Part shown: positions 1-64,000 of the stretch, in pieces
How the letters are laid out: each line of letters starts with the position of its first letter
Position numbering within the stretch: position 1 is the stretch's first letter
Assembly (NCBI RefSeq): GCF_027947535.2
Contig: NZ_JAAGKO020000001.1
Span: 1-64,000, forward strand
Direction of reading: 5' to 3'
DNA: 64,000 bases
Source of the DNA: Streptantibioticus silvisoli
GTDB taxonomy: Bacteria > Actinomycetota > Actinomycetes > Streptomycetales > Streptomycetaceae
Program-made: the position numbers and the translations under genes
Notes under the pieces: model-generated
The model's input: only the letters and a program-made list of their open reading frames with translations
Database searches by the model: none
What the model was told of the DNA's origin: nothing

Positions 1-57
1 GAGTTGACCCGACGGCGCGGGGGCGCGGCGCGGGCGGGGGCGTCAGGGGCCGGGGCG

Positions 58-402
58 GTCTTGCGGCGCCGGGCCGGCAGGACTTGACGCGGGCTTGCGG
101 CGCGAGGCCGACAGGGCTTGGACGTCCCCACGGCGACGGGTCGTCAGGGCTTGGGGCCCTCCGGCGCGGCGGCCCAGCGATCCGGCGCTCCGGCGGCGCA
201 GGGGCCCGGCAGCCCGGCGCGAGCGAGCCTTCAGGGCTTGGGCGCATCTCGCGGCTCGGGACCGTCGGAAGTCGGCACGACCTTGCGGCTCGGGACCGTC
301 AGGGCTTGGCGTGGCCCTGCGGCGGCGGGCCTTCAGGGCCGGCCGCCGCCCTGCGCGCGCCGGGCGGTCAGGACTTGGGCGCGTTCTTGCGGCGCGGGGC
401 CG
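58..402. repeat. Decayed tandem repeat, about 34-bp unit
   Basis: The motif CAGG(G/A)CTTG recurs at about 78, 112, 145, 232, 300 and 369, usually preceded by a CTTGCGGCGCSGGGCCG-like stretch. The spacings are 34, 33, 87, 68 and 69 bases, which fits a unit of about 34 bp with some units lost or diverged. The last copy lies inside the 3' end of the MarR gene and encodes its last residues. The first 367 bases of the window hold no gene I can recognise, only this repeat. Confidence 0.6.
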
Positions 403-871
403 CCGAGCGGGGCGGGATGGCGGTCATGTGGGTGCGGATGCGCCCGAGCAGGCCCCCGAGGACGGTGGCCTCCCGGGCGGTCAGGGGCGCCAGCAGGAGT
501 TGCTGGACCAGGTCGACGTGACCGGGCAGTACGCGGCCGAGCAGGGCCAGGCCCTGCGGCGTGGCGGCGACGATCACGGCGCGTTCGTCGTCGCTGGAGG
601 ACTCCCGGGTGACCAGGCCGGCCTTCGCCAGCTGGGCCACCTGGTAGGTCAGTCCGCTGCGGCTGTGGACCAGGCGGTCGGCGATGTCGGTCATCCGCCG
701 GCGGCCGTCGGGGTTCTCACCGAGCGTGGCGAGGATCTGGAACTGGGTGTAGCTGAGGCCGCCCTCCTCGCGCAGCTGCTGGTCGACGGCGTGCTGGAGC
801 AGGCTGCTGACCTCCATCAGGGCGAAGTAGGCGGCCAGCTGCTCGGGATCGAGGGGCGAGGTGGGAGACAT
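368..871 (-). CDS. MarR-family transcriptional regulator
   Basis: This 167-residue protein has the layout of a MarR winged-helix repressor: an N-terminal dimerisation helix, a central helix-turn-helix around residues 45-85 (SYTQFQILATLGENPDG, then MTDIADRLVHSRSGLTYQVAQL) and a wing with the family's DERAVIVAAT segment. MarR proteins usually repress themselves and a neighbouring gene and release DNA on binding a phenolic or oxidised ligand. It is divergent from a quinone-type reductase and two palindromic sites lie between them, so control of that reductase is likely. The ATG at 871 has an AGGA about nine bases upstream. The basic C-terminal tail (RRKNAPKS) is encoded by a copy of the repeat that continues downstream, so the tail may have been added or altered by repeat expansion. 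Confidence 0.9.
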   Translation of the reverse strand: MSPTSPLDPEQLAAYFALMEVSSLLQHAVDQQLREEGGLSYTQFQILATLGENPDGRRRMTDIADRLVHSRSGLTYQVAQLAKAGLVTRESSSDDERAVIVAATPQGLALLGRVLPGHVDLVQQLLLAPLTAREATVLGGLLGRIRTHMTAIPPRSAAPRRKNAPKS

Positions 872-887
872 GAGGGCAGATCCTACT

Positions 888-941
888 TGCTACGAATTCA
901 AAGCAGGAGTAGGGTCGCAACATGCTTCGAATTCGCAGCAT
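888..941. promoter_or_regulatory. Paired MarR operator-like palindromes
   Basis: Two copies of TGCT-N2-GAATTC-N2-AGCA lie between the divergent MarR and reductase genes, at 888-905 and 922-941. Their GAATTC centres are 35 bases apart. The second is a nearly perfect 20-bp palindrome with nine of ten pairs matching. The position, symmetry and duplication are typical of MarR operators that control both divergent promoters. Binding by this MarR protein is inferred. Confidence 0.7.
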
Positions 942-956
942 CTGAGGAGGCTTCCC

Positions 957-1892
957 ATGAAGGCATTGAGGTTCCACGAGTACGGCGCCCCGGACGTCCT
1001 GCGTTACGAGGACACCGCCCGGCCGGAGCCGGCGCCCGGCGAGGTGCTGATCGAGGTCGCGGCGACCTCCTTCAACCCCGTCGACGCCGCGATCCGCGCG
1101 GGCCTGCTGCGGCAGGTCTTCCCCGTCGCGCTCCCGCACGTCCCGGGCATCGACGTCGCCGGAACGGTCGTACGGCTCGGCGCCGGCGCGACCGGCCGGG
1201 TGGCCGGGGACCAGGTGGTCGGCTTCCTGCCGATGCTGCTCGACGGGGCCGCCGCCGAGTTCGTCACGGTCCCGGCCGCCCTGCTGGCGCCCGCGCCCAC
1301 CACGATCCCGCTGACCGAGGCCGCGGCGCTGCCCGCCACCGCGCTCACCGCCTGGCAGGCGCTGTTCGAGCACGCCGGGCTGCGACCCGGCCAGCGGGTG
1401 CTCGTCAACGGCGCGGGCGGCGGCGTCGGCGGGTTCGCCGTGCAACTGGCCAAGGGCGCCGGGGCGTTCGTGATAGCCACCGCCGGCCCGCGCAGCACCG
1501 AAGCGGTCCGTGCGGACGGCGCGGACCAGCTCGTCGACCACACCGTGACCGGCCCCGCCGAGGCGCTCACCGAGCCGGTCGACGTGGTACTCAACCTGGT
1601 CGGCGCCCCCGAAGCGCGTATGGCGGAGCTGACCGCGCTGACCCGGCCGGGCGGGGTCGTCGTCAGCACCGCGTCGCCCGCCGTCGCCGATCCGGCCCGT
1701 GGCGTACGGGCGCTGGGCATGCAACTGCGGGCCGACGCCGACCAGCTCACGTCGCTCGCCAAGAAGGTCGACGCCGGCGAACTCCACGTCCGGGTCACCG
1801 CCAGCCATCCGCTGTCGCAGGCCGCCCTGGTGCACGAGCGCAGCGCGGCCGGCCTGATCAGCGGCAAGGTCGTCCTGACTCCCACCGACTGA
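957..1892 (+). CDS. NADP-dependent quinone-type oxidoreductase (MDR superfamily)
   Basis: This 311-residue protein belongs to the zinc-independent branch of the medium-chain dehydrogenase/reductase superfamily (quinone oxidoreductase/enoyl reductase type). It starts MKALRFHEYGAPDVLRYED, has the substrate-domain signature around residues 35-70 and an NADP-binding Rossmann motif NGAGGGVGGFAVQLAKGAGA near residue 145. The zinc-ligand cysteines of alcohol dehydrogenases are absent. An in-frame start at 861 is possible, but GAGGAGG at 944-950 sits six bases before the ATG at 957, and the operators lie just upstream. Likely role: NADPH-dependent reduction of a quinone or enone, induced when the MarR protein binds a ligand. 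The substrate is not visible from sequence. Confidence 0.9.
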   Translation: MKALRFHEYGAPDVLRYEDTARPEPAPGEVLIEVAATSFNPVDAAIRAGLLRQVFPVALPHVPGIDVAGTVVRLGAGATGRVAGDQVVGFLPMLLDGAAAEFVTVPAALLAPAPTTIPLTEAAALPATALTAWQALFEHAGLRPGQRVLVNGAGGGVGGFAVQLAKGAGAFVIATAGPRSTEAVRADGADQLVDHTVTGPAEALTEPVDVVLNLVGAPEARMAELTALTRPGGVVVSTASPAVADPARGVRALGMQLRADADQLTSLAKKVDAGELHVRVTASHPLSQAALVHERSAAGLISGKVVLTPTD

Positions 1893-2108
1893 ACGACCCC
1901 GGGGTCCGCACCGCACCCGGTGCCGACCGGACTGCTCGCACGCCGAACCGCTCGCGCCCTGAACCTCCCGCACCCTGAACCGTTCGCGCCCCGGCCCCGC
2001 TCAGGGGCGCACCGCCGAACCACGCACGCCTTGCTCCCCTCACCCCTGACCCACTCACCCGGTGCCGCCCGGCGCCGGGGTGGGCCGGGGCCGGAACGGA
2101 GAACACCC

Positions 2109-2537
2109 ATGTCGGACACGAACGACTTCAACGCCCGTACCATCGCCGAGTTCCGCGCCCACCACGGACAGGTCGGCGGCAACTTCGCGGGGGCGCCGCT
2201 GCTTCTGCTGCACACCGTCGGGGCCCGCTCCGGGGCGCCCCGGATCAACCCGATGATGTACCTGTCCGACCAGGGCCGGTACCTGGTGTTCGCCTCCAAG
2301 GCCGGATCCGACCGCAACCCGGACTGGTACCACAACCTGATCGCCCACCCGGACGTACGGATCGAGGTCGGCGACCGGACCCTCGCCGTACGCGCCGTCG
2401 AACTGCTCGGCGCCGAACGCGACGCCCACTTCGCCGAACAGGCCCGTCGTTACCCCGGCTTCGCCGGCTACCAGCGCGCGACCGAACGCGTCATTCCCGT
2501 CATCGCCCTGACCCCGCTCGAAGGGACCTCGTCGTGA
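2109..2537 (+). CDS. Deazaflavin-dependent nitroreductase-family protein
   Basis: This 142-residue protein matches the small split-barrel DDN/Rv3547 family, which uses coenzyme F420 (some members use FMN or haem). Visible family features are GGNFAGAPLLLLHTVGARSG followed by NPMMYL, then FASKAGSDRNPDWYHNLIAHPDV and the late RYPGFAGYQ segment. The product is soluble or membrane-associated and the substrate is unknown. The ATG at 2109 follows GGAGAAC at 2098-2104, five bases away, and is preferred to the in-frame start at 1920, whose extra sequence is arginine- and proline-rich and looks non-coding. It lies 216 bases after the reductase in the same direction, so it may share its promoter. Confidence 0.85.
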   Translation: MSDTNDFNARTIAEFRAHHGQVGGNFAGAPLLLLHTVGARSGAPRINPMMYLSDQGRYLVFASKAGSDRNPDWYHNLIAHPDVRIEVGDRTLAVRAVELLGAERDAHFAEQARRYPGFAGYQRATERVIPVIALTPLEGTSS

Positions 2538-2602
2538 GCATGGAACTGTCCGAGGGCGGCATCGTCCTCCTCTCGGCCCGCAACCCCTCGTCCTTCGGCT
2601 GA
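2534..2602 (+). CDS. Very short ORF coupled to the nitroreductase gene
   Basis: A GTG at 2534 overlaps the preceding stop (GTGA) and opens a 22-codon frame, VSMELSEGGIVLLSARNPSSFG. The coupling is typical of real actinomycete operons, but the frame is too short to assign. It could be the stump of a truncated downstream gene or chance. I do not recognise it. Confidence 0.2.
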   Translation: MSMELSEGGIVLLSARNPSSFG

Positions 2603-2680
2603 CGCGGGGCCGGGGCGTACGGAGAACAGGCCAACGTCAGGCGAGCGTACGCCGGACCGGGGTGCGCCCAGGAGGACGCC

Positions 2681-2750
2681 CCCGGAGAAGCGGCCCCCGG
2701 AGCGGGGAAATCCGGAGCAGCGGTTCCCGGAGCGGAGAAGCGACCCCCGG
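2681..2750. repeat. Short CCCGGAGCGG-type repeats downstream of ATP-grasp gene
   Basis: About five imperfect copies of CCGGAG(CGG/AAGCGG) follow one another in the short intergenic region between the converging nitroreductase and ATP-grasp genes. No clean hairpin terminator was seen. A minus-strand frame through it reads as a low-complexity LLRG repeat and is probably not translated. Confidence 0.4.
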
Positions 2751-2755
2751 TGCCC

Positions 2756-3988
2756 TCAGCTCGGTGACACCTCGTACGTCAGGATCGCGAGGGCGTCGGC
2801 CACGCGCTCGCGCAACTGCTGTTCGTCGCGTCCGGTGACCATGACCGCCGCGAAGAAGTTCTCCTTGGCCAGGGTGGAGACGCGGTACCCGTTGATGACG
2901 TAGGCGTCGAGGACGCCCTCGACCTCCCGCAGTTCGGCGGCGGTCGTTCGGCAGTGGACGACGCCGAGCGCCTCGGCCCCGACCGGGACGATCGCGATCG
3001 GGTCGGCGTTCCGCACGCCCTCGGCCGGCGCGGGTGCGGCGCCGAGGGCCATGTCGAGGGAGACCTCGATGGGATCGATCCCGGTACGGTGCTTGATCGC
3101 CGCGGTGTACAGGCCGCCGCCGGGCCGGGGGTTGATCTCGATCAGCCCCACCCGTCCCCCGTCCGCCACCCGTCCTTCGACGTGCAGCCACACCCCGTCG
3201 AGACCGAGCCGGGTCACCAGTACCTGGAGTTCTCCGACGAAGCGGGTGACGGCCTGGTCCGGCACTCTCGCCGGCGGGGACGTCCGCAGGCCGCGGTCAC
3301 GCAGCCGCACCGAGTCGTGGTCGGGCTTGTCGGCGACGAAGACCGTCGTGAACCTGCCGCCGAGGACGTACCCGTCGACGGAGAACTCCTCCCCCGTCAG
3401 GAACTCCTCGGCGATGAAGCGGAGCGGGACCGGTGCGTCCCGCAGCCCGGCGACGGCGTGGTCGAACTCCTCCCGGGAGTGGACGAGCCGCACGTCGCGC
3501 GAGGCGCCGCTCACCACGGCCGGCTTGAGCACCACCGGGTACTCCCGCGGGGGCGCCGACGCCAGTTCCGCGATCGAACCGTCGGTCCACCGCAGGGGGA
3601 AGACCCCGGCGGCGTCCGCGGCCCGGCGGACCGCGGCCTTGTCCGTCAGGGCGGCGAGGCCGGGACTGGGGTTCGCCAGGCCGAAGTGCCCCAGGAGCGC
3701 GTCGCGGCGCGGGATCAGCGACTCCACCATGTTGACGATCGCGGCTGGCCGGACCCCGGCCCGTTCCACGGCCGCCGCGATGTCCTCATCGGTGCCGTTC
3801 CAGTCGACGACGACGTGGCCGTCGCACGCCGCGGCGTTGGGATCGTCGGCCACCTCGGAGACCAGTACCACTCGCCAGCCCCGCTGCCGCAGCGCGGGAC
3901 TGAGCCGGGCGACGCCGCCGGCCAGCATTTCGGACAGCAGCAGGGTCGTGCGGACCTGCCCGTCCGCCACTCGGTACGGCTCGGTCAT
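2756..3988 (-). CDS. ATP-grasp ligase B
   Basis: This 410-residue protein is an ATP-grasp carboxylate-amine ligase of the type that activates a carboxylate as an acyl phosphate and joins it to an amine. Visible features are an N-terminal preATP-grasp Rossmann region, DKAAVRRAADAAGV, the ATP-lysine segment YPVVLKPAVVSGASRDV, FIAEEFLTGEEFSVDGYV and the metal-binding EINPRPGGGLYTAAI. The last segment resembles L-amino-acid ligases and related dipeptide or amide synthetases. The ATG at 3988 overlaps the TGA of the upstream ATP-grasp gene (ATGA), so the two are translationally coupled. A longer frame starting at 4351 lies inside that upstream gene and is not used. Substrates are unknown. The two ligases may act in sequence or as a heteromer. 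Confidence 0.85.
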   Translation of the reverse strand: MTEPYRVADGQVRTTLLLSEMLAGGVARLSPALRQRGWRVVLVSEVADDPNAAACDGHVVVDWNGTDEDIAAAVERAGVRPAAIVNMVESLIPRRDALLGHFGLANPSPGLAALTDKAAVRRAADAAGVFPLRWTDGSIAELASAPPREYPVVLKPAVVSGASRDVRLVHSREEFDHAVAGLRDAPVPLRFIAEEFLTGEEFSVDGYVLGGRFTTVFVADKPDHDSVRLRDRGLRTSPPARVPDQAVTRFVGELQVLVTRLGLDGVWLHVEGRVADGGRVGLIEINPRPGGGLYTAAIKHRTGIDPIEVSLDMALGAAPAPAEGVRNADPIAIVPVGAEALGVVHCRTTAAELREVEGVLDAYVINGYRVSTLAKENFFAAVMVTGRDEQQLRERVADALAILTYEVSPS

Positions 3989-5286
3989 CCTCCCACCACC
4001 GGAACGGTGACCACGGGGAGCCGCCGCGGGATCTCCTGCACCAGCGCCTCGAACTCCTCGAACGTATCGGCGCCGAAGAAGGCGAACACCACCCACTCCG
4101 AGGGATGCCGCATCTCCAGCACGTCCGACGGCGCGTGCCACACCTGCGCCTCGAACACCCCGGGGACCGCCATCACGTCCTCGACGCCGGGAATCCGCAC
4201 GATGCGGCCGGGCGCGTCCGGCCGCAGGTGCACCATGCCGATGTAGGGCGCCACCGGACGCGGGGCCTCGGTCCGGCCGTCGATGGCCAGATCGGCGATG
4301 ACCTTCCAGACGCTTCGCCCCAGAGCCTGACTGATGAGGCCGGGAATCCATCCGCCGCCGACCCGGGTCGCGATTTCGGAGAACACGATGCGCCCGTCCG
4401 GCTGCCGGAACACCTCAAGGTGAATCATCGTGTCGACGACCCCGAGGGCGCCCATGACACGCTCGACGAACGGTTCCATCCCGGCGTACAGCCCGGGGTG
4501 CGCCTCACGCGACAGCAGTTCGCCGCCGTCCTGGGGGCACTCACCGCGCTGGACCGCCAGGCGGGGCGCGAAGTAGCGGGAGATGAAGGAGAAGTGCGGC
4601 CCGTCCGCGCCCCAGTAGGCGTCGACGTGCAACTCCTCGCCGTCCACGAAGGACTCCACGATGAGCTGCCGGGAGAACAGCACCGGCTCGTAGGTGAAGG
4701 ACCGGCAGACCTCGCGGAACTCCGCCGCGTCCCGCACCCGGTGGGTGCTCATCGTCCCGAAACCGGCGGCCGGCTTCACCACGACGGGGAAGGTGAGGCG
4801 CTCCGCCAACGCCGCCACGGCCTCTGCGTCCGACGGATCGGGCAGGGAGAAGAAGTCCGGCGTCGCGACCCCGGCGGCGGCGAGCAGGTCCTTCATCAGC
4901 CGCTTGTCGCGCGCGGCGACCGAGGCGGTGACCGGGGTCCCAAGTCCCAGCAGCTCCGCGATGTACCCGGCGCCGAGTTGGGAGAACTCGGCATAACTCA
5001 CGACCTTGGCGACGTGCGGATCCTGCAACCGGATCGAGACCGCCACGGTCGCGAGCTCCTCCAGGGCGGAGAACGTACTCACCGTCTGGACCGAGAGCGC
5101 CCGGGAGAGCAGTTTTTCGTCGATACCGGCGTACGCGACGTCGAACTCGTCCAGGACGACGTGCACCCGGGTTCGTTCGAGCAGTTCCCTCGCGAGCTCC
5201 GGTTGCCACTTGAGCATCACGATCGATTGCTGGACGGCCGACGATCCGTGCGGATCACCGGTTCTGAGGCCGCCAGTTGAGTTCAC
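3985..5286 (-). CDS. ATP-grasp ligase A
   Basis: This 433-residue protein is a second ATP-grasp ligase. It shows ASVAARDKRLMKDLLAAAGV, the phosphate-binding lysine segment FPVVVKPAAGFGTMSTHRV, LIVESFVDGEELHVDAYW, a C-terminal metal site in VFSEIATRVGGGWIPGLIS, and a final domain containing IGMVHLRPDAPGRIVRIPG. This order is typical of the 400-430-residue PurK/L-amino-acid ligase group. The start is uncertain: GTG at 5286 gives the full frame with only a weak GGATGG upstream, and an internal ATG at 5217 lacks a clear ribosome site. It is distinct in sequence from ligase B, so recent duplication is unlikely. Ligation of two different building blocks is the simplest reading. Confidence 0.85.
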   Translation of the reverse strand: MNSTGGLRTGDPHGSSAVQQSIVMLKWQPELARELLERTRVHVVLDEFDVAYAGIDEKLLSRALSVQTVSTFSALEELATVAVSIRLQDPHVAKVVSYAEFSQLGAGYIAELLGLGTPVTASVAARDKRLMKDLLAAAGVATPDFFSLPDPSDAEAVAALAERLTFPVVVKPAAGFGTMSTHRVRDAAEFREVCRSFTYEPVLFSRQLIVESFVDGEELHVDAYWGADGPHFSFISRYFAPRLAVQRGECPQDGGELLSREAHPGLYAGMEPFVERVMGALGVVDTMIHLEVFRQPDGRIVFSEIATRVGGGWIPGLISQALGRSVWKVIADLAIDGRTEAPRPVAPYIGMVHLRPDAPGRIVRIPGVEDVMAVPGVFEAQVWHAPSDVLEMRHPSEWVVFAFFGADTFEEFEALVQEIPRRLPVVTVPVVGG

Positions 5287-5590
5287 GCATCCATCCGTTC
5301 AAGTGAAGAGGACAGTTTCCTGGTGCTGACGGGAGGCAGGTGATGACGGGAGTGCAGGTGATGACGGGAGTCGCGTGCGGGGGCGCGGCGGTGTGCGGTG
5401 CGAGGCGTGGGGTCCCGTCCGCGGCCGGACAGGCCGGATCGGCGGCGGTCACCGCGTCGGCTCGGGTGACCGCCTGTCCGGCCGCGATGCTGACGGCCAT
5501 GTCGACCGCGTCAACGTCCGTAGGACCGGCGGACGGTGACGCCGGGAACGGCACGCCGGCCCGCTCCCGAAGCTGCGACGGGTCGGCCAC
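5255..5590 (-). CDS. Ambiguous small ORF with TPVITC repeat, upstream of ATP-grasp genes
   Basis: The 459 bases between the cupin-like gene and ATP-grasp A hold two partial minus-strand frames with actinomycete-like third-position GC. One runs from GTG at 5685 (starting MSEDISDGAMGRVVEAVTE) until about 5600. The other runs from GTG at 5590 (starting MADPSQLRERAGVPFPA) to a stop at 5255. A frameshift could join them into one decayed gene. The second frame contains TPVITC twice in tandem followed by a third cysteine (LPSAPGNC). It overlaps the start of ATP-grasp A. It could be a pseudogene, a small peptide gene or not coding at all. No family is recognised. Confidence 0.25.
   Translation of the reverse strand: MADPSQLRERAGVPFPASPSAGPTDVDAVDMAVSIAAGQAVTRADAVTAADPACPAADGTPRLAPHTAAPPHATPVITCTPVITCLPSAPGNCPLHLNGWMRELNWRPQNR
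5337..5372. repeat. 18-bp perfect tandem duplication
   Basis: GCAGGTGATGACGGGAGT occurs twice back to back at 5337-5354 and 5355-5372. A partial third copy (TGCTGACGGGAG) lies just before. The unit length is a multiple of three, and on the minus strand it encodes TPVITC-TPVITC in the frame described at 5255-5590. Confidence 0.9.
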
Positions 5591-5745
5591 GCCAGTACGG
5601 CGACGTGTCCGACGCGCTCGCCGACCCGTTCGGTGACGGCTTCGACGACCCGTCCCATGGCGCCGTCGCTGATGTCCTCACTCACGGCTTCGCCGGGCCG
5701 TGACCGCGGTCGCGACCACGCCCGGCCGACAGAAGCAGGACCGCG

Positions 5746-6846
5746 CTAGACGTTCATGAACGCGTACGAGCTACCGCACTCGAATACCTCGCCCAGCCGC
5801 AGGTGGTCGCTTTCCCCGCGTAGGTAACGGGCCGTCGCGTCGAGCTTGGCGTCCCATTCCTCCGGATCGAGCGCCTTCGCCCGGCTCGTCAGTTCGGGGT
5901 TGTCACGGTGGAACTCCGCCATCGACGGCACCATGTAGGAATTCGCGATGCGAGTGGTCTCCGAGCACAGGAACAGCGTGATGGTCGGCCGGTCGGCGGC
6001 GGTCTTCCGGTCCACCTCCACGTCGTGGATCTGGTCGTTCGACATGAAGTAACTCTCTCCCTGCTTCAGGAGAACGCGTTCCTCGGCGGTGCGAAGACGG
6101 CTGGACACATACTCCTGGTGCGGCGGCCACACTCCGTCAACGCGCTCAAGAGCGACATCCTGATAACGGTCGGTGGCCCCGGCAGGCATCGCCTCGGAAG
6201 TCTCCTGGTAAATCGACTGCCGCATCTCTCCGACCGACACGTACGACACGAACGCGAAAGGGTGAGAATGCGCCGGTTCAACGATCGCACCGGGTTCGAG
6301 TCGCTTGGTCGACTCGAAGCCCTGCGCCTCGGGATTCGGCTGCCAGATGTGAATGCTGGCATGCCATTCCGCGACCGGGTAGCCCATGAACTCCTCGACC
6401 CCGGCGCCTGCGGGGGTCGTGCTGGCGATCGCCTTGTTCTCCGAGGCCAGCACCAGTGACTGGCCCGCCCAGCCGTAGATGCAGTGCGCCCGACCGGCGC
6501 GGGAACGCTCCGCGATGTCGTGTTCCGACGGGCGGCCGGACTTCAGGGACGTCCGCATCAGTTCGAGGAAGGCGGCGAGATTGTCCGCCCGGCCGAGAGT
6601 GCGGACGAAGGCGTTCATCCGCGAGATGCGGTCGGCACCCTCCGGCGTGTGCCGGATCTGTTCGAGCAACCCTTGCAGCTTCTCCAGCGTCTCGGTCGCG
6701 TCGGTCACACCCTGCTCGGATTCGGCGAGGATATTCGTGATCGATTCCACGGTCTCGTCATCGCAGTACCCCGATGACAACGCGTCACGCGAGCTGACCA
6801 GTGTCGGCCCCTCGGAGTTCTCAGAGTTGAGCCAGCCGGCAGTCAT
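5746..6846 (-). CDS. Cupin-like protein, possible metal-dependent oxygenase
   Basis: This protein of 366 residues has no family I can name firmly. The central part resembles a cupin: EPAHSHPFAFVSYVSVGEMRQ offers a paired histidine motif, and a later FMSNDQIHDVEV supplies a third candidate ligand about 80 residues on, as in cupin motifs 1 and 2. An N-terminal helical region of about 110 residues precedes it. The ATG at 6846 is chosen over the adjacent TTG at 6849 because AGGAAAGG lies just upstream. It is the first gene of a minus-strand set with two ATP-grasp ligases, so a small-molecule oxidation or isomerisation role is inferred. Base use is less GC-extreme than in neighbouring genes, which may indicate transfer. 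Confidence in a coding gene is high, in the function low. Confidence 0.7.
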   Translation of the reverse strand: MTAGWLNSENSEGPTLVSSRDALSSGYCDDETVESITNILAESEQGVTDATETLEKLQGLLEQIRHTPEGADRISRMNAFVRTLGRADNLAAFLELMRTSLKSGRPSEHDIAERSRAGRAHCIYGWAGQSLVLASENKAIASTTPAGAGVEEFMGYPVAEWHASIHIWQPNPEAQGFESTKRLEPGAIVEPAHSHPFAFVSYVSVGEMRQSIYQETSEAMPAGATDRYQDVALERVDGVWPPHQEYVSSRLRTAEERVLLKQGESYFMSNDQIHDVEVDRKTAADRPTITLFLCSETTRIANSYMVPSMAEFHRDNPELTSRAKALDPEEWDAKLDATARYLRGESDHLRLGEVFECGSSYAFMNV

Positions 6847-6897
6847 CAACCGTAGCCTTTCCTAGCACGCGATCCACTGACTTCCACCGTAGCGGAC

Positions 6898-6980
6898 AGG
6901 ACGCATACGTCCTCAAGTCCCGCGACGGAAGTCCCGATTGCCCAGTATCCTCACGTCACCAGCAAGAGTCCTGATTGCCC
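6898..6980. promoter_or_regulatory. Probable control region of the cupin/ATP-grasp genes
   Basis: Upstream of the cupin-like gene there is a hairpin-forming AGGACG-CATA-CGTCCT at 6898-6913. It is followed by a direct repeat, AGTCCYGATTGCCC, at 6930-6943 and 6967-6980, 37 bases apart, with a partial third copy (AAGTCCCG) at 6915. Repeats at this place suggest regulator binding. No regulator is assigned. Confidence 0.35.
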
Positions 6981-9011
6981 GCTTTGATTGTCCCGGGTGT
7001 TTGCTCGGCGCGGTGTGCCGGCCGGGGCTGGAAAAGTGAAAGCGCCACTTGAACCGGGGAGACAGGCTCGCCAAAGGTCTCTGTCGTCCCGGTCGGAATG
7101 CACTTTTCGGGGGCACACTACCGGGTCGCGGCCCGAACTCGCCGTCCCGGCCACCGCCCGCACCGCGGGCAGCCGCGCGGCATCCGGCCGCCACCGCATC
7201 CCGCCGACGGCACCGACTCGATCGCGACCCACGCCGATACGCCAGGTCGACTGAGGTCGCGGCACCGGACCTTACTCCGACGGCGCCGCGATGACCATGG
7301 GGGTATGACCAGGATGACCCTGAGGTGGCGCCCGCCGGCGACGAGGCCACGGCCGTCGCCCGGCACGACGGGTTCCGGTGTCGCACGGGCCGCGGCCGTC
7401 CTTCTTCCACCGGCCCCGCACGACGCCGCGGAGATGTGGTCGCGTGCGCGGCGGTCGCGCAACAGGCGGACGAGTGCGATGCGGTGGCACGCGGACGGCG
7501 ACGTAGCGGGGCACGAAGGAGTACAGAGAGGAGTACGGAAGGGCAATAGAGGGGTGTAGAGAAAGGCAACGGGGCAGCAGGGCACGGACATTGACGGAAC
7601 GGGTGCCGACACACCGCCCTCGCCCCCGCCACCACCCGCCCCCCTGTCAGCAATCCCGACCGGGGCACGCGCTGACCTGCGGCGACCGGTCAGCGGACCG
7701 CGAGAGCGCCTGGAGTCGCACCGGGAGACGTGCCGAGAGAGGCGCCGACACCCGCTCGGGCGACCGGAGTTGGCCCCGGGGCCCTGTTCGGCAGCCGTTG
7801 TTCCCGTGGCGGGCCGAGCGCGCGTCGTCGCACCCCGACCTCCGGTGCCCCGCGCGAACGCGACGCCCACGGACCAGCGCCTCACCGGCGGCGTGATCAT
7901 GACCGGCGTCCCGCGCGAACGCGACGCCCACGCGACAACTGCGGTCGGGTCACGATGCGTTCGACGAGCCGACGGCGCGGCCACGACCGGGCAGGACTAC
8001 GCGGAAAGCGGCACGCCACAGCGATCCGACAGAGGGATGACGGACCGCCGGCACCCGGACATCCGCCCCGGCCGACCGCACGGAGGGGCCATCACCCCGC
8101 CGACACCCCGCCCCCGACAACAACCCATCCCGGGGGCAACCCCTCCCCCTCGACCATCCCGTCTTCCGGAATCGCCTTGCGGGGTGAAGCATGCTGGGCA
8201 ACGAGAGGCGGTAAAGGGAGCACCCGCGCCGGGAGATCGTCACGCTTTTTGCGATTTCTCTTCCCGCCCCGCATCCTCTCTTCCCAGAATATTTCTAGGG
8301 AAAATACTAGTACCAAGCGCCTCGAACGGGCGCCCTGGTCTACTATGCCCGTTCCATGGCATCTGGGAACGGTATTGCGGGGGTGGAGACGAAAAGCCCC
8401 TCGAACAGATTCCAGCAATTGGCCACACTCCATCATGTCCGATGGCTTGAAACGGCGGGCGATTCGCGCCCGAACAGGCTTGACGCGTGCCCGTTTGCTG
8501 CCCGAACCCCACGTGGGAGCGATAGGACACAGTGCGCTCGGGGGTCGTTCGCGGCCCCGTCAAGGGAAATCAAAACCGACACGCGACCCCTGACGCCCTG
8601 TCTCAGAGGTCGTGTACGCTCATGCCCCATCAAGCGCCTCGCTAGGCGTAATTGCAGATCCGTCACGTCCTCGGACGCCTCGGCCGGCCGCGAAGAGCAT
8701 CGCCGTCGTGGCGGCGAATCCAAGCCGCCCGACCGCTGCGCGACCTGGCTCAACTCGTCCTGGCGGAGGGGGCGGAGCGATGGGACCAAGCCATGTGGGC
8801 TGCCGAATGTGTGTTCCACGGCAAGAGAGAAATGCGGCCGTCCTGGACGGTCGGTACGGCGCAGGAAGGCAGGTCTGATACTTTTTTCTTCTCGGTGCGA
8901 ATTACCGCCCCACAATCACTGGTGACCTTTCGAGTCCCGTGTCCGAACCATCCCTTCCTGGCTGCGCGTACCTCATCCCGGCATGTAAGATCGCACCGTA
9001 GGACGGCCCTC
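6981..9011. other. Gene-poor 2-kb stretch
   Basis: Long frames exist on both strands, but they overlap one another, are arginine- and proline-rich and resemble no family, so I annotate no gene. Two things stand out. A 22-bp direct repeat occurs at 7850-7871 and 7911-7932. An AT-rich island at about 8235-8345 contains TTTTTGCGATTTC, an imperfect inverted repeat around TATTTCTAGGGAAAATA and a TACTAT hexamer. The island could be a promoter or the scar of an insertion. A second T-rich patch lies at 8878-8892. Confidence 0.4.
7850..7932. repeat. 22-bp direct repeat pair
   Basis: An identical 22-base sequence beginning CCGCGCGAACGCGACG occurs at 7850-7871 and 7911-7932, with starts 61 bases apart. 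The intervening DNA includes a TGATCA palindrome within CGGCGTGATCATGACCGGCG. The pair may be a small duplication or a binding site. Confidence 0.7.
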
Positions 9012-9617
9012 ATGCTCAATTCGCAGACACGTGTCCCGGCACCCGCCTCCGCCAAGGGTGTTCCGTGCTCTCCGGACATCATGGACCTGCCGTTCTACGA
9101 CCTCCCGGTCGGCCCGCAGGACCTCGTGGGCCACGAAACCGCCTGCTTCCGGCGTGCTCGCGGCATCCGGTCGGCACGTCGGGCGGACATCGCCGGATCG
9201 GTCTCCTCGCCCCTGGGCCCGGGCAGCGAATCGCAGCCGGTGCGTATCAACCTTTTCGACATTCAGGTATATCCCGCGAACTCCGCGCGTTTCCCGCTGG
9301 AATACGGAACTCACCCGACATCGGCCGACGGTCACCACCGCACGCCGGGTTTTGTCGGTGAGAATGCAGACGCCACGCACCCCGGCCGGCTCTTCCACCG
9401 TCAGATCGCGGTCAACGACACGTCGAACGACGTGGTGGCCGCCGCCGAAGCGGGTGTACGTCGTCCGGCGTCCGCCGTCATGACCGTTCCCTGCGACGAA
9501 CCGCGCCGCACGGCCGGCCGGACCGCACACATCAAGACGTTCCCCGGTGCGACCACCCCACGCACCCCGCGCACGACCTTCGAGGAAGCGCCCGACGGCG
9601 TCCTCAACCCCGCCTGA
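9012..9617 (+). CDS. Hypothetical protein, 201 residues
   Basis: An ATG at 9012, preceded by AGGACGG six bases upstream, opens a 201-codon frame with moderately high third-position GC. The product begins MLNSQTRVPAPASAKG, contains MDLPFYDLPVGPQDLVGHE and VRINLFDIQVYPANSARF, and ends in a threonine- and proline-rich tail. No family, signal peptide or membrane segment is recognised. The frame stays open upstream to 8652, but that extension looks non-coding. It precedes the aminoacyl-tRNA-synthetase-like genes by 121 bases and could belong with them. It may also be a decayed gene. Confidence 0.4.
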   Translation: MLNSQTRVPAPASAKGVPCSPDIMDLPFYDLPVGPQDLVGHETACFRRARGIRSARRADIAGSVSSPLGPGSESQPVRINLFDIQVYPANSARFPLEYGTHPTSADGHHRTPGFVGENADATHPGRLFHRQIAVNDTSNDVVAAAEAGVRRPASAVMTVPCDEPRRTAGRTAHIKTFPGATTPRTPRTTFEEAPDGVLNPA

Positions 9618-9738
9618 CCCGGCGCCACGAGACGCTGCGCACCCCCCAACTCCCACCCCCCACCTCACCCGTCCCACACCCTCCGGCTTCGCCAACTTCC
9701 CCAACTCCCCGGCCCACCCGTCGCAGAAAGGAGTCACC

Positions 9739-10188
9739 GTGCTGTACGCCAGTACCACCGCGAAGTCGGTGACAGCCGTGCTGCGGGGATCGGGGTTCGA
9801 GGAGCTGTTCCCGCTCAACGCGGTGCCGGCCGGCAACGCCCGCCGGGTGCGCTACGGCACCCACGTCACCGCGCGCCGGGACGGCAGCCGCTGGGCCGTG
9901 CGCTCGTACGGCACCGGGTTCGACCTGGTCGACCCGTCACGGCGCGACCTGTGCGGGCGCTGGTACTCCCTCGGTTGGGGCATGGTCGGCTCCCGCCAGG
10001 CCGACGAACTGCTGCTGGTCCAGGCGGACGGAATCGAGGACGCGGAGGCCGACCGGCTGGTCGGCGTGCTGGCCGGGGCGGTCGCCGGCCGCTCCAGCTG
10101 TTGGACCCACAGCGTGGAGCCCGGCCGGCGCGGCGCGACGCTGCGGATGGCCGCGGTGCTCGGCCCCGTACCCGAGGGACGGGACTGA
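9739..10188 (+). CDS. Hypothetical protein in the synthetase-like operon
   Basis: This 149-residue protein starts at GTG 9739, with AAAGGAG five bases upstream, and is followed after one base by the class II synthetase-like gene. It begins MLYASTTAKSVTAVLRGSG and contains RRVRYGTHVTARRDGSRW and GRWYSLGWGMVGSRQADELLLVQADG, which suggests a small alpha/beta domain. I do not recognise the family. Tight spacing argues that it works with the two synthetase-like proteins, for example as an accessory subunit. Confidence 0.75.
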   Translation: MLYASTTAKSVTAVLRGSGFEELFPLNAVPAGNARRVRYGTHVTARRDGSRWAVRSYGTGFDLVDPSRRDLCGRWYSLGWGMVGSRQADELLLVQADGIEDAEADRLVGVLAGAVAGRSSCWTHSVEPGRRGATLRMAAVLGPVPEGRD

Positions 10189-10189
10189 C

Positions 10190-11446
10190 ATGGCGACACA
10201 GCCGTACGTGCGGGCCCTGGATGCCGCCGAGTTCATCATGGGCCCGCCCACGGTCAAGGGCACCCCGATGTGGCGCGGTCGCGGGGTCGACGCGGTGCGG
10301 CTGCTGGTCGACGACTACCTGGCCCTGGTCCGCGAACGTTTTCCGGCCGAGGTCGTCGAGCACGGCTTCCTCGCCTCGCAGGCCGACAACCGGCGGGTCT
10401 TCGGCGAGTACGGGAACGTCTACGAACTCACCGACGTGCCGGGCGATCCCGACGCGCAGTTCCGCTCCGACAACATCGTCGCCTCCATCGCCCGGCTGGA
10501 GCGCGACCGCAGCGCGGGGCCGCTGGTGGCCATCGGGGCGATCATGCGGCACTTCCCCGGCAGCACGCCGCCGCTCTTCCGCGACCGGCTGGTGTGGCCG
10601 GTGGTCGAGCTCAACCAGCTGGTGGAGGCCGAACAGGCCGACAGCGTCCTGGACTTCCACCGCTCGGTCGTCGAACGGATGCTGTGGGACATCGGCATCC
10701 CCTCGATCACCGTGTGCACCGACGAGCTGGCCGGCTACGGCAAGGTCACCTACCTGGTGGTCACCGCGCTGCCGAACCGGCGGCCCACGGTGCTGGCCAC
10801 CTTGTACGTCCTGGCCGACGGCCTGCGCTCCGCGCTGGGCCCGCGGCGCGAGATCATCGACATCGGCTTCACCGGCAAGGTGCTGGCGACCGCGGCGATG
10901 CTGCACATGGACGCCCGCGGCCTGGCGCTGCCCAGCACCATCGCGCCGGTGCAACTCGGCGTGACCGCGGCGCCGCAGAGCGATCCGGCGACCTGTGAAC
11001 GGTGGCTGACCGGACTGCGGGCGGCCGGCCTGCGGTGCGAGGTGCGGCAGGCGGGCGGCAGCAGCCGGTCGCGGGCCCGGGCCGAGGAGTACTGGCACCG
11101 CACGGGCACCCCGCTGGTGATCGGTCTGGACCGTTCCCCCGACGCGGTGACGCTCTGCACCCGGTTCCCGCTGCACCGCGTACCGCTGGGCGAACTGCCC
11201 GCCCCCGAACGGGTCCGCGACCTGCTGGACCGGCACGACACCACCTTGCGCTCCCGCTCCCGGCGCCTGCTGGAGACCACCGTCGAGCGCAACGGCCACC
11301 TGCGCACCCTGTGCCCGCCCTGCGCCGCCCGGCCCGGTGTCGCGGTCTTCGGCCACGTCGTGCCGGCGAAGCCCGGCGACTGCCAGGAGTGCGGCGACGA
11401 GGCCGGGCAGCCGCTGTTCCTGAGCGAGGAAGGCAGGTTCTACTGA
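10190..11446 (+). CDS. ProRS-like class II aminoacyl-tRNA synthetase homologue
   Basis: This 418-residue protein resembles the catalytic core and anticodon-binding domain of prolyl/threonyl-type class II synthetases. The motif-3 region reads DIGFTGKVLATAAMLHMDA and runs into LALPSTIAPVQLGV, the usual junction to the C-terminal alpha/beta domain. That domain shows RAEEYWHRTGTPLVIGLD. The motif-3 arginine is lysine here, and the motif-2 region (FRDRLVWPVVELNQ) lacks the usual F-R-x-E pattern. The C terminus carries four cysteines (CPPCAARP and CQECGDEAG) that could bind zinc. A housekeeping ProRS is much longer and keeps these motifs. The gene ends in TGATG shared with the MetRS-like gene. It may activate an amino acid for a non-translational purpose. 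Confidence 0.7.
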   Translation: MATQPYVRALDAAEFIMGPPTVKGTPMWRGRGVDAVRLLVDDYLALVRERFPAEVVEHGFLASQADNRRVFGEYGNVYELTDVPGDPDAQFRSDNIVASIARLERDRSAGPLVAIGAIMRHFPGSTPPLFRDRLVWPVVELNQLVEAEQADSVLDFHRSVVERMLWDIGIPSITVCTDELAGYGKVTYLVVTALPNRRPTVLATLYVLADGLRSALGPRREIIDIGFTGKVLATAAMLHMDARGLALPSTIAPVQLGVTAAPQSDPATCERWLTGLRAAGLRCEVRQAGGSSRSRARAEEYWHRTGTPLVIGLDRSPDAVTLCTRFPLHRVPLGELPAPERVRDLLDRHDTTLRSRSRRLLETTVERNGHLRTLCPPCAARPGVAVFGHVVPAKPGDCQECGDEAGQPLFLSEEGRFY

Positions 11447-12996
11447 TGACCGCGCCGGTCTTCGTCTCCACCACCATCCCCTACGTCAACGCCCGTCCGC
11501 ACCTGGGTCACGCCTTCGAGTACGTGCAGACCGACGTCTACGCCCGGCACGCCCGCAGCCGGGGCGAGCAGGTCTTCCTGTCCAGCGGCACCGACGAGAA
11601 CAGCCTGAAGAACGTGCGGGCCGCCCGCGCCGGCGGCGAGCCGGTGCGCGACCTGGTCGACCGGCACGCCGCGGGCTTCACCGCGCTGCTGTCCGCCCTC
11701 GGTGTCGTCCCCGACCGCTTCGTGCGCACCAGCGCGGACGCCGACCACGCGGCGGGCGCCACGGCGGTGTGGGAGCGGATGGCGGCCCGCGGCGACATCT
11801 ACAGCCGGTTCTACGAGGGCAGTTACTGCGTCGGCTGCGAGCAGTTCCTCACCTCGGCCGACCTGGTCTCCGGCTGCTGCCCGGTCCACCGTGAGCAGCC
11901 CGTCGCGGTCCGGGAGCGCAACTACTTCTTCCGGCTCTCGCGCTACCAGGACGAGGTGATCGCCGCCCTCACCGACGGGCGCACGCGCGTCACCCCGGCG
12001 CCGCGGGCCAACGAGATGCTGGCGATGGCCCGGGCCGGCCTGGCGGACATCAGCGTCTCCCGGTCCGCCGAGCGGGCCGGCGGCTGGGGCATCCCGGTCC
12101 CGGGCGATCCCGGCCAGGTGATGTACGTGTGGGTCGACGCCCTCACCAGCTACGTCAACGCGCTCGGCGGTCCGCGGGGCGGCGAGCTCTACGACCGCTT
12201 CTGGCAGGGCGCGCGGCGCCGGGTGCACGTGCTGGGCAAGGACGTCGCGCGCTTCCACGCCGTGTACTGGCCGGCCATGCTGATGTCCGCCGGGCTGCCG
12301 CTGCCGACCGACCTGGTGGTGCACGGGCACATCACCTCGGCCGGCCAGAAGCTGAGCAAGACCTCCGGCACCGTCGTCGACCCCGTCGACCTGATGGACC
12401 GCTACGGCGCCGAGGCCCTGCGGTACCTGATGCTGGCGGACTTCTCCCCCTGGTCCGACACCGACTTCACCGAGCCGCGGCTGGTCGCCCGGTACAACGA
12501 CGACCTCGCCAACGGGCTGGGCAACCTCGTCGACCGGGTGACCGCCATGCTGCACCGGTACCGCGGCGGGACCGTACCGCCCCCGGGCACGCCCGGCGCA
12601 CCGGAGGCCGGCCTGCTCGCCGCCGCCACCACCGCGTGCCACGCCAGCGCCGAGGCGTTCGACCGCTTCGAGCACCGGGAGGCCGTCGCCCACGTGTGGG
12701 ACCTGGTGCGGCGGACCAACGCCTACCTCAGTGAACGCGAGCCGTGGCGGCTGGCCCGGTCGGCCGGTGAGGACGCGGCCGCGGCCGCCGCGCTCGACAC
12801 CGTGCTGCACCACGCCGCCGGCGCGCTGGCGACCGTGGCCCGGCTGATCGACCCGGTACTGCCGGCCACCGCCGGCCGGCTGCGGGAGGTCCTCGGCCTG
12901 CGGGACGCGGCGCACGGGCCGGACGGCGTCGTGGTCACCGGACTGCGCGTCGGCACGCCTCCCCGTCTCTTCCCCCGGTTGGAGTTGTCCTGGTGA
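11446..12996 (+). CDS. Methionyl-tRNA synthetase paralogue
   Basis: This 516-residue class I synthetase is full length for the short MetRS type. It has the HIGH-equivalent HLGH near residue 20, a zinc-knuckle region with YCVGCEQF and SGCCPVH, the methionine-pocket segment GQVMYVWVDALTSYVNALGG, the KMSKS-equivalent KLSKTSG and an anticodon-binding helix domain with RYNDDLANGLGNLVDRV and SEREPW. It joins methionine, or an analogue, to tRNA or another acceptor. Its place inside a biosynthetic operon, coupled to neighbours by TGATG and GTGA overlaps, argues against the housekeeping copy. Two roles fit: a resistant target protecting against the cluster's product, or an enzyme activating an amino acid for biosynthesis. 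The methionine specificity is by family, not proven. Confidence 0.9.
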   Translation: MTAPVFVSTTIPYVNARPHLGHAFEYVQTDVYARHARSRGEQVFLSSGTDENSLKNVRAARAGGEPVRDLVDRHAAGFTALLSALGVVPDRFVRTSADADHAAGATAVWERMAARGDIYSRFYEGSYCVGCEQFLTSADLVSGCCPVHREQPVAVRERNYFFRLSRYQDEVIAALTDGRTRVTPAPRANEMLAMARAGLADISVSRSAERAGGWGIPVPGDPGQVMYVWVDALTSYVNALGGPRGGELYDRFWQGARRRVHVLGKDVARFHAVYWPAMLMSAGLPLPTDLVVHGHITSAGQKLSKTSGTVVDPVDLMDRYGAEALRYLMLADFSPWSDTDFTEPRLVARYNDDLANGLGNLVDRVTAMLHRYRGGTVPPPGTPGAPEAGLLAAATTACHASAEAFDRFEHREAVAHVWDLVRRTNAYLSEREPWRLARSAGEDAAAAAALDTVLHHAAGALATVARLIDPVLPATAGRLREVLGLRDAAHGPDGVVVTGLRVGTPPRLFPRLELSW

Positions 12997-14033
12997 ACGG
13001 CACGATGGTGGTCAACCGGCTGGGACTGCGGGTGCCCGCGGCTCCCGCCCCGGGGCAGGCCCTGGGTCTGTGGACCCCCTCCTCTCCCGCGCCCGCGCTG
13101 TTCCCGCGGCGCTGGGGCCGGGCCATGGAGGCCCTGAGCACCGCGGGGTTCGAGGTGGTCACCGCCGCGTCCACGGTGGCGAACGCGGGTGTCGGCGCGG
13201 CCGATCCGCGTGAACTGGCCGCGGATCTGCACCGGTTGCTGCGCGACGACCGGGTCGGGGCGATCATGGGGACCACCGGGGGGCACACCTCTTCCACGGT
13301 CCTGCGGTACGTGGACTGGGACCTGGTCCGTGAGGCGGGCAAGCCGATCATCGGCTACAGCGACCTGACCAGCGTGCTGTGGGCGACGCTGTCGCGGGCC
13401 CGGCTGGTGTCCTTCCACGGTCCGATGGTCATCTCCGAGTGGGGCGAGTTCGGCGGCCCGTGGCCGTACACCGTCGGCAACCTGCGCGCGTGCCTCGATC
13501 CGCGCACCGCGCCGGTGGAGCTCGCACCGCCGCCGCAGTGGACGGACGAGTCGCTGTGGTGGGACAGCACGGACGACCGGCGCCGCACCGCGGTGCCGGG
13601 TACCTGGCGCTGCCTGCTGCCCGGCACCGCCGAGGGCTGGCTGCTGCCCGGCTGCGCCCCCACCGCGAGCCTGCTGTTCGGCACCCCGTACCTGCCGGAC
13701 GTCGAGGGCGCGATCGTCTGCCTGGAGTTCCTGGAGATGGGACCCGACCAGGTGTGGGCCCATCTGACGCAGTGGGCGGACAGCGGCCTGCTCGACCGGA
13801 TCGCCGGGCTGGTGATCGGCCGGCACTTCCGGCCGCGCACCGCGGCCGGGGGGTCCGGGGACTTCGACGAGGTCGTGCGCGCCGTGGTCGGGCGCAGGAA
13901 CCTGCCGGTGCTGGTGGACGTCGACTTCGGGCACACCGAGCCGAGGCTCACCCTGCCGGTCGGCGCCCGCGCCCGGCTCGATGCCACCGGCTGCGGCCTC
14001 ACCCTGCTGGAAAACTCCACCACCACGCCTTGA
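12993..14033 (+). CDS. S66 peptidase, MccF/LD-carboxypeptidase family
   Basis: This 346-residue serine peptidase shows the S66 triad: Ser123 in GYSDLT, Glu245 in CLEFLE and His314 in DFGHTEP. It also has the family's MGTTGGHTSSTVLRYVDWD segment. Two functions are known in this family: trimming LD bonds in murein peptides, and MccF-type immunity by cleaving the amide between an aminoacyl group and a nucleotide in microcin C-like Trojan-horse antibiotics. The lack of a signal peptide and the neighbouring MetRS paralogue favour the MccF-like reading. GTG at 12993 overlaps the MetRS stop. It should act in the cytoplasm. Confidence 0.85.
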   Translation: MNGTMVVNRLGLRVPAAPAPGQALGLWTPSSPAPALFPRRWGRAMEALSTAGFEVVTAASTVANAGVGAADPRELAADLHRLLRDDRVGAIMGTTGGHTSSTVLRYVDWDLVREAGKPIIGYSDLTSVLWATLSRARLVSFHGPMVISEWGEFGGPWPYTVGNLRACLDPRTAPVELAPPPQWTDESLWWDSTDDRRRTAVPGTWRCLLPGTAEGWLLPGCAPTASLLFGTPYLPDVEGAIVCLEFLEMGPDQVWAHLTQWADSGLLDRIAGLVIGRHFRPRTAAGGSGDFDEVVRAVVGRRNLPVLVDVDFGHTEPRLTLPVGARARLDATGCGLTLLENSTTTP

Positions 14034-14044
14034 AGGAGGACCGT

Positions 14045-15082
14045 ATGAGCGGCGCATTGTTCACCGATCAGGACGGAACCGTCGTCGTCGAGACCGACGC
14101 ACGGGTATGTGTGCGGTGCGTACTGCCCGAGACGTTTCCCGAAGCCGGGTTCGACGCCGACGGGGTGTGCAACTACTGCCGCAGCGAGGCCGAGCGGATC
14201 GAGGGCAGCCAGGAGGCGGTCGACTCCGTCCTGGCCGCCAGCCGCGCCAGGGGCGCGGACTACGACGTCGTCCTGCTCTACAGCGGCGGCAAGGACAGTT
14301 CACTGTCGCTGATCGACCTGGTCGCCAACCGCGGCCTGCGCGTGCTGGCCCTCACCCTCGACAACGGCTTCCTCGCCGAGGTCACCGCGGCCAACATGCG
14401 GGCCGTGCTCGACAGCGTCGGCGCCGACCACATCGTCCTGCGCCCCCAGCGCAAGCTGATGCACGGCGTCTACCGCAGCGCCCTGACCGGGGACTTCGGC
14501 CCGGAGACGGTGAAGTACTCCACGGCCGCGTGCGGTTCGTGCATCGGCATGGTCTTCGCGGCGGGCATGCGCACCGCCTCCTCCTACGGCGTCTCCCTGC
14601 TGGCCGGCGGCTGGACCCCCGGACAGATGACGACCTCGGCGTTCGTGCCGACCTCCTTTCTGCGCGAGGTGGTCGACCGCAACCTCGACCCGGTCCGGCT
14701 GACCGCACCGGAGCTCAAGGACGGTCTCGACACCTGGACCCACGACTCCGGTGAACTGCCCATCGGCCTGGTCAACCCGCTGTACGCCTCGGACTACAGC
14801 GAGGCCAAGACCTTGTCGGTGCTGGCCGAGCACGGCTGGCAGGCGCCGCGCGACACCGACTCCTGCTCCACCAACTGCCGCCTCAACGGCCTCCTGATCC
14901 TCGACCACCTGCGCAAGTACGGCTACCACCCCTACGTCTACGAGATGGCGCACCACGTCCGTCTCGGGGCGATGACCCGCGACGAGGCGCTGGCGAAGCT
15001 GCGCCACACCAAGGTGCCCACCGCCTCCGTGGGCCCGGTCGCCGTCGAACTGGGCATCCGCTCGCCGTTGCAGACCGTCTGA
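14045..15082 (+). CDS. PP-loop protein, N-acetyl sugar amidotransferase-like
   Basis: This 345-residue protein has the PP-loop pyrophosphatase motif SGGKDSS at residues 80-86 and, before it, a CVRC...CNYC four-cysteine cluster typical of the WbpG/PseA amidotransferase group. Further cysteines occur in CGSC and CSTNC. Such enzymes adenylate a carbonyl with ATP and replace oxygen with nitrogen or sulfur. WbpG works with a HisH/HisF-like ammonia source, and none is present here, so another nitrogen donor or a sulfur donor may be used. AAGGAGG precedes the ATG at 14045. In this operon it could build an amidine, guanidine or thioamide. That is inference. Confidence 0.8.
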   Translation: MSGALFTDQDGTVVVETDARVCVRCVLPETFPEAGFDADGVCNYCRSEAERIEGSQEAVDSVLAASRARGADYDVVLLYSGGKDSSLSLIDLVANRGLRVLALTLDNGFLAEVTAANMRAVLDSVGADHIVLRPQRKLMHGVYRSALTGDFGPETVKYSTAACGSCIGMVFAAGMRTASSYGVSLLAGGWTPGQMTTSAFVPTSFLREVVDRNLDPVRLTAPELKDGLDTWTHDSGELPIGLVNPLYASDYSEAKTLSVLAEHGWQAPRDTDSCSTNCRLNGLLILDHLRKYGYHPYVYEMAHHVRLGAMTRDEALAKLRHTKVPTASVGPVAVELGIRSPLQTV

Positions 15083-15162
15083 GCCGCTCCACCCCGTTCC
15101 ACCCCTTTTCCTCCCTGTTTCTCCGCGGTTTCTCCTCCTGATCACGAACCCGAAGGGGCATC

Positions 15163-16038
15163 ATGAGCACGCCCACGCTGACCGACCTCGCCACCAAGGC
15201 CATCGACGACCTGTCGGTCGCCGAGATCAACGAGCTCGACTTCTCCCGGGTCGTCGCGCTGACCAACGAGCCGAACATGTGCTCCGGTGGCGGCGCGACC
15301 GTCCGCCGGGTGCTCCAGCTGGCCGGCCCGCTGCGCGGACGCCCGGTGCTGGAGGTCGGCAGCAACACCGGCTTCACCAGCATCGAGATGGCCAGCTGGC
15401 TGGACTCGCCCGTCACCGGCCTGGACGTCAACCCCGTCTCCAACGCCTTCGCCGAGGCCAAGGCCAAGGCTGCGGGTATCGACAACGTCAACTTCGTGCT
15501 CGGCGACGGCCAGGGCATGCCGTTCGAGGACGACTCGTTCGACCTGGTCTTCGCCAGCAACGTCACCTCGTTCATGACCGACCACCGCCGGGCGTGCGAC
15601 GAGTACTACCGGGTGCTCAGCCCCCGCGGCGTGCTCGCGGCCGTGCCGATCTACTACCGGAGCACGCCGCCGGAGTCGCTGCGCAAGGCCGTCGAGGCGG
15701 CCATCGGCGTGCCGCTGCCCATCACCAGCGAGCAGTACTGGATCGACATCTTCTCCCGTGAGGGCGTCTCCCTCATCGAGGCCGAGCCGTACGAGTACGT
15801 GCGCCAGACCCCCGAGCGCATCAACGCGTACGTGGAGACGGTCATGGACCAGTCGCACCTGGCCAGGCAGTCGGCGGAGAAGGTCGCGGCCCTGCGTTCG
15901 CGGCTGGCGCACTTCTACGACATCTTCGACGAGAACCTCTCGTACGCCGGCTACTCGATCCTGCTCTTCCGCTCCGGCCACCCGAACCCGGAGCCGATCC
16001 TGCACACCACCCGTCGCGTGCACGAGAACCGGGCGTGA
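15163..16038 (+). CDS. SAM-dependent methyltransferase
   Basis: This 291-residue protein has a class I methyltransferase fold. Motif I reads VLEVGSNTGFTSIEMASWL, followed by VTGLDVNPVS, FVLGDGQGMPFEDDSFDLVFASNV and the post-motif YYRVLSPRGVLAAVPIYY. The N-terminal 50 residues contain NMCSGGGATVRRVL, which probably closes the substrate pocket. It transfers a methyl group to a small molecule, but the acceptor atom cannot be read from sequence. A GAAGGGG lies before the ATG. The 80 bases upstream are unusually pyrimidine-rich. The stop overlaps the aminotransferase start. Confidence 0.88.
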   Translation: MSTPTLTDLATKAIDDLSVAEINELDFSRVVALTNEPNMCSGGGATVRRVLQLAGPLRGRPVLEVGSNTGFTSIEMASWLDSPVTGLDVNPVSNAFAEAKAKAAGIDNVNFVLGDGQGMPFEDDSFDLVFASNVTSFMTDHRRACDEYYRVLSPRGVLAAVPIYYRSTPPESLRKAVEAAIGVPLPITSEQYWIDIFSREGVSLIEAEPYEYVRQTPERINAYVETVMDQSHLARQSAEKVAALRSRLAHFYDIFDENLSYAGYSILLFRSGHPNPEPILHTTRRVHENRA

Positions 16039-17360
16039 ACGAGCCGCGCCGCGAGGGCGGCCCGCTGCGGGAGCTGCTGGCCGACTCGATCCGTCCCAAC
16101 CACCTGCCGGACGTCGCCTGGCTCCAGGAATACCTGGCGGGCGGCGCTCCGGCGGGCGAGCCGATGATGCTGAGCCTCGGTGAGACCTGGGACCACACGC
16201 CCGCGGCCCTGCTTCAGGCGTTGCGCGAGGTCCCGTCGACCTCGCACGGCTACCAGATCTCCATGTACGGGCTGCCGCTGCTGCGCAACGTGCTCAAGGA
16301 GTACGTGGCCGACACCCAGCGCCTGCCGCGCACCGCGGAGTGGGAGGTGGCGGTCGGCTGGACCGGCACCCGCAGCGCCATGCGCGACTTCGCCGTCCTG
16401 GTGGCGCGGGAGCGGGCCGCGCAGGGGCTCGGGCCGGGCACCGTGCTGGCCGTCGCGCCGGCCTGGGACTACGCCGGGTTCGCCGAGCCGCTGGGCTTCA
16501 CCACCGCCTATGTGCCCTTCGACCCGGCGGCGGCCGACGGCCCGTCACCGGCCGACGTGCGCACGGCGGTCGCCGGACTGCCGGCCGGTGAGCTGTCGGT
16601 GGTCGTGGTCAACGCCCAGCACAACCCCACCGGCGCCAACTGGTCGCCGCAGCAGGTGGAAGCCCTGCTGGACGCCGCCGCCGAGCACGGCGCCGCCGTG
16701 CTGGTCGACGACGCCTACTACGGCGTCTGCCCGCCCGGGGAAACGGTCACCTCGGCGCTGGAGATCCTGCTGTCGCGGCCGCACGACTCCCGCGGCGGCC
16801 GGTGGCTGGGGGTCAGGTCGCTGGGCAAGCAGTTCCACTGCAACGGCTGGGCGCTGGGCGCGCTGATCGCGGCACCCGACACCCTCGACACCCTGGTCAA
16901 CGACCTGCGCCCGCAGCACACCTTCAACTACGCCATCCACCTCCAGTGGGCCATGGCGCAGTGGCTGGCCGACCGGCCGGCCGTCGAGGAGTACCTGCGC
17001 GGCGAACAGGCCGCCACGGCGGAAAAGCGTGCCGCGGTACTCGCCCGGCTGGCCCCCGACAGCGCACGCCGCGCCATCGCCGGCCCGGCGGCACCGTACG
17101 TGCTCTTCCCCGTCCCGGACGGCATGGAACTCGGCGACCACCTGCGCCGCTGCGTGCTGGAGTGCGGCGTACTGCTGTCCGACGCCTGGCCGCTGGCACG
17201 CACCGGTTCCACCGAACGCACCGGGTACGCACGGATGTACCTGGGCCCGGACCTGGACGTGCTGATGGCGGCCGTCGACCGCCTGGAGGCGGCCAAGCTG
17301 TGGCCGGGGCCGGCGGACACCGCCGGCCGGGCGCCGGAACGGGAGCCCACCGCACCGTGA
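16035..17360 (+). CDS. PLP-dependent aminotransferase, class I/II
   Basis: This 441-residue fold-type I enzyme has the cofactor-binding NAQHNPTGANWS, the aspartate segment VLVDDAYYGVCPPG and the Schiff-base lysine in RSLGKQFHCNGWALGALIA. It starts at GTG 16035, overlapping the methyltransferase stop (GTGA). Typical reactions are transamination of an alpha-amino or alpha-keto acid. A minority of this fold are oxidases or hydroxylases of arginine, which is worth noting because an amidinotransferase is encoded nearby, but I see no decisive signature for that group. The last 20 residues are alanine- and proline-rich and probably disordered. Confidence 0.85.
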   Translation: MNEPRREGGPLRELLADSIRPNHLPDVAWLQEYLAGGAPAGEPMMLSLGETWDHTPAALLQALREVPSTSHGYQISMYGLPLLRNVLKEYVADTQRLPRTAEWEVAVGWTGTRSAMRDFAVLVARERAAQGLGPGTVLAVAPAWDYAGFAEPLGFTTAYVPFDPAAADGPSPADVRTAVAGLPAGELSVVVVNAQHNPTGANWSPQQVEALLDAAAEHGAAVLVDDAYYGVCPPGETVTSALEILLSRPHDSRGGRWLGVRSLGKQFHCNGWALGALIAAPDTLDTLVNDLRPQHTFNYAIHLQWAMAQWLADRPAVEEYLRGEQAATAEKRAAVLARLAPDSARRAIAGPAAPYVLFPVPDGMELGDHLRRCVLECGVLLSDAWPLARTGSTERTGYARMYLGPDLDVLMAAVDRLEAAKLWPGPADTAGRAPEREPTAP

Positions 17361-18586
17361 GTCCGCTCGTCCAGACGCTGCCGACCCCCTCGCCGCGGAC
17401 CCCGGTCCGCCGGCGCGGGGGCCTGTTCGGCGCCGCCATGGTGGTCGACGGCGTCGGCACCGGCATGTTCATGCCGTTCAGCGTGCTGTACTTCCTGCAC
17501 ACCACGTCGCTGGCGCTGCCGCAGGTGGGGCTGGCGCTGACCGCGGCCGGTCTGCTGGCGCTGCCGGCGACCGTGGTGGCCGGTCCGCTGATCGACCGCT
17601 TCGGTCCGCTGGCCGCGGTGGTGGCCGGGAACCTGCTGTGCGCCGGCGCGTTCACCGGCTACCTGTTCGTCCGCAGCCTGTGGCAGCTGGCGGTCGTGGT
17701 GCTCCTCGCCGCGGCCGGTCAGACGGTGTTCGGGACCGCCACGATCGCGCTGATCGGCAGCATCAGCACGCCGCAGGAACGGCCCGGCTGGTTCGCCCGG
17801 CAGTCCGCCGCACGCAACGCCGGGTACGGCGTCGGCGCGCTGGCCGGCGCCGCGGCGGTCGCGGCCGGCACCCACCCGGCCTACCTGCTGCTGGCCGCCG
17901 TCAACGCCGTCAGCTACCTGGGGGCGGCGGCGCTGACCCTGGTGTGGCGCGGCGGGGCCGGCCACGCGGCGCCGGTGCCGGTACGGGCGACGGACCAGGA
18001 GCCGGCGCCGCGCTACGGCACGGTGCTGCGCGACCGGCGCCTGCTGCTGCTGACCGCCGGCGGTTTCGGCCTGGTGCTGTGCATGAACGTCCTGCCGGTG
18101 CTGCTGACGGTCTACCTGACCGAGGTGCTGGGCCGGTGGGCGTTCCTCGGCGGGCTGGCGATCGCCGCCAACACCGTGCTCGTCGTCGTGACGCAGACCA
18201 GCGTGACCCGGCGGGCCGGCTGGTCCTCCCCGGTCCGCGTGGTCCGGGCGGCGGCCGCCGCGTGGGCGGTGGCCTTCGCGGCGCTGTGGTCGCTGACCGC
18301 GCTGCCGGGGTGGACGGTGATCGTGGCGCTGGCGGTGGCCGTCGCCGCGCTGACACTGGCCGAGATGCTCTATGGGCCGACCGCCAAGTCACTGGCCCTG
18401 GCCATCGCTCCGCCGCGGTCCCCGGGCCGCCACCTCGGGTTCTACCAGCTGTCGTGGAGCACGGGGACCGCCCTGGCCCCCGCGATCCTGACCCGGCTGC
18501 TCGCCCAGGGACACCAGTGGCCCTGGATCTGCCTGATCGCGGTGTGCGCGCTGGCCGCCACCGCACTGGGCCGGCTTCGTCCATGA
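17357..18586 (+). CDS. MFS transporter 1
   Basis: This 409-residue protein is predicted to have about 12 membrane helices, with FGAAMVVDGVGTGMFMPFSVLYF opening the first and the loop motif PLIDRFGPLAAVVAGN between helices 2 and 3 (motif-A-like). It belongs to the drug-efflux side of the major facilitator superfamily. GTG at 17357 overlaps the aminotransferase stop. Location in the operon suggests export of the product or an intermediate. Confidence 0.88.
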   Translation: MSPLVQTLPTPSPRTPVRRRGGLFGAAMVVDGVGTGMFMPFSVLYFLHTTSLALPQVGLALTAAGLLALPATVVAGPLIDRFGPLAAVVAGNLLCAGAFTGYLFVRSLWQLAVVVLLAAAGQTVFGTATIALIGSISTPQERPGWFARQSAARNAGYGVGALAGAAAVAAGTHPAYLLLAAVNAVSYLGAAALTLVWRGGAGHAAPVPVRATDQEPAPRYGTVLRDRRLLLLTAGGFGLVLCMNVLPVLLTVYLTEVLGRWAFLGGLAIAANTVLVVVTQTSVTRRAGWSSPVRVVRAAAAAWAVAFAALWSLTALPGWTVIVALAVAVAALTLAEMLYGPTAKSLALAIAPPRSPGRHLGFYQLSWSTGTALAPAILTRLLAQGHQWPWICLIAVCALAATALGRLRP

Positions 18587-18632
18587 CCCGACCTCGCCGC
18601 GCCTGTCACCACCCTTTCTGTGAGGATGATCA

Positions 18633-19760
18633 ATGACGATCACGAACAACCACCCCGGCTTCGGCACCGCCACGCTGGAACCGCCGGTGGACGTCCGGCG
18701 CCGGGCCTGCTCGGCCGACGAGTTCTCCCCGCTGCGCGAGATCGTCGTCGGCCGGGCGGCCGGCGCGGTGATCCCGCAGGCGAGCGACCCGTCGGCGTGG
18801 CTGACCCTGTACAGCCACCTCGACGCGGGACAGGTCGCCGCGGTGGACGGCGGGGCGCTGCCCCAGCAGGTGATCGAGGAGTCCGAGGAGGACCTGGAGA
18901 CGCTGGCGGAGACGCTGCGCGGGCTCGGGGTGGTCGTGCACCGGCCGTCCAGTGTGGACCACGCGGCGCCGTTCTCCACGCCGCACTGGGACTCCGCGTC
19001 CGGCATGTACTCGTACTGCCCGCGCGACCTGACGCTGATCGTCGGCGAGACCATCATCGAGACGCCGAGCCCGGTGCGGGCCCGCTACCACGAACTCGAC
19101 GGGCTGCGGGAGCTGTTCCGCGGCTACCTGCTGGCCGGGTCCGCCTGGATCTCGGCGCCCAAGCCGCAGTTGCGCGACTCGCTCTACGGCGTGGGCCGCG
19201 ACGGGCTGCCGGTGCTGACCGAGGACGAGCCGGCGTTCGAGGCGGCCAACGTGCTGCGCTGCGGCCGCGACCTGTTCTACCAGGTCAGCACCAGCGGCAA
19301 CGAGTTCGGCCGGATCTGGCTGGAGTCGTTGCTCGGCCCGCAGGGCTACCGCGTCCACCCGGTACGCGACGTCTACCCGCACACCCACCTCGACAGCACC
19401 ATCTCGTTGCTGCGTCCCGGGCTGGTGCTGCTCAACCCGTCGCGGGTCACCGAGGACAACATCCCCGGCCCGCTGCGCGACTGGGACCGCATCTGGTGCC
19501 CGGAGATGCGCGAGACCGGCGTGTCGGCGACCGGGCAGTCGCTCAGCTCGCCGTGGCTGGGGATGAACCTGCTCATGGTCAACCCCGAACTGGCCGTCGT
19601 CGACAGCGCGCAGCACGAACTCATCGCCCGGCTGGAGCGGCACGGCATCTCCGTGCTGCCCCACACCCTGCGCCACGACCGGGCGCTGGGCGGCGGTTTC
19701 CACTGCGTCACCCTCGACACCGTGCGGGACGCGCCGGCCGGCGCGGACTACTTCGGCTGA
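18633..19760 (+). CDS. Amidinotransferase (StrB/AGAT family)
   Basis: This 375-residue enzyme matches the L-arginine:glycine/inosamine-phosphate amidinotransferase family. The catalytic cysteine is Cys358 in GGGFHCVTLDT, and the partner histidine is His252 in HTHLDSTISLL. The protein also has EIVVGRAAGAVIP near the start and MNLLMVNPELAVVDS. The reaction moves the amidino group of arginine onto an amine, giving ornithine and a guanidino compound through a Cys-amidino intermediate. GAGGAT precedes the ATG. It implies that the pathway makes a guanidine-bearing building block or decorates an amine. The acceptor is unknown. Confidence 0.92.
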   Translation: MTITNNHPGFGTATLEPPVDVRRRACSADEFSPLREIVVGRAAGAVIPQASDPSAWLTLYSHLDAGQVAAVDGGALPQQVIEESEEDLETLAETLRGLGVVVHRPSSVDHAAPFSTPHWDSASGMYSYCPRDLTLIVGETIIETPSPVRARYHELDGLRELFRGYLLAGSAWISAPKPQLRDSLYGVGRDGLPVLTEDEPAFEAANVLRCGRDLFYQVSTSGNEFGRIWLESLLGPQGYRVHPVRDVYPHTHLDSTISLLRPGLVLLNPSRVTEDNIPGPLRDWDRIWCPEMRETGVSATGQSLSSPWLGMNLLMVNPELAVVDSAQHELIARLERHGISVLPHTLRHDRALGGGFHCVTLDTVRDAPAGADYFG

Positions 19761-19775
19761 GGCCGAACGGCCGAA

Positions 19776-19800
19776 CTCCCGCCCCGGCCCGGGGCGGGAG
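19776..19800 (+). terminator. GC hairpin between amidinotransferase and exporter
   Basis: CTCCCGCCCC and GGGGCGGGAG pair perfectly over 10 bases around a five-base GGCCC loop, 15 bases after the amidinotransferase stop. There is no T-tract, as is common in actinomycetes. It could end or attenuate transcription before MFS transporter 2. Confidence 0.6.
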
Positions 19801-19827
19801 GCGAGCACCACAAGGGAGGAGGACCCC

Positions 19828-21198
19828 GTGACGCTGCTGTCCGGCACCCGGACCGAACAACCCGGCACCGCCTGGGCGCCGCGGCACCGCGCCCTCAGCA
19901 CCGGGATCCTCCTGCTGGTGACGCTCATGGCCTTCGAGTCGCTGGGCGTCAACACCGCGATTCCCACTCTCGTCGCCGACCTGCACGGCACCGGCATGTA
20001 CACCTGGCCGTTCGTGGCGTTCCTCGGCTCCAGCGTGGTCGCCACCGTGCTGGCCGGCCAGTTGTGCGACCGCCGCGGGCCCCGGCCGGCCCTGGCGCTG
20101 GGGCCGCTGTTCTTCCTGGCCGGGCTGGTGGTGGCCGGCTCGGCGGGGTCCATGTCGGTGCTGCTGGTGGGCCGGGCCCTCCAGGGCTTCGGCGACGGCA
20201 TGCTGATCGTCCCGGTCTACGTGCTGATCGGCCTGGTCTACGGCGAACGCGACCAGTTGACGATGTTCGCCACGCTCTCGGCCGCCTACGTCGTACCGGC
20301 GCTGGTCGGCCCGGCGCTGGCGGGGTGGCTCACCGAACGGTTCACCTGGCGGCTGGTGTTCTTCGCGATCGTGCCGTTCGCGGTGCTGGGTTTCGCGCTG
20401 CTGCTGCCGGTGCTGCGGTCGCTGCCCTCCGGGGGCGCGCCGGTCGCGCCCGCCCGGCGCGGGCTGCCGGTCGCCGCGCTGGCCGGCAGCGCGGGCATCG
20501 CGGCGATCGGCTGGGCCGCCCAGCACCCGACGCTGCCGAGCCTGCTGCTCGGCGCCGCCGCGATCGCCGTCCTGGTGCCGTCGCTGCGCGTACTGCTGCC
20601 CGCCGGGACCCTGCGGGCGCGCCGCGGGCTGCCGGTGACGGTCCTGGCCCGCGGTCTGCTGGCCGGGACGTTCTTCGGCACCGAGGCGTTCATCCCGTAC
20701 ACCCTGACCACGGTGCACGGCTACTCGCCACCCGAGTGCGGGGTGCCGCTCACCCTCAGCGCGCTGGGCTGGGCGGCCGGGTCGTGGTGGCAGTCGCGGC
20801 ATCCCGGCATCCCTCGTGAGCGGCTGGTACGCGCCGGGTTCGTGCTGACGGCCTGTGGCAGCGCGGGCCTGACGGCCGTCGCCTTCCCCGCCGGGCCGGC
20901 CTGGGCGACCGCCGGGGTGTGGGCGGTCGCCGGTGCCGGCATGGGCCTGGCGGTCTCCAGTCTCAGCGCCGTGGCCCTGTCGCTGGCCGGTGACGCCGAC
21001 CGCGGCTTCACCTCCTCGGCGTTGCAGATCACCGACATGCTCGGCACCGCGCTGCTGGTGGGGCTGGCCGGAACGGTCGTGACCGGCCCGGTGGCCGCGC
21101 GGACCGGGACGACGACCGCGCTGGTCGTGCTCGACCTGCTCATGGCCGCCGGCGCGCTGACCGGCGCCGTGCTCACCGGTGCGCGGTGCCGTCCGTGA
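19828..21198 (+). CDS. MFS transporter 2
   Basis: This 456-residue protein is predicted to span the membrane about 12-14 times. It has the motif-A segment LAGQLCDRRGPRPALALGP and the motif-C-like VVPALVGPALAGWLTERFTWRLVFF, so it looks like a drug:H+ antiporter. GTG at 19828 follows GGGAGGAGGA. It is unlike MFS transporter 1 in sequence, so the locus carries two different exporters, separated by the amidinotransferase and a hairpin. Confidence 0.88.
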   Translation: MTLLSGTRTEQPGTAWAPRHRALSTGILLLVTLMAFESLGVNTAIPTLVADLHGTGMYTWPFVAFLGSSVVATVLAGQLCDRRGPRPALALGPLFFLAGLVVAGSAGSMSVLLVGRALQGFGDGMLIVPVYVLIGLVYGERDQLTMFATLSAAYVVPALVGPALAGWLTERFTWRLVFFAIVPFAVLGFALLLPVLRSLPSGGAPVAPARRGLPVAALAGSAGIAAIGWAAQHPTLPSLLLGAAAIAVLVPSLRVLLPAGTLRARRGLPVTVLARGLLAGTFFGTEAFIPYTLTTVHGYSPPECGVPLTLSALGWAAGSWWQSRHPGIPRERLVRAGFVLTACGSAGLTAVAFPAGPAWATAGVWAVAGAGMGLAVSSLSAVALSLAGDADRGFTSSALQITDMLGTALLVGLAGTVVTGPVAARTGTTTALVVLDLLMAAGALTGAVLTGARCRP

Positions 21199-21289
21199 CC
21201 GCCGCCGACCGCCGCCGCGCCCCGGCCCGTCCGGTACTCCCCGCTTCACCGCCGTTCAGCCGTTCCCCGCTCAGCCAGAAAGGCCAGAC

Positions 21290-23269
21290 ATGACAGCCGA
21301 CGACGTCTTCGAGCCGGTTTCCGGCGGTTCTCCCGCGCTGTGTCACCTCATCGAGGTCACCGCGATGCCCGAGGTGCGCTACAGCCTGATCCTCGGTTCG
21401 CTCCAGGCTTCGGCCCAGGCCGATCCGCAGGTCGCCTCGGCGTACCGGTTCGCCAAGCATGTGCTGTTCCAGGACCCGGGGCTGATGGGCCGGCTGCCGC
21501 AGTGGGTGGCCGGGCTGGAGGAGCCCGCGGTGGTGGCCCTGTCGACGTACTTCTGGAACCGGGCCGCGGTGATGTCGATCGCGCGCGAGGTCAAACGGCA
21601 CTGGCCGCGGTGCGTGGTGGTGCTCGGCGGCAACGACGTCAGCTACCAGACCAAAACGGTCTTCGCCGAGCCGGCCGTCGATGTCCTGGTGCACGGCGAG
21701 GGCGAGATCACCTTCCGCGAGGTCCTGCGCGCCCTGGCCGTGCACGGTTCGCCGGCCGGGGTCGCCGGCATCAGCCACCGCGAGGGCGAGAAGGTGGTGA
21801 CCACCGTGCCGGCCCCGCGCATCATGGACCTGTCCGAACTGCCCTCCCCGCTGCTCAGCGGCGTCTACGACAAGGCCGACCTGGCCGCGTCGCGCACCAT
21901 CATCATGGAGACCAACCGCGGCTGCCCCTACTCCTGCGCGTTCTGCTACTGGGGCGGCGCGACGAAGTCGAAGGTGCGCCCCTTCCCGCTGGAGCAGGTC
22001 AAGGCGGAGATCTCCTACGTGGTGGAGAACGCCCCGCAGAACGCGACCCTGTTCATCGCGGACGCCAACTTCGGCATCCTGCCGCGCGACGTCGAGATCG
22101 CCGAATGGCTGGTCGCCGAACTGCGCCGGCACGACAAGCAGATGTTCCTCTACACCAACTGGGCGAAGAACACCAGCAAACGCGTCATCGAAGCCGCACG
22201 CATCCTGTACTCGCACAAACTCATCGCGGCCGTGACCCTCTCCGCGCAGTCCTTCACCCCCGAAGTCCTGGAAATCGCCCACCGCTCCAACATCCGCACC
22301 TCCACCTACCGCACCATGCAACGCGAGTTCCAGAGCTACGGCATCCCCACCTACACCGAACTGATCTGGGGCCTGCCCGGCGAAACCCTGGAAACCCACC
22401 TCGACAGCGTCGAGGAGGCGATCACCGCGGGCGGCCACCCGGTGGTCTATCCGCTGCTGCTGCTCAACAACACCGAGTACACGACGGAGACGTTCCGTGA
22501 CGAGCACGAACTCGTCACCCGGGTGCTGCCCTACCAGGTCTCCAACCCCGAGATGCAGGCCGAATTCGTCGTCGGACACGCCCGCATGACGCAGGAGGAC
22601 TGGCAGCGCGGCCTGGACATCCGGCTGGCCGGCGCCGTCTTCTACAACTGCCTCAACCGCTGCGTACTGCACTACCTCAACCTGCGCACCGGCGTCCGCG
22701 TCGTCGACCTGTACGCGCGGCTCGTCGACTACCTGGAGAACCTCTGCTCCGACGAGACGGTACGCCGCCTGGCCGCCAACCAGCGGGTGACCTGGGAGGA
22801 CCCGGCCGCACTCGACCACAGCCTGGTCGGCGAACTCCTGGATTCCGGCGCCATCCCCGAACACCTGCACTACCAGGCCATCGTGCACCGCCTCACCGCC
22901 CTCGACAGCATCGCCACCATCACCCGTGAGGCGGCCGAATACCTCTACGCGGGCCTGGACTCCCACGACGCGGTGCCCCGCCAGGAGTTCGAGGCCGTCC
23001 TGGCCTTCCAGGCCGTGGCCGCCGAATCACTGGCCGACTGCGTACGCGGCGACAACCGCACCCGCGAGACGTCCCTGCCGGAGGACGTGCACACCCTGCT
23101 GGCAGAAGCCGGCCAGGTCACCGAGGCGGCAGCCATCGACGGCGAGGTCCACATCACCCTGGACTCCGGCAACCTGGCGGGCACCCCGGCCGACACCATG
23201 CTGCTGGCCATCTACCACGGCAGCGTGCGGGTACCGCGAGCGTTGCAGCCCGCCGTCGTCCCCGTCTGA
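21290..23269 (+). CDS. B12-binding radical SAM enzyme
   Basis: This 659-residue protein has an N-terminal cobalamin-binding Rossmann-like domain (PAVVALSTYFWNRAAVMS, CVVVLGGNDVSYQ, VLVHGEGEITFREVLRAL) and a radical SAM domain whose cluster motif is C212-P-Y-S-C216-A-F-C219. A C-terminal helical domain of about 230 residues follows. Class B radical SAM enzymes mostly methylate unactivated carbon or phosphorus, and a few do rearrangements. GAAAGG lies before the ATG at 21290. It is the last plus-strand gene before the convergent sugar genes. C-methylation of an amino-acid building block is a reasonable but unproven role. Confidence 0.88.
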   Translation: MTADDVFEPVSGGSPALCHLIEVTAMPEVRYSLILGSLQASAQADPQVASAYRFAKHVLFQDPGLMGRLPQWVAGLEEPAVVALSTYFWNRAAVMSIAREVKRHWPRCVVVLGGNDVSYQTKTVFAEPAVDVLVHGEGEITFREVLRALAVHGSPAGVAGISHREGEKVVTTVPAPRIMDLSELPSPLLSGVYDKADLAASRTIIMETNRGCPYSCAFCYWGGATKSKVRPFPLEQVKAEISYVVENAPQNATLFIADANFGILPRDVEIAEWLVAELRRHDKQMFLYTNWAKNTSKRVIEAARILYSHKLIAAVTLSAQSFTPEVLEIAHRSNIRTSTYRTMQREFQSYGIPTYTELIWGLPGETLETHLDSVEEAITAGGHPVVYPLLLLNNTEYTTETFRDEHELVTRVLPYQVSNPEMQAEFVVGHARMTQEDWQRGLDIRLAGAVFYNCLNRCVLHYLNLRTGVRVVDLYARLVDYLENLCSDETVRRLAANQRVTWEDPAALDHSLVGELLDSGAIPEHLHYQAIVHRLTALDSIATITREAAEYLYAGLDSHDAVPRQEFEAVLAFQAVAAESLADCVRGDNRTRETSLPEDVHTLLAEAGQVTEAAAIDGEVHITLDSGNLAGTPADTMLLAIYHGSVRVPRALQPAVVPV

Positions 23270-23641
23270 CCGGCAGGCGTACCGGGCGCACCCCATCGGC
23301 GTCGCATCGGCCTCGCGTCGGCACCCCATCGGCATCGCGCCGGGCGGGGAGCGGGGCGACGGGCCGGCGGGGGGTCGCCCGGTGCGGCCTCCCGCGCCGC
23401 CGTGCCGTCGCTCCGTCGCTCCGTCGCTCCGTCGCTCCTCCGCGCCTTCACACCTCCGCGCCGCCGGGTCAACTCCCTTGCGGCGCGGGGGTGTTGCTGC
23501 TGGGGATGCCGTTGCGGCGGGGGCGGCAACGGCGGCGGACGGCTCCGGTGCCGCGTCCTGGGTGCGGGCCATCGGCCGGGGGGCGGGGTGGGACCGCTCC
23601 CCCGGCCGCTCAGCCGCCCACGTTCGCCGCCGCGCCCGGCG
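23270..23641. other. Convergent intergenic region with short repeats
   Basis: This 372-base stretch lies between the converging radical SAM and aldolase genes. It holds no gene I can support. It contains four tandem GTCGCTCC units at about 23407-23439 and scattered CATCGGC copies at 23290-23335. Confidence 0.5.
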
Positions 23642-24487
23642 TCACGGCAGCACGCTCAGCAGCTGGCCGACGGTGCCGGACATGGCCTCGCGCGCCGCGG
23701 CGAGATACGTCCGCGGATCGACGAGCGTCTCGTCGCCGGCGAGCACCGCGCGGACCGACCGCGTCATCGCGACGCCCAGGGCGGTGCCGACGTTGACCTT
23801 GCGGATGCCCGCCTCCGCCGCCGCGCGCAGCTGATCGTCCGGTACACCGGACGAACCGTGCAGGACCAGCGGGACGTCGAGGCGGTCCCGCAGCCGGCCG
23901 ATCAGCCCGGTGTCGAGCAGCGCGGTCCGCGCGGTCATCGCGTGCCGGCTGCCCACCGCGACGGCCAGCGCGTCGACCCCCGTGCGCGACACGTACTCCT
24001 CGGCCTCGCCGGGGTCGGTGCGCACCCCGGCGGCGTGCGCGCTGCGCGGCGCGTCGGGCTTGCCGCCGACGTGGCCCAGTTCGGCCTCGATCCACAGGCC
24101 GTTCGCGTGGGCGACCCGGGCGGCCCGGGCGGTGCGCGCGAGGTTCTCCCCGTGCGGCAGGGCGCCGGCGTCGTACATCACCGAGCTGAAACGCGCCTCG
24201 GCCGCCCGGGCCACCAGGGTGTCGTCGGTGACGTGGTCGAGGTGCAGCGAGACGGGCACCGCGGCCAGCCGCGCGACGGCGGCACCGGCCGCGGCGATCG
24301 GTTCGAGCCGGCCACCGTGGTACCGCACGGCGTTCTCGCTGATCTGGAGGATCACCCCGATGCCGGCGGCCTCCGCCGCGGCGCAGATCGCCTCCGCGTG
24401 CTCCAGCGTGACGACGTTGACCGCGGCGACCGCACCCCCGCGCCGGACCGCGCCGGCGACCAGCTCGGCCGTCGGTACCAGTGCCAT
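23642..24487 (-). CDS. Class II ketose-bisphosphate aldolase, GatY/KbaY type
   Basis: This 281-residue zinc aldolase shows VPVSLHLDHVTD (zinc histidine and catalytic aspartate), IEAELGHVGG (glutamate and histidine ligands) and VLHGSSGVPDDQLRAAAEAGIRKVNVGT (phosphate binding). This order is the fructose/tagatose-bisphosphate aldolase class II signature, and the length fits GatY/KbaY. It would cleave a ketose bisphosphate to dihydroxyacetone phosphate and an aldehyde. It sits 44 bases after the SIS gene and should be co-transcribed with it. The long upstream in-frame extension runs through the SIS gene and is not used. Confidence 0.88.
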   Translation of the reverse strand: MALVPTAELVAGAVRRGGAVAAVNVVTLEHAEAICAAAEAAGIGVILQISENAVRYHGGRLEPIAAAGAAVARLAAVPVSLHLDHVTDDTLVARAAEARFSSVMYDAGALPHGENLARTARAARVAHANGLWIEAELGHVGGKPDAPRSAHAAGVRTDPGEAEEYVSRTGVDALAVAVGSRHAMTARTALLDTGLIGRLRDRLDVPLVLHGSSGVPDDQLRAAAEAGIRKVNVGTALGVAMTRSVRAVLAGDETLVDPRTYLAAAREAMSGTVGQLLSVLP

Positions 24488-24531
24488 TGGACCGTCTCCC
24501 CTCGTTCGGCCGGCGCACGTATACGCCAGGA

Positions 24532-25458
24532 TCAGGCCGCGCCGCCCGCGCTGCCCGCACCGCCAACGCCGTCCAGGACGACCGAACGCGTCAGCGACCG
24601 GGGGCGGTCGGGGTCGAGCCCGGCGGCCAGGGCGCGGCGGACGGCGAGGCTCTGCACCCGGACCAGGTCGGCGACCGGGTCCAGGTCGCCGGTGAGCAGG
24701 GCCGCGCCGGTGGCCGCGATGTCGTCGGTGATGCCCGGGGCCGGCCGGCCGAGGATCCACACCGCGCGGCCCGGCTGGGCGATCGAGATCGGACCGTGCC
24801 GGTACTCCAGCTGCGGGTACGCCTCGGTCCACAACTGGGCGCTCTCGCGCATCTTCAGCCCGGCCTCCAGGGCCACGCCGTAGGCCCAGCCGCTGCCGAG
24901 GAAGGTGAACTGCCCGGCCGCCCCGACCTCGGCGGGCAGCGCGGCGCCGGTGTCCAGCACCTGCCTGGCCTGGTCGACCACGTGGTCCAGCGGTGTACCG
25001 AGCGAGCCGCGCAGCAGCATCAGCGCGGTGGTGGCGAACACGGTCTGGACGACGGACCGCTCGTCGGCGAACGCGAGCACGACCGGGTCGGCGACCGCGG
25101 CCGCCAACAGGCTGTCGGCGACGGCGGTCAGCACCGTCACGGGTGCGGCGGTGCGCTCGACGACCCGCAGGACCTCCGTCGTGGTTCCGGACCGCGAGAC
25201 GACCACCACCCGGTCGTAGCGGCGGCCGTCGGGGAACCCGCTCGCGGCGAACGCGTCGGTCTCTCCGGCACCGGCCGCCTCGCGCAGGGCGGCGTAGGCG
25301 ATCGCCACGAACCACGAGGTCCCGCAGCCGACGACCGCCACCCGCTCGCCCGGCCGGGGCAGCACGCCGCCGAGGTCGCCGGCCAGGCCGAGCGCCGTGG
25401 CCCACGAGTCGGGCTGGCGGTGGATCTCGTCGACCACGTGCGGGCGCTGCGATGTCAT
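24532..25458 (-). CDS. SIS-domain sugar isomerase/deaminase, AgaS-like
   Basis: This 308-residue protein has two SIS domains. The first shows RVAVVGCGTSWFVAIAYAAL and VVVVSRSGTTTEVLRV, and the second FLGSGWAYGVALEAGLKMRESAQ followed by EYRHGPISIAQPG, the segment seen in GlmS isomerase domains and AgaS. It probably isomerises or deaminates an amino-sugar phosphate. With the aldolase and the DeoR regulator it resembles an aga/gat catabolic set for galactosamine- or tagatose-type sugars, but no kinase or PTS genes are next to it. ATG at 25458 follows GGGAACCGC, with GGAGG a little further upstream. Confidence 0.85.
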   Translation of the reverse strand: MTSQRPHVVDEIHRQPDSWATALGLAGDLGGVLPRPGERVAVVGCGTSWFVAIAYAALREAAGAGETDAFAASGFPDGRRYDRVVVVSRSGTTTEVLRVVERTAAPVTVLTAVADSLLAAAVADPVVLAFADERSVVQTVFATTALMLLRGSLGTPLDHVVDQARQVLDTGAALPAEVGAAGQFTFLGSGWAYGVALEAGLKMRESAQLWTEAYPQLEYRHGPISIAQPGRAVWILGRPAPGITDDIAATGAALLTGDLDPVADLVRVQSLAVRRALAAGLDPDRPRSLTRSVVLDGVGGAGSAGGAA

Positions 25459-25886
25459 GCGGTTCCCTCCGGGGATGGTGACGGCGAACGCGCCGGCCCA
25501 CGCGATCCGACGGCCGGTGCCGGCAGAGCCGACGGTTCAACCGCGGGCCTGTCGACCGTCCGCCTCCGTGTGCGGTCCTCGCCGCGGGTCGGCGGGGTCG
25601 GGTCGGGGCCGGGCGATGGCGGGACCGCTGACCGGACCGGCGACAGGGCCGTGGTCGGGGTCGGCGACAAGTCCGATGGCATGCGGACCATCTTGCGGGA
25701 CTCCAGCACCGAATGTCGAGCAGCGATCACTCGTCATGCACGTTTCTGATCGTTTCCCGCCCGCGAGCCGACCCCGGTACCGGCCGTGACCGGCATCCGA
25801 CACGCAGGCGAGCCGCCCCCGTCCGTACGCCGTACGCCCGGGCGGCGGGCGATCCGTAGCCGCCGGCGTTGCCCGGCGAACCCGCG
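25459..25886. other. Intergenic region between SIS and DeoR genes
   Basis: No convincing gene lies in these 428 bases. A small minus-strand frame at 25455-25730 is proline- and arginine-rich and looks fortuitous. The region contains the operator-like motif at 25741 and several GTCGGGGTCGG-like short repeats around 25588-25666. Confidence 0.5.
25741..25756 (+). promoter_or_regulatory. DeoR operator-like motif upstream of SIS gene
   Basis: CGTTTCTGATCGTTTC holds two TTTC elements ten bases apart, the direct-repeat spacing favoured by many DeoR-family repressors. It matches 14 of 16 bases with the motif upstream of the deoR-type gene. It lies about 285 bases before the SIS start, so a long leader or upstream promoter is implied. 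Confidence 0.5.
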
Positions 25887-26657
25887 TCAGTCCGGCCGCA
25901 CGACGTGCACGGTCGGCCCGAGGTTCTCCAGGGCGAGGATGTCGGCGGGGCTGGCGCCGGCGTCGGTGACGATGTCGGAGACCGCCGCGATGTCCACGAT
26001 CTTCGTGAACATCCGCTTGCCGAACTTGCTCGAATCCGCCACCACGATGACGCGTTCGGCGGCCCGCACCAGGGCCCGGTTGGTGCCGGCCTCGACCTCG
26101 TGGTGGGTCGTGAACCCCGCGGTCGGGCTCACGCCGTCGACACCGAGGACGACGACGTCGAGGTTGATGTTCGACAGCGTCTGCTCGGCCAGCGGCCCGA
26201 CCAGCTCGTACGACGCGGACCGCGCGCTGCCGCCGCACACGACCACGTCGATGGTGGGCCGCACGGCGAGTTCGGTGGCGATGTTCAGCGCGTTGGTGAC
26301 GACCCGCAGGTTGCCGCGTTCGGCCAGCGCCCGCCCGACCTCGGTGTTCGTCGTTCCGCCGTTGAGTCCGACCGAGGCGATGTCCGCGGGCAGCAGGCCG
26401 GCCGCGCGGACGGCGATCGCCCGTTTGGCCTCGTAGTTCTGGCCGCCCCGGTACCGCATCGGCAGCTCGTAGAGCACGCCGGACGCCACCGCCCCGCCGT
26501 GGGTACGCGTCAGCAGCTTCTGCCGCTCCAGGAGTTGCAGGTCCCGGCGCACCGAGGCCTCGGACACCGCCAGCTCTTCCGCGAGGGCGCCGACCCCCAC
26601 CGAACCGTGCTCGTTGAGTCTCCGCAGGATCGAACCAAGGCGATCTTCTTGACGCAT
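25887..26657 (-). CDS. DeoR-family sugar-responsive repressor
   Basis: This 256-residue regulator begins MRQEDRLGSILRRLNEHGSV, followed by the DeoR helix-turn-helix GALAEELAVSEASVRRDLQLLE and a C-terminal sugar-phosphate-binding domain (SVGLNGGTTNTEVGRAL, VVVCGGSARSASYELVGPLAE, VIVVADSSKFGK). These are all classic features of DeoR/GlpR/AgaR proteins. ATG at 26657 has GGAG five bases upstream, and a GTG three codons earlier is also possible. It should repress itself and the SIS-aldolase genes until a sugar phosphate appears. It is divergent from the NRPS region. Confidence 0.9.
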   Translation of the reverse strand: MRQEDRLGSILRRLNEHGSVGVGALAEELAVSEASVRRDLQLLERQKLLTRTHGGAVASGVLYELPMRYRGGQNYEAKRAIAVRAAGLLPADIASVGLNGGTTNTEVGRALAERGNLRVVTNALNIATELAVRPTIDVVVCGGSARSASYELVGPLAEQTLSNINLDVVVLGVDGVSPTAGFTTHHEVEAGTNRALVRAAERVIVVADSSKFGKRMFTKIVDIAAVSDIVTDAGASPADILALENLGPTVHVVRPD

Positions 26658-26687
26658 GGACTCCACGATACGCGCATCGGCTTGCTC

Positions 26688-26703
26688 GAAACGAGCAGAA
26701 ATG
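26688..26703 (-). promoter_or_regulatory. DeoR operator-like motif upstream of deoR gene
   Basis: On the minus strand CATTTCTGCTCGTTTC repeats the motif found upstream of the SIS gene, differing at two of 16 positions. It starts 31 bases before the deoR ATG, a good position for autorepression. Confidence 0.55.
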
Positions 26704-26728
26704 AACACCTGGACGGATCGATCGAGTC

Positions 26729-26808
26729 CAGCCGGACCGACCGCAGGACAGCCGGCCCACCCGCAGGGCAGCCGGACCGCCCACGGGACAGCCGGACCGC
26801 CCACGGGA
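26729..26808. repeat. Four 20-bp tandem repeats
   Basis: Units beginning CAGCCGG start at 26729, 26749, 26769 and 26789. The last two are identical and the first two differ at a few positions. The array lies between the divergent deoR gene and the NRPS operon. No gene lies in the 695 bases from 26658 to 27352, which also hold the hexamer array at 26856. Confidence 0.85.
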
Positions 26809-26855
26809 GCAACCGCCTCGGATTCCACCGCCGACGACCGACGACCGGCGCACGC

Positions 26856-26906
26856 CGCACCCGCACCCGCACCCGACAGCCGCACCCGCACCCGCACCCG
26901 CACCCC
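26856..26906. repeat. CACCCG hexamer array
   Basis: About seven copies of the hexamer GCACCC occur in two runs separated by GACAGC. It lies in the non-coding DNA upstream of the NRPS operon and adds to the repeat-rich character of that region. Confidence 0.75.
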
Positions 26907-27352
26907 GGCAAGCGCACCCCGCACCGCGCCGCGGCCCCCGCAAGAAGCCGTGGCGGGAAGCGGCATACGGGATGGCGGAAAACGACGTCCGCGGCAGCCG
27001 GGAACGGCGCGAGCGGAAGGCGTCGCGGGCGCGCCGCCCCGCGGTGGGGGCCCGGCGTGGCACCGAGCGCCGAACGGCCGGCCCGCGCCCGCCGCGTGCC
27101 CGGCCGACCGCGACGCCGGGCCGCCGGCCGCCTGGTGTAGCCTCCCGAAACATCGAACTGAAGTCCAGGTCAACTCACCTGCGGTACGACGGTGTTCGTC
27201 GCGGAGGAGGCTTCCCGCCGGCGGCAGCGGCCGCTCGGGCAGCCGGTGGTCCGGGGCAGCCGGGGCACCGTCGGTGAACGCGGGACCGGCAGTTCGCCGC
27301 GCATGTTTCGCACGCTGTTTCCGGGCCACCGGGGCCGGATGAGGAGAACGTG

Positions 27353-27424
27353 ATGGCAAGCAACCCGTTCGACGAGGCCGGGGCCGCCGCGCGGGTCCAC
27401 GGGCCCTCCCCCGCGGCCGGCTGA
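27353..27424 (+). pseudogene. Truncated MbtH-like reading frame
   Basis: After a strong GAGGAGA ribosome site, ATG 27353 opens a 23-codon frame that begins MASNPFDEAG. This matches the conserved start of MbtH-like proteins (M-x-NPFDD/E-x-x-G), which normally run to 60-75 residues with a SLWP core. Here the similarity stops after about ten residues and the frame ends at 27424, three bases before the first possible NRPS start. MbtH proteins bind and activate many adenylation domains. No intact copy was seen in this window. The remnant may now serve only to couple translation into the NRPS gene. Confidence 0.6.
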
Positions 27425-27436
27425 CGGGTGGGACGG

Positions 27437-30400
27437 ATGGCGGCCGACGGGCCGGCGCCGGTGGGGTGCCTGCACGAACTCTTCGAACGGCAGGCCGCGC
27501 GCACCCCGGACGCCGTCGCGCTCGTGCACGGTGGCGGGAGCATGACCTACGCCGAAGTCGACGCCGGGGCCGACCGGCTGGCCCGGCGTCTGACGGCGCT
27601 CGGGGTGCGGCGCGGAGAACCGGTGGGCGTCCTGCTGGAGCGCGGGCCCCGGCTGGTCGTGGCGGCCCTCGCGGTGCTGAAGGCCGGCGCCGGCTACGTG
27701 ATGCTGGACCCGGAGTACCCGGCCGGACGGCTGCGCCGGCTGACCCGTGCCTGCGGCGCCCGGCTGGCCGTCTCCCGCGCACCGCTCGCCGCCACCGTGC
27801 TGGACGGCGCGGCCGGTGTCCGCACCGTCCTGGTGGACGGGGACGGGGAGGGGGACGGGGCCGCCATGGACCCCGTGACGGCACAGGCCGCCGGGTCGGC
27901 GGGCCCGGAGGCGTCGCGGCGGGTGGACCCCCGTGATCCGGCGTGCACGATGTTCACCTCGGGATCGACCGGGACGCCCAAGGCCGTCACCGCCTCGCAC
28001 CACGCCCTGGTCGCGACCCTCACCGGCCAGGACTGCTTCTCCTTCGGTCCCGGCGAGGTGTGGCTCCAGAGTTCACCGGTGTCCTGGGACGCGTTCGCCC
28101 TGGAGCTGTGGGGACCGCTGCTGGCCGGCGGCACCTGCGTGCTCCAGCCGGGCCAACGCCCCGACCCGGTGCTGATCGCCGAACTGGCCGCGCGGCACGG
28201 CGTCACCGGCCTGTACCTGTCGGCCGGCCTGTTCAGCGTCGTCGTCGACGCCTACCCGCGGGCGCTCACCGGTCTGCGGCAGCTCCTCGTCGGCGGCGAA
28301 CCGCCGTCGCCCGGCCACCTGCGGCGTGCCGCGCTGCTGAACCCCGGCATGACCGTGGGCAACGGCTACGGCCCGGTCGAGGCGACCGTCTTCGTCACCC
28401 ACCGCCGGGTGACGCCGCGCGACACCGCGGGGCCGTCCGTTCCCATCGGGGTGCCGCTGGCCGGCAAGCGCGTCCACGTCCTCGACGACCGCCTGCGCCC
28501 GGTCGCCCCCGGTGCCGTCGGGGAGCTGTACGCGGCGGGCCACGGGCTCGCCGACGGGTACGCGGGGCGGCCCGCCCTCACCGCCGAACGGTTCGTCGCC
28601 GACCCCTACGGCCACGAGCCCGGCGCCCGGATGTACCGCACCGGCGACCTGGCCCGGGTCGACGCGGACGGCGCGCTGCACTACGCGGGCCGGGCCGACG
28701 CCCAGGTGAAGATCCGCGGGTTCCGCGTCGAACCATGCGAGGTCGAGGCGGTCCTGGAGCAGCACGACGACGTCGGGCGGGCCGTCGTCGTCGCCGGGCC
28801 GGACCCGGCCGGCGGGCTGCGGCTGACCGCGTACGCCGTACCGGCCGGCCGGCGGGAGCCGACCGCGGCGCGGCTGCGGGAGCACGCCGCCCGCCTGCTG
28901 CCCGACCACCTGGTGCCCTTCGCGTTCGTCGTGCTGCCCGAGCTGCCGCTGACCGCCAGCGGCAAGGTCGACCGGGCGGCGCTGCCCGCGCCCGCCGCGC
29001 CCGTGCCGGGCGGCGGGCGGCCCGCCGACGCGCTGGAGGCCGAGATGGGCCGGCAGGTCGAGCACGTGCTCGGGGTGCGCGGGGTCGGCCCGGACGACGG
29101 TTTCTTCGAGCTGGGCGGCAACTCGCTGTCGGGGGCCCGGCTGCTGGCGCGGGTCAACTCGGCGTTCGGCGTGCGGCTGGACTCCCGGGCGCTGTTCGAG
29201 GCGCCCACGGTCGCCGCGCTGGCCCGCGCGGTCGCCGACGGCGGGCGGACGGCCCGCGAGACACCGCTCGGCGCCCTGCCGCGCCCCGGGACGCTGCCGG
29301 TCTCGCCGGGCCAGCGGGCCATGTGGCTCGCCGACCGCACCGGCGAGGGCGTCGCCTACAACGTGCCGGTGCTCGTGCGGTTGAGCGGCGGTGTCGACGC
29401 GGCGGCGATGTCCGCCGCCCTCGGCGACCTGGCCGACCGGCACGAGGCACTGCGCACCCTGCTGATCGAGGCCGACGGCGAGCCGGTCCAGCGCGTCCTG
29501 GCCGCCGGCACCGCCCGGCCCGCGTTCCGGCACGAGACGGTCACCGCCGCCGCGCTGCCGGACCGGGTCGCGGAACTGACCCGCCACCACTTCGACCTGG
29601 GCGCCGAACCCCCGTTGCGCGCCACGCTGTTCGACGTCCAGGACGCCCCGCGGGCCGCGCCGCGCCAGGCGCTGCTGCTGCTCGCCCACCACAGCGCGGT
29701 CGACGGCTGGTCGCTGCGGCCGCTGCTGGCCGACCTGGGGACCGCCTACGCGGCCCGGGCGGCCGGCGGCGACCGGGCGTTCGCGACACCGCTGCCGGTG
29801 CAGTACGCCGACCACACGCTCTGGCAGCGCGCCCGGCTGGGCAGCGGCCCGGGCAGCACCCGCGAACGCCTGCTCGCCCACTGGCGCGAGGCGCTGGCCG
29901 ACCTGCCCGAAGCCATGCCGCTGCCCGCCGCCCCGGACCGTGCGACGGACCACGAGCCGGCGGTCGGTGTGGTCGGCGAGCGGCTCGACGCCGCCGCCCA
30001 CGCCCGGCTGGCCGACTGGCTGCGCGAGCGCCGCTGCACGCTCTTCATGGGCCTGCACGCCGCGGTGGTCACCATGCTGCACCGGTTCGGCGCGGGCGAC
30101 GACGTGGTCCTGGGCACCGCGGTGGCCTCCCGTGCCGAGGAGGGCCTCGACGGCCTGGTCGGCTTCCTCGCCGACACCGTGGTGCTGCGTACCGACGTCT
30201 CCGGCGGACCGACCGTCGCGCAGTTGCTGGAGCGCGTACGGGCCGCCGACGTCGATGCCTACGCCCACCAGGGGCTGCCGTTCGAGGACCTGGTGCGGGA
30301 GCTGGCGCCGGCGCGCACGTCCGGACGGCATCCGCTCTTCCAGGTGCTGCTGGTCCTGCAGAACAACGCGGCGGCCGAACTGCGGCTGCCCGGCGTCACC

Positions 30401-32611
30401 GCCGAGGTCGAGCCGGTCCGCCCGGCGCTGGCCCGCTTCGACCTGGTGCTGGACGCCACCGACCACTACGACGGCGACGGAACGCCCCGGGGGATCGACC
30501 TGACCCTGGAACACCGCGCCGGCGCGGTGGACCCGGCGACCGCCGCCAGCATGGCCCGGGTCCTGAGGCGGCTGCTGGAGACGATGACCGCGGCGGCGGA
30601 CGTGCCCGTCGCGAGGGTCGGCCTGCTGGCCCCGGCGGAACGCGGCACGGTGGTAACCCGGTGGAGCACCTCGCCCTGCGCGGTGGCCCCGCCGCGCCCG
30701 GTCGGCGTCCTGATCGAGGAGGCCGCCGCCCGCCGCCCGGACGCCCCCGCCCTCGTGGAGTCCGGCCGCGTGCTGAGCTACCGCGAACTGCTGGCGCGCG
30801 CCGACGCGCTGGCCGGCCGGCTGACCGCCCGGGACGCCGGACCGGATCGCGTGGTGGCGGTCTGCCGCCCGCGGACCGCGGACACCCTGGTCGCGCTGCT
30901 GGCCGTGCACCGCACCGGCGCCGCCTACCTGCCGCTCGACCCGGCCCACCCCGACGCCCGCCTCGCCGCACTGCTGCGGCAGACCCCGCCCCGGCTACTG
31001 CTCACCGACGCGCGGAACGAGCCACGGCTGCGTGCCCTCGCACCGGGCATACCGCTGCTGACGCCCGACGCGGAACCCGCACCGGGCACGCCCCTGCTGA
31101 CGCCCGACGCGGCACCCGACCTGGCCCTCGCACCCGACCTGGCCTCCGCACCCGGCACGCCGGGCGACCGCCCCACCGCCACCACGCCCCCACCCGCGGC
31201 CCGTCCCGATCATCTGATGTACGTACTGCACACCTCCGGCACCACCGGCCGGCCCAAGGCGGTGGCGGTCACCCGGGACAACCTCGACCACCTCGTCGCC
31301 GCCCAGCACCACCTGCTGCGGCTGGGCGCCGACGACCGGGTGGCGCAGTACGCGTCGCTGACCTTCGACGCCTCGGTGTGGGAGGTCTTCGCCACCTGGG
31401 CCGCCGGCGCGGCGCTGCACGTGATACCCGACGCCGACCGGCTGGGCGGCGCGCTGGCCGACCGGCTGCGGGAGGGGCGGATCACGCTCGCCACCCTTCC
31501 CCCCACCGCGCTGACCACCCTGCCGCCCGACGCCCCGCGAAGCCTGCCGGAGCTGGCGACCCTGGTGACGGCCGGCGAGGCGTGCCCGCCGCGGCTGGCG
31601 GACCGGTGGGCGCACGGGCGGCGCCTGCTGAACGCCTACGGGCCCACCGAGGCCACCGTCTGCGCGACCGCCGCACAGCTGACCGCGGGCCGGGCGCCGG
31701 ACATCGGCCGCCCAGTGCCGGGGTGCCGCGTCTACCTGCTCGACGCCCACCTGGAACCGGTGCCGCCCGGCGCCGCCGGCGAGATCTACCTGGCCGGCCC
31801 CACCGTGGCACGCGGGTACGACGGCGAACCGGGGCGCACCTCGGACCGGTTCGTGGCCGACCCGCACAGCCCGCGGCCGGGGGCGCGCATGTACCGCACC
31901 GGGGACCTGGCCCACCACGGCCCCGACGGGCGGCTGTACTACCACCACCGGGCCGACAACCAGGTCAAGCACCACGGCGTACGCATCGAGACCTCCGAGG
32001 TGGAGGCGGCGCTGCTGAGCCACCCCTCGGTGGCGCAGGCGGCCGTGGTGCGCCGTGCGGGGCCCGAGGGCGACAGCGTGCTGGTGGCCCACGTGGTCGC
32101 CGCCGCGCACACCGGCGCGGACCCGGCCGTGCTGCGGGCCCACGCGGCGGGACTGCTCCCGCCGGTGATGGTGCCCGACGCGTGCGTGGTGCACGCCGTG
32201 CTGCCGGTCACCAGCGGCGGCAAGGTCGACCGGGCCGCGCTGCCCGGCGCGCCGGCGAGCGTGCCGGGCGGTCCCGCGCCCACCGCGCCGCGTACCGCGC
32301 TGGAGCGCAGCATCGCCGAGGTGTGGGCGCGGGCGCTGAACCTGGAGGCGATCGGCGTCCACGACGACTTCTTCGCCGTGGGCGGCAACTCGGTGCGGGC
32401 GGTGCGGGCGGCCGGGCAGCTGGAGACCGCGCTGGGCCGGCCGGTGCCGGCGGCCCGGCTCTTCGCGCTGCGGACCGTCGCCCGGCTGGCGCAGGAGCTG
32501 GACCGCCCGGCCGCCCCGGCCGCGGACGGCCCCGCCCCGATCCCCGTACTGCCGCGGAAGGCACGGGCGGCAGCCCCACCCGACGAGAGGCAGTCGCACC
32601 CGTGGACCTGA
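27437..32611 (+). CDS. NRPS 1: A-PCP-C-A-PCP
   Basis: This protein of 1724 residues begins with an adenylation domain and no starter condensation domain, so it is a likely loading protein. The order is A1 (about 10-510), PCP1 with Ser563 in GGNSLSG, C (about 620-1050, HHSAVDGW at 751), A2 (about 1080-1570, HTSGTTGRPK near 1265) and PCP2 with Ser1652 in GGNSVRA. By hand alignment to GrsA the binding-pocket residues are D-A-L-Y-L-G-G-V-F for A1, close to valine codes, and D-A-W-T-V-A-A-V-C for A2, close to the phenylalanine code. A2 has KHHGVRIE where most A domains have KIRGxRIE. There is no thioesterase. GTG at 27428 is an alternative start, coupled to the MbtH remnant. Confidence 0.93.
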   Translation: MAADGPAPVGCLHELFERQAARTPDAVALVHGGGSMTYAEVDAGADRLARRLTALGVRRGEPVGVLLERGPRLVVAALAVLKAGAGYVMLDPEYPAGRLRRLTRACGARLAVSRAPLAATVLDGAAGVRTVLVDGDGEGDGAAMDPVTAQAAGSAGPEASRRVDPRDPACTMFTSGSTGTPKAVTASHHALVATLTGQDCFSFGPGEVWLQSSPVSWDAFALELWGPLLAGGTCVLQPGQRPDPVLIAELAARHGVTGLYLSAGLFSVVVDAYPRALTGLRQLLVGGEPPSPGHLRRAALLNPGMTVGNGYGPVEATVFVTHRRVTPRDTAGPSVPIGVPLAGKRVHVLDDRLRPVAPGAVGELYAAGHGLADGYAGRPALTAERFVADPYGHEPGARMYRTGDLARVDADGALHYAGRADAQVKIRGFRVEPCEVEAVLEQHDDVGRAVVVAGPDPAGGLRLTAYAVPAGRREPTAARLREHAARLLPDHLVPFAFVVLPELPLTASGKVDRAALPAPAAPVPGGGRPADALEAEMGRQVEHVLGVRGVGPDDGFFELGGNSLSGARLLARVNSAFGVRLDSRALFEAPTVAALARAVADGGRTARETPLGALPRPGTLPVSPGQRAMWLADRTGEGVAYNVPVLVRLSGGVDAAAMSAALGDLADRHEALRTLLIEADGEPVQRVLAAGTARPAFRHETVTAAALPDRVAELTRHHFDLGAEPPLRATLFDVQDAPRAAPRQALLLLAHHSAVDGWSLRPLLADLGTAYAARAAGGDRAFATPLPVQYADHTLWQRARLGSGPGSTRERLLAHWREALADLPEAMPLPAAPDRATDHEPAVGVVGERLDAAAHARLADWLRERRCTLFMGLHAAVVTMLHRFGAGDDVVLGTAVASRAEEGLDGLVGFLADTVVLRTDVSGGPTVAQLLERVRAADVDAYAHQGLPFEDLVRELAPARTSGRHPLFQVLLVLQNNAAAELRLPGVTAEVEPVRPALARFDLVLDATDHYDGDGTPRGIDLTLEHRAGAVDPATAASMARVLRRLLETMTAAADVPVARVGLLAPAERGTVVTRWSTSPCAVAPPRPVGVLIEEAAARRPDAPALVESGRVLSYRELLARADALAGRLTARDAGPDRVVAVCRPRTADTLVALLAVHRTGAAYLPLDPAHPDARLAALLRQTPPRLLLTDARNEPRLRALAPGIPLLTPDAEPAPGTPLLTPDAAPDLALAPDLASAPGTPGDRPTATTPPPAARPDHLMYVLHTSGTTGRPKAVAVTRDNLDHLVAAQHHLLRLGADDRVAQYASLTFDASVWEVFATWAAGAALHVIPDADRLGGALADRLREGRITLATLPPTALTTLPPDAPRSLPELATLVTAGEACPPRLADRWAHGRRLLNAYGPTEATVCATAAQLTAGRAPDIGRPVPGCRVYLLDAHLEPVPPGAAGEIYLAGPTVARGYDGEPGRTSDRFVADPHSPRPGARMYRTGDLAHHGPDGRLYYHHRADNQVKHHGVRIETSEVEAALLSHPSVAQAAVVRRAGPEGDSVLVAHVVAAAHTGADPAVLRAHAAGLLPPVMVPDACVVHAVLPVTSGGKVDRAALPGAPASVPGGPAPTAPRTALERSIAEVWARALNLEAIGVHDDFFAVGGNSVRAVRAAGQLETALGRPVPAARLFALRTVARLAQELDRPAAPAADGPAPIPVLPRKARAAAPPDERQSHPWT

Positions 32612-33657
32612 GCATCATGTTCTTCGGCGCCGAGGACGTCGCCGACCACACCGCCAAGTACGCGGACGTCCTGGCCATCGCCCGCGCCGCCGACGAACTG
32701 GGCTTCACGGCCGTGTGGACGCCGGAACGGCACTTCCAGGACGTCGGGCAGGCGTTCCCCAGTCCGCCGGTCCTGGGCGCCGCGATCGCCGCGGTCACCC
32801 GGCGGATCGCGGTGCGGGCCGGCAGCGTGGTGCTGCCGCTGCACCATCCGCTGCGGGTCGTGGAGGACTGGTCCGTGCTGGACAACCTGTCGGGCGGCGG
32901 GCGGGTCGGGCTGTCCGCGGCGGCCGGCTGGCATTCGGCGGACTTCGTGCTCGCCCCGGACCACTACGCGGACCGCCGGCAGCGGGTGCTGGACGACATC
33001 ACCACGATCCGCCGGCTGTGGGCGGGCGAGGCGGTGGAACTGGTCGACGGGACCGGCGGCGTGGTGCCGGTCCGCCCGCAGCCGCGCCCGGCCTCGCCGT
33101 ACCTGCCGATCTGGCTCACCTCCTCGGGCAGCCCGGAGAGCTGGACCACCGCCGCGCGGCTGCGGACCGGGCTGCTGGGCGCCACCGTCGGGCAGGACCC
33201 CGACCGGCTGGCGGAGCGCATCGGCCACTACCGGCAGGAGTACGCGGCGGCCCCGGAGCAGCCGGGTACCGGCGGGCGCGGCACCGTCACGCTCATGGCG
33301 CACACCTACGTCGGCGAGAGCGACGCGCAGGCGCGCCGGTGCGTGGCGGAGCCGCTGAAGCGGTATCTGCGCACCCATGTGCGGCAGTCCGCGTCGAACC
33401 GGGCGGGTGAGCGGGGCCGGACCGTGGCGGCGCTGAGCGAGGCGGACGTGACGACGATGACGGAGTTCGCCTTCGAGCGGTACCTGTCGTGGGGGTCGCT
33501 GATCGGTTCGCCGGGCACCTGCGCGAAGGCGCTCGCGGGGCTGCGCGAGATGGGCTGCGACGAGGTCACCTGCTTCGTCGACTTCGGCCTGGAACGCCAT
33601 GACGTCCTGGCCTCGCTGGGCCGGCTGGCCGAACTGAAGGAGCAGGTGGCCGCGTGA
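32602..33657 (+). CDS. Luciferase-like monooxygenase of the natural-product type
   Basis: This 351-residue flavin-dependent enzyme has the LLM TIM-barrel pattern. It begins at GTG 32602 with VDLSIMFFGAEDV, followed by ADELGFTAVWTPERHFQDVG, VRAGSVVLPLHHPLRVVEDWSVLDNLSGGRVG-like text and AAGWHSADFVLAPDHY. This combination is the group seen in NRPS/PKS loci, either free-standing or fused. Members oxidise carrier-bound or free intermediates, for example by hydroxylation or Baeyer-Villiger-type insertion, using reduced FMN. It overlaps NRPS 1 by 10 bases and NRPS 2 by GTGA, so its expression is locked to the assembly line. It probably acts on a PCP-bound residue. Confidence 0.88.
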   Translation: MDLSIMFFGAEDVADHTAKYADVLAIARAADELGFTAVWTPERHFQDVGQAFPSPPVLGAAIAAVTRRIAVRAGSVVLPLHHPLRVVEDWSVLDNLSGGGRVGLSAAAGWHSADFVLAPDHYADRRQRVLDDITTIRRLWAGEAVELVDGTGGVVPVRPQPRPASPYLPIWLTSSGSPESWTTAARLRTGLLGATVGQDPDRLAERIGHYRQEYAAAPEQPGTGGRGTVTLMAHTYVGESDAQARRCVAEPLKRYLRTHVRQSASNRAGERGRTVAALSEADVTTMTEFAFERYLSWGSLIGSPGTCAKALAGLREMGCDEVTCFVDFGLERHDVLASLGRLAELKEQVAA

Positions 33658-36600
33658 CCGCCCCCCGTACCCCAGGACAGCGCGGGTCGGCCGCCGACCG
33701 GTTCGCCTCGCTCACCCGCGAGCAGCGGGTCGGCCTGCTGCGCAAGCTCGTCGCCTCGGGCCGGCCGCTGCCGGCGCTGCCCGCGGTCGTACCGGTCCAC
33801 GACGGCGGGCGCACCGCGCCGCTGAGCCCGGCCCAGCGCGACCTGTGGGTCTTCGAGTCGCTGCATCCCGGTTCCGCCGCGATGAACCTGTGCGGCGCCT
33901 ACCACTTCGAGCGGCCGGTCGATCCGGGGCGGCTGGAGGCGGCCCTGCGGCTGGTGCGCTCCCGGCACGACGGGCTGCGCGGCCGGGTCGGCGGCACGGT
34001 CGGCGACCTGCGCGTCGGCTTCCCCGCCGAGGACGGCTTCGCGGTCGAACGCCTCGACCTGCGCGGCAGCACCACCACGTTGGACGACGTGGTCGCCGCC
34101 GTGCGGGCCCGGCCGTTCGACCTGCGCGAGGACGACCTGCTGCGCGCCTGCCACGTGGTGCTCGACGAGACCCGTTCGACGCTGGTGCTGAGCCTGCACC
34201 ACATCATCACCGACTGGTACTCCTTCGACATCCTGCACACCGAGTTCGCCGAGGCGTACGCGACGCTGGCGGCCGGCGGCCCCGCGCCGGCCCGGCCCGC
34301 GGTGCAGTACGCGGACTACGCGGCCTGGCAGGGCGAGTTGGAGGAGGCCGGGGTCCTCGACGCCCAGCTGGGTTTCTGGCGGCGGCACCTGGAGCGGCCG
34401 CCGGGCCCGCTGCGGCTGGGCGCCCCGGCGCGCGCCGCGGCGCCCGGCACCGCGTCGGTGCCGTTCGGCCTGACCGTCGAGGAGGCCGGTGCGGTGCGGG
34501 TGTTCGCCCGCGCGCACGACACGTCGGTGTTCGCGGTGCTGATCAGCGCGTTCGCGGTGCTGGTGCACCGCCTGTCGGGGTCGCCGGACTTCGTGCTGGG
34601 CACGCCGGTGGCCAACCGCGGCGCCCAGGGCCTGGAACGGCTGATCGGCTACGTGATGAACGCGGTCCCGACCCGGTGGCGGATCGACGCGGACCGCTCC
34701 TTCGAGCAGCTGCTCGGGGAGTTCGCCGGGGAGCTGCCCCAGGTGCTGGCGCACGCGGCGGTGCCGGTCGGGCGGATCGTCGCGGAGCTGGCACCGGAGC
34801 GCACCGCCGACCACTCGCCGCTGTTCCAGTGGGTGTTCATGCACCTGGGCCAGCAGCGCAGCATCCACACCCTGCCGGAGGGCGCCCGGTTCGAGCGGGT
34901 GCACACCGGCGGCGAGCACGACTGCGTGGTGGTGCTGCGGGACACGCCCGACGCCGCGATGGACGGCCTGTTCGAGTTCCGCACCGAGCTGTTCGACCCC
35001 GACACCGTCGGGCTGTGGACGCGGTCCTTCACCGTGCTGCTGGCGGACCTGCTGGCCCGTCCGCACCTCGCGGTGAACCGGGCGGCCCTGCTGACCGAGG
35101 CCGAACGCCGCACGCTCACCGCCGACCCGCAGGACGGACCGCGGCACACCGCGCCGGACTCGCCGGCGCTCCAGGTCGCCCGGCGGGCGGCGCTGACGCC
35201 GCACGCGCCGGCCGTCGAGGCGCCCGGCGAGACGCTGTCGTACGCGCGGCTGGAGGAGCGGGTGGCCCGGGCGGCCGGCCGGCTGGCGGCGCTGGGGGTC
35301 GGGCCGGAGACGGTCGTCGGCCTCGCGATGCGGCGCGGCAGCGCGTTCGTCGTCGCCGTGCTCGCCGTCGACCGGGCGGGCGGCGCGCACCTGCACCTGG
35401 ACCCGGCCCATCCGCCGCACCGCACCGCCTACCTGGTGCGCGACGCGGCGCCCGCCCTGGTGCTCACCGGTGACGACGTCGAACCGCCGCAGGTGCCGGT
35501 GCGGTGCCTGCCGTGGCGAACGGTGGAGGAGGCCGGCCCGACCGCCGCCGTGCCCGCCGCCCCCGCCGACCCGCGCGCGGCCGCCTACGTCATCCACACC
35601 TCCGGTTCCACCGGGGAACCCAAGGGCGTGGTCGTCACGCGTGCCGGGCTGGCCGCGCTGACGGCCTCCACCGTGGCCCGCTTCGGCCTGGACGAGCGCT
35701 CCCGCGTCGCCCAGTTGGCCTCCGGCAGCTTCGACGCCTCGATCGGCGAGCTGTGCGCGGCGTTCGGCTGCGGCGGCACGCTGGTCGTGCCCGGCCCGGA
35801 ACCGCTCGCCGGGGAGGCGCTCGCGGACTTCCTCGACCGGAACGCGGTGAGCTGGGCGCTGATACCGCCGACGGTGCTGGCCAGCATGCCGCCCGGCGGG
35901 CTGCCCGCGCTGCGCACCCTGCTGGCGGCCGGCGAGTCGCTCGGCGCCGGGCTCGCCGCGCGGTGGGCGGACGGCCGGTGCCTGGTCAACGGCTACGGGC
36001 CCACCGAGGCCACCGTGATCGTCACCTACAGCGATCCGCTGCTGCCCGGCGACCTGCCGCCGATCGGCCGCCCCCAGCACGACGTGCGCGCCCACGTGCT
36101 CGACGCGCTGCTGCAACCGGTGCCGGCCGGCGCCGTCGGCGAGCTGTACCTGGCGGGTCCGTGCCTGGCGCGCGGCTACCTGGGCCGGCCCGGCGCGACC
36201 GCGGGACGGTTCGTTCCCGACCCGTTCACCACCGTGCCGGGCGGGCGCATGTACCGCACCGGCGACCTGGCGCACCGGCGGGCCGACGGCCAGTTGGTGC
36301 ACGAGGGGCGGGCGGACGACCAGATCAAGGTGCGCGGGTTCCGCATCGAGCCGGGCGAGGTCGAGACGGCCCTCACCGGGCATCCCACGGTCCGGCGGGC
36401 CGCGGTGACGGTGCGCGAGGACCGGCCGGGCGACCGGCGGATGGTCGGCTACGTGGTCGCGCGGCCCGGGGCGGTGGCGGACGGCACCGTGCTGCGGGAG
36501 TACCTCGCCGGCCTGCTGCCCACCCACCTGGTGCCGTCCGCGGTCGTGGTCCTCGACGACCTGCCGACCACGGTGGGCGGCAAGCTGGACCGGCGGGCGC

Positions 36601-38246
36601 TGCCCGCGCCGTCGCACGCGCCGGCCGGGCCGCGGGCCCCGCTCACCGCGCGCGAGGCGGTGCTGTGCGAGCTGACCGCCTCGATCCTTGGGCTGGAGCG
36701 GGTAAGCCCCGACGAGGGCTTCTTCACCCTCGGCGGCGACAGCATCATGGCGCTGAACCTGGTGTCCGCCGCCCGCACGGCCGGCCTGGAGATCACCGGC
36801 CGCGACGTCTTCACCGCCCGCACGGTCGCGGCGCTGGCGGCGCTGGCCCGCGAGGCGGACCGCACGGCCGGGGCGGACGGCGACGACCGCGACGAGGACG
36901 GCCCGTTCGCCCCGACGCCCATCATGCGCTGGTGGCTGGAGACCGGCGGTCCGCTGGACGCCTTCCACCTGTCGCTGCTGCTGCCGCTGTCGGCCGGCAC
37001 CGACCACGACGCCGTCGAGGCGGCGCTGACCGGGCTGACCGCCCGCCACGAGGCGCTGCGCCTGCGGCTGTCGGCCGATCACGGCACGGTGCGGACCGCC
37101 GCCGGGGCGCCCGGCACCGCGCACCGCCTGAAGCGGGTCGGCGTCCCCGGGGCGGACGCGGCCGGGATCGGGGAGGCCGCGCGGCGGGAGGCGGCGGTGA
37201 TGCGCATCGACCCCACCCGCGATCCGCTCGTGCGGGCCGTCCGGCTCGACGCGGGCCCGGACCGCCCCGGCGGGCTGCTGCTGACCGTCCACCACCTGGG
37301 CGTGGACGGCGTGTCGATGCGGGTGATCGCCCGCGACCTGGAACGCCTGCTGGCCGGCGACCGCGCACCGGCGGCGCCGGGCACCTCGTTCCGCCGGTGG
37401 GCCCGCTCGCTGCACGAGGACGCCGTGACCGCGCGGCGCGAGAGCGAACTGCCGGCCTGGACGGCCGCGCTCGACCCGGCCGGGGCCGTCGCCGCACCCG
37501 GGCAGGCCCGCCCGGGGGTGCCGCGCCGCGACCTGACCCGCACCCTGGACGCGCGCTGGACGCTGCCGCTGCTGACCCGGCTGCCGGCGGAACACGGGTG
37601 CGGCGTGCAGGACGTGCTGCTGACCGCCCTGGCCGCCGCCGTCACCCGGGCCGACCGCGACGGCGCCGGCTGCGCGGTGCTGCACACCGAGGGCCACGGG
37701 CGGCACCTGATCGGCGACGCGCCGGGCGACCTGTCCGGCACCGTGGGCTGGTTCACCAACCAGTACCCGGTGCGCGTCGACCTGGCGGGCGGCGGCGGTC
37801 CGGGGGCGTTCTGGGCGGACGGCGCGTCGGCCGCCCTGGTGCTCAAGGACGTGGCGGGACAGCTGCGCGCGGTGCCCGGTGACGGGCTCGGCTTCGGGCA
37901 GCTGCGCCACCTCAACCCGCGTACGGCACCGCTGCTGGCGCGGCTGCCCCGGCCGTGGCTGCGGTTCAACTACCTCGGCCGGCTCGGCGGCGGCCCGTCG
38001 GGCACCCCGCGGGGCGGCGAACTGCTGGGCGTGGTGGGCGAGATGCCCGCGGCGCACGCGCTGGAGATCGACGCCTACGCCGAGGACCTGCCCGGCGGCC
38101 CCCGGCTGACCGTCACCTGGTCGTGGCCGCAGGACGTCCTGACCGAGGACGCCGTGCGGGACCTGGCCGACGGGTGGTTCGCCGCGCTGCGCCTGCTGGC
38201 CGGGGACGACGACCCCGTGCCCCCTGTCCCGTCGGGCGGCGCGTGA
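33654..38246 (+). CDS. NRPS 2: C-A-PCP-E
   Basis: This 1530-residue module has a C domain (HHIITDWYS at 182, with Trp in place of the usual Gly after the Asp), an A domain (about 500-985), PCP Ser1030 in GGDSIMA and a C-terminal epimerisation domain. The E domain shows HHLGVDGVSMRV at 1213, EGHGRHL, TVGWFTNQYP and LRFNYLG, which separate it from a condensation domain. Pocket residues by hand alignment are D-A-G-L-L-A-G-V-I, a code I cannot assign. The module should add a third residue and convert it to the D form. The C-terminal end lacks a thioesterase. Confidence 0.92.
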   Translation: MTAPRTPGQRGSAADRFASLTREQRVGLLRKLVASGRPLPALPAVVPVHDGGRTAPLSPAQRDLWVFESLHPGSAAMNLCGAYHFERPVDPGRLEAALRLVRSRHDGLRGRVGGTVGDLRVGFPAEDGFAVERLDLRGSTTTLDDVVAAVRARPFDLREDDLLRACHVVLDETRSTLVLSLHHIITDWYSFDILHTEFAEAYATLAAGGPAPARPAVQYADYAAWQGELEEAGVLDAQLGFWRRHLERPPGPLRLGAPARAAAPGTASVPFGLTVEEAGAVRVFARAHDTSVFAVLISAFAVLVHRLSGSPDFVLGTPVANRGAQGLERLIGYVMNAVPTRWRIDADRSFEQLLGEFAGELPQVLAHAAVPVGRIVAELAPERTADHSPLFQWVFMHLGQQRSIHTLPEGARFERVHTGGEHDCVVVLRDTPDAAMDGLFEFRTELFDPDTVGLWTRSFTVLLADLLARPHLAVNRAALLTEAERRTLTADPQDGPRHTAPDSPALQVARRAALTPHAPAVEAPGETLSYARLEERVARAAGRLAALGVGPETVVGLAMRRGSAFVVAVLAVDRAGGAHLHLDPAHPPHRTAYLVRDAAPALVLTGDDVEPPQVPVRCLPWRTVEEAGPTAAVPAAPADPRAAAYVIHTSGSTGEPKGVVVTRAGLAALTASTVARFGLDERSRVAQLASGSFDASIGELCAAFGCGGTLVVPGPEPLAGEALADFLDRNAVSWALIPPTVLASMPPGGLPALRTLLAAGESLGAGLAARWADGRCLVNGYGPTEATVIVTYSDPLLPGDLPPIGRPQHDVRAHVLDALLQPVPAGAVGELYLAGPCLARGYLGRPGATAGRFVPDPFTTVPGGRMYRTGDLAHRRADGQLVHEGRADDQIKVRGFRIEPGEVETALTGHPTVRRAAVTVREDRPGDRRMVGYVVARPGAVADGTVLREYLAGLLPTHLVPSAVVVLDDLPTTVGGKLDRRALPAPSHAPAGPRAPLTAREAVLCELTASILGLERVSPDEGFFTLGGDSIMALNLVSAARTAGLEITGRDVFTARTVAALAALAREADRTAGADGDDRDEDGPFAPTPIMRWWLETGGPLDAFHLSLLLPLSAGTDHDAVEAALTGLTARHEALRLRLSADHGTVRTAAGAPGTAHRLKRVGVPGADAAGIGEAARREAAVMRIDPTRDPLVRAVRLDAGPDRPGGLLLTVHHLGVDGVSMRVIARDLERLLAGDRAPAAPGTSFRRWARSLHEDAVTARRESELPAWTAALDPAGAVAAPGQARPGVPRRDLTRTLDARWTLPLLTRLPAEHGCGVQDVLLTALAAAVTRADRDGAGCAVLHTEGHGRHLIGDAPGDLSGTVGWFTNQYPVRVDLAGGGGPGAFWADGASAALVLKDVAGQLRAVPGDGLGFGQLRHLNPRTAPLLARLPRPWLRFNYLGRLGGGPSGTPRGGELLGVVGEMPAAHALEIDAYAEDLPGGPRLTVTWSWPQDVLTEDAVRDLADGWFAALRLLAGDDDPVPPVPSGGA

Positions 38247-38295
38247 TCCGCCGCCCCGGCCCCGCAAGCACCCCGTTCCCCCGTGAGGCTGCCGC

Positions 38296-41200
38296 ATGAC
38301 CCGTTCAGAAACCGCCGCCGGGACCGCCGACGCCGACCTGTTCCCCGTCTCGTCGGCGCAGGCCCGGCTGCTGGTCGCCCACGGCATGCACCCGGACGGC
38401 GCCCAGTACAACGTCTACGCCGCCTTCACGGTGCGCGGCGCCCTCGACGTGCCGCTGCTGGAACGCTGTGTCGACGCGCTGGTGGCCCGGCACGAGGCGC
38501 TGCGCACCGGCATCCGGATCGTGGACGGCCGGCCGGCGCAGGCGGTGCTGCCCGCGGCCCGGGTCCGTGTCGAGGTCGAGGACGGCGTGCCGGTGGCGGC
38601 GGCCGCCGCACGGCTGGCGGCCCACGCGGGACGGCCGTTCGACCTGGCGCTCGCGCCGCTGCTGCGCTGCGCGGTGCTGCGGGTGGCGGACGGCAGCCAC
38701 CGGCTGGTGCTGACCTCGCACCACGTGGTCTGCGACGGCTGGTCGATGGACCTGCTGCTGCGGGAGCTGTCCGCGGACTACCGGGCGGGCGGTCCGGGCA
38801 CAGTCGCGGGCCCGGCGCTCCAGTACGCCGACTACGCGGCCTGGCACGGCGGCCGGGTCGCCGCCGGGGAGTTCGCCGGGTCCGTCGGCTTCTGGCGTGA
38901 GCACCTCGACGGCGCGCCGGCGCTGACCGCGCTGCCCACCGACCGGCCCAGGACCGCGGCGCGCACCGCGGACGGCGGCGTGGAGCGTTTCACCGTGCCG
39001 GCCGGGACCGTCGAGGAGCTGGAACGGGTGGGCCGGCAGGCCGGCGCCACCTTGTTCACCACGCTGTTCGCCGCGTTCAGCGCCTTCCTGGGCCGGCTGA
39101 CCGGGCAGGACGACCTCGTCGTCGGCACCCCGGTCTCCGGCCGTGAACGGGCCGAACTGCACGGTGTGGTGGGCATGCTGGTCGACACCGTGGCCCTGCG
39201 CGCCGACCTGGGCGGCGACCCGGCGTTCCGCGAGCTGGTGGAGCGCACCGAGGCGCGGGTGCGTGCGTGCCGTCCGCACTTCGACGCGCCGTTCGAGAGT
39301 GTGGTGGCGGCGCTGGCGCCGGGCCGGGACCTGCGGCACGACCCGGTCTTCCAGGTGCTGTTCTCCCTCGACGACGCGCTCGAGCTGGCCCTGGACCTGC
39401 CGGGCGCCGAGGTGGAGGAGCTGGGGCTGTTCCTCGACGACGCCCGGTTCGACCTGCTGCTGCACCTCAAGCACGGTCCGCGCGGGCTGGAGGCGTACTT
39501 CTCCCACCGCACGGAACTGCTGTCGCCCGTGACGGTGCGCCGCTGGGCGGAGGGCTTCACCGTCTTCCTGGCGGACCTCGCCCGGCGCCCGGAACTGCCG
39601 GTGGGGCGGGCCGAGATACTGCCGCCGGCCCTGCGCGGAACGGTGCTGCGGGAGTGGAGCCACACGCCGGCCGGGCCGCGGGAGGCGGTGTTCACCCCGG
39701 TGCACGAGCGGATCGCCCGCACGGCCCGCAGGCGCCCGCACGCCCCGGCGGTCACCGGCGACGGCGCCGACCTGAGCTACGGCGAGCTGCTGGAGCGCGC
39801 CGACGCGCTCGCCGCCCGGTTGCGGGCGTACGGCGCCGGGCCGGAGCGGGTCGTCGGGATCTGCCGGGCGCGGGGCGCGGACACCCTCGTCGCGCTGCTG
39901 GCGGTGCTGCGGACCGGGGCCTGCTACCTGCCGCTCGACCCGGGGCATCCCGACGCCCGGATCGCCGCGCTCGTCGAGGGCGTCGCGCCGGTCGTGCTGC
40001 TGACCGACGCCGCCCGGGCACCGCGGCTGCGCGCCCTCGCCCCGGCACTGGCGGTACTCGACCCATACGCCCCCGCCGACGCCAATGCCCCCGCGCGCCC
40101 GGACGGCCCGCCGTCGGAACCGGCACCGACGCGGCCCGGGCAGCTCGCCTACACGCTGTACACCTCCGGCAGCACCGGGCGGCCCAAGGCGGTGGCCGTC
40201 ACGCAGCGGAACCTGACCCATCTCGTCGACGCCCAGCGCGAGTTGCTGGGCCTGGACGCGGACGACCGGGTGCCGCAGTACGGGTCGCTGACCTTCGACC
40301 TGTCGGTCTGGGAGATCTTCGCGACCTGGGTGTCGGGCGCGGTGCTGTGCGTGGCGGCCGACCACGAACGCCTCGGGTCCGCCCTGCTGGAGTTCCTGGG
40401 CCGGCAGCGCGTCACCAAGGCCCTGCTGCCGCCCACCGCGCTGGGCACCCTGCCGGCCACCGCGCCGGCGGCGCTGCCGGACCTGACCACCCTGATCAGC
40501 GGTGGCGACGTGTGCCCGCAGCGGCTGGGCGACGCGTGGGCCGCCGGGCGCCGGTTCCTCAACGCCTACGGCCCCACCGAGACCACCTGCTGCGCGACGG
40601 TCGCCGAGGTGACGTGCGGCGAGCTGCCGCCCATCGGCCGGCCGGTCCCCGGCAGCAGGGCCTACGTGCTCGACCGGCACCTCCAGCCGGTCCTGCCGGG
40701 CACCACCGGCGAGGTCTACATCGGCGGCGACTCCCCCGCCCGCGGATACTCCGGCGACCCGGCGCAGACCGCCGGCCGCTTCGTCGCCGATCCGCACTCC
40801 CCCGTGCCGGGCGCGCGGATGTACCGCACCGGGGACCTGGCGCACCACGGGCCCGACGGGCGGCTGTACTTCCGGCACCGCGACGACAACCAGCTCAAGC
40901 ACCACGGCGTCCGCGTCGAGGCCGCCGAGATCGAGTCCGTGCTCGTGCTGCACGACGACGTCGGCCAGGCCGCCGTCGCGGTCCAGCCCGACGCGCGCGG
41001 CGAACAGCGGCTGACCGCCCACCTGGTGGCGGCGCCGGGGCGTACGGTCGAGCCGGGGCCGCTGCGCCGCTGGCTGGCCGACCGGCTGCCGCCGTCCCAC
41101 CTGCCCGAGCTGCTCAACCCGGTCGCGGCCCTGCCCCTCAACAGCAGCGGCAAGGTCGACCGCGCGGCGCTGCCCACGCCACCGGCGCCGGCAGACGACC

Positions 41201-41562
41201 GTCCGGTGCCCGGCACCCGGGGGCGCACCGCGACGCAGGACCGGGTCGCGGCGGTGTGGGCCGACGTCCTCGGGCTGCCCGGGGTCGGGGTCCACGACAA
41301 CTTCTTCGACCTGGGCGGCAGTTCGGTGCGCCTGCTGGCCGTGCACGCCGCCCTGGTGGTCGACCGTCCCGGGCTGCGGATGGTCGACCTGTTCCGGCAT
41401 CCCACCGTCGCCACGCTGGCCGGCCACCTCGACGGCGCCCGCCCCGCCGGGGACGACGCGCGGGAGGCCCCGGCCGGCCGGCCGCCGGCCGCGGCGGCGG
41501 GCCGCAGGCGCGTGCAGGAACGCCGCGCCCGCCTCGCCCACGTGAAGCACCTCGGAGAGTGA
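38296..41562 (+). CDS. NRPS 3: C-A-PCP
   Basis: This 1088-residue module has a C domain (HHVVCDGWS at 142, probably accepting a D-configured donor because it follows an E domain), an A domain (YTSGSTGRPKAVAVT near 622) and PCP Ser1010 in LGGSSVR. Pocket residues by hand alignment are D-L-W-L-I-G-A-C-C, which match no standard code I know and may indicate a non-proteinogenic substrate. It shares with A2 of NRPS 1 the unusual KHHGVRVE segment and long stretches such as DPHSPVPGARMYRTGDLAHH, which suggests one arose from the other. A 49-base gap separates it from NRPS 2. Confidence 0.92.
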   Translation: MTRSETAAGTADADLFPVSSAQARLLVAHGMHPDGAQYNVYAAFTVRGALDVPLLERCVDALVARHEALRTGIRIVDGRPAQAVLPAARVRVEVEDGVPVAAAAARLAAHAGRPFDLALAPLLRCAVLRVADGSHRLVLTSHHVVCDGWSMDLLLRELSADYRAGGPGTVAGPALQYADYAAWHGGRVAAGEFAGSVGFWREHLDGAPALTALPTDRPRTAARTADGGVERFTVPAGTVEELERVGRQAGATLFTTLFAAFSAFLGRLTGQDDLVVGTPVSGRERAELHGVVGMLVDTVALRADLGGDPAFRELVERTEARVRACRPHFDAPFESVVAALAPGRDLRHDPVFQVLFSLDDALELALDLPGAEVEELGLFLDDARFDLLLHLKHGPRGLEAYFSHRTELLSPVTVRRWAEGFTVFLADLARRPELPVGRAEILPPALRGTVLREWSHTPAGPREAVFTPVHERIARTARRRPHAPAVTGDGADLSYGELLERADALAARLRAYGAGPERVVGICRARGADTLVALLAVLRTGACYLPLDPGHPDARIAALVEGVAPVVLLTDAARAPRLRALAPALAVLDPYAPADANAPARPDGPPSEPAPTRPGQLAYTLYTSGSTGRPKAVAVTQRNLTHLVDAQRELLGLDADDRVPQYGSLTFDLSVWEIFATWVSGAVLCVAADHERLGSALLEFLGRQRVTKALLPPTALGTLPATAPAALPDLTTLISGGDVCPQRLGDAWAAGRRFLNAYGPTETTCCATVAEVTCGELPPIGRPVPGSRAYVLDRHLQPVLPGTTGEVYIGGDSPARGYSGDPAQTAGRFVADPHSPVPGARMYRTGDLAHHGPDGRLYFRHRDDNQLKHHGVRVEAAEIESVLVLHDDVGQAAVAVQPDARGEQRLTAHLVAAPGRTVEPGPLRRWLADRLPPSHLPELLNPVAALPLNSSGKVDRAALPTPPAPADDRPVPGTRGRTATQDRVAAVWADVLGLPGVGVHDNFFDLGGSSVRLLAVHAALVVDRPGLRMVDLFRHPTVATLAGHLDGARPAGDDAREAPAGRPPAAAAGRRRVQERRARLAHVKHLGE

Positions 41563-41566
41563 ACAG

Positions 41567-44500
41567 ATGACCAGCGACTACTCCCTAGCGATCGTCGGGA
41601 TGAGCGGCCGGTTCCCCGGCGCACGCGACACCGGCGAGTTCTGGGCCGGTCTGGAGGCGGGCGTCTGCTCGCTCACCGACCTGACCGCCGAGGACCTGGC
41701 ACAGGCCGGCGTCGACCCGGCGCTGTCCGGCCATCGCGACTACGTGGCCGCCAAGGGCGTACTGGCGGAGCCCGACCGCTTCGACGCCGACCTGTTCGGC
41801 TTCGGCGCGGTCGAGGCGGCCGCCCTGGACCCCCAGCACCGGGTGCTGCTGGAGACCGCCTGGGCGGCGCTGGAGGACGCCGGGATCGCCCCGCGTTCGG
41901 CGGCCGCGCGCACCGGCGTGTACGTCGGCGGCAGCCTCACCGAGCACTCGGTGGCCGCGTACGGCGACCCGTCGCTGGCGGAGCGGATCGGCGAGATGCA
42001 GGTGCGCCTGCTCAGCGACCGGGAGTTCCTGGCCGCCTGGATCTCCTACCGCCTGGCGCTGGAGGGCCCCAGCCTCACCGTGCAGACCGCCTGCTCGACG
42101 TCGCTGGCCGCGGTCCACCTGGCGGCCCAGGCGCTGCTGGCCGGCGAGTGCGACACCGCGCTGGCCGGCGGCGTGTCGATCGCCTCGATCCGCAGGACCG
42201 GCTACCTGTACCGGGAGGGCGGCGTCGGTTCGCCCGACGGCCGCTGCCGGCCCTTCGACGAGGCGGCCGCCGGCACCCTCAGCGGCGACGGCGCCGGGAT
42301 CGTGGTGCTGCGGCGCCTGGAGGACGCGATCGCCGACGGCGACCCGATCCGCGCGGTCATCCGCGGCAGCGCCCTGACCAGCGACGGCAACGGCAAGGTC
42401 GGCTTCGCCGCGCCGGGGCCCGGGGGGCAGCGCAGGGCGATCGCCGAGGCGTGGGCGGCCGCCGGGCTCGACCCGGCCGACGCCCAGTACCTGGAGATGC
42501 ACGGCACCGGCACCGTGCTGGGCGACCAGGTGGAGATCGCGAGCGTCACCGACGCCATGGGGGGCGCCGCGGCACCGGGCGGCTGCGCCATCGGGTCGGT
42601 GAAGTCCAACATCGGCCACCTGGACGCCGCCGCCGGCGTCGCCGGGCTCATCAAGGTCGTGCTGATGCTGGAGCACGGCACGGTGGCGCCCACCGTCAAC
42701 GTCTCCCGCCCGCACCCCGACCTGTTCGCGCCCGGCTCCCCCCTGCGGCTGGCCACCGAAGCCGCCCCCTGGCCGCGGCCGGCCGGCGGCACCCGGCTGG
42801 CCGGCGTCACCTCCGTGGGCCTGGGCGGCACCAACGTGCACGTCGTGCTGGAGGAGGCCCCGGTCACCCCGGGAACGCCCGCGGCCCCGGCGCGCGGGGC
42901 CGAACTGCTGCCGCTGTCGGCCGGCACCGGCGAGCAGGTCGCCGCCCTGGCCCGCGACCTGGCCGCCGCCCTGCGGGCCCCCGGCGCGCCGTCGCTGGCC
43001 GACACCGCCCGGACCCTTCAGACCGCGCGGGCCGGCCTCGGCCGGCGCGCGTGGGTGGTGGCGGGCGACCGCGCGGCGGCGCTGACGGCGCTCGACACGC
43101 TCGCGGCGGGGCCGCGCGCGGGCGTCGCCGCCGAGGTCGGGGACGACGGTACGGCACCGGCGCCGGTCTTCCTCTTCTCCGGCCAGTCCGGCCAGTACCC
43201 GGACGCGGGACGGCAGTTGTACGACGACTTCCCCCTCTTCCGCGACGAGCTCGACGCGTGCGCGGACGTCCTGCTGTCGGCCGGCGGCCCCGACCCGCGC
43301 CCGTGGCGGGCCGGGGAGCGGTCGGACACTGGGTACTGGCAGCCGGCACTGGTCGCCCTGGAGCTGGCCGCGGTCCGCCTGTGGGCGGGCTGGGGGATCA
43401 CCCCGGCCGCGGTGGTCGGCCACAGCGTCGGGGAGTACCCGGCCGCCGTGGTGAGCGGCGTGATGGACCGCTCGGACGCCCTGATCCTGGCGGCGGCGCG
43501 CGGCAGCCTGATGGAACGCACCGCCCCGGGCCGGATGCTGGCCGTCGCCGTCAGCGAGCAGGAGGCGGCGGCGTTCACCGGCCCGCAGGTGGAACTCGCG
43601 GCGGTCAACGGGCCCCGCTCGGTGGTCCTTTCGGGCCCGGCGGCGGCCGTCGAGGCGCTCGCGGACGGGCTGGCGGCCAAGCGGGTCCCGTTCCGCTTCC
43701 TCGGCGTGGACCGCGCCTTCCACTCGGCGCTGATGGAACCGGTCCTGGCGGAGTTCGCCGGCCGGGTCGGCGCGGTCCGGCTCGGCGTGCCGCGCCTGCC
43801 GGTGTTCTCCACGGTCACCGGTGCCCGGCTGACGCCCGGCGAGGCGGCCGACCCGGCCTACTGGACCGGGCAGTTGCGCGGGCCGGTGCGCTACCGCGAC
43901 GCGGTGGCCGCCGCCGGTGAGGCCGCGCCGGGACCGCTGCTGGAGCTGGGCCCGGGCAACGCGCTCGTCGCGCAGGGCAGGCGCTCGGTGCCCGGCCGGC
44001 GCGGTCACGCGACGTTCGGTACGGCCGCCGGGGCCGGGGAGAGCACGGCGGCGCTGCGCGCGCTGGGCGACCTGTGGTCGCGCGGCCACGCGGTGGACTG
44101 GACCGGGGTGCCGGCCCCCACCGCGCACCGCGTACGCCTGCCGGCCCACCCCTTCGCCGGCCGGCGGTGGGGAGCGCTGGTCCCGGCCGCGCCCTCCCGG
44201 CCCGCCGCCCCCGCCGAGGCGGCCGCCCCCGCCCCGGCCGAGCCCCAACCGGTCGACTGCGCCGAGGAGTTCGACGACGGCCTCGCGGCCCGGGTGACCC
44301 GGCTGCTGGATGAGGCCCTCGGCCTGACCGGCCCGGACGACCTCGACCTGACCTACTTCGCGGCCGGCGGCGACTCACTGACCGCCGTCCAGGTCGTCGG
44401 CCGCCTCCGCGACGACCTCGGCATCGAGATCCCGGTGACGTTGCTGCTGGAGAAGCTGACGATCCGTCAACTCGTCGAGCGCGTCGTCGCGACGGAGGCG

Positions 44501-44578
44501 GAGTCCCGCGAGGCCGACGACCTGTTCAGCTCCCTGCTGGAGGGGCTGGAGGAGGAGGGCGGGGACGCGGTGGGTTGA
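41567..44578 (+). CDS. Type I PKS: KS-AT-ACP
   Basis: This 1003-residue single module has a ketosynthase with the Cys176-His312-His351 triad (TACSTSLAAVHLA, EMHGTGTVLG, SNIGHLDAA), an acyltransferase with Ser620 in GHSVGEYPAA and AFHSALM, which fits malonyl-CoA rather than methylmalonyl-CoA, and an ACP with Ser937 in GGDSLTAVQ. There is no ketoreductase, dehydratase, enoylreductase or thioesterase. The expected product is a beta-keto thioester on the peptide from NRPS 3. The acidic C-terminal tail (LLEGLEEEGGD) could be a docking element. It is the last gene of the operon and is followed by a strong hairpin. How the chain leaves the ACP is not encoded nearby. Confidence 0.92.
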   Translation: MTSDYSLAIVGMSGRFPGARDTGEFWAGLEAGVCSLTDLTAEDLAQAGVDPALSGHRDYVAAKGVLAEPDRFDADLFGFGAVEAAALDPQHRVLLETAWAALEDAGIAPRSAAARTGVYVGGSLTEHSVAAYGDPSLAERIGEMQVRLLSDREFLAAWISYRLALEGPSLTVQTACSTSLAAVHLAAQALLAGECDTALAGGVSIASIRRTGYLYREGGVGSPDGRCRPFDEAAAGTLSGDGAGIVVLRRLEDAIADGDPIRAVIRGSALTSDGNGKVGFAAPGPGGQRRAIAEAWAAAGLDPADAQYLEMHGTGTVLGDQVEIASVTDAMGGAAAPGGCAIGSVKSNIGHLDAAAGVAGLIKVVLMLEHGTVAPTVNVSRPHPDLFAPGSPLRLATEAAPWPRPAGGTRLAGVTSVGLGGTNVHVVLEEAPVTPGTPAAPARGAELLPLSAGTGEQVAALARDLAAALRAPGAPSLADTARTLQTARAGLGRRAWVVAGDRAAALTALDTLAAGPRAGVAAEVGDDGTAPAPVFLFSGQSGQYPDAGRQLYDDFPLFRDELDACADVLLSAGGPDPRPWRAGERSDTGYWQPALVALELAAVRLWAGWGITPAAVVGHSVGEYPAAVVSGVMDRSDALILAAARGSLMERTAPGRMLAVAVSEQEAAAFTGPQVELAAVNGPRSVVLSGPAAAVEALADGLAAKRVPFRFLGVDRAFHSALMEPVLAEFAGRVGAVRLGVPRLPVFSTVTGARLTPGEAADPAYWTGQLRGPVRYRDAVAAAGEAAPGPLLELGPGNALVAQGRRSVPGRRGHATFGTAAGAGESTAALRALGDLWSRGHAVDWTGVPAPTAHRVRLPAHPFAGRRWGALVPAAPSRPAAPAEAAAPAPAEPQPVDCAEEFDDGLAARVTRLLDEALGLTGPDDLDLTYFAAGGDSLTAVQVVGRLRDDLGIEIPVTLLLEKLTIRQLVERVVATEAESREADDLFSSLLEGLEEEGGDAVG

Positions 44579-44600
44579 CGCGACGCTCGGCCCGAGGGGC

Positions 44601-44642
44601 GGGTGCTCGGCAAGCACGGGGTCCCGTGCTTGCCGTGCACCC
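44601..44642 (+). terminator. Strong hairpin ending the NRPS-PKS operon
   Basis: GGCAAGCACGGG pairs perfectly with CCCGTGCTTGCC across a two-base gap, and an outer GGGTGC/GCACCC stem extends it. The hairpin starts 23 bases after the PKS stop. It may instead be a transposon end, because a transposase-like frame begins right after it. Confidence 0.75.
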
Positions 44643-44800
44643 GCGAAATATCCCCTCGGCGCCGCCGGGATCGTGCGCCGGTTGCAGGAGGAGGGCCACG
44701 TCGTCGGTCCCGGCCCCCTCTCGCCGTACCTGACCGAGCGCATCCGCCGCTTCGGCAGGTACTGCGCCCGTGAACCCGGCCTTGAGCGCGACGCCTGCGC
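44643..44800 (+). pseudogene. C-terminal remnant of a Tn3-family-like transposase
   Basis: In the frame through 44673 the translation includes IVRRLQEEGHVV and LSPYLTERIRRFGRY, which resembles the end of Tn3-family transposases (LSPY-x-T-x-H/E-I-x-RFG-x-Y). No start or upstream transposase body exists, since the hairpin and PKS gene lie directly before it. Past about 44790 the frame turns into arginine-rich text. The similarity is short, so the call is tentative. The rest of the 371-base gap before the reductase gene holds no gene I recognise. Confidence 0.4.
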
Positions 44801-44949
44801 CCCGGTCCGGACGTCGGCTTCAGCCCGCCGCGCGGCGGGGCCCCGGCAGGGGTTGGCCGTGGGTCGCCGTCCGGCGCGCGATCGCCGACCCGGGCCGCGC
44901 TGCCGTGTCCGTTGTGGACGCGGACCCGGCGGGGCGCGCCGTGTGCGGA

Positions 44950-45546
44950 TCAGCGGGCGATCGAGATCGCGAAGGGCGCGAACCCGCTGGAGCGGATCAC
45001 GTGCGGTACGAACAGTATCGCGGCCTCCGTGGCGCGGGCGGTCTCGATCCCGCCGAGATCGGTGATCCACTCGTTGTGCCAGCCGAGGTCGACGAGCAGT
45101 TCACGGACGGTCTGCTTGGCCTGCGGGTCCTCGCCGGACAGGAAGGCGTCGGGCGCCCGGGTGAGCGTGGCGGGCGCGGTCATCACCGTGAAGAGCATGG
45201 TGTTGAGCGTCTTGACGACGCGCGTTTCGGGGAGCGCTTCCTGGAGTTGCTCGGCGAGGCTCGATCCGGGGTGGATCAGGTCGGCGGGCAGTCCGTCCGG
45301 TCCGTCGACGGTCGCGTTGGAGACGTCGACAAGGATCTTGCCGCGCAGTTCCTCGCGCAGGGCGGCGAGCCGGTCCAGCGAGCCGGCGCCCGGGGTGGCG
45401 TTGATGACGATCCGGGCCGTGCGGGCGGCCTCGGCGGCGGCGCCCGGCGCGCGGCCCGCCACGGTCACCTCATGCCCCGCCCGGGTGAGGGCTGTGGCCA
45501 GGCCGCCACCGACGCGGCCCTTTCCGAGTACAGCGATCGCGGTCAT
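44950..45546 (-). CDS. NADPH-dependent F420 reductase-like protein
   Basis: This 198-residue Rossmann-fold protein begins MTAIAVLGKGRVGGGLATAL, with a GxGxxG-type dinucleotide site and an arginine that fits NADP (HEVTVAGR). It continues with ARIVINATPGAGSLDRLAAL and RVVKTLNTMLFTVM. This is the pattern of the F420-dependent NADP reductase/NADP oxidoreductase family. It could recycle reduced F420 or act as a small-molecule reductase. The stop lies after the transposase-like remnant. It is 42 bases downstream of the phosphatase-like gene and probably in its operon. Confidence 0.85.
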   Translation of the reverse strand: MTAIAVLGKGRVGGGLATALTRAGHEVTVAGRAPGAAAEAARTARIVINATPGAGSLDRLAALREELRGKILVDVSNATVDGPDGLPADLIHPGSSLAEQLQEALPETRVVKTLNTMLFTVMTAPATLTRAPDAFLSGEDPQAKQTVRELLVDLGWHNEWITDLGGIETARATEAAILFVPHVIRSSGFAPFAISIAR

Positions 45547-45588
45547 GATGATCCGGTCCTTTCCATGCGTACGGGTTGTGGTGCGCGG

Positions 45589-46407
45589 TCAGCGGGAGAG
45601 CGTGGCGACGGCCTCGGCATGGACGCCTGGTGCGGCGGCCAGGAAGCTCTCGCTCTGCGGGGTCCAGGGGCGGCCCTCGGCGTCGGAGATCCGTCCGCCG
45701 GCCTCGGTGACGAGCAGCGCCCCGGGCAGCAGGTCCGCGCGGGCGCCGGCGAAGTGCCAGAAGGCGTCGATCCGGCCGGCGGCCACGTTGAGCAGGTGCA
45801 AGGTCGCGGGCACGGCGACGCGGACGACGAGCGCGTCCAAGAGCATCGCGGTGATCGAGGAACCGACGCGCCGCACGACCGTCTCGTCCTCGTCCGGCCG
45901 GGCCTGGCTGGTGGCCACGATGCCCAGGCCGAGTTCCGCGGTCCGGGAGACGCGCAACGGCCGGCCGTCGAGGTGGGCGCCCGCGCCGGTGAGGGCGGTG
46001 TACGTCTCGCCGGTCAACGGCAGGTGGACCGCGGTGAGCACCGGCCGGTTGTCCCGCACGAGGGTGGCCGTCACCGCCCACTCCGGCAGGGAGTGCAGGT
46101 GGTTGACGTTGCCTTCGGCCGGATCCACGACCCACCATTCGCCGGGCGGCAGCTCTCCGGCGTCCAGCTCGGCCTCCACCCAGTCGGCGTCCGGGCGCAG
46201 GCGCGTGAGGCGGGGGCGCAGGATGTTCAGGGCCGTGTCGTCGTTGGCGGCCAGCGCGTGCATCAACTCCTCGCGGGTTCCGTAACGGACCACCTCACCG
46301 AAGCGCTCGCGCAGTGCCGAACCGGCCGCGCGCACGGCGATCGCGGTCCGGCCCAGCAGGTCGGCGTCGCAGGCGGCGGCGTCCGTGGTCTGAAGCGTTT
46401 CGGACAT
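45589..46407 (-). CDS. Inositol-monophosphatase-like protein with altered metal site
   Basis: This 272-residue protein aligns with the inositol monophosphatase family, but its first metal motif reads WWVVDPAEGNVNHLH instead of the usual W-I/V-DP-L-DG-T-x-NF, replacing the second aspartate with glutamate and threonine with asparagine. The second motif is ARADLLPGALLVTEAGG, which lacks the usual tryptophan before the aspartate. The catalytic chemistry may therefore be changed or lost. ATG at 46407 has GGGAG nearby, and the longer frame to 46686 runs into the LysR gene. It is divergent from the LysR regulator, which probably controls it together with the reductase. Confidence 0.8.
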   Translation of the reverse strand: MSETLQTTDAAACDADLLGRTAIAVRAAGSALRERFGEVVRYGTREELMHALAANDDTALNILRPRLTRLRPDADWVEAELDAGELPPGEWWVVDPAEGNVNHLHSLPEWAVTATLVRDNRPVLTAVHLPLTGETYTALTGAGAHLDGRPLRVSRTAELGLGIVATSQARPDEDETVVRRVGSSITAMLLDALVVRVAVPATLHLLNVAAGRIDAFWHFAGARADLLPGALLVTEAGGRISDAEGRPWTPQSESFLAAAPGVHAEAVATLSR

Positions 46408-46479
46408 GGTGGAACTCCCGGGTGAGCAGGGGGGATGAGGCCGGTCGGACCGAGCGGTGCGTTCTGTTCCGCGTTCTCG

Positions 46480-46555
46480 TTTCGGCGGCGTTTCAACGGT
46501 ATGGAGTCGGTGAGTTAACTTCAAATGCATGTAAGACACGGATAGAATTACTCGC
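46480..46555. promoter_or_regulatory. LysR/phosphatase divergent promoter region
   Basis: A stretch markedly less GC-rich than its surroundings separates the divergent genes. It contains a GTTAAC palindrome and TTAACTTCAAATGCATGTAA, with ATGCAT at its centre. It is the natural place for LysR binding sites and both promoters. Confidence 0.45.
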
Positions 46556-47461
46556 ATGCAATTGGATTTGAACCTGCTCGCCGCGCTCGACGCACTGCTG
46601 GAGGAGGGAAGCGTGGCCGGGGCGGCCGCACGCCTGCATGTCACCGCCCCCGCGATGAGCCGGAGCCTGGGCCGGATCCGGCGCACGACCGGGGATCAGA
46701 TCCTGGTGCGCACCGGCCGCACGATGACCCCGACGCCGTACGCGATCGCCGTCCGGGCACAGGTGCACGCGCTGTTGCACCAGGTCCACGGGGTGCTGGC
46801 GCCGAGCCGCGAACTCGATCTGGCGACGCTGGAGCGCACTTTCACGCTCCGCTGGCACGATTCCCTGGTAGCCCTGAGCGGCCCCGCGCTGCTCGCGGCC
46901 GTGCGTGGACAGGCGCCGGGCGTGCGGTTGCGCTTCGTCGCGGAATCGAGCGTCGACACCCCCGAGTTGCGGCGCGGCGAGGTCGACCTGGAGGCGAACG
47001 CCAACCGCCCGGGAGCAGCGGACATCCGTGCCGAGAACGTGGGCGGGACCCGCCTCGTCGTCGTCGTGAGGCGCGGGCATCCCCTCACCCGCGTCAGGAC
47101 CGTCACCGCTCAGCGGTACGCCGCCGCTGAGCACGTCACCGTCTCGCGACGCGGAAACCTCAGCAACGCCCTCGACGACGCCCTCGCCCGGCTCGGCCTC
47201 ACCCGCCGCGTGGTGGCGACCGCGCCCACGGAAGCGGCCGCGCTGGAGTTCGCGCGCGGCTCCGATCTCCTGGTCAGCGTCCCCGAGGCCACCACGCGTT
47301 CGGCGGTCAGCGACCTCGGCCTGGTCGTGCTCCCCCTCCCGCTCGAAGTGCCGTCGGCGCCGATATACCTGTCGTGGCACCAGCGCTACGACACCGACCC
47401 GGCCCACGCCTGGCTGCGCGGACTGACGCGAACCGCGCTGGCCACGTGCGGAACGTCGTAG
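46556..47461 (+). CDS. LysR-family transcriptional regulator
   Basis: This 301-residue protein has the N-terminal LysR helix-turn-helix (MQLDLNLLAALDALLEEGSV then AGAAARLHVTAPAMSRSLGRIR) and a C-terminal substrate-binding domain with RGEVDLEANANRP and PTEAAALEFARGSDLLVSVPEA. LysR proteins usually activate a divergent neighbour and repress themselves. The target here is probably the phosphatase-like and reductase genes. No clear ribosome site precedes the ATG at 46556. Confidence 0.9.
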   Translation: MQLDLNLLAALDALLEEGSVAGAAARLHVTAPAMSRSLGRIRRTTGDQILVRTGRTMTPTPYAIAVRAQVHALLHQVHGVLAPSRELDLATLERTFTLRWHDSLVALSGPALLAAVRGQAPGVRLRFVAESSVDTPELRRGEVDLEANANRPGAADIRAENVGGTRLVVVVRRGHPLTRVRTVTAQRYAAAEHVTVSRRGNLSNALDDALARLGLTRRVVATAPTEAAALEFARGSDLLVSVPEATTRSAVSDLGLVVLPLPLEVPSAPIYLSWHQRYDTDPAHAWLRGLTRTALATCGTS

Positions 47462-47519
47462 CCGGCACCGTCCGACCGCCACAGGACCCGTCGCGCCGAC
47501 CGGCCCCGGGCTGCCGCGC

Positions 47520-48257
47520 ATGACGGGCGAGGGGGTCGTCCGGGCGGACGAGGTGCCGGAACCGGTGGAGCGGTCGGCGGCACGCATGCGCGACCAGTGG
47601 CCGGGGTTCGTGCTGCGGGGCGAGGTACCGGCGCGGTACCGGGAGCGGGCGGTCCGGTACTTCGGGGAGTTCGCCCTGGTGGTGGTCGACGGCGGAGAGG
47701 CGGTCGCCGATGGGCGGGGGGTGCCGCTGCGGTGGGACGGCCGGCCGGAGAGGCTGCCCGCCGGCTACGACGGAGCGCTGGCGGCGTCGGTCGAGGGCCG
47801 TGAGCGCGGGGAGAAGGCCGACACCCTGTGCGTGATGTCGGCCACCGTGCGGGGTGACCGGGCCGGCCGTGGACTGGCCGGTGTCCTGCTGACCGCGCTG
47901 CGGGAACGGGCGGCCGCCGCCGGGCTGGCACGGGTGATCGTGCCGGTGCGTCCGCCCACGAAGGCGTACTCCCCCCGCACGGACATGGCCGAGTTCGCCG
48001 AACGCCGACGGCCCGACGGCCTCCACCCCGACCCGTGGATCCGCACCCACCAACGGCTGGGCGCGGTGGTGCTGGGACCGGCGCCGCGCTCGATGGTGGT
48101 GACCGCCGACGTGGAGCACTGGGAAAGGTGGACCGGCATGACGTTCCCGGTCTCCGGGGAGTACGAGGTGCCGGGCGCACTGGATCCGGTGATGATCGAC
48201 CGGGAACGGGATCTGGGCCGCTACGCGGAGACCAACGTGTGGATGCGGCACAGCTAG
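47520..48257 (+). CDS. GNAT-family acetyltransferase-like protein
   Basis: This 245-residue protein has a GNAT acetyl-CoA-binding segment, SATVRGDRAGRGLAGVLLTALRERAAAAG, and a C-terminal part with MTFPVSGEYEVPGALDPVMID. The N-terminal 60 residues are less typical. Acetyl transfer to an amine is the usual reaction, but the substrate is unknown. The ATG at 47520 is 58 bases after the LysR stop, and no strong ribosome site is visible. Confidence 0.75.
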   Translation: MTGEGVVRADEVPEPVERSAARMRDQWPGFVLRGEVPARYRERAVRYFGEFALVVVDGGEAVADGRGVPLRWDGRPERLPAGYDGALAASVEGRERGEKADTLCVMSATVRGDRAGRGLAGVLLTALRERAAAAGLARVIVPVRPPTKAYSPRTDMAEFAERRRPDGLHPDPWIRTHQRLGAVVLGPAPRSMVVTADVEHWERWTGMTFPVSGEYEVPGALDPVMIDRERDLGRYAETNVWMRHS

Positions 48258-48279
48258 GACGACGGGCACGGCGGGCGGA

Positions 48280-48298
48280 CCCGGGCCCCGGCCCCGGG
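48280..48298. terminator. Possible bidirectional GC hairpin
   Basis: CCCGGG at 48280-48285 and at 48293-48298 can pair around a seven-base loop in the 150-base gap between the convergent acetyltransferase and membrane-protein genes. The stem is short, so confidence is low. Confidence 0.3.
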
Positions 48299-48407
48299 CC
48301 GTCAACCACCGGTCGGCACGGCCGTCACCGCCGCGCCGCCGGAAAGCCCGCGCCCGTGCCCGCCGACACCACCCCGCGCGGTCCCGTGACGGCGAACTTC
48401 CCTCCGG

Positions 48408-49427
48408 CTAGCGGCAGTCGTACGTGAACGAGACCGACGCGGTCCGCGGATCGGGGGAGATGACGTCGAGGGAGGCGGTGGCGTGGAAGGTGCCGTGGCC
48501 CACGAACGTCCAGCGCAGGGGGAGCCGCAGGGTGGTCGGGCCGGCGGCGACGTGCTGGGTCGTCGGGCCGGTGTCGGTGCCGTCGCTGCGGTGCCAGCGG
48601 TAACGCAGCGTCCCCGCGCGGCCGTTGGTGCGCACGGTACCGACCACCTCTTCCGTGCCGCCGCACGCCAGGGTGCCGGACGGCGCGGAGACCGCGACGG
48701 ACCGCAGCGCGAGGGCGGGCCCCTGCCGCTGCCAGAGCAGCAGGGCGATGACGGCCAGCACCACCAGCGCGCCGGTCAGGTAACCGGTCCTGCGGCGCCG
48801 CCGGGGAGCCGGCGGGGAAGCGCCGTGCCAGACGGCCGCGATCGCCGCCGTCTCCGGGGCCGGCACGCCGGGGCCGAAACGGATCACGGTCGGCGGGGCC
48901 CCGGCGGATTCCGGTGGCGTCCGGCCGGATTCCGGTCGCGTCACACCGATCGGCACCGTCGGCGACGGTGCCGTACGCACGGGCCCCGTCACCTCCTCCC
49001 GCACCGTCGTCAGCACGTCCCGGCGAGGTTCCGGTTCGGCCCGCGTGAACACGTCGGCCCCGGGGCGAGGCAGCGACCGCGTGGGCACGTCGGCCCCGGC
49101 CTCGCCGAGCCACCGCGTCGGCACGTCGGCTCCAGGGTCCGCGAACGAGCGCGTCGGCACGTCGGCCCCCGCACCGGCCGGCGACCGCGTCGACCCGTCG
49201 GCCCCGACCCCGTCGAGCGACCGCGTCGGCGCGGGTGTCACATCGACGGTGACCACGTCCGGCGACGAGTTGGCCGGCTCCGGGGCGTCGTCGGCCACCA
49301 GCGGAACGGCCGTCCACGACTGGGAGGTTGCGGGGGCGTCGCCCAGGCGGAGGGTCGTGGTGTCGGGGGCGGGGGCGGACTTCGGCTTGTGCAGCCGCCA
49401 AGTGGGCTGCTCTTCCTGGCTGTTCAC
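48408..49427 (-). CDS. Membrane protein with repeat-rich cytoplasmic part and extracellular beta domain
   Basis: This protein of 339 residues starts at GTG 49427, overlapping the kinase stop (GTGA). The N-terminal half is disordered and contains five 12-residue repeats of the form TRS-x5-GADVP. One membrane helix follows (YLTGALVVLAVIALLLW), then a domain of about 110 residues outside the cell with two cysteines (GTLACGG and the terminal FTYDCR) and beta-strand character. The C-terminal layout resembles that of the neighbouring kinase. I know no name for it. It is probably a substrate or partner of the kinase, because threonines and serines abound in the cytoplasmic repeats. Confidence 0.75.
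   Translation of the reverse strand: MNSQEEQPTWRLHKPKSAPAPDTTTLRLGDAPATSQSWTAVPLVADDAPEPANSSPDVVTVDVTPAPTRSLDGVGADGSTRSPAGAGADVPTRSFADPGADVPTRWLGEAGADVPTRSLPRPGADVFTRAEPEPRRDVLTTVREEVTGPVRTAPSPTVPIGVTRPESGRTPPESAGAPPTVIRFGPGVPAPETAAIAAVWHGASPPAPRRRRRTGYLTGALVVLAVIALLLWQRQGPALALRSVAVSAPSGTLACGGTEEVVGTVRTNGRAGTLRYRWHRSDGTDTGPTTQHVAAGPTTLRLPLRWTFVGHGTFHATASLDVISPDPRTASVSFTYDCR
49042..49230. repeat. 36-bp in-frame repeats
   Basis: Five imperfect 36-bp units encode the 12-residue repeat TRS(x5)GADVP of the membrane protein. On the plus strand the repeated core reads CGCGTCGGCACGTCGGC. The exact multiple of three shows that selection on the reading frame is likely. Confidence 0.8.
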
Positions 49428-51061
49428 TGGATCGGGCAATCTACGTAGGTGGACTGGGAGGGACTTCCGTCGGCCGCCGCCGGTGACGAGGTCAGGGTGA
49501 CGCCGAAGTACCGGCCGCAGTACTGCCGGGAGAACGTGTACTCGGGGAAGGGAATCCGCAGGTAGCGGGTCTTGCCGGAGACGGTCACGCTCTCGGTGTC
49601 CACCACGGTGTCGGACTTCCCGTCCGGGCTGACGAACCACCGGGCGGTCAGCACGACCGGCTGGACGCCGTCCGTCGTGGCGTTGGCGTACAGCTCGCCG
49701 TCATACGTGCTGGTGTCCACGTCGAAGACGTCGATGGCCAGGTCCGTCACGTGAACGGTGGGCGGCGGGGGCGGCGCGGTCGCGCTGACCGTGGTGCCGG
49801 CGGACGCCGCGGTGGTGGGGGTGGCCGTGGGGGTGGGGTCCGGCGCCGGGTCGGGGGACGCCGACGGGGCGACGTCGGCCGAGGGCGTGGCGGACACCGA
49901 GGGCGACGCGGAGGCGGAGGCGCCGGGACCGGCGGAGGCGGACGGTGACGCGGACGCGGCTCCCGGCGCGACACCGGTGGAGGCGTACCCGGTCGGGATC
50001 GCCACCGCCTTCGACACCGCGGTCGTCCCGACCCGCAGCGCGCCCATCGCGTAACCGCCGAGGAGCAGCAGGGCGACCACGGCGAGGATCGCGGCGGCCA
50101 GCACCCGGCCCGCCGGCCTGCGCGGTCTTCGCGCGGGCGGCGGCGCGGCGCCGAGCACCGTGGTGGCCAGCGCCGTACCGCCCTCGGCCACCCCGTTGGC
50201 GGACGGGAACAGGAACAGCAACAGCGCCGCCAGCTGGGCGAGTTCGCGCTGCCCGGTCTCCTGCCAGTCCGCGCCGTAGGCGGCGCCGGCCACCTCCTCC
50301 AGCTCCACGAGGAACCGCGCGGCGCTCGCCGGCCGGTCCGCGGGCTCCTTGGCCAGGCCGCGCCGTATCAGCGGCCGCAACGCCTCGGGCGCCGCGTCGT
50401 CCGGGATGGGCGCGCTGGTGTGCTGCACCATCAGCTCGGCGGTGGTCGCGCCGGGGTAGGGCCGCGATCCGGTGAGACACTCGAAGAACGTCACCGTCGC
50501 CGCGTACACGTCGGCCAGCGGTGCGGCGGGACTGCCGGTCCAGCGTTCGGGGGCCATGTACGGCGGCGTGCCGACCAGGCGCCCGGTCCCGCCGTTCGCC
50601 ATCGCGATGCCGAAGTCGCCGAGCTTGGACGAGCCGTCGGCGGCGACCAGGACGTTCTCCGGTTTGTAGTCCCGGTGCACGACGCCCGCCGCGTGCGCCG
50701 CGGCCAGCCCCTGGAGGGAGCCCTTGAGCACCACGAGCGCCGCCTCGGGCCCGGTCGCGCCCTCCGCGCGCAGCAGGGCGCGCAGCGAGATCCCGTCGAC
50801 CAGCTCCATCACGATCGCGGCGCCGCGCGGCTCCTCCACGTACTCCCACAGCCGCACCACGTGCGGTGATCCGAGGTCGCCGAGCAGTCGTGCCTCGGCC
50901 CGGAAACCGGTCAGGAACTCCTCGCTGCCGCGCAGTTCCTCCCCGAGGTACTTGATCGCGACCGCGCTGCCGGTCCCCTCGTGCCGCGCCAGCAGAACCC
51001 GGCCGCCCGCGCCGGATCCCAGCTCACGTATGTGGGTGTATCCAGGTACGACCCATGACAT
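49424..51061 (-). CDS. Membrane Ser/Thr protein kinase (PknB type)
   Basis: This 545-residue protein has an N-terminal Hanks-type kinase domain (about 1-270): glycine loop ELGSGAGGRVLLARHEG, catalytic lysine in AVAIKYLG, HRDYKPENVLVA, the DFG motif in KLGDFGIAMA and APERWTG. A membrane helix around residue 325-345 (AAAILAVVALLLLGGYAMG), a proline-, alanine-, serine- and threonine-rich linker and an extracellular beta domain with two cysteines (RQYCGRYF, YVDCPIQ) follow. PASTA repeats are absent. The extracellular part may sense a ligand. It overlaps the downstream membrane-protein gene by GTGA. No ribosome site is obvious before the ATG at 51061. Confidence 0.92.
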   Translation of the reverse strand: MSWVVPGYTHIRELGSGAGGRVLLARHEGTGSAVAIKYLGEELRGSEEFLTGFRAEARLLGDLGSPHVVRLWEYVEEPRGAAIVMELVDGISLRALLRAEGATGPEAALVVLKGSLQGLAAAHAAGVVHRDYKPENVLVAADGSSKLGDFGIAMANGGTGRLVGTPPYMAPERWTGSPAAPLADVYAATVTFFECLTGSRPYPGATTAELMVQHTSAPIPDDAAPEALRPLIRRGLAKEPADRPASAARFLVELEEVAGAAYGADWQETGQRELAQLAALLLFLFPSANGVAEGGTALATTVLGAAPPPARRPRRPAGRVLAAAILAVVALLLLGGYAMGALRVGTTAVSKAVAIPTGYASTGVAPGAASASPSASAGPGASASASPSVSATPSADVAPSASPDPAPDPTPTATPTTAASAGTTVSATAPPPPPTVHVTDLAIDVFDVDTSTYDGELYANATTDGVQPVVLTARWFVSPDGKSDTVVDTESVTVSGKTRYLRIPFPEYTFSRQYCGRYFGVTLTSSPAAADGSPSQSTYVDCPIQ

Positions 51062-51360
51062 CGCCTACGCCCCCCTCGCCCGGCGGCAACGCGCCGGAAC
51101 AGCCCCTACCGTGACGACAGACGGAAGATAGCGCAGGTCGACGGGCCCGCCAAAGCCGAACCCGACCGCCTGCCCGGTTGTGACGGAACCCGTACGTACC
51201 CGGTGCCCGGGGGCCGCCTCGGGCCGGGCCCGCCGGGCGCGACGACGGCCGCCGCTCCCCCGGACGAACGGCCCACCGGGAAGGCTCGCGACGGCAACGC
51301 CGCATCCCCGCCCGGGCCCGCGCGGCGCGGCGCGCGCCGGGGGTTCGGGCCGCGGCGATG

Positions 51361-51515
51361 ACCAGGCAAACCCCTAAGCCTGGCTCCGATGGGTTGAAAC
51401 CCGGGCCAGGGGTCGGCGGATAGTAGGAGGGCAGAGCTCAGGAAACCGGCGACGCCGCCGAACCGGCGTGAAAGCGCCCACCGGCCGCGCGGCCGTCTCA
51501 TCGGAAGGACATGCC
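51361..51515 (+). ncRNA. Possible structured leader
   Basis: The plus-strand sequence can fold into AGGC/GCCT, CCTGGC/GCCAGG enclosing GGGT-TGAA-ACCC, and further CGGCG/CGCCG stems. It ends at a GGAAGGAC ribosome site for the small ORF at 51516. I could not match it to a riboswitch class. The folding is a hand reading and may be chance in GC-rich DNA. Confidence 0.25.
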
Positions 51516-51617
51516 ATGACTTCACCTCGCTCCACGGACGCTCCGACCGCCACGTCCCGCGCTTTCGCCGGCCTCTTCCCGGCCCCGGCCGACCGCTGTC
51601 CCGGCAGCCACCGCTGA
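51516..51617 (+). CDS. Small ORF of 33 residues
   Basis: ATG 51516 follows GGAAGGAC by five bases and opens a 33-codon frame starting MTSPRSTDAPTATSRAF and ending at 51617. A second frame without its own start continues from about 51605 (reading LTRVTGQPAGATCFQRP) until about 51750, so a frameshifted longer gene is possible. No family is recognised. Together with the leader this is the only content I can support in the 866 bases between the kinase and the first P450. Confidence 0.35.
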   Translation: MTSPRSTDAPTATSRAFAGLFPAPADRCPGSHR

Positions 51618-51927
51618 CCCGGGTCACCGGCCAACCGGCCGGTGCCACCTGCTTCCAGCGCCCGACGGCCCGCGACCTCACCGAACGGACGCCGGGCTTG
51701 CGGAAGTTGCCCGACCGTACGCGCCGGGGCTCCGGTCACCGCGCGGCAGCGGCTGGTTGACGCTACGTCAGATCAACGCTGCGCGAGGCGGGCCCCGGCC
51801 ACCCGGCCCGCGCACACCGCGCGAACCGCCGCCGCCGGCAAGCCCGCCCGACGGACCCGGCCCCGGGCGACCCGGTCGTGCGCCGAGTCGCCCCCGGGCG
51901 GCCGCCCCGCCCGGCGCCCCCGTCCCG

Positions 51928-53148
51928 TCACCCCGCGGGGACCAACCGCACCGGCAGGGTCCGCACGCTGTTCATGATGTGGCTCAGGATGCGCGGCGGG
52001 GCGGGGTCGGCGAGTTCGATGTCGGGGAAGCGCTCGAAGAGGGCGGTGAGGGCGATCTCCGCCTCGACCCGGGCGAGCGGGGCGCCGAGGCAGTAGTGGG
52101 CGCCGAGGCCGAAGTGGATCGGGGTGCCGCTCTGCTTGCGCGTGATGTCGAACCGGTCGGCGTCGGGGTGGACGTCGGTGTCGCGTCCGGCGCCGGTCAT
52201 GCCGACGATGACGGGGTCGCCCGCCCTGACCAGCGCGCCGCCGAGGGGGACGTCCTCGCGGGCGAAGCGCAGGAAGATCCGCTGGACGGGCGGGTCCTGG
52301 CGCAGGGTCTCCTGGACGACGTCGGACCAGCCGTAGGAGCCGTCGCGGACCAGGGCGAGCTGCTCGGGGTGGTTCAGCACCGCCCGGACGGCGTTGGCGA
52401 GCAGGTTGACGGTGGTCTCGTGGCCGGCGACGACGAGGATCAGGATGCTGTCGACCAGTTCGGCCCGGGTCAGCTCGCCGTCCCGGTGGGACTGGAGCAG
52501 GCGGGTGGCCAGGTCGTCGGCGGGTCTGCTCTCCTTCTGCGACACCAGGCGGTCCAGCAGCTCCATCACCGCGCCGAAGGCCGCGCCCACCTCCTGCGGG
52601 GTGGCGGTGCTGCGCAGGATGGTGGCGATCTCGTCGCCGAACCGGTCGCGCATGTCCGGGTCGTCGATGCCCAGCAGGTGGCAGATGACGGCCATCGGCA
52701 GCGGGAAGGTGAACCCCGCCTTCAAGTCCGTGACGCTGCCCGCCGGTTGGCCGGCCAGGTCGTCCAGCAGCCCGTGGGCGATCTCCTCGATCCGCCCGGC
52801 GTAGGTGCGGATCGGGCGGCGGGTGAACGCGGCGTTGAGGGGGTTGCGCAGCCGGGTGTGGTCGGCGCCGTCCCGGTTGACCATGGTCTCGCCGGCCACC
52901 AGCGCCATCAGCGGCCAGTCCTGCCGGATCTCGCCCTCGCGGTAGGCCCGCCAGTTCTCCACGCCCTTGACCAGGGCCGGATGCGTGAACGCCGCCCGGC
53001 CGGTGGCCTCGTCGTTGGTGATCCACGCCCGGACGCCCTGCTGGAGTTCGACGGGCACGCAGGCGCCGAGCTGCCGCAACCGCCGTGCTTCGGCGTGCGG
53101 ATCGGCCGCGGTCGGGTCCAGGACGAGCAAGGGGTGATCGAGATCCAT
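51928..53148 (-). CDS. Cytochrome P450
   Basis: This 406-residue P450 has all key motifs: oxygen-activation helix with VVAGHETTVN, the ExxR helix in ETLRQDPPVQR and the haem-binding FGLGAHYCLGAPLAR. Its length and motif style are those of soluble actinomycete class I enzymes (CYP105/CYP107-like), which need a ferredoxin and reductase encoded elsewhere. ATG at 53148 follows GGAGG eight bases upstream. It is the most downstream gene of the terpene locus and may hydroxylate the terpene. Confidence 0.93.
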   Translation of the reverse strand: MDLDHPLLVLDPTAADPHAEARRLRQLGACVPVELQQGVRAWITNDEATGRAAFTHPALVKGVENWRAYREGEIRQDWPLMALVAGETMVNRDGADHTRLRNPLNAAFTRRPIRTYAGRIEEIAHGLLDDLAGQPAGSVTDLKAGFTFPLPMAVICHLLGIDDPDMRDRFGDEIATILRSTATPQEVGAAFGAVMELLDRLVSQKESRPADDLATRLLQSHRDGELTRAELVDSILILVVAGHETTVNLLANAVRAVLNHPEQLALVRDGSYGWSDVVQETLRQDPPVQRIFLRFAREDVPLGGALVRAGDPVIVGMTGAGRDTDVHPDADRFDITRKQSGTPIHFGLGAHYCLGAPLARVEAEIALTALFERFPDIELADPAPPRILSHIMNSVRTLPVRLVPAG

Positions 53149-53472
53149 CGCGGAGACCTCCAGTGACGCCCGGGCAGCCGGATATCGGCCGGGCCAGAGT
53201 CAATCCGCGCAATGCGCCGATAGCAAGATGCAATTCCCCGCTACCACAAGCAATCCGTACAGAAGGCTAAAAGGAGATCACCTGACAATGCGTCACCACA
53301 GACCGGTTGCATACTGAAAGTGCCCGATCGAACACCGTACGCGACAATCCGGGTCCGTACCGCCGAGTTCACGCTTTCGCCCACCTGGCGGGAATTGGAC
53401 CACCTCCCGGCGTGACGGCGACGGCACCGAATCCGCCGATGTCGCAGCTTTCCTGGCCGATCTCGACCGCAC
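53149..53472. other. Intergenic region between P450 and P450-like genes
   Basis: No gene is assigned. On the plus strand AAAAGGAG at 53266-53273 precedes ATG 53288, which opens a nine-codon frame MRHHRPVAY. On the minus strand the region is the likely promoter area of the P450 gene and is less GC-rich at 53205-53320. Confidence 0.4.
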
Positions 53473-54798
53473 TCACCGGTGGCGCGGCGGCGTAACGGGT
53501 TCAGGGGCGGCGCGGGTGAAACGGATGGGCAGTTCGGTCGGCCCGGCCGGTCCCGTGACGAGTTCGGAGGCCGGCACGTCCAGTTCGACCGCCGACAGCC
53601 GGTGGAAGAGCCGCCGCACCGCGGTGACGGTGATCAGCTCGGCCAGGCGGTGCGTCCGCGCCGGACCGGCGGGGCCCCGCGGGCCGCCGGCCGGCGCCGT
53701 CCGCACGCCGGTGGTGATCACCCGGGTCAACTGCCCCACGAGGTCGCGCGGTCCGCGGTGGCGGAGGGCGCCCGGGCCGCGCTGCGGGAGGGCGAGCAGG
53801 ACGAGGTCGCCGCACCGGACGCGGGCGTCGCCGAGGCGGATGTCGCTGCGGGCGAACCAGCACCGGGGCCGGCCGGCCGAGCCGTGGCGCAGCGCGTCGG
53901 CCGCGGTTTCCCGGATCGGGTACCCGGGCGGGGACAGCAGCAGCCCGGCGGTCGCCCGGGTGATCGCCGCCGTGCAGCGTTCCAGGTCGGCCACGAGCAG
54001 CAGCCGGGCCTGGTGGGCGACCTCGTCGGCGGTCAGGCCGGGACCGCGCGCGATCAGCCGCGAGAGCAGGTCCGGGCCAAGGGCGGCGGACTTCTCCGCC
54101 ACCAACTGCCGCAGCTTGGCGTCCAGGCGCGCGGAGGCGCTCGTGGCGTACGGTCCGCCGTCGCGGAGTTCGTCGACGCACTGGCTCATGCCCGCCGCGT
54201 ACCGGTCGTCCATGCCCAGCAGGCGCATCATGACCAGGCGCGGCAGTTGCCGGGCGAAGTCCTTCCGCACCTCGGCGCGGCCCGGGCGGGCGGCGGCGCC
54301 GGCGTGGGGCGGCGGCGCGAACCAGTCGATCAGCTCGTCCGCGACGTGCTCGACGTGGCCGCGGGTGTCCCGCTCGTCCAGGGCGCGCAGCGCTGCGGCG
54401 GCGGGTGCGCCCAGCCGCCGCCGGACGTCCTCGGCGACCGCGAGCGTGCTGGACCACGCGGCGGTCTGGGGCAGCAGGCGCCGGGCGAGGTCCTCTCCGC
54501 CGGACCACTGGGCGGGGTCGGGCGTGAACGCCTCGCCGCCCAGGACGCGGCCGGCCTCGGGTACGCCGGTGACCAGCCAGCCCCAGGCACGGCCGTCCTC
54601 GGAGAGGGCGACCGGTACGACCGGGCCGAGCGGCGGCCGGGCGAGGCCGGGCGGGAGTTGGGCGTCGACCGGACCGCCGGGGCCGCTTTCGCGGGGTTCG
54701 GAGCGAGGCACGTGGACTCCGCGTGGTGGGGGCCGGACGCGCCGTGGTCCGGCTGGTGTGAACCCCGCGACCAGGAGCCCGTTCACCGGCGGCGGCAA
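53473..54798 (-). CDS. Cytochrome P450 homologue lacking the haem cysteine
   Basis: About 440 residues align loosely with a P450: VVPVALSEDGRAWGWLVTGVPE near the start, RQLPRLVMMRLLGMDDRYAAGM, and an I-helix equivalent reading LLVADLERCTAAITRA where AGxET is expected. The ExxR helix is not recognisable. The haem-loop position (GPRGPAGPARTHRLAELI) has no cysteine. It therefore cannot be a normal P450. Known precedents are auxiliary pseudo-P450s such as EryCII and DesVIII, which support glycosyltransferases, but no glycosyltransferase is seen here. It may be an accessory protein or a decaying gene. The frame is intact. The start is uncertain: TTG 54798 or GTG 54786 are candidates, and neither has a good ribosome site. 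Confidence 0.7.
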   Translation of the reverse strand: MPPPVNGLLVAGFTPAGPRRVRPPPRGVHVPRSEPRESGPGGPVDAQLPPGLARPPLGPVVPVALSEDGRAWGWLVTGVPEAGRVLGGEAFTPDPAQWSGGEDLARRLLPQTAAWSSTLAVAEDVRRRLGAPAAAALRALDERDTRGHVEHVADELIDWFAPPPHAGAAARPGRAEVRKDFARQLPRLVMMRLLGMDDRYAAGMSQCVDELRDGGPYATSASARLDAKLRQLVAEKSAALGPDLLSRLIARGPGLTADEVAHQARLLLVADLERCTAAITRATAGLLLSPPGYPIRETAADALRHGSAGRPRCWFARSDIRLGDARVRCGDLVLLALPQRGPGALRHRGPRDLVGQLTRVITTGVRTAPAGGPRGPAGPARTHRLAELITVTAVRRLFHRLSAVELDVPASELVTGPAGPTELPIRFTRAAPEPVTPPRHR

Positions 54799-54952
54799 GG
54801 GCTGACGGGCTGCCAGCCGTTACGCGTACCGGCGGTCGCCCCCGGGACGGCGGGGCACCGGGAGGGGTGGAAGCGGAGCTGGGGTGGGGTAGCGGCCGGG
54901 GATGGGTCGTGCCCCGGCGCTGGGGGCGTGGCCTCGCGGTGGTCGCCCCGGC

Positions 54953-56071
54953 TCACGCCGTCCTGGTCAGCGGTCCCGGGTTCCGCGAGGTCGGCAGGGT
55001 CGAGGGCCGCCCGTCGGACCGGACCAGGTCCCACCACCAGGCGATCGGCGCGATGCCCAGCGGCCGGGAGCTGGAGTCCGTGGGATTGCTGCGGAAGTGC
55101 GTGGGCAGGTCGGCCGGATCGGCTCCCGGGGTCAGGTACCGCCGGCTGGAGATCCCCCAGTCCTGGCTGCCGCGGACGAAGTGCGCGAGGCTGTCGAGGT
55201 AGCGTTCCAGCTGCGGACTCGCGCTGCGGTACAGCTCGGCGCACAGGTCGACGAACAACGTGGTGACCCGGTCGCGTTGGGCGATGGCCTGCGCCAGGGC
55301 CTCGTCGAGCGTCAGGCCGTAGTGGTGGGTCAGGACCCGCAGCACGTTGAGGTAGTAGCCCGACGAGCCGGACTCCTTGTGGTACGAGAAGATATCGTTG
55401 TCCCAGCAGATGATCATGCTGGCCATCTCGGCCACCGCGCGCACCTCGTCGCGGTCCCGCTCGTCCGGACTCAGCTCGTATCCGCCGCCCAGCTCCAGCA
55501 GCGGCAGGACCACGGTGGTCGCGCCGTCGTAGATCCTCATGAGGGTGTAGTCGTCCAGGTCGGGGATCAACCCCTGGCTGCGGTAATGTGCTTCACAGAC
55601 AACGGACAGGAAGTATTCGCGCAGCGCGTCGACCCAGCGCGCGACCTGTGCCGGGGTCGCCCCCCGTGCCGAGATGCGCTGCCGCAGGTCCCGCAGGCCG
55701 TTGGCCAGCTGGTCGCCCTCCAGCAGGGGCGCCTGCGGGTTCTGCGCGACCCGCAGCAGCCGGGAGAGCGTGGTGGCCAACTCGCCGGGCCGGGTACCGA
55801 GGGCGCCGTCCTCGCAGTACCCGTCGTCCACGCCGAAGAGCCAGATGACGAAGTCGGCGAGGATGTCGACGACGGCCTCGTCGCCCTCGGGCAGGATGCG
55901 GGCGGCGAACCCGCCGATGCCCTGGGCCACGAGGTTCGCGCGCAGCCCCTCCGAGACGATGTACGTTTCGGCCCACGCCGCAGTTCTGCGCTCGACGCGT
56001 TCATGGTGCGGATGTATCGCCGGCCAGAACGGTGAATAAATGGGCGGGACGCTTATCAGCCCACGAGTCAT
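54953..56071 (-). CDS. Class I terpene synthase
   Basis: This 372-residue protein has the bacterial terpene-cyclase signatures: an aspartate-rich motif FGVDDGYCEDG near residue 85 and the metal-binding NSE triad in WDNDIFSYHKE near residue 230, each needed to bind magnesium and the diphosphate of a prenyl substrate. The length fits a monofunctional sesquiterpene (or C10/C20) cyclase. ATG at 56071 is preferred because GAGGTG lies nine bases upstream; GTG at 56083 is an alternative. It sits in a run of P450 genes on the same strand, so the cyclised hydrocarbon is probably oxidised several times. Confidence 0.92.
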   Translation of the reverse strand: MTRGLISVPPIYSPFWPAIHPHHERVERRTAAWAETYIVSEGLRANLVAQGIGGFAARILPEGDEAVVDILADFVIWLFGVDDGYCEDGALGTRPGELATTLSRLLRVAQNPQAPLLEGDQLANGLRDLRQRISARGATPAQVARWVDALREYFLSVVCEAHYRSQGLIPDLDDYTLMRIYDGATTVVLPLLELGGGYELSPDERDRDEVRAVAEMASMIICWDNDIFSYHKESGSSGYYLNVLRVLTHHYGLTLDEALAQAIAQRDRVTTLFVDLCAELYRSASPQLERYLDSLAHFVRGSQDWGISSRRYLTPGADPADLPTHFRSNPTDSSSRPLGIAPIAWWWDLVRSDGRPSTLPTSRNPGPLTRTA

Positions 56072-56183
56072 GATGAAAAGCACCTCACGTCGTCCGGGGC
56101 GAATCCCATGGGGTCGTCGCCGAGGTGGCTATTGCGAACCGCTCCACCGGACCGAGGCGACGGCGACCCAGCTGATTCGATCT

Positions 56184-56219
56184 TGTGATTGACCGTTTGT
56201 CATATGACCATCTGTCACA
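56184..56219. promoter_or_regulatory. Nested palindrome upstream of the terpene synthase
   Basis: GTCATATGAC at 56199-56208 is a perfect palindrome, and it is flanked by TGTGA (56184) and TCACA (56215), nearly co-centred. The surrounding DNA is less GC-rich than average. It lies about 115-150 bases before the terpene synthase start, so it is a good operator candidate. No other gene content is seen in the 379 bases between 56072 and 56450. Confidence 0.5.
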
Positions 56220-56450
56220 GTACGGCACAACGGCCACGGAGAGAACTGCAAACCTGCGTATCGCTGAATCCGCCGCGGACGGCCGCGACAGCGCGACGGT
56301 TGGCCGGAGCACAGCGGTCGGTGGCCGAGGACCGGCTGTCGGCGTCTCAGCCGGCGGACACCCGCGGAGCCTGTGCGAACGCTGTGCGGCGGCCCGCGCG
56401 GCGCCGGCCACCGCCGAAGGAGCGGGCCGGCACCACGACGAGGGAGGCCG

Positions 56451-57797
56451 TCAGGCCGGGACGGGCTCGCGCACCGAACGCCGGGTCACCGTCATCGGCA
56501 TGCGGTCCGGATGCGGCACCGCGGCGATGGCTTCCTTGGGCGTGTGGTCGGCGCTGGGCCGCAACCGCCACCGGGCCAGGACCGTGGCCATCGCGATGAT
56601 GATCTCGGTCCAGGAGAACGCGTCGCCGATGCACTTGCGGTTGCCCGAGCCGAACGGCAGGAACGCCTCGCGCGGCAGTTCCCGGTCGGGGTCGAAGGTG
56701 TCGGCGTGCGGGAAGACCCGCGGATCGCGGTGCAGCCCGTAGAGGCTGAAGGCGATCTCCGTGCCGGCCGGCACCGTGACGCCGCCGATCTCCACCGGCT
56801 CGATGGCCCGCCGCATCAGCAGCGTGACGCTGTGCAGACGCACCGTCTCGTCCACGACCTTGCGCAGGTATTCCAGCCGGCCGATGTCCTCGAAGGTGAC
56901 CGGGCCGGTCCCCACGACCGCGTCGATCTCGGCCAGCAGGCGCTCCTCCACCTCCGGATGCGTGGCGACCTCGTAGAGGGCCCAGGCCAGGGTGGAGGCG
57001 GTCGCCTCGGTGCCGGCGAACAGGATGGTGCCCAGTTCGTCGCGGACCTCCTCGTCGGTCAGCGCCTGCCCGGTGTCGGCGTCCCGCGCCGCGAGCAGCG
57101 TCGACAGCAGGTCCGGCGCCTCGGCGAGGTCGCCCTCGCCCGCCGCGCGGGCCGCGGTCACCACGCCGTCGATCACCTTCAGCAGTTCCTTCGCGGCCCG
57201 GTCGAACCGCCGGTTCGGCGGGATCGGCACCCGGTCGAGCACCGGGGGCGAGACGGTGCGCAGCAGGAGGTTCTGGATGATGACGGGTACGTTGCGGCGC
57301 ACGACCTCGGCGGCCGGCGCCCCGATGTCGGTGGCGAACAGGGCCGCGGCGATGGTGTTGACCACGAACTCGCCCATGACCGCGTCGACCTCGACCGTTT
57401 CGCCCTCGGTCCAGGACTCGGCCAGCTCCAGGGCGCGGTTGCTCATGTCCTCGGCGTAGCCGGCGATGCGCTGCTTGTGGAACATCGGCTGCATCAGGCG
57501 GCGGTGGGCGCGGTGCAGGTCGCCGTCGGAGGTGGCCAGGCCGTCGCCGACGAGCTGGCGCAGCCGGTCGAAGAACCGGCCCTTGTGGAAACTGCGGGCC
57601 TTGGTGACCATCACCTCGTGCGCGAGTTCGGCGCTGGTGACGAAGTAGACCGGCATCGGACCCAGATCGACCCGTACCAGGTCGCCGGTGGTGTGCAGGG
57701 AGGTGATGAAGGCGTAGGGGGCCTGGGCCATCGGTCGGGTGTGACCTATGACGGGAAGCCAGCCTGGCGCGCGCGGTATGGATCTCAACCCGGTCAC
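56451..57797 (-). CDS. Cytochrome P450, CYP170/terpene-oxygenase-like
   Basis: This 448-residue P450 begins with an IPRAPGWLPVIGHTRPMAQ segment of the kind seen in terpene-oxidising actinomycete P450s. It has the I-helix ILFAGTEATASTLAW, the ExxR in ETVRLHSV and the haem loop FGSGNRKCIGDAFSW. The style is closest in my judgement to CYP170/CYP183 enzymes acting on sesquiterpenes such as epi-isozizaene or pentalenene. GTG at 57797 has GGAAGGAA six bases upstream. Partner of the neighbouring terpene synthase is the obvious role. Confidence 0.92.
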   Translation of the reverse strand: MTGLRSIPRAPGWLPVIGHTRPMAQAPYAFITSLHTTGDLVRVDLGPMPVYFVTSAELAHEVMVTKARSFHKGRFFDRLRQLVGDGLATSDGDLHRAHRRLMQPMFHKQRIAGYAEDMSNRALELAESWTEGETVEVDAVMGEFVVNTIAAALFATDIGAPAAEVVRRNVPVIIQNLLLRTVSPPVLDRVPIPPNRRFDRAAKELLKVIDGVVTAARAAGEGDLAEAPDLLSTLLAARDADTGQALTDEEVRDELGTILFAGTEATASTLAWALYEVATHPEVEERLLAEIDAVVGTGPVTFEDIGRLEYLRKVVDETVRLHSVTLLMRRAIEPVEIGGVTVPAGTEIAFSLYGLHRDPRVFPHADTFDPDRELPREAFLPFGSGNRKCIGDAFSWTEIIIAMATVLARWRLRPSADHTPKEAIAAVPHPDRMPMTVTRRSVREPVPA

Positions 57798-57905
57798 GCG
57801 AAGTTCCTTCCGATGAGGGGGCGCAGCACTTGCGGAAGTCGGGCATGAGCGACGGTCCTGGCGCGGTAGTGCGCCGTGCGCCAGGACCCGACGCCGTTCG
57901 GCGGA

Positions 57906-59327
57906 TTACCTCAGGCGCAGCAGCCTGCGCCACCACGAGGGGCGCGGGGTCCCGGCCACCGGGGCCGGCTGCTCGGCCGGCGGGAAGACCGCGGCCGTCG
58001 CGGGCTGTTCCGCCGGCATGGCCGCGCCCGCGAGCGGCATGGCGCCGGTCGGCCTGCGCTGCACCTTCACGGGAGTGAAGACGACGGGCAATGTGTCAAG
58101 ATGGCTTGACGTCCAGGTCGGGGTGCGGGTCAGCTCCCCCTCGCTGAGGTCGATCTGGAGGTCGGGCAGTCCGGCCAGCACGACGTCGATGGCGACCTCG
58201 GCGATCGTCTTGCCGAGCGACTGCCCGGGGCATTCGTGCGGACCGCTGGAGAACGCCAGGTGCGAGCGGTTACCACTCATCCGGCTCGACAGGTCCGGGC
58301 GGATGAGCGGGTCGACGTTGCCGGCGGCGATGCCGTTGAGGACCATGTCACCGCCGCGGATCTCCTGCTCCCCGAGCGTGATGTCGCCGACCGCGTAACG
58401 GGCCGGGAGGACCCGCAGCGGCGGGTTGTTCCACAGCACGTCGTCCAGCGCGTCGGGCACGGTCATGCTGCCGCCGGCCAGGTGCGCGCGGAAGGCGGTG
58501 TGGGTGAGGGCGACCCGGAGCGCGTCGGAGATCAGGTTCACCGTCGTCTCGTTCGAGGCGACCAGGATGTGGCGCAGGTGCTCCACCACCTCCTTGTCCT
58601 CCAGCCCGGCCTCGTGCTCGAGCAGCCACGAGGCGAGGTCCCGCCCGGGAGCGGTCTTCTTCGTCTCCACCAGCTGGTAGAGCGTCTCCAGCAGGAACTT
58701 GTTGCTGTCGACCGCGGTGGGGGTGCCCTGCATCAGGTCCCGGCACGCCTCGGCCAGCCGCTGCGCGGGCACGTCGTCGATACCGACCAGCCGGCTCATC
58801 ACGATCATGGGCAGGTGCTCGGCGACGTCCTTGACCAGGTCCGCCCGGCCCTCGGGGGCGAACTCGGCGACCAGGTCGTTGACCGCCTGGGTGATGCGCT
58901 GGCGCACCCCTCGGGTGTTCACCTTGGCCAGCACGTCGGTGACCGCCGCGCGCAGCCGCTTGTGCTCCTCGCCGTCCGCGAAGTTGATCAGCGACTGGCG
59001 GAAGGTGATGGGCGCCAGCGGGTGCTCGGGGCCGATGACCTGGTTGAAGTTGCGCGGGTCGGACGAGAACTGCAGAGGGTTGTTCAGCACCCTGAGGTTC
59101 CCGGCGTGACTGAGGACGAGCCAGGCCTGGACGTCCCCGGGCACCAGGACCGGGGCCACCTCGCCGTACTTCTCGCGCAGCTGGTTGTACAGCGCCATGG
59201 GGTCGGCCTCGGCGTCCGGTCCGTAGAGCCGGCTGATGCCTTCGGCGTCCAGGCCGTGGGCCGGGCACCCGGGCGGAGGAGCCGCCCCGGACGGGCCTGC
59301 GCTAGGATCGGTGGGGGAGATTGACAC
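57906..59327 (-). CDS. Cytochrome P450, CYP157-like, without ExxR
   Basis: This 473-residue P450 has the haem loop FSSGPHECPGQSLG and an I-helix VASNETTVN in which the usual AGxET is changed. The K-helix position reads DDVLWNNPPLRVLPARY, so the otherwise near-invariant ExxR is absent, as described for the CYP157 group. The C-terminal 60 residues are alanine- and proline-rich and end in WWRRLLRLR, a possible membrane or partner tail. GTG at 59327 follows GGAGG. The long in-frame extension to 59999 is low-complexity and belongs to the repeat upstream. CYP157s often occur with other P450s or in conservons, though no other conservon genes were seen here. Confidence 0.9.
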   Translation of the reverse strand: MSISPTDPSAGPSGAAPPPGCPAHGLDAEGISRLYGPDAEADPMALYNQLREKYGEVAPVLVPGDVQAWLVLSHAGNLRVLNNPLQFSSDPRNFNQVIGPEHPLAPITFRQSLINFADGEEHKRLRAAVTDVLAKVNTRGVRQRITQAVNDLVAEFAPEGRADLVKDVAEHLPMIVMSRLVGIDDVPAQRLAEACRDLMQGTPTAVDSNKFLLETLYQLVETKKTAPGRDLASWLLEHEAGLEDKEVVEHLRHILVASNETTVNLISDALRVALTHTAFRAHLAGGSMTVPDALDDVLWNNPPLRVLPARYAVGDITLGEQEIRGGDMVLNGIAAGNVDPLIRPDLSSRMSGNRSHLAFSSGPHECPGQSLGKTIAEVAIDVVLAGLPDLQIDLSEGELTRTPTWTSSHLDTLPVVFTPVKVQRRPTGAMPLAGAAMPAEQPATAAVFPPAEQPAPVAGTPRPSWWRRLLRLR

Positions 59328-59609
59328 GAATCCTCCGGTTTTGCAGAAATATCCTGTGGGGTCGCGAGCATGGCTCCCCCCGCCGAACGGCCGTACGACA
59401 TCCGCAAGTTGACTGCCATTGGCGTCCGCGGGTTGGCAGCATACCCGTCTCCCCCGGCGCCCCGGCCGCTGATCCGGCGAGGCGGCGGCCCCCCGAGAAC
59501 CGGTCGCCGGCGCGAACGGCGTCGCCGGCGATCCGTTCGCACCAGCCCGCGACGACCCGCGACCGGGGCCCACGGCGACGCCGAACGGGTGGGCGATCGG
59601 CTCCGGTTC

Positions 59610-59880
59610 GGCGGTGTTGCGGTGTTGCGGTTCGGCGGGGGGTCGCGCTTCGGCGGCGTTGCGCTTCGACGGTTCGACGGCGCGGCGGGGTCGCGCTTCG
59701 GCGGCGCGGCGGTTCGACGGCGCGGCGGTTCGACGGCGCGGCGGTTCGACGGCGCGGCGGTTCGGCGGCGCGGCGGTTCGGCGGGGTCGCGCTTCGGCGG
59801 GGTCGCGCTTCGGCGGCGCGGCTGTTCGACGGCGCGGCGGTTCGGCGGGGTCGCACTGCGGCGGCGTTGCCGGCGTGACG
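59610..59880. repeat. Dense CGGTTCG(A/G)CGGCG tandem repeat tract
   Basis: About 15 degenerate copies of a 15-18-bp unit such as GCGGCGCGGCGGTTCGACG fill this stretch, with variants containing GGGTCGCGCTTCGGCGG. The minus-strand frame of the CYP157-like gene stays open through it, giving an arginine/alanine/proline-rich false N-terminus. No gene was recognised in the flanking DNA at 59328-59609. Confidence 0.9.
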
Positions 59881-60746
59881 AATGCGCGGCGGACAGCCGG
59901 GCGTTCGGGCGCCGACGCCGGCGCGATCGACAGCCCGGCCGGCGTCAGCGCGTCAATCGGCGCAGCGCCCACGTAGCCACTGCCGCCAAAACCGAGCACC
60001 GGGCCGACCCCGCCGTCAACCGTGGAGTGCGTCGGCCGACGCCGTCAACCGCCCCGCGGATCACCGATGCCGGCGCACGACCGCTACAACACCCCCGCGC
60101 GCCATGCCCGTTGCGGGCAATCGCCCACCATCTGATGCTCCGTCAGCCGCTTCTCCGGCAGCCCCCGGACGCGGCGCCGACGCGGCACCGCCGCCCGCAA
60201 GACGTGGTGGCTCCCCCGCACGCTCCGGCGAGCCGGCAGCCGCCCCATCGGCATCGTTCGAGCCGTACTCGCCCCACGCCCCCTTGCGCGAGACGAGGTT
60301 GGAAAAGGGTTAGGAAAGTGTTCGAATATAGAGATATCATTCCGTAGGATATTTTAAGTCATAAACTGAGCGGGACGCTGCTTCCCCGGCGCCCCCGGTG
60401 TGCCCGCCGGCGTGCGTGCCGCGGGCCCGAAGCAAACCCCCGACTGCCGCCGCACACCGGGGTTTCAGCAGGCGGAGCGCCGTGTCGTGTCCGTCCGGTG
60501 AAGGTCCCGATGCCCGACCGGCCCCGGGACCCGCCTGTCGCGGGCAGGGGAATCCGGTCACCGGCGGGCCGTTCGACGATCTTGCCCCCTTGTCCGGGGT
60601 CCCCGTCGGGGGCGCAGAATCGGAACACCGTGACAGGGGGTGACGCGGTGGGCAGTCCCGTGAGCCGGGGGCCGGAAGCCAGGAGGGGAGGCCCGGTGCG
60701 CGCGATGTCCTGCAAAGCGCCGGGTGGAGCACGGACCTACCGGGGG
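59881..60746. other. Gene-free region with an AT-rich island
   Basis: I see no supportable gene here. The stretch at about 60300-60372 is strikingly AT-rich for this DNA, with AATATAGAGATATCATTCC and TAGGATATTTTAAGTC. It may hold a promoter, an insertion scar or a recently acquired segment. The remaining bases are typical GC-rich spacer. The next gene, on the minus strand, ends at 60747. Confidence 0.45.
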
Positions 60747-62066
60747 TCACTGCTTGAGGTCGCTCAACTCGCCGCTGACGTTGAGCAGTTCGTGGCAGGT
60801 GGTGGCCTGTTTGCCCGAGGCGGGCGTGCCCGGCTTCTGGCAGGTGACGTCCGCCGACACGGTCGCACCACCCGGTACCTCGATCGGGGTGACCCAGTGG
60901 TAGTCCTGGTTGCGGAAGGTCTCCAGCGCGATCGTCGTGATCGTCCGGTCGCCGAAGGAGATCGTCAACAGCCCCTGGTCGCCCTGGAAATTGGCGGCCA
61001 CGATGTCGGTGATGCCGAACACCTTCCCGGCGGGCACCTGGTAGGTCCCCTTCTTCTCGCTGCCGCCGGACGTCGCCACGTCGATCGTCGTGGAACTCTG
61101 CACGCCGGTCCCCGCGACGGGCTGGCCGCCGGTGCCCTGCGACCCGCCGGCGCCCCCGCTTCCCCCGCCCGCGCCGGCCGTTCCGCCGGTGCCCGGCGAC
61201 GCCGACCCGGTACCGGCCGTGCCGCCGCCCGGAGTCGGTGTCGGCGCGGGCGTGCCGAGCTTCTTGGCGACCGCGGTGTTCGCCGCCTGCCGGGCGTAGG
61301 AGCGCAGGGCCGGGCCCACCAGCGCCAGCCACAGGATGAGCAGGGCCACGAGCGCGGCGAGCACCGCCAGCAGCCACTTGGGGAAGACCGGCAGCTGGAC
61401 GAACTCCCCGTCCAGCGGGTGCGGTGCGTTCCCGCCCGGCGGGTCGGCGCGGTCGCCGTCCTCGGCGTCGGTCCCGACGCCGACCTCGAAGGGCCAGGTC
61501 CGCGGCTTGCCGAACCACACGGGTTTGCGGATGCGGACCCGGACGGGCAGGAGGATCGACTCGCCCGGTTCCAGGGGCGGCGTGCTCGCCGGCAGTGCGA
61601 TGCGCAGTTCCTCGCCGCGCTGGCGCGACGTGAGCGTGAGCCCGGTGTCGGTGTTGCCCAGGTTGAGCACGGACGTGCGGTAGCGGCCGCGGAGCCAGCC
61701 GCGCCGGCGCCGGGGCAGCAGTTCCGCCCGCAGCTCCCGGAAGGGCGTGACCGTCACCGTGGCCTCGGGCACCGACACCAGTTCGGCGCGTTCCGACGGC
61801 AGTACCTTCACGCCGAGCGGATGGTCGCCCGCGCGTACCTCGAACGAGCGGGGCGGCGTCAGCCGTACCGTCGCCGTCCCGGACGTGCCGGGGTAGAGCG
61901 ACAGGTGGTCGGGTTCGACCACCGTCCAGCCGGCGCAGTCCCCCACCACCTCCAGCGTGTACGCCTCGACGATGTCGGTCTCGTTGCGGACCGTCAGAGT
62001 GGTTGTCGCCTCGCCTCCGGGCGGCACTGTCAGGCTGATGGGGCCGAGTTCGGCAGATGCGGTCAC
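60747..62066 (-). CDS. Membrane protein with N-terminal beta domains
   Basis: This 439-residue protein starts at GTG 62066 (VTASAELGPISLTVPPGG). The N-terminal 220 residues form two probable Ig-like or CARDB-like beta domains (ATTTLTVRNETDIVEAYTLEV and TSVLNLGNTDTGLTLTSRQ). One membrane helix (WLLAVLAALVALLILWLALVG), a glycine-, threonine- and proline-rich linker and a C-terminal beta domain with two cysteines follow. It is probably a cell-envelope protein. The upstream extension of the frame to 62648 is arginine-rich and not used. No name is known to me. Confidence 0.75.
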   Translation of the reverse strand: MTASAELGPISLTVPPGGEATTTLTVRNETDIVEAYTLEVVGDCAGWTVVEPDHLSLYPGTSGTATVRLTPPRSFEVRAGDHPLGVKVLPSERAELVSVPEATVTVTPFRELRAELLPRRRRGWLRGRYRTSVLNLGNTDTGLTLTSRQRGEELRIALPASTPPLEPGESILLPVRVRIRKPVWFGKPRTWPFEVGVGTDAEDGDRADPPGGNAPHPLDGEFVQLPVFPKWLLAVLAALVALLILWLALVGPALRSYARQAANTAVAKKLGTPAPTPTPGGGTAGTGSASPGTGGTAGAGGGSGGAGGSQGTGGQPVAGTGVQSSTTIDVATSGGSEKKGTYQVPAGKVFGITDIVAANFQGDQGLLTISFGDRTITTIALETFRNQDYHWVTPIEVPGGATVSADVTCQKPGTPASGKQATTCHELLNVSGELSDLKQ

Positions 62067-62600
62067 GTCGCGACCGTAGGACCGCCGGGCGGCCGGGAGC
62101 AGGGGTACCGGGGGCAAGGCCCGGGCACAGCACCGTGCCCGCGGGAGCACCCCGGCGCTGCCCCGCCGCACCCGGCACGGCCCCGGCGCCCCGGCCCGGC
62201 CCGTGACCCGCCGCCCCGAACGGCCCGCTGCCGCGGACGGACGGCCGGGAGCGTGGCGGCGCCACGGACACCGCGCGGCACGGATCGTGCCACCGCCCCA
62301 CCCCGCACCGGCGGGCGAGCCGCGGCCCCCAGGGCATGTCCCGTGGACCCCGGCGGGCTCGCGACGCCGGGCACCGCCCGTCGCGGCGTCGCCGAAACGC
62401 CCCGGTGCCACCCAACCACCGGGCCGCTCCGGCGCCCTGCTCCCCCAGCCTCCGGCCGGGAGTCCGCAACGCCAGCGGCGCGACGCAGCAGGCGCCAGAT
62501 CACCGCGCCGGGCGCCGCCGCCCGATCCGCCCTGATCCGTCCCGACCCGCACGGCACCTCCAACCCCCCACCGGCACAGAAGAAATGGAACGGAGCCCAG
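62067..62600. other. Divergent intergenic region
   Basis: This 534-base spacer lies between the divergent membrane-protein and LuxR genes. No gene is seen. A CGGGCAC/GTGCCCG hairpin with a six-base loop is at 62122-62141. Promoters for both genes must lie here. Confidence 0.4.
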
Positions 62601-63320
62601 ATGACGGCGTTCGAGCAGAGCTCTGGCGGTCGCGAACCGGTCGAGCACTTACGTCCGGGGACGCTGCTGTCCCCACGGTCCACGGCCCGGCCCCCGGCAC
62701 GCCGGATACCGGTCGCGGTCTACGCCGAGGACCTGATCCTGCACGCCGGCCTGGTGCAGCAGCTGCGGCAGCGGCCGGAGGTGGAACTGCTCACCCTGGA
62801 CGCCTCGGACGGCGCGGTGGTCTCGCTGACCGTGGCCGACCGGCTCAACGAGAGCGTGGTGGAGCACCTGCGCCGGCTCCAGCGCGGCGGCACCGTCCGG
62901 GTCGGGCTGGTCGTCGGGCACTTCGAACCGAGCGGGCTCCAGACCGTGGTCGAGTGCGGGGTCGCCGCGGTCCTGCGGCGCTGCGACGCCGACCAGGACC
63001 GGCTCGTCCACCTGGTGACCGCACTCGCCAACGGTGAGGGGGTCATGCCCGGCGACCTGCTGGGACAGCTGCTCGACCATGTCGGCAGCCTCCAGCGGAC
63101 CATGCTCGACCCGCGCGGCCTGACGCTGTCGCCGCTGACGACCCGGGAGGCGGAGATGCTCCGGCTGGTCGCCGACGGGTTCGACACCAGCCAGATCGCG
63201 GCCCGTACCGCCTACTCCGAACGCACCGTCAAGAACGTCCTGCACGAGGTCTCGACCCGCTTCGGGTTGCGCAACCGCGCCCACGCCGTCGGGTACGCCA
63301 TGCGGCACGGACTCATCTGA
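62601..63320 (+). CDS. LuxR/NarL-type response regulator-like activator
   Basis: This 239-residue protein begins MTAFEQSSGGREPVEHLRPG. Its middle part resembles a receiver-like domain (RIPVAVYAEDLILHAGLVQQL, VRVGLVVGHF, ECGVAAVLRR), but the usual phosphoacceptor acidic pocket is not evident. The C-terminal LuxR helix-turn-helix is clear: LSPLTTREAEMLRLVADGFD, then TSQIAARTAYSERTVKNVLHEVSTRFGLRNR. It is probably an orphan or atypical response regulator. ATG at 62601 is chosen over longer in-frame starts that run through the neighbour. It is divergent from the membrane-protein gene. Confidence 0.88.
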   Translation: MTAFEQSSGGREPVEHLRPGTLLSPRSTARPPARRIPVAVYAEDLILHAGLVQQLRQRPEVELLTLDASDGAVVSLTVADRLNESVVEHLRRLQRGGTVRVGLVVGHFEPSGLQTVVECGVAAVLRRCDADQDRLVHLVTALANGEGVMPGDLLGQLLDHVGSLQRTMLDPRGLTLSPLTTREAEMLRLVADGFDTSQIAARTAYSERTVKNVLHEVSTRFGLRNRAHAVGYAMRHGLI

Positions 63321-63467
63321 CGCGGCGCCGCCCGGTCCTCCGCGGCTGCCCGCACGGGCATCGCCGCTACCCCCGCGCGGGGCCCGGCGGCCCTGGCTGT
63401 CCGCCGCCCGGGCCTGAAGACTGCGGTCGTCACCCCGCTCTTCCAGCATCCGGTCTGTGAGGTACGC

Positions 63468-64000
63468 GTGATCGGCACGATCGGCTTCGTGAGGCCCACG
63501 CGGCGGTCGGCCCGGCCGGCCGCCGCCCTGGCGCTGCTCGCCCTCGCCGGCGGCGCCCTGACCCTGCCGGCCCGGGCACCGGTCGCCGCCCGGCCGGCCG
63601 TCGCCGCGGTCTCCGGCATCGCCGGGCGGATCGCGTTCGCCGGCACCGACCACCTCGGCCTGGGGCGGGTCACCGGGACGACCGGCACCGCACCGCTGTT
63701 CGGCCCCGGCCCCCAGCACTTCGACCAGGACCCGTCGGCTCTCGGCTCCCTCCTGGTCTTCACCAGCCTGCGGGACTCCGCGCAGCCCCAGGTCTACCTG
63801 CGCGAAGCCTCCGGGGCGGTGCGCCGGCTGACCACCGGCATGGACGCCGCCCACCCCCGGCTGACCCCCGACGGCCGGGACGTGGTCTTCGACTCCGCGG
63901 AGCCCGGGGGCACCGGCGGCGGCACCCAGCGCGACCTGTGGCTGGTCGGCACCGACGGCACCGGGCTGCGGCGGCTCACCGACACACCGGCCGCCGAGAC
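63468..64000 (+). CDS. Secreted TolB/PD40-like beta-propeller protein, partial
   Basis: A frame starting at GTG 63468, with GAGG seven bases upstream, runs off the right edge of the window after 177 codons. It begins with a signal peptide (MIGTIGFVRPTRRSARPAAA, a hydrophobic LALLALAGGALTLPARAP stretch and a cleavage region near ARAPVAA). It then shows repeated propeller strands: GRIAFAGTDHLG, LLVFTSLRDSAQPQVYLRE, HPRLTPDGRDVVFDSAEPGG and RDLWLVGTDGTGLRRLTD. These PD40/TolB-like repeats form a beta-propeller outside the cell. Function is unknown. Confidence 0.75.
   Translation, partial: MIGTIGFVRPTRRSARPAAALALLALAGGALTLPARAPVAARPAVAAVSGIAGRIAFAGTDHLGLGRVTGTTGTAPLFGPGPQHFDQDPSALGSLLVFTSLRDSAQPQVYLREASGAVRRLTTGMDAAHPRLTPDGRDVVFDSAEPGGTGGGTQRDLWLVGTDGTGLRRLTDTPAAE

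What the first reader, a model, noticed from the sequence alone, without database searches (positions are those of the whole stretch)
2756..6846. Cupin-like protein plus two dissimilar ATP-grasp ligases
Two coupled ATP-grasp ligases with different sequences follow a 366-residue protein carrying HSH and a later H that could form a cupin metal site. This could be a compact pathway that oxidises one small acid and joins two amide bonds. Base use of the cupin-like gene is milder in GC than its surroundings. I do not recognise a described locus.
Basis: partly seen in the sequence, partly recalled or inferred. Interest (0 to 1): 0.6.

Follow-up and report, generated by a model that had tools for sequence, protein, structure and literature searches.

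The report
Uncharacterised ATP-grasp/cupin peptide gene cluster
The three genes are the conserved assembly block of a rare 12-gene actinomycete cluster that probably builds a small modified peptide without a ribosome or a peptide megasynthase; the cluster also carries three proteins derived from tRNA-charging enzymes, and its product is unknown.

Summary
In detail: a 366-residue protein with a cupin-like HSH...H pattern, followed on the minus strand by two dissimilar ATP-grasp ligases (about 24% identical) whose genes overlap (ATGA). In three other genomes (two Catenulispora, one Streptomyces) the trio is collinear at 67-76% identity. It is only part of the unit: these loci also hold an AsnA-like class II enzyme (a truncated remnant in the window), a 176-aa unknown, a ProRS-like protein, an S66 peptidase, a PP-loop enzyme, a methyltransferase, a PLP enzyme and an MFS pump; three of four hold a non-housekeeping methionyl-tRNA synthetase. 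The cupin is a diverged member of an unnamed actinobacterial 3-His cupin family, neither CDO-type nor N-N-forming-type (the Glu those need is Phe). AlphaFold failed twice. Best reading: a peptide-like antimetabolite made without NRPS, with two ATP-grasp amide bonds, a methylated unusual amino acid and a cupin oxygenation; the MetRS is a resistant target copy or, like SbzA in SB-203208, an aminoacyl transferase. The cluster is real (about 0.95); the chemistry is inferred (about 0.35). No described cluster was found in the papers searched; MIBiG was not available.

The parts
5746..6846 (-). Cupin-like protein, 366 aa: N-terminal part about 1-140 (helical in a low-confidence model), 3-His cupin region about 150-300
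   Evidence: Motifs H193-S-H195 and H274 invariant; hhalign to a 3-His cupin family P 97% E 1.7e-11; Pfam Cupin_2 only sub-threshold, 16.8 against 27.2 bits
3985..5286 (-). AG1, ATP-grasp ligase of the L-amino-acid-ligase type
   Evidence: PF13535 55.5 bits, LAL_C2 27.7 against 29.4; PDB 4wd3 L-amino acid ligase E 1e-24 with E291/E304/R308 aligned
2756..3988 (-). AG2, second ATP-grasp ligase, starts in the ATGA overlap with AG1
   Evidence: PF13535 64.9 bits; 3vot BL00235 E 7.6e-6; canonical EINPRPGGG
9015..9599 (+). Truncated AsnA-like (class II aaRS fold) remnant; C-terminal half with motif 3 missing
   Evidence: 38-41% to about residues 3-197 of intact homologues; intact copy in the same genome at G000:C43:203347-204303
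9658..10188 (+). U176, unknown protein next to the ProRS-like gene in every locus seen (start uncertain)
   Evidence: 38-47% homologues in L022-L024, 30-48% in L039 and L051-L054; no Pfam, NCBIfam or PHROG hit
10190..11446 (+). ProRS-like protein, 418 aa, altered motif 2, C-terminal Cys4 element
   Evidence: Profile to PDB 1nj1 ProRS E 1.5e-10; alignment
11446..12996 (+). Non-housekeeping MetRS of a cluster-linked clade
12993..14033 (+). S66 (LD-carboxypeptidase / MccF-type fold) peptidase
   Evidence: PF02016 and PF17676 above cut-off
14045..15082 (+). PP-loop ATPase, WbuX/N-acetyl-sugar-amidotransferase-like
   Evidence: L022 homologue to TIGR03573 104 bits against cut-off 203; 74% identity to it
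15163..16038 (+). Class I SAM methyltransferase
   Evidence: PF08241 71.5 bits; 76-80% in relatives
16035..17360 (+). PLP aminotransferase-fold enzyme, nearest curated model GntC
   Evidence: PF00155 85.7 bits; GntC 84.5 bits against cut-off 415
17426..18586 (+). MFS exporter of the cluster (start uncertain)
   Evidence: 58% to the L022 MFS

Best explanation
The three genes are the assembly block of a rare, uncharacterised actinomycete biosynthetic gene cluster of about 12 genes. Shown by sequence: conserved gene content and order; the catalytic residues of both ATP-grasp ligases; a 3-His metal site in the cupin that lacks the Glu of canonical cupin motif 1; a cluster-linked, non-housekeeping MetRS. 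Inferred: the methyltransferase and PLP enzyme make a C-methylated non-protein amino acid; the cupin, as a metal-dependent oxygenase, oxidises it or a partner acid; the PP-loop and AsnA-like enzymes install amide or amidine nitrogen; AG1 and then AG2 form two amide bonds, giving a short peptide that the MFS pump exports. The S66 peptidase and the MetRS paralogue protect the producer, which would make methionyl-tRNA synthetase the target; alternatively the MetRS adds an aminoacyl group, as SbzA does in SB-203208.
For: Trio collinear in three genomes of two other genera, 67-76% identity. The same loci carry U176, ProRS-like, S66, PP-loop, MT, PLP enzyme and MFS, and an intact AsnA-like gene. Both ligases pass PF13535; AG1 aligns to L-amino acid ligase 4wd3 at E 1e-24 with both acidic ligands. 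AG1's nearest other homologue (45%, L014) also sits with AsnA-like and S66 genes. Cupin: motifs, hhalign to a 3-His family, invariant E-x2-H-x-H...H. MetRS: cluster-linked clade, support 0.956, separate from housekeeping copies, with TDEHG changed to TDEN and, in the window, KMSKS changed to KLSKT; found near the AsnA/S66/U176/ProRS-like core in the window, two Catenulispora and three further genomes.
Against: No substrate or product is known. Streptomyces sp. 8L has no cluster-type MetRS, so it is dispensable or replaced there. Accessory MetRS genes of a related group occur outside such clusters in about 24 of 200 family genomes, and two MetRS genes per genome are common, so copy number is no evidence of resistance. 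The window's AsnA-like gene is truncated, so the cluster may be partly inactive or rely on the contig-43 copy. ATP-grasp enzymes also make non-peptide amides. The cupin fold was not confirmed by structure.
Confidence: 0.45

Rival explanations
1. Hydrazine (N-N) pathway: the cupin and the MetRS together form an N-N bond as in Spb40/PyrN (s56-p1, triacsin, pyrazomycin), and the ATP-grasp ligases attach the hydrazine acid to an amino acid.
For: Cupin, MetRS and ATP-grasp genes in one cluster; s56-p1 is a dipeptide, and standalone cupin and MetRS-like proteins exist (PMC10445470, PMC8664883).
Against: N-N cupins have an invariant Glu at H-x-H-x3-E; here that residue is Phe199 in all four homologues. 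No Lys/Orn N-hydroxylase on any of the four cluster contigs. Cupin and MetRS are decoupled: the L024 genome has the cupin without a cluster-type MetRS, while G057, G293 and G104 have the MetRS near the core and no homologue of this cupin was found at their loci. A MetRS-like gene beside a Lys N-hydroxylase in Streptomyces 8L (L122, inferred N-N type) is very distant from the window MetRS.
Confidence: 0.06
2. Sulfonamide or sulfur-oxidation pathway: the cupin acts on cysteine or another thiol as SbzM does, and the ATP-grasp ligases attach the oxidised acid; the MetRS is an aminoacyl transferase like SbzA.
For: SB-203208 pairs a cupin dioxygenase with an aaRS-like transferase and a beta-methylating methyltransferase (PMC6331615). 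A review notes SbzM homologues beside ATP-grasp genes (PMC9113183). 3-His sites occur in thiol dioxygenases (established knowledge).
Against: No aldehyde dehydrogenase (SbzJ role), adenylation enzyme or carrier protein in the conserved block. No profile match to CDO_I.
Confidence: 0.17
3. The trio is an independent module only incidentally near the aaRS-like genes; the window's real cluster is the neighbouring NRPS/PKS cluster (18.6-44.6 kb).
For: The trio is on the opposite strand and separated by about 2 kb without clear genes; an NRPS/PKS cluster lies downstream.
Against: In three other genomes the trio directly follows the MFS gene of the aaRS-like operon, whereas homologues of the amidinotransferase-like and radical SAM genes of the NRPS side were not found there.
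Confidence: 0.05

Closest known systems
ATP-grasp L-amino acid ligase peptide pathways (BacD/RizA/BL00235/DdaF type)
   Same: AG1 aligns to solved L-amino acid ligases (4wd3, 3vot) and has a LAL_C2-like C-terminus; such enzymes make short peptides without NRPS
   Different: Two divergent ligases with an orphan cupin and aaRS-derived proteins; the DdaF equivalog score (39 against 840 bits) is far below cut-off
Altemicidin / SB-203208 (sbz) cluster
   Same: Cupin plus aaRS-like protein plus an amino-acid-methylating methyltransferase
   Different: Uses adenylation enzymes, carrier proteins and GNATs for amide bonds, and an IleRS-type rather than a MetRS-type protein (PMC6331615)
Spb40/PyrN hydrazine synthetases
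   Same: Cupin and MetRS in one cluster
   Different: Glu of the N-N cupin absent; no Lys/Orn N-hydroxylase linked
Bacilysin (bac) pathway
   Same: Cupin plus ATP-grasp amino acid ligase (from general knowledge, not tested here)
   Different: BacB is a bicupin isomerase with a BacA partner; here there is one cupin domain and no BacA-like gene among the block's annotated genes
Asparagine synthetase A / AsnRS paralogues
   Same: AsnA-like gene of the cluster (L022 copy) matches PRK06462-type asparagine synthetase A (226 bits)
   Different: Below that model's cut-off (322), and truncated in the window

Membership tests
Cupin superfamily | Motif 1 His-x-His and motif 2 His with conserved Gly spacing | tested here: met
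   H193, H195, G206, G263, H274 invariant in four homologues
Cupin superfamily | Profile similarity to cupins | tested here: met
   hhalign P 97%, E 1.7e-11 over 156 columns to a 3-His cupin-like family; Pfam Cupin_2 alone is sub-threshold for both
Cupin superfamily | Beta-barrel fold | tested here: inconclusive
   AlphaFold pLDDT 34.8 and 33.1
Cysteine dioxygenase (CDO_I) | Profile similarity to the PF05995 family | tested here: not met
   hhalign against a CDO alignment P 0.15%
N-N forming hydrazine synthetase (Spb40/PyrN) | Invariant Glu in H-x-H-x3-E of the cupin | tested here: not met
   Phe199 at that position in all four (requirement from PMC8664883)
N-N forming hydrazine synthetase (Spb40/PyrN) | Linked Lys/Orn N-hydroxylase | tested here: not met
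   No PF13434 match on contigs G000:C1, G299:C301, G300:C290 or G298:C317; short draft contigs limit this for the relatives
ATP-grasp ligases | ATP-grasp domain over the curated cut-off | tested here: met
   PF13535 55.5 and 64.9 against 27 bits
ATP-grasp ligases | Acidic metal ligands of the active site | tested here: met
   AG1 HLEVF...SEIATRVGGG aligned to 4wd3; AG2 HVEG...IEINPRPGGG
L-amino acid ligase (LAL) subfamily | LAL_C2 domain over cut-off | tested here: not met
   27.7 against 29.4 bits for AG1, just below; a LAL-like function remains possible
L-amino acid ligase (LAL) subfamily | Dipeptide synthesis in vitro | not testable with these tools
   Needs purified enzyme
SB-203208 type (SbzM cupin) | Homology to SbzM | not testable with these tools
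SB-203208 type (SbzM cupin) | Aldehyde dehydrogenase, adenylation and carrier genes in the cluster | tested here: not met
   None among the annotated block genes
Housekeeping MetRS | Groups with housekeeping MetRS and keeps TDEHG/KMSKS | tested here: not met
   Separate clade, TDEN and KLSKT

The most novel reading that the evidence does not exclude
The cluster is one branch of an undescribed family of natural-product pathways whose shared core is a set of repurposed aminoacyl-tRNA-synthetase folds (AsnA-like, ProRS-like plus U176, usually a MetRS) with an S66 immunity peptidase. In this branch an orphan 3-His cupin and two ATP-grasp ligases add a new oxidation and a peptide chain, giving a compound aimed at methionyl-tRNA synthetase.
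Probability: 0.3. Interest if true: 0.75.

Novelty: new variant of a known kind. Interest (0 to 1): 0.5.

Why it matters
If the reading holds, it is a route, flagged by a possible resistance gene, to a natural product that may act on methionyl-tRNA synthetase, made without NRPS by individually assayable enzymes that include an unassigned cupin and aaRS-derived proteins. The recurring AsnA-like/S66/U176/ProRS-like core in other loci gives a handle for mining the whole family.

Tried and rejected
Hydrazine synthetase reading: disfavoured by the missing Glu and missing N-hydroxylase. CDO_I: rejected by profile comparison (the first attempt, used wrongly framed CDO sequences and was repeated). Copy-number argument for MetRS resistance: abandoned after a 200-genome sample showed that two MetRS genes are common (my note still carries the earlier, weaker argument). 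L003/L018 hit to the cupin: spurious, it lies outside the coding frame beside an HPPD-like gene. AlphaFold of the full protein and of the cupin part: pLDDT 35 and 33, not used, so no fold search was made. Viral contigs and plasmids: no cupin homologue. PDB searches with the cupin: nothing significant. Literature searches for a described cluster with these genes: none found; subscription journals and MIBiG were not searchable.
Full report
What is there. The finding's coordinates hold three minus-strand genes: a 366-aa cupin-like protein (6846-5746), AG1 (5286-3985) and AG2 (3988-2756). AG2 starts inside AG1's stop codon (ATGA). Both ligases pass Pfam's ATP-grasp_4 cut-off and share only 24-25% identity. 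AG1 is of the L-amino-acid-ligase type: PDB 4wd3 at E 1e-24, with E291, E304 and R308 aligned, and a C-terminus just under the LAL_C2 cut-off. AG2 has the standard EINPRPGGG and a weaker match to BL00235.

Is it a unit? A scan of 84,980 species genomes found three further homologues of the cupin: Catenulispora pinisilvae (L022), C. pinistramenti (L023) and Streptomyces sp. 8L (L024), at 71-74% identity. Because that scan uses short peptide patterns of one sequence, it finds close relatives only. Samples of 298 family genomes and 394 class genomes added none of comparable similarity. In all three relatives the cupin, AG1 and AG2 are adjacent in the same order.

The real extent. In the relatives the order is AsnA-like, U176, ProRS-like, MetRS (absent near the Streptomyces copy), S66 peptidase, PP-loop enzyme, methyltransferase, PLP enzyme, MFS, cupin, AG1, AG2, and in Catenulispora also a tRNA_edit-domain protein. 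The window has the same genes, at 52-80% identity for most of them (lower for U176), with the trio on the other side and inverted. Its AsnA-like gene is cut to a remnant, 9015-9599. The same genome carries a second cluster on contig 43 with an intact AsnA-like gene, S66, U176, ProRS-like and MFS; no cupin or ligase homologue was found in the 20 kb read there.

A wider core. AsnA-like, S66, U176 and ProRS-like genes recur together in four more family genomes (L051-L054), and AsnA-like, S66 and an AG1 homologue in L014. A MetRS of the window's clade lies beside the core in three of these genomes. That clade (window, two Catenulispora, G057, G293, G104) is separate from housekeeping MetRS with support 0.956, and its TDEHG motif reads TDEN or SDEN. 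A related group of accessory MetRS genes (HLGF instead of HLGH in the six examined) is found in about 24 of 200 genomes; in the seven loci examined none of the other cluster genes was nearby. The case for a role in the pathway therefore rests on linkage and clade, not on copy number. Whether the MetRS protects the producer or transfers an aminoacyl group cannot be told here. SB-203208 is a precedent for the second: its SbzA was located as a presumed resistance IleRS and proved to transfer isoleucine (PMC6331615).

The cupin. His193-x-His195 and His274 fit both cupin motifs; the Glu position of motif 1 is Phe199 in all four homologues. An intermediate (L017) led to a family found in 34 of 298 genomes. 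Profile-profile comparison with 27 of its members gives P 97%, E 1.7e-11 over 156 columns, and an E-x2-H-x-H...H pattern is invariant in a nine-sequence alignment. No NCBIfam model covers the members tested, and Pfam gives only sub-threshold Cupin_2. It does not match CDO_I. Two AlphaFold runs with four sequences failed, so the fold rests on motifs and profiles.

Mechanism. Shown: gene content, order, active-site residues. Inferred from family knowledge: the methyltransferase and PLP enzyme make a C-methylated amino acid; the PLP enzyme's nearest model is GntC, far below its cut-off, so the substrate is open. The PP-loop and AsnA-like enzymes would activate a carboxylate or amide for nitrogen transfer. 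The cupin would oxidise a building block. AG1 and AG2 would form two amide bonds, and the S66 peptidase would hydrolyse the product inside the producer.

The hydrazine reading. Cupin plus MetRS plus ATP-grasp suggests Spb40/PyrN chemistry. It is disfavoured by the absence of the cupin's conserved Glu (PMC8664883), by the lack of a linked Lys/Orn N-hydroxylase and by the decoupled occurrence of cupin and MetRS.

Novelty. I found no described cluster with this gene set in the open-access library. MIBiG and subscription papers were not available, so 'undescribed' is provisional. The individual enzyme kinds are known; the combination and the core family look new.

Noticed in passing
L051-L054, L039, L014: A recurring core of AsnA-like, S66, U176 and ProRS-like genes (in L014 an AlaRS-like gene and no ProRS-like or U176 homologue), with varied tailoring genes (PhyH, B12-radical SAM, methyltransferases) and often a cluster-type MetRS nearby.
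   Followed up: partly
window:10190-11446: ProRS-like protein whose motif 2 appears to lack the usual Glu and which ends in a Cys4 element; probably not an ordinary ProRS.
   Followed up: partly
L115-L121: Accessory MetRS with HLGF in place of HLGH and TDDN/TDEN in place of TDEH (six sequences examined); relatives in about 24 of 200 family genomes.
   Followed up: partly
L055-L084: Unnamed 3-His cupin-like family in 34 of 298 family genomes; members tested have no curated model above threshold.
   Followed up: partly
L039:12370-12924: Guanylate-kinase-like protein inside the second cluster of the same genome, possibly a resistance gene.
   Followed up: no
L018:15148-16785: Fusion of a tRNA_edit domain and an AsnA-like domain, beside what looks like an ATP-grasp gene.
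   Followed up: no
window:18633-44578: Neighbouring cluster: amidinotransferase-like protein without Pfam hit, MFS, KedN5-like B12-radical SAM methyltransferase, three NRPS genes and a PKS gene.
   Followed up: no
window:51928-59999: Terpene synthase with P450 genes.
   Followed up: no
L122: Streptomyces sp. 8L: MetRS-like gene next to a Lys N-hydroxylase, probably an N-N bond pathway.
   Followed up: no
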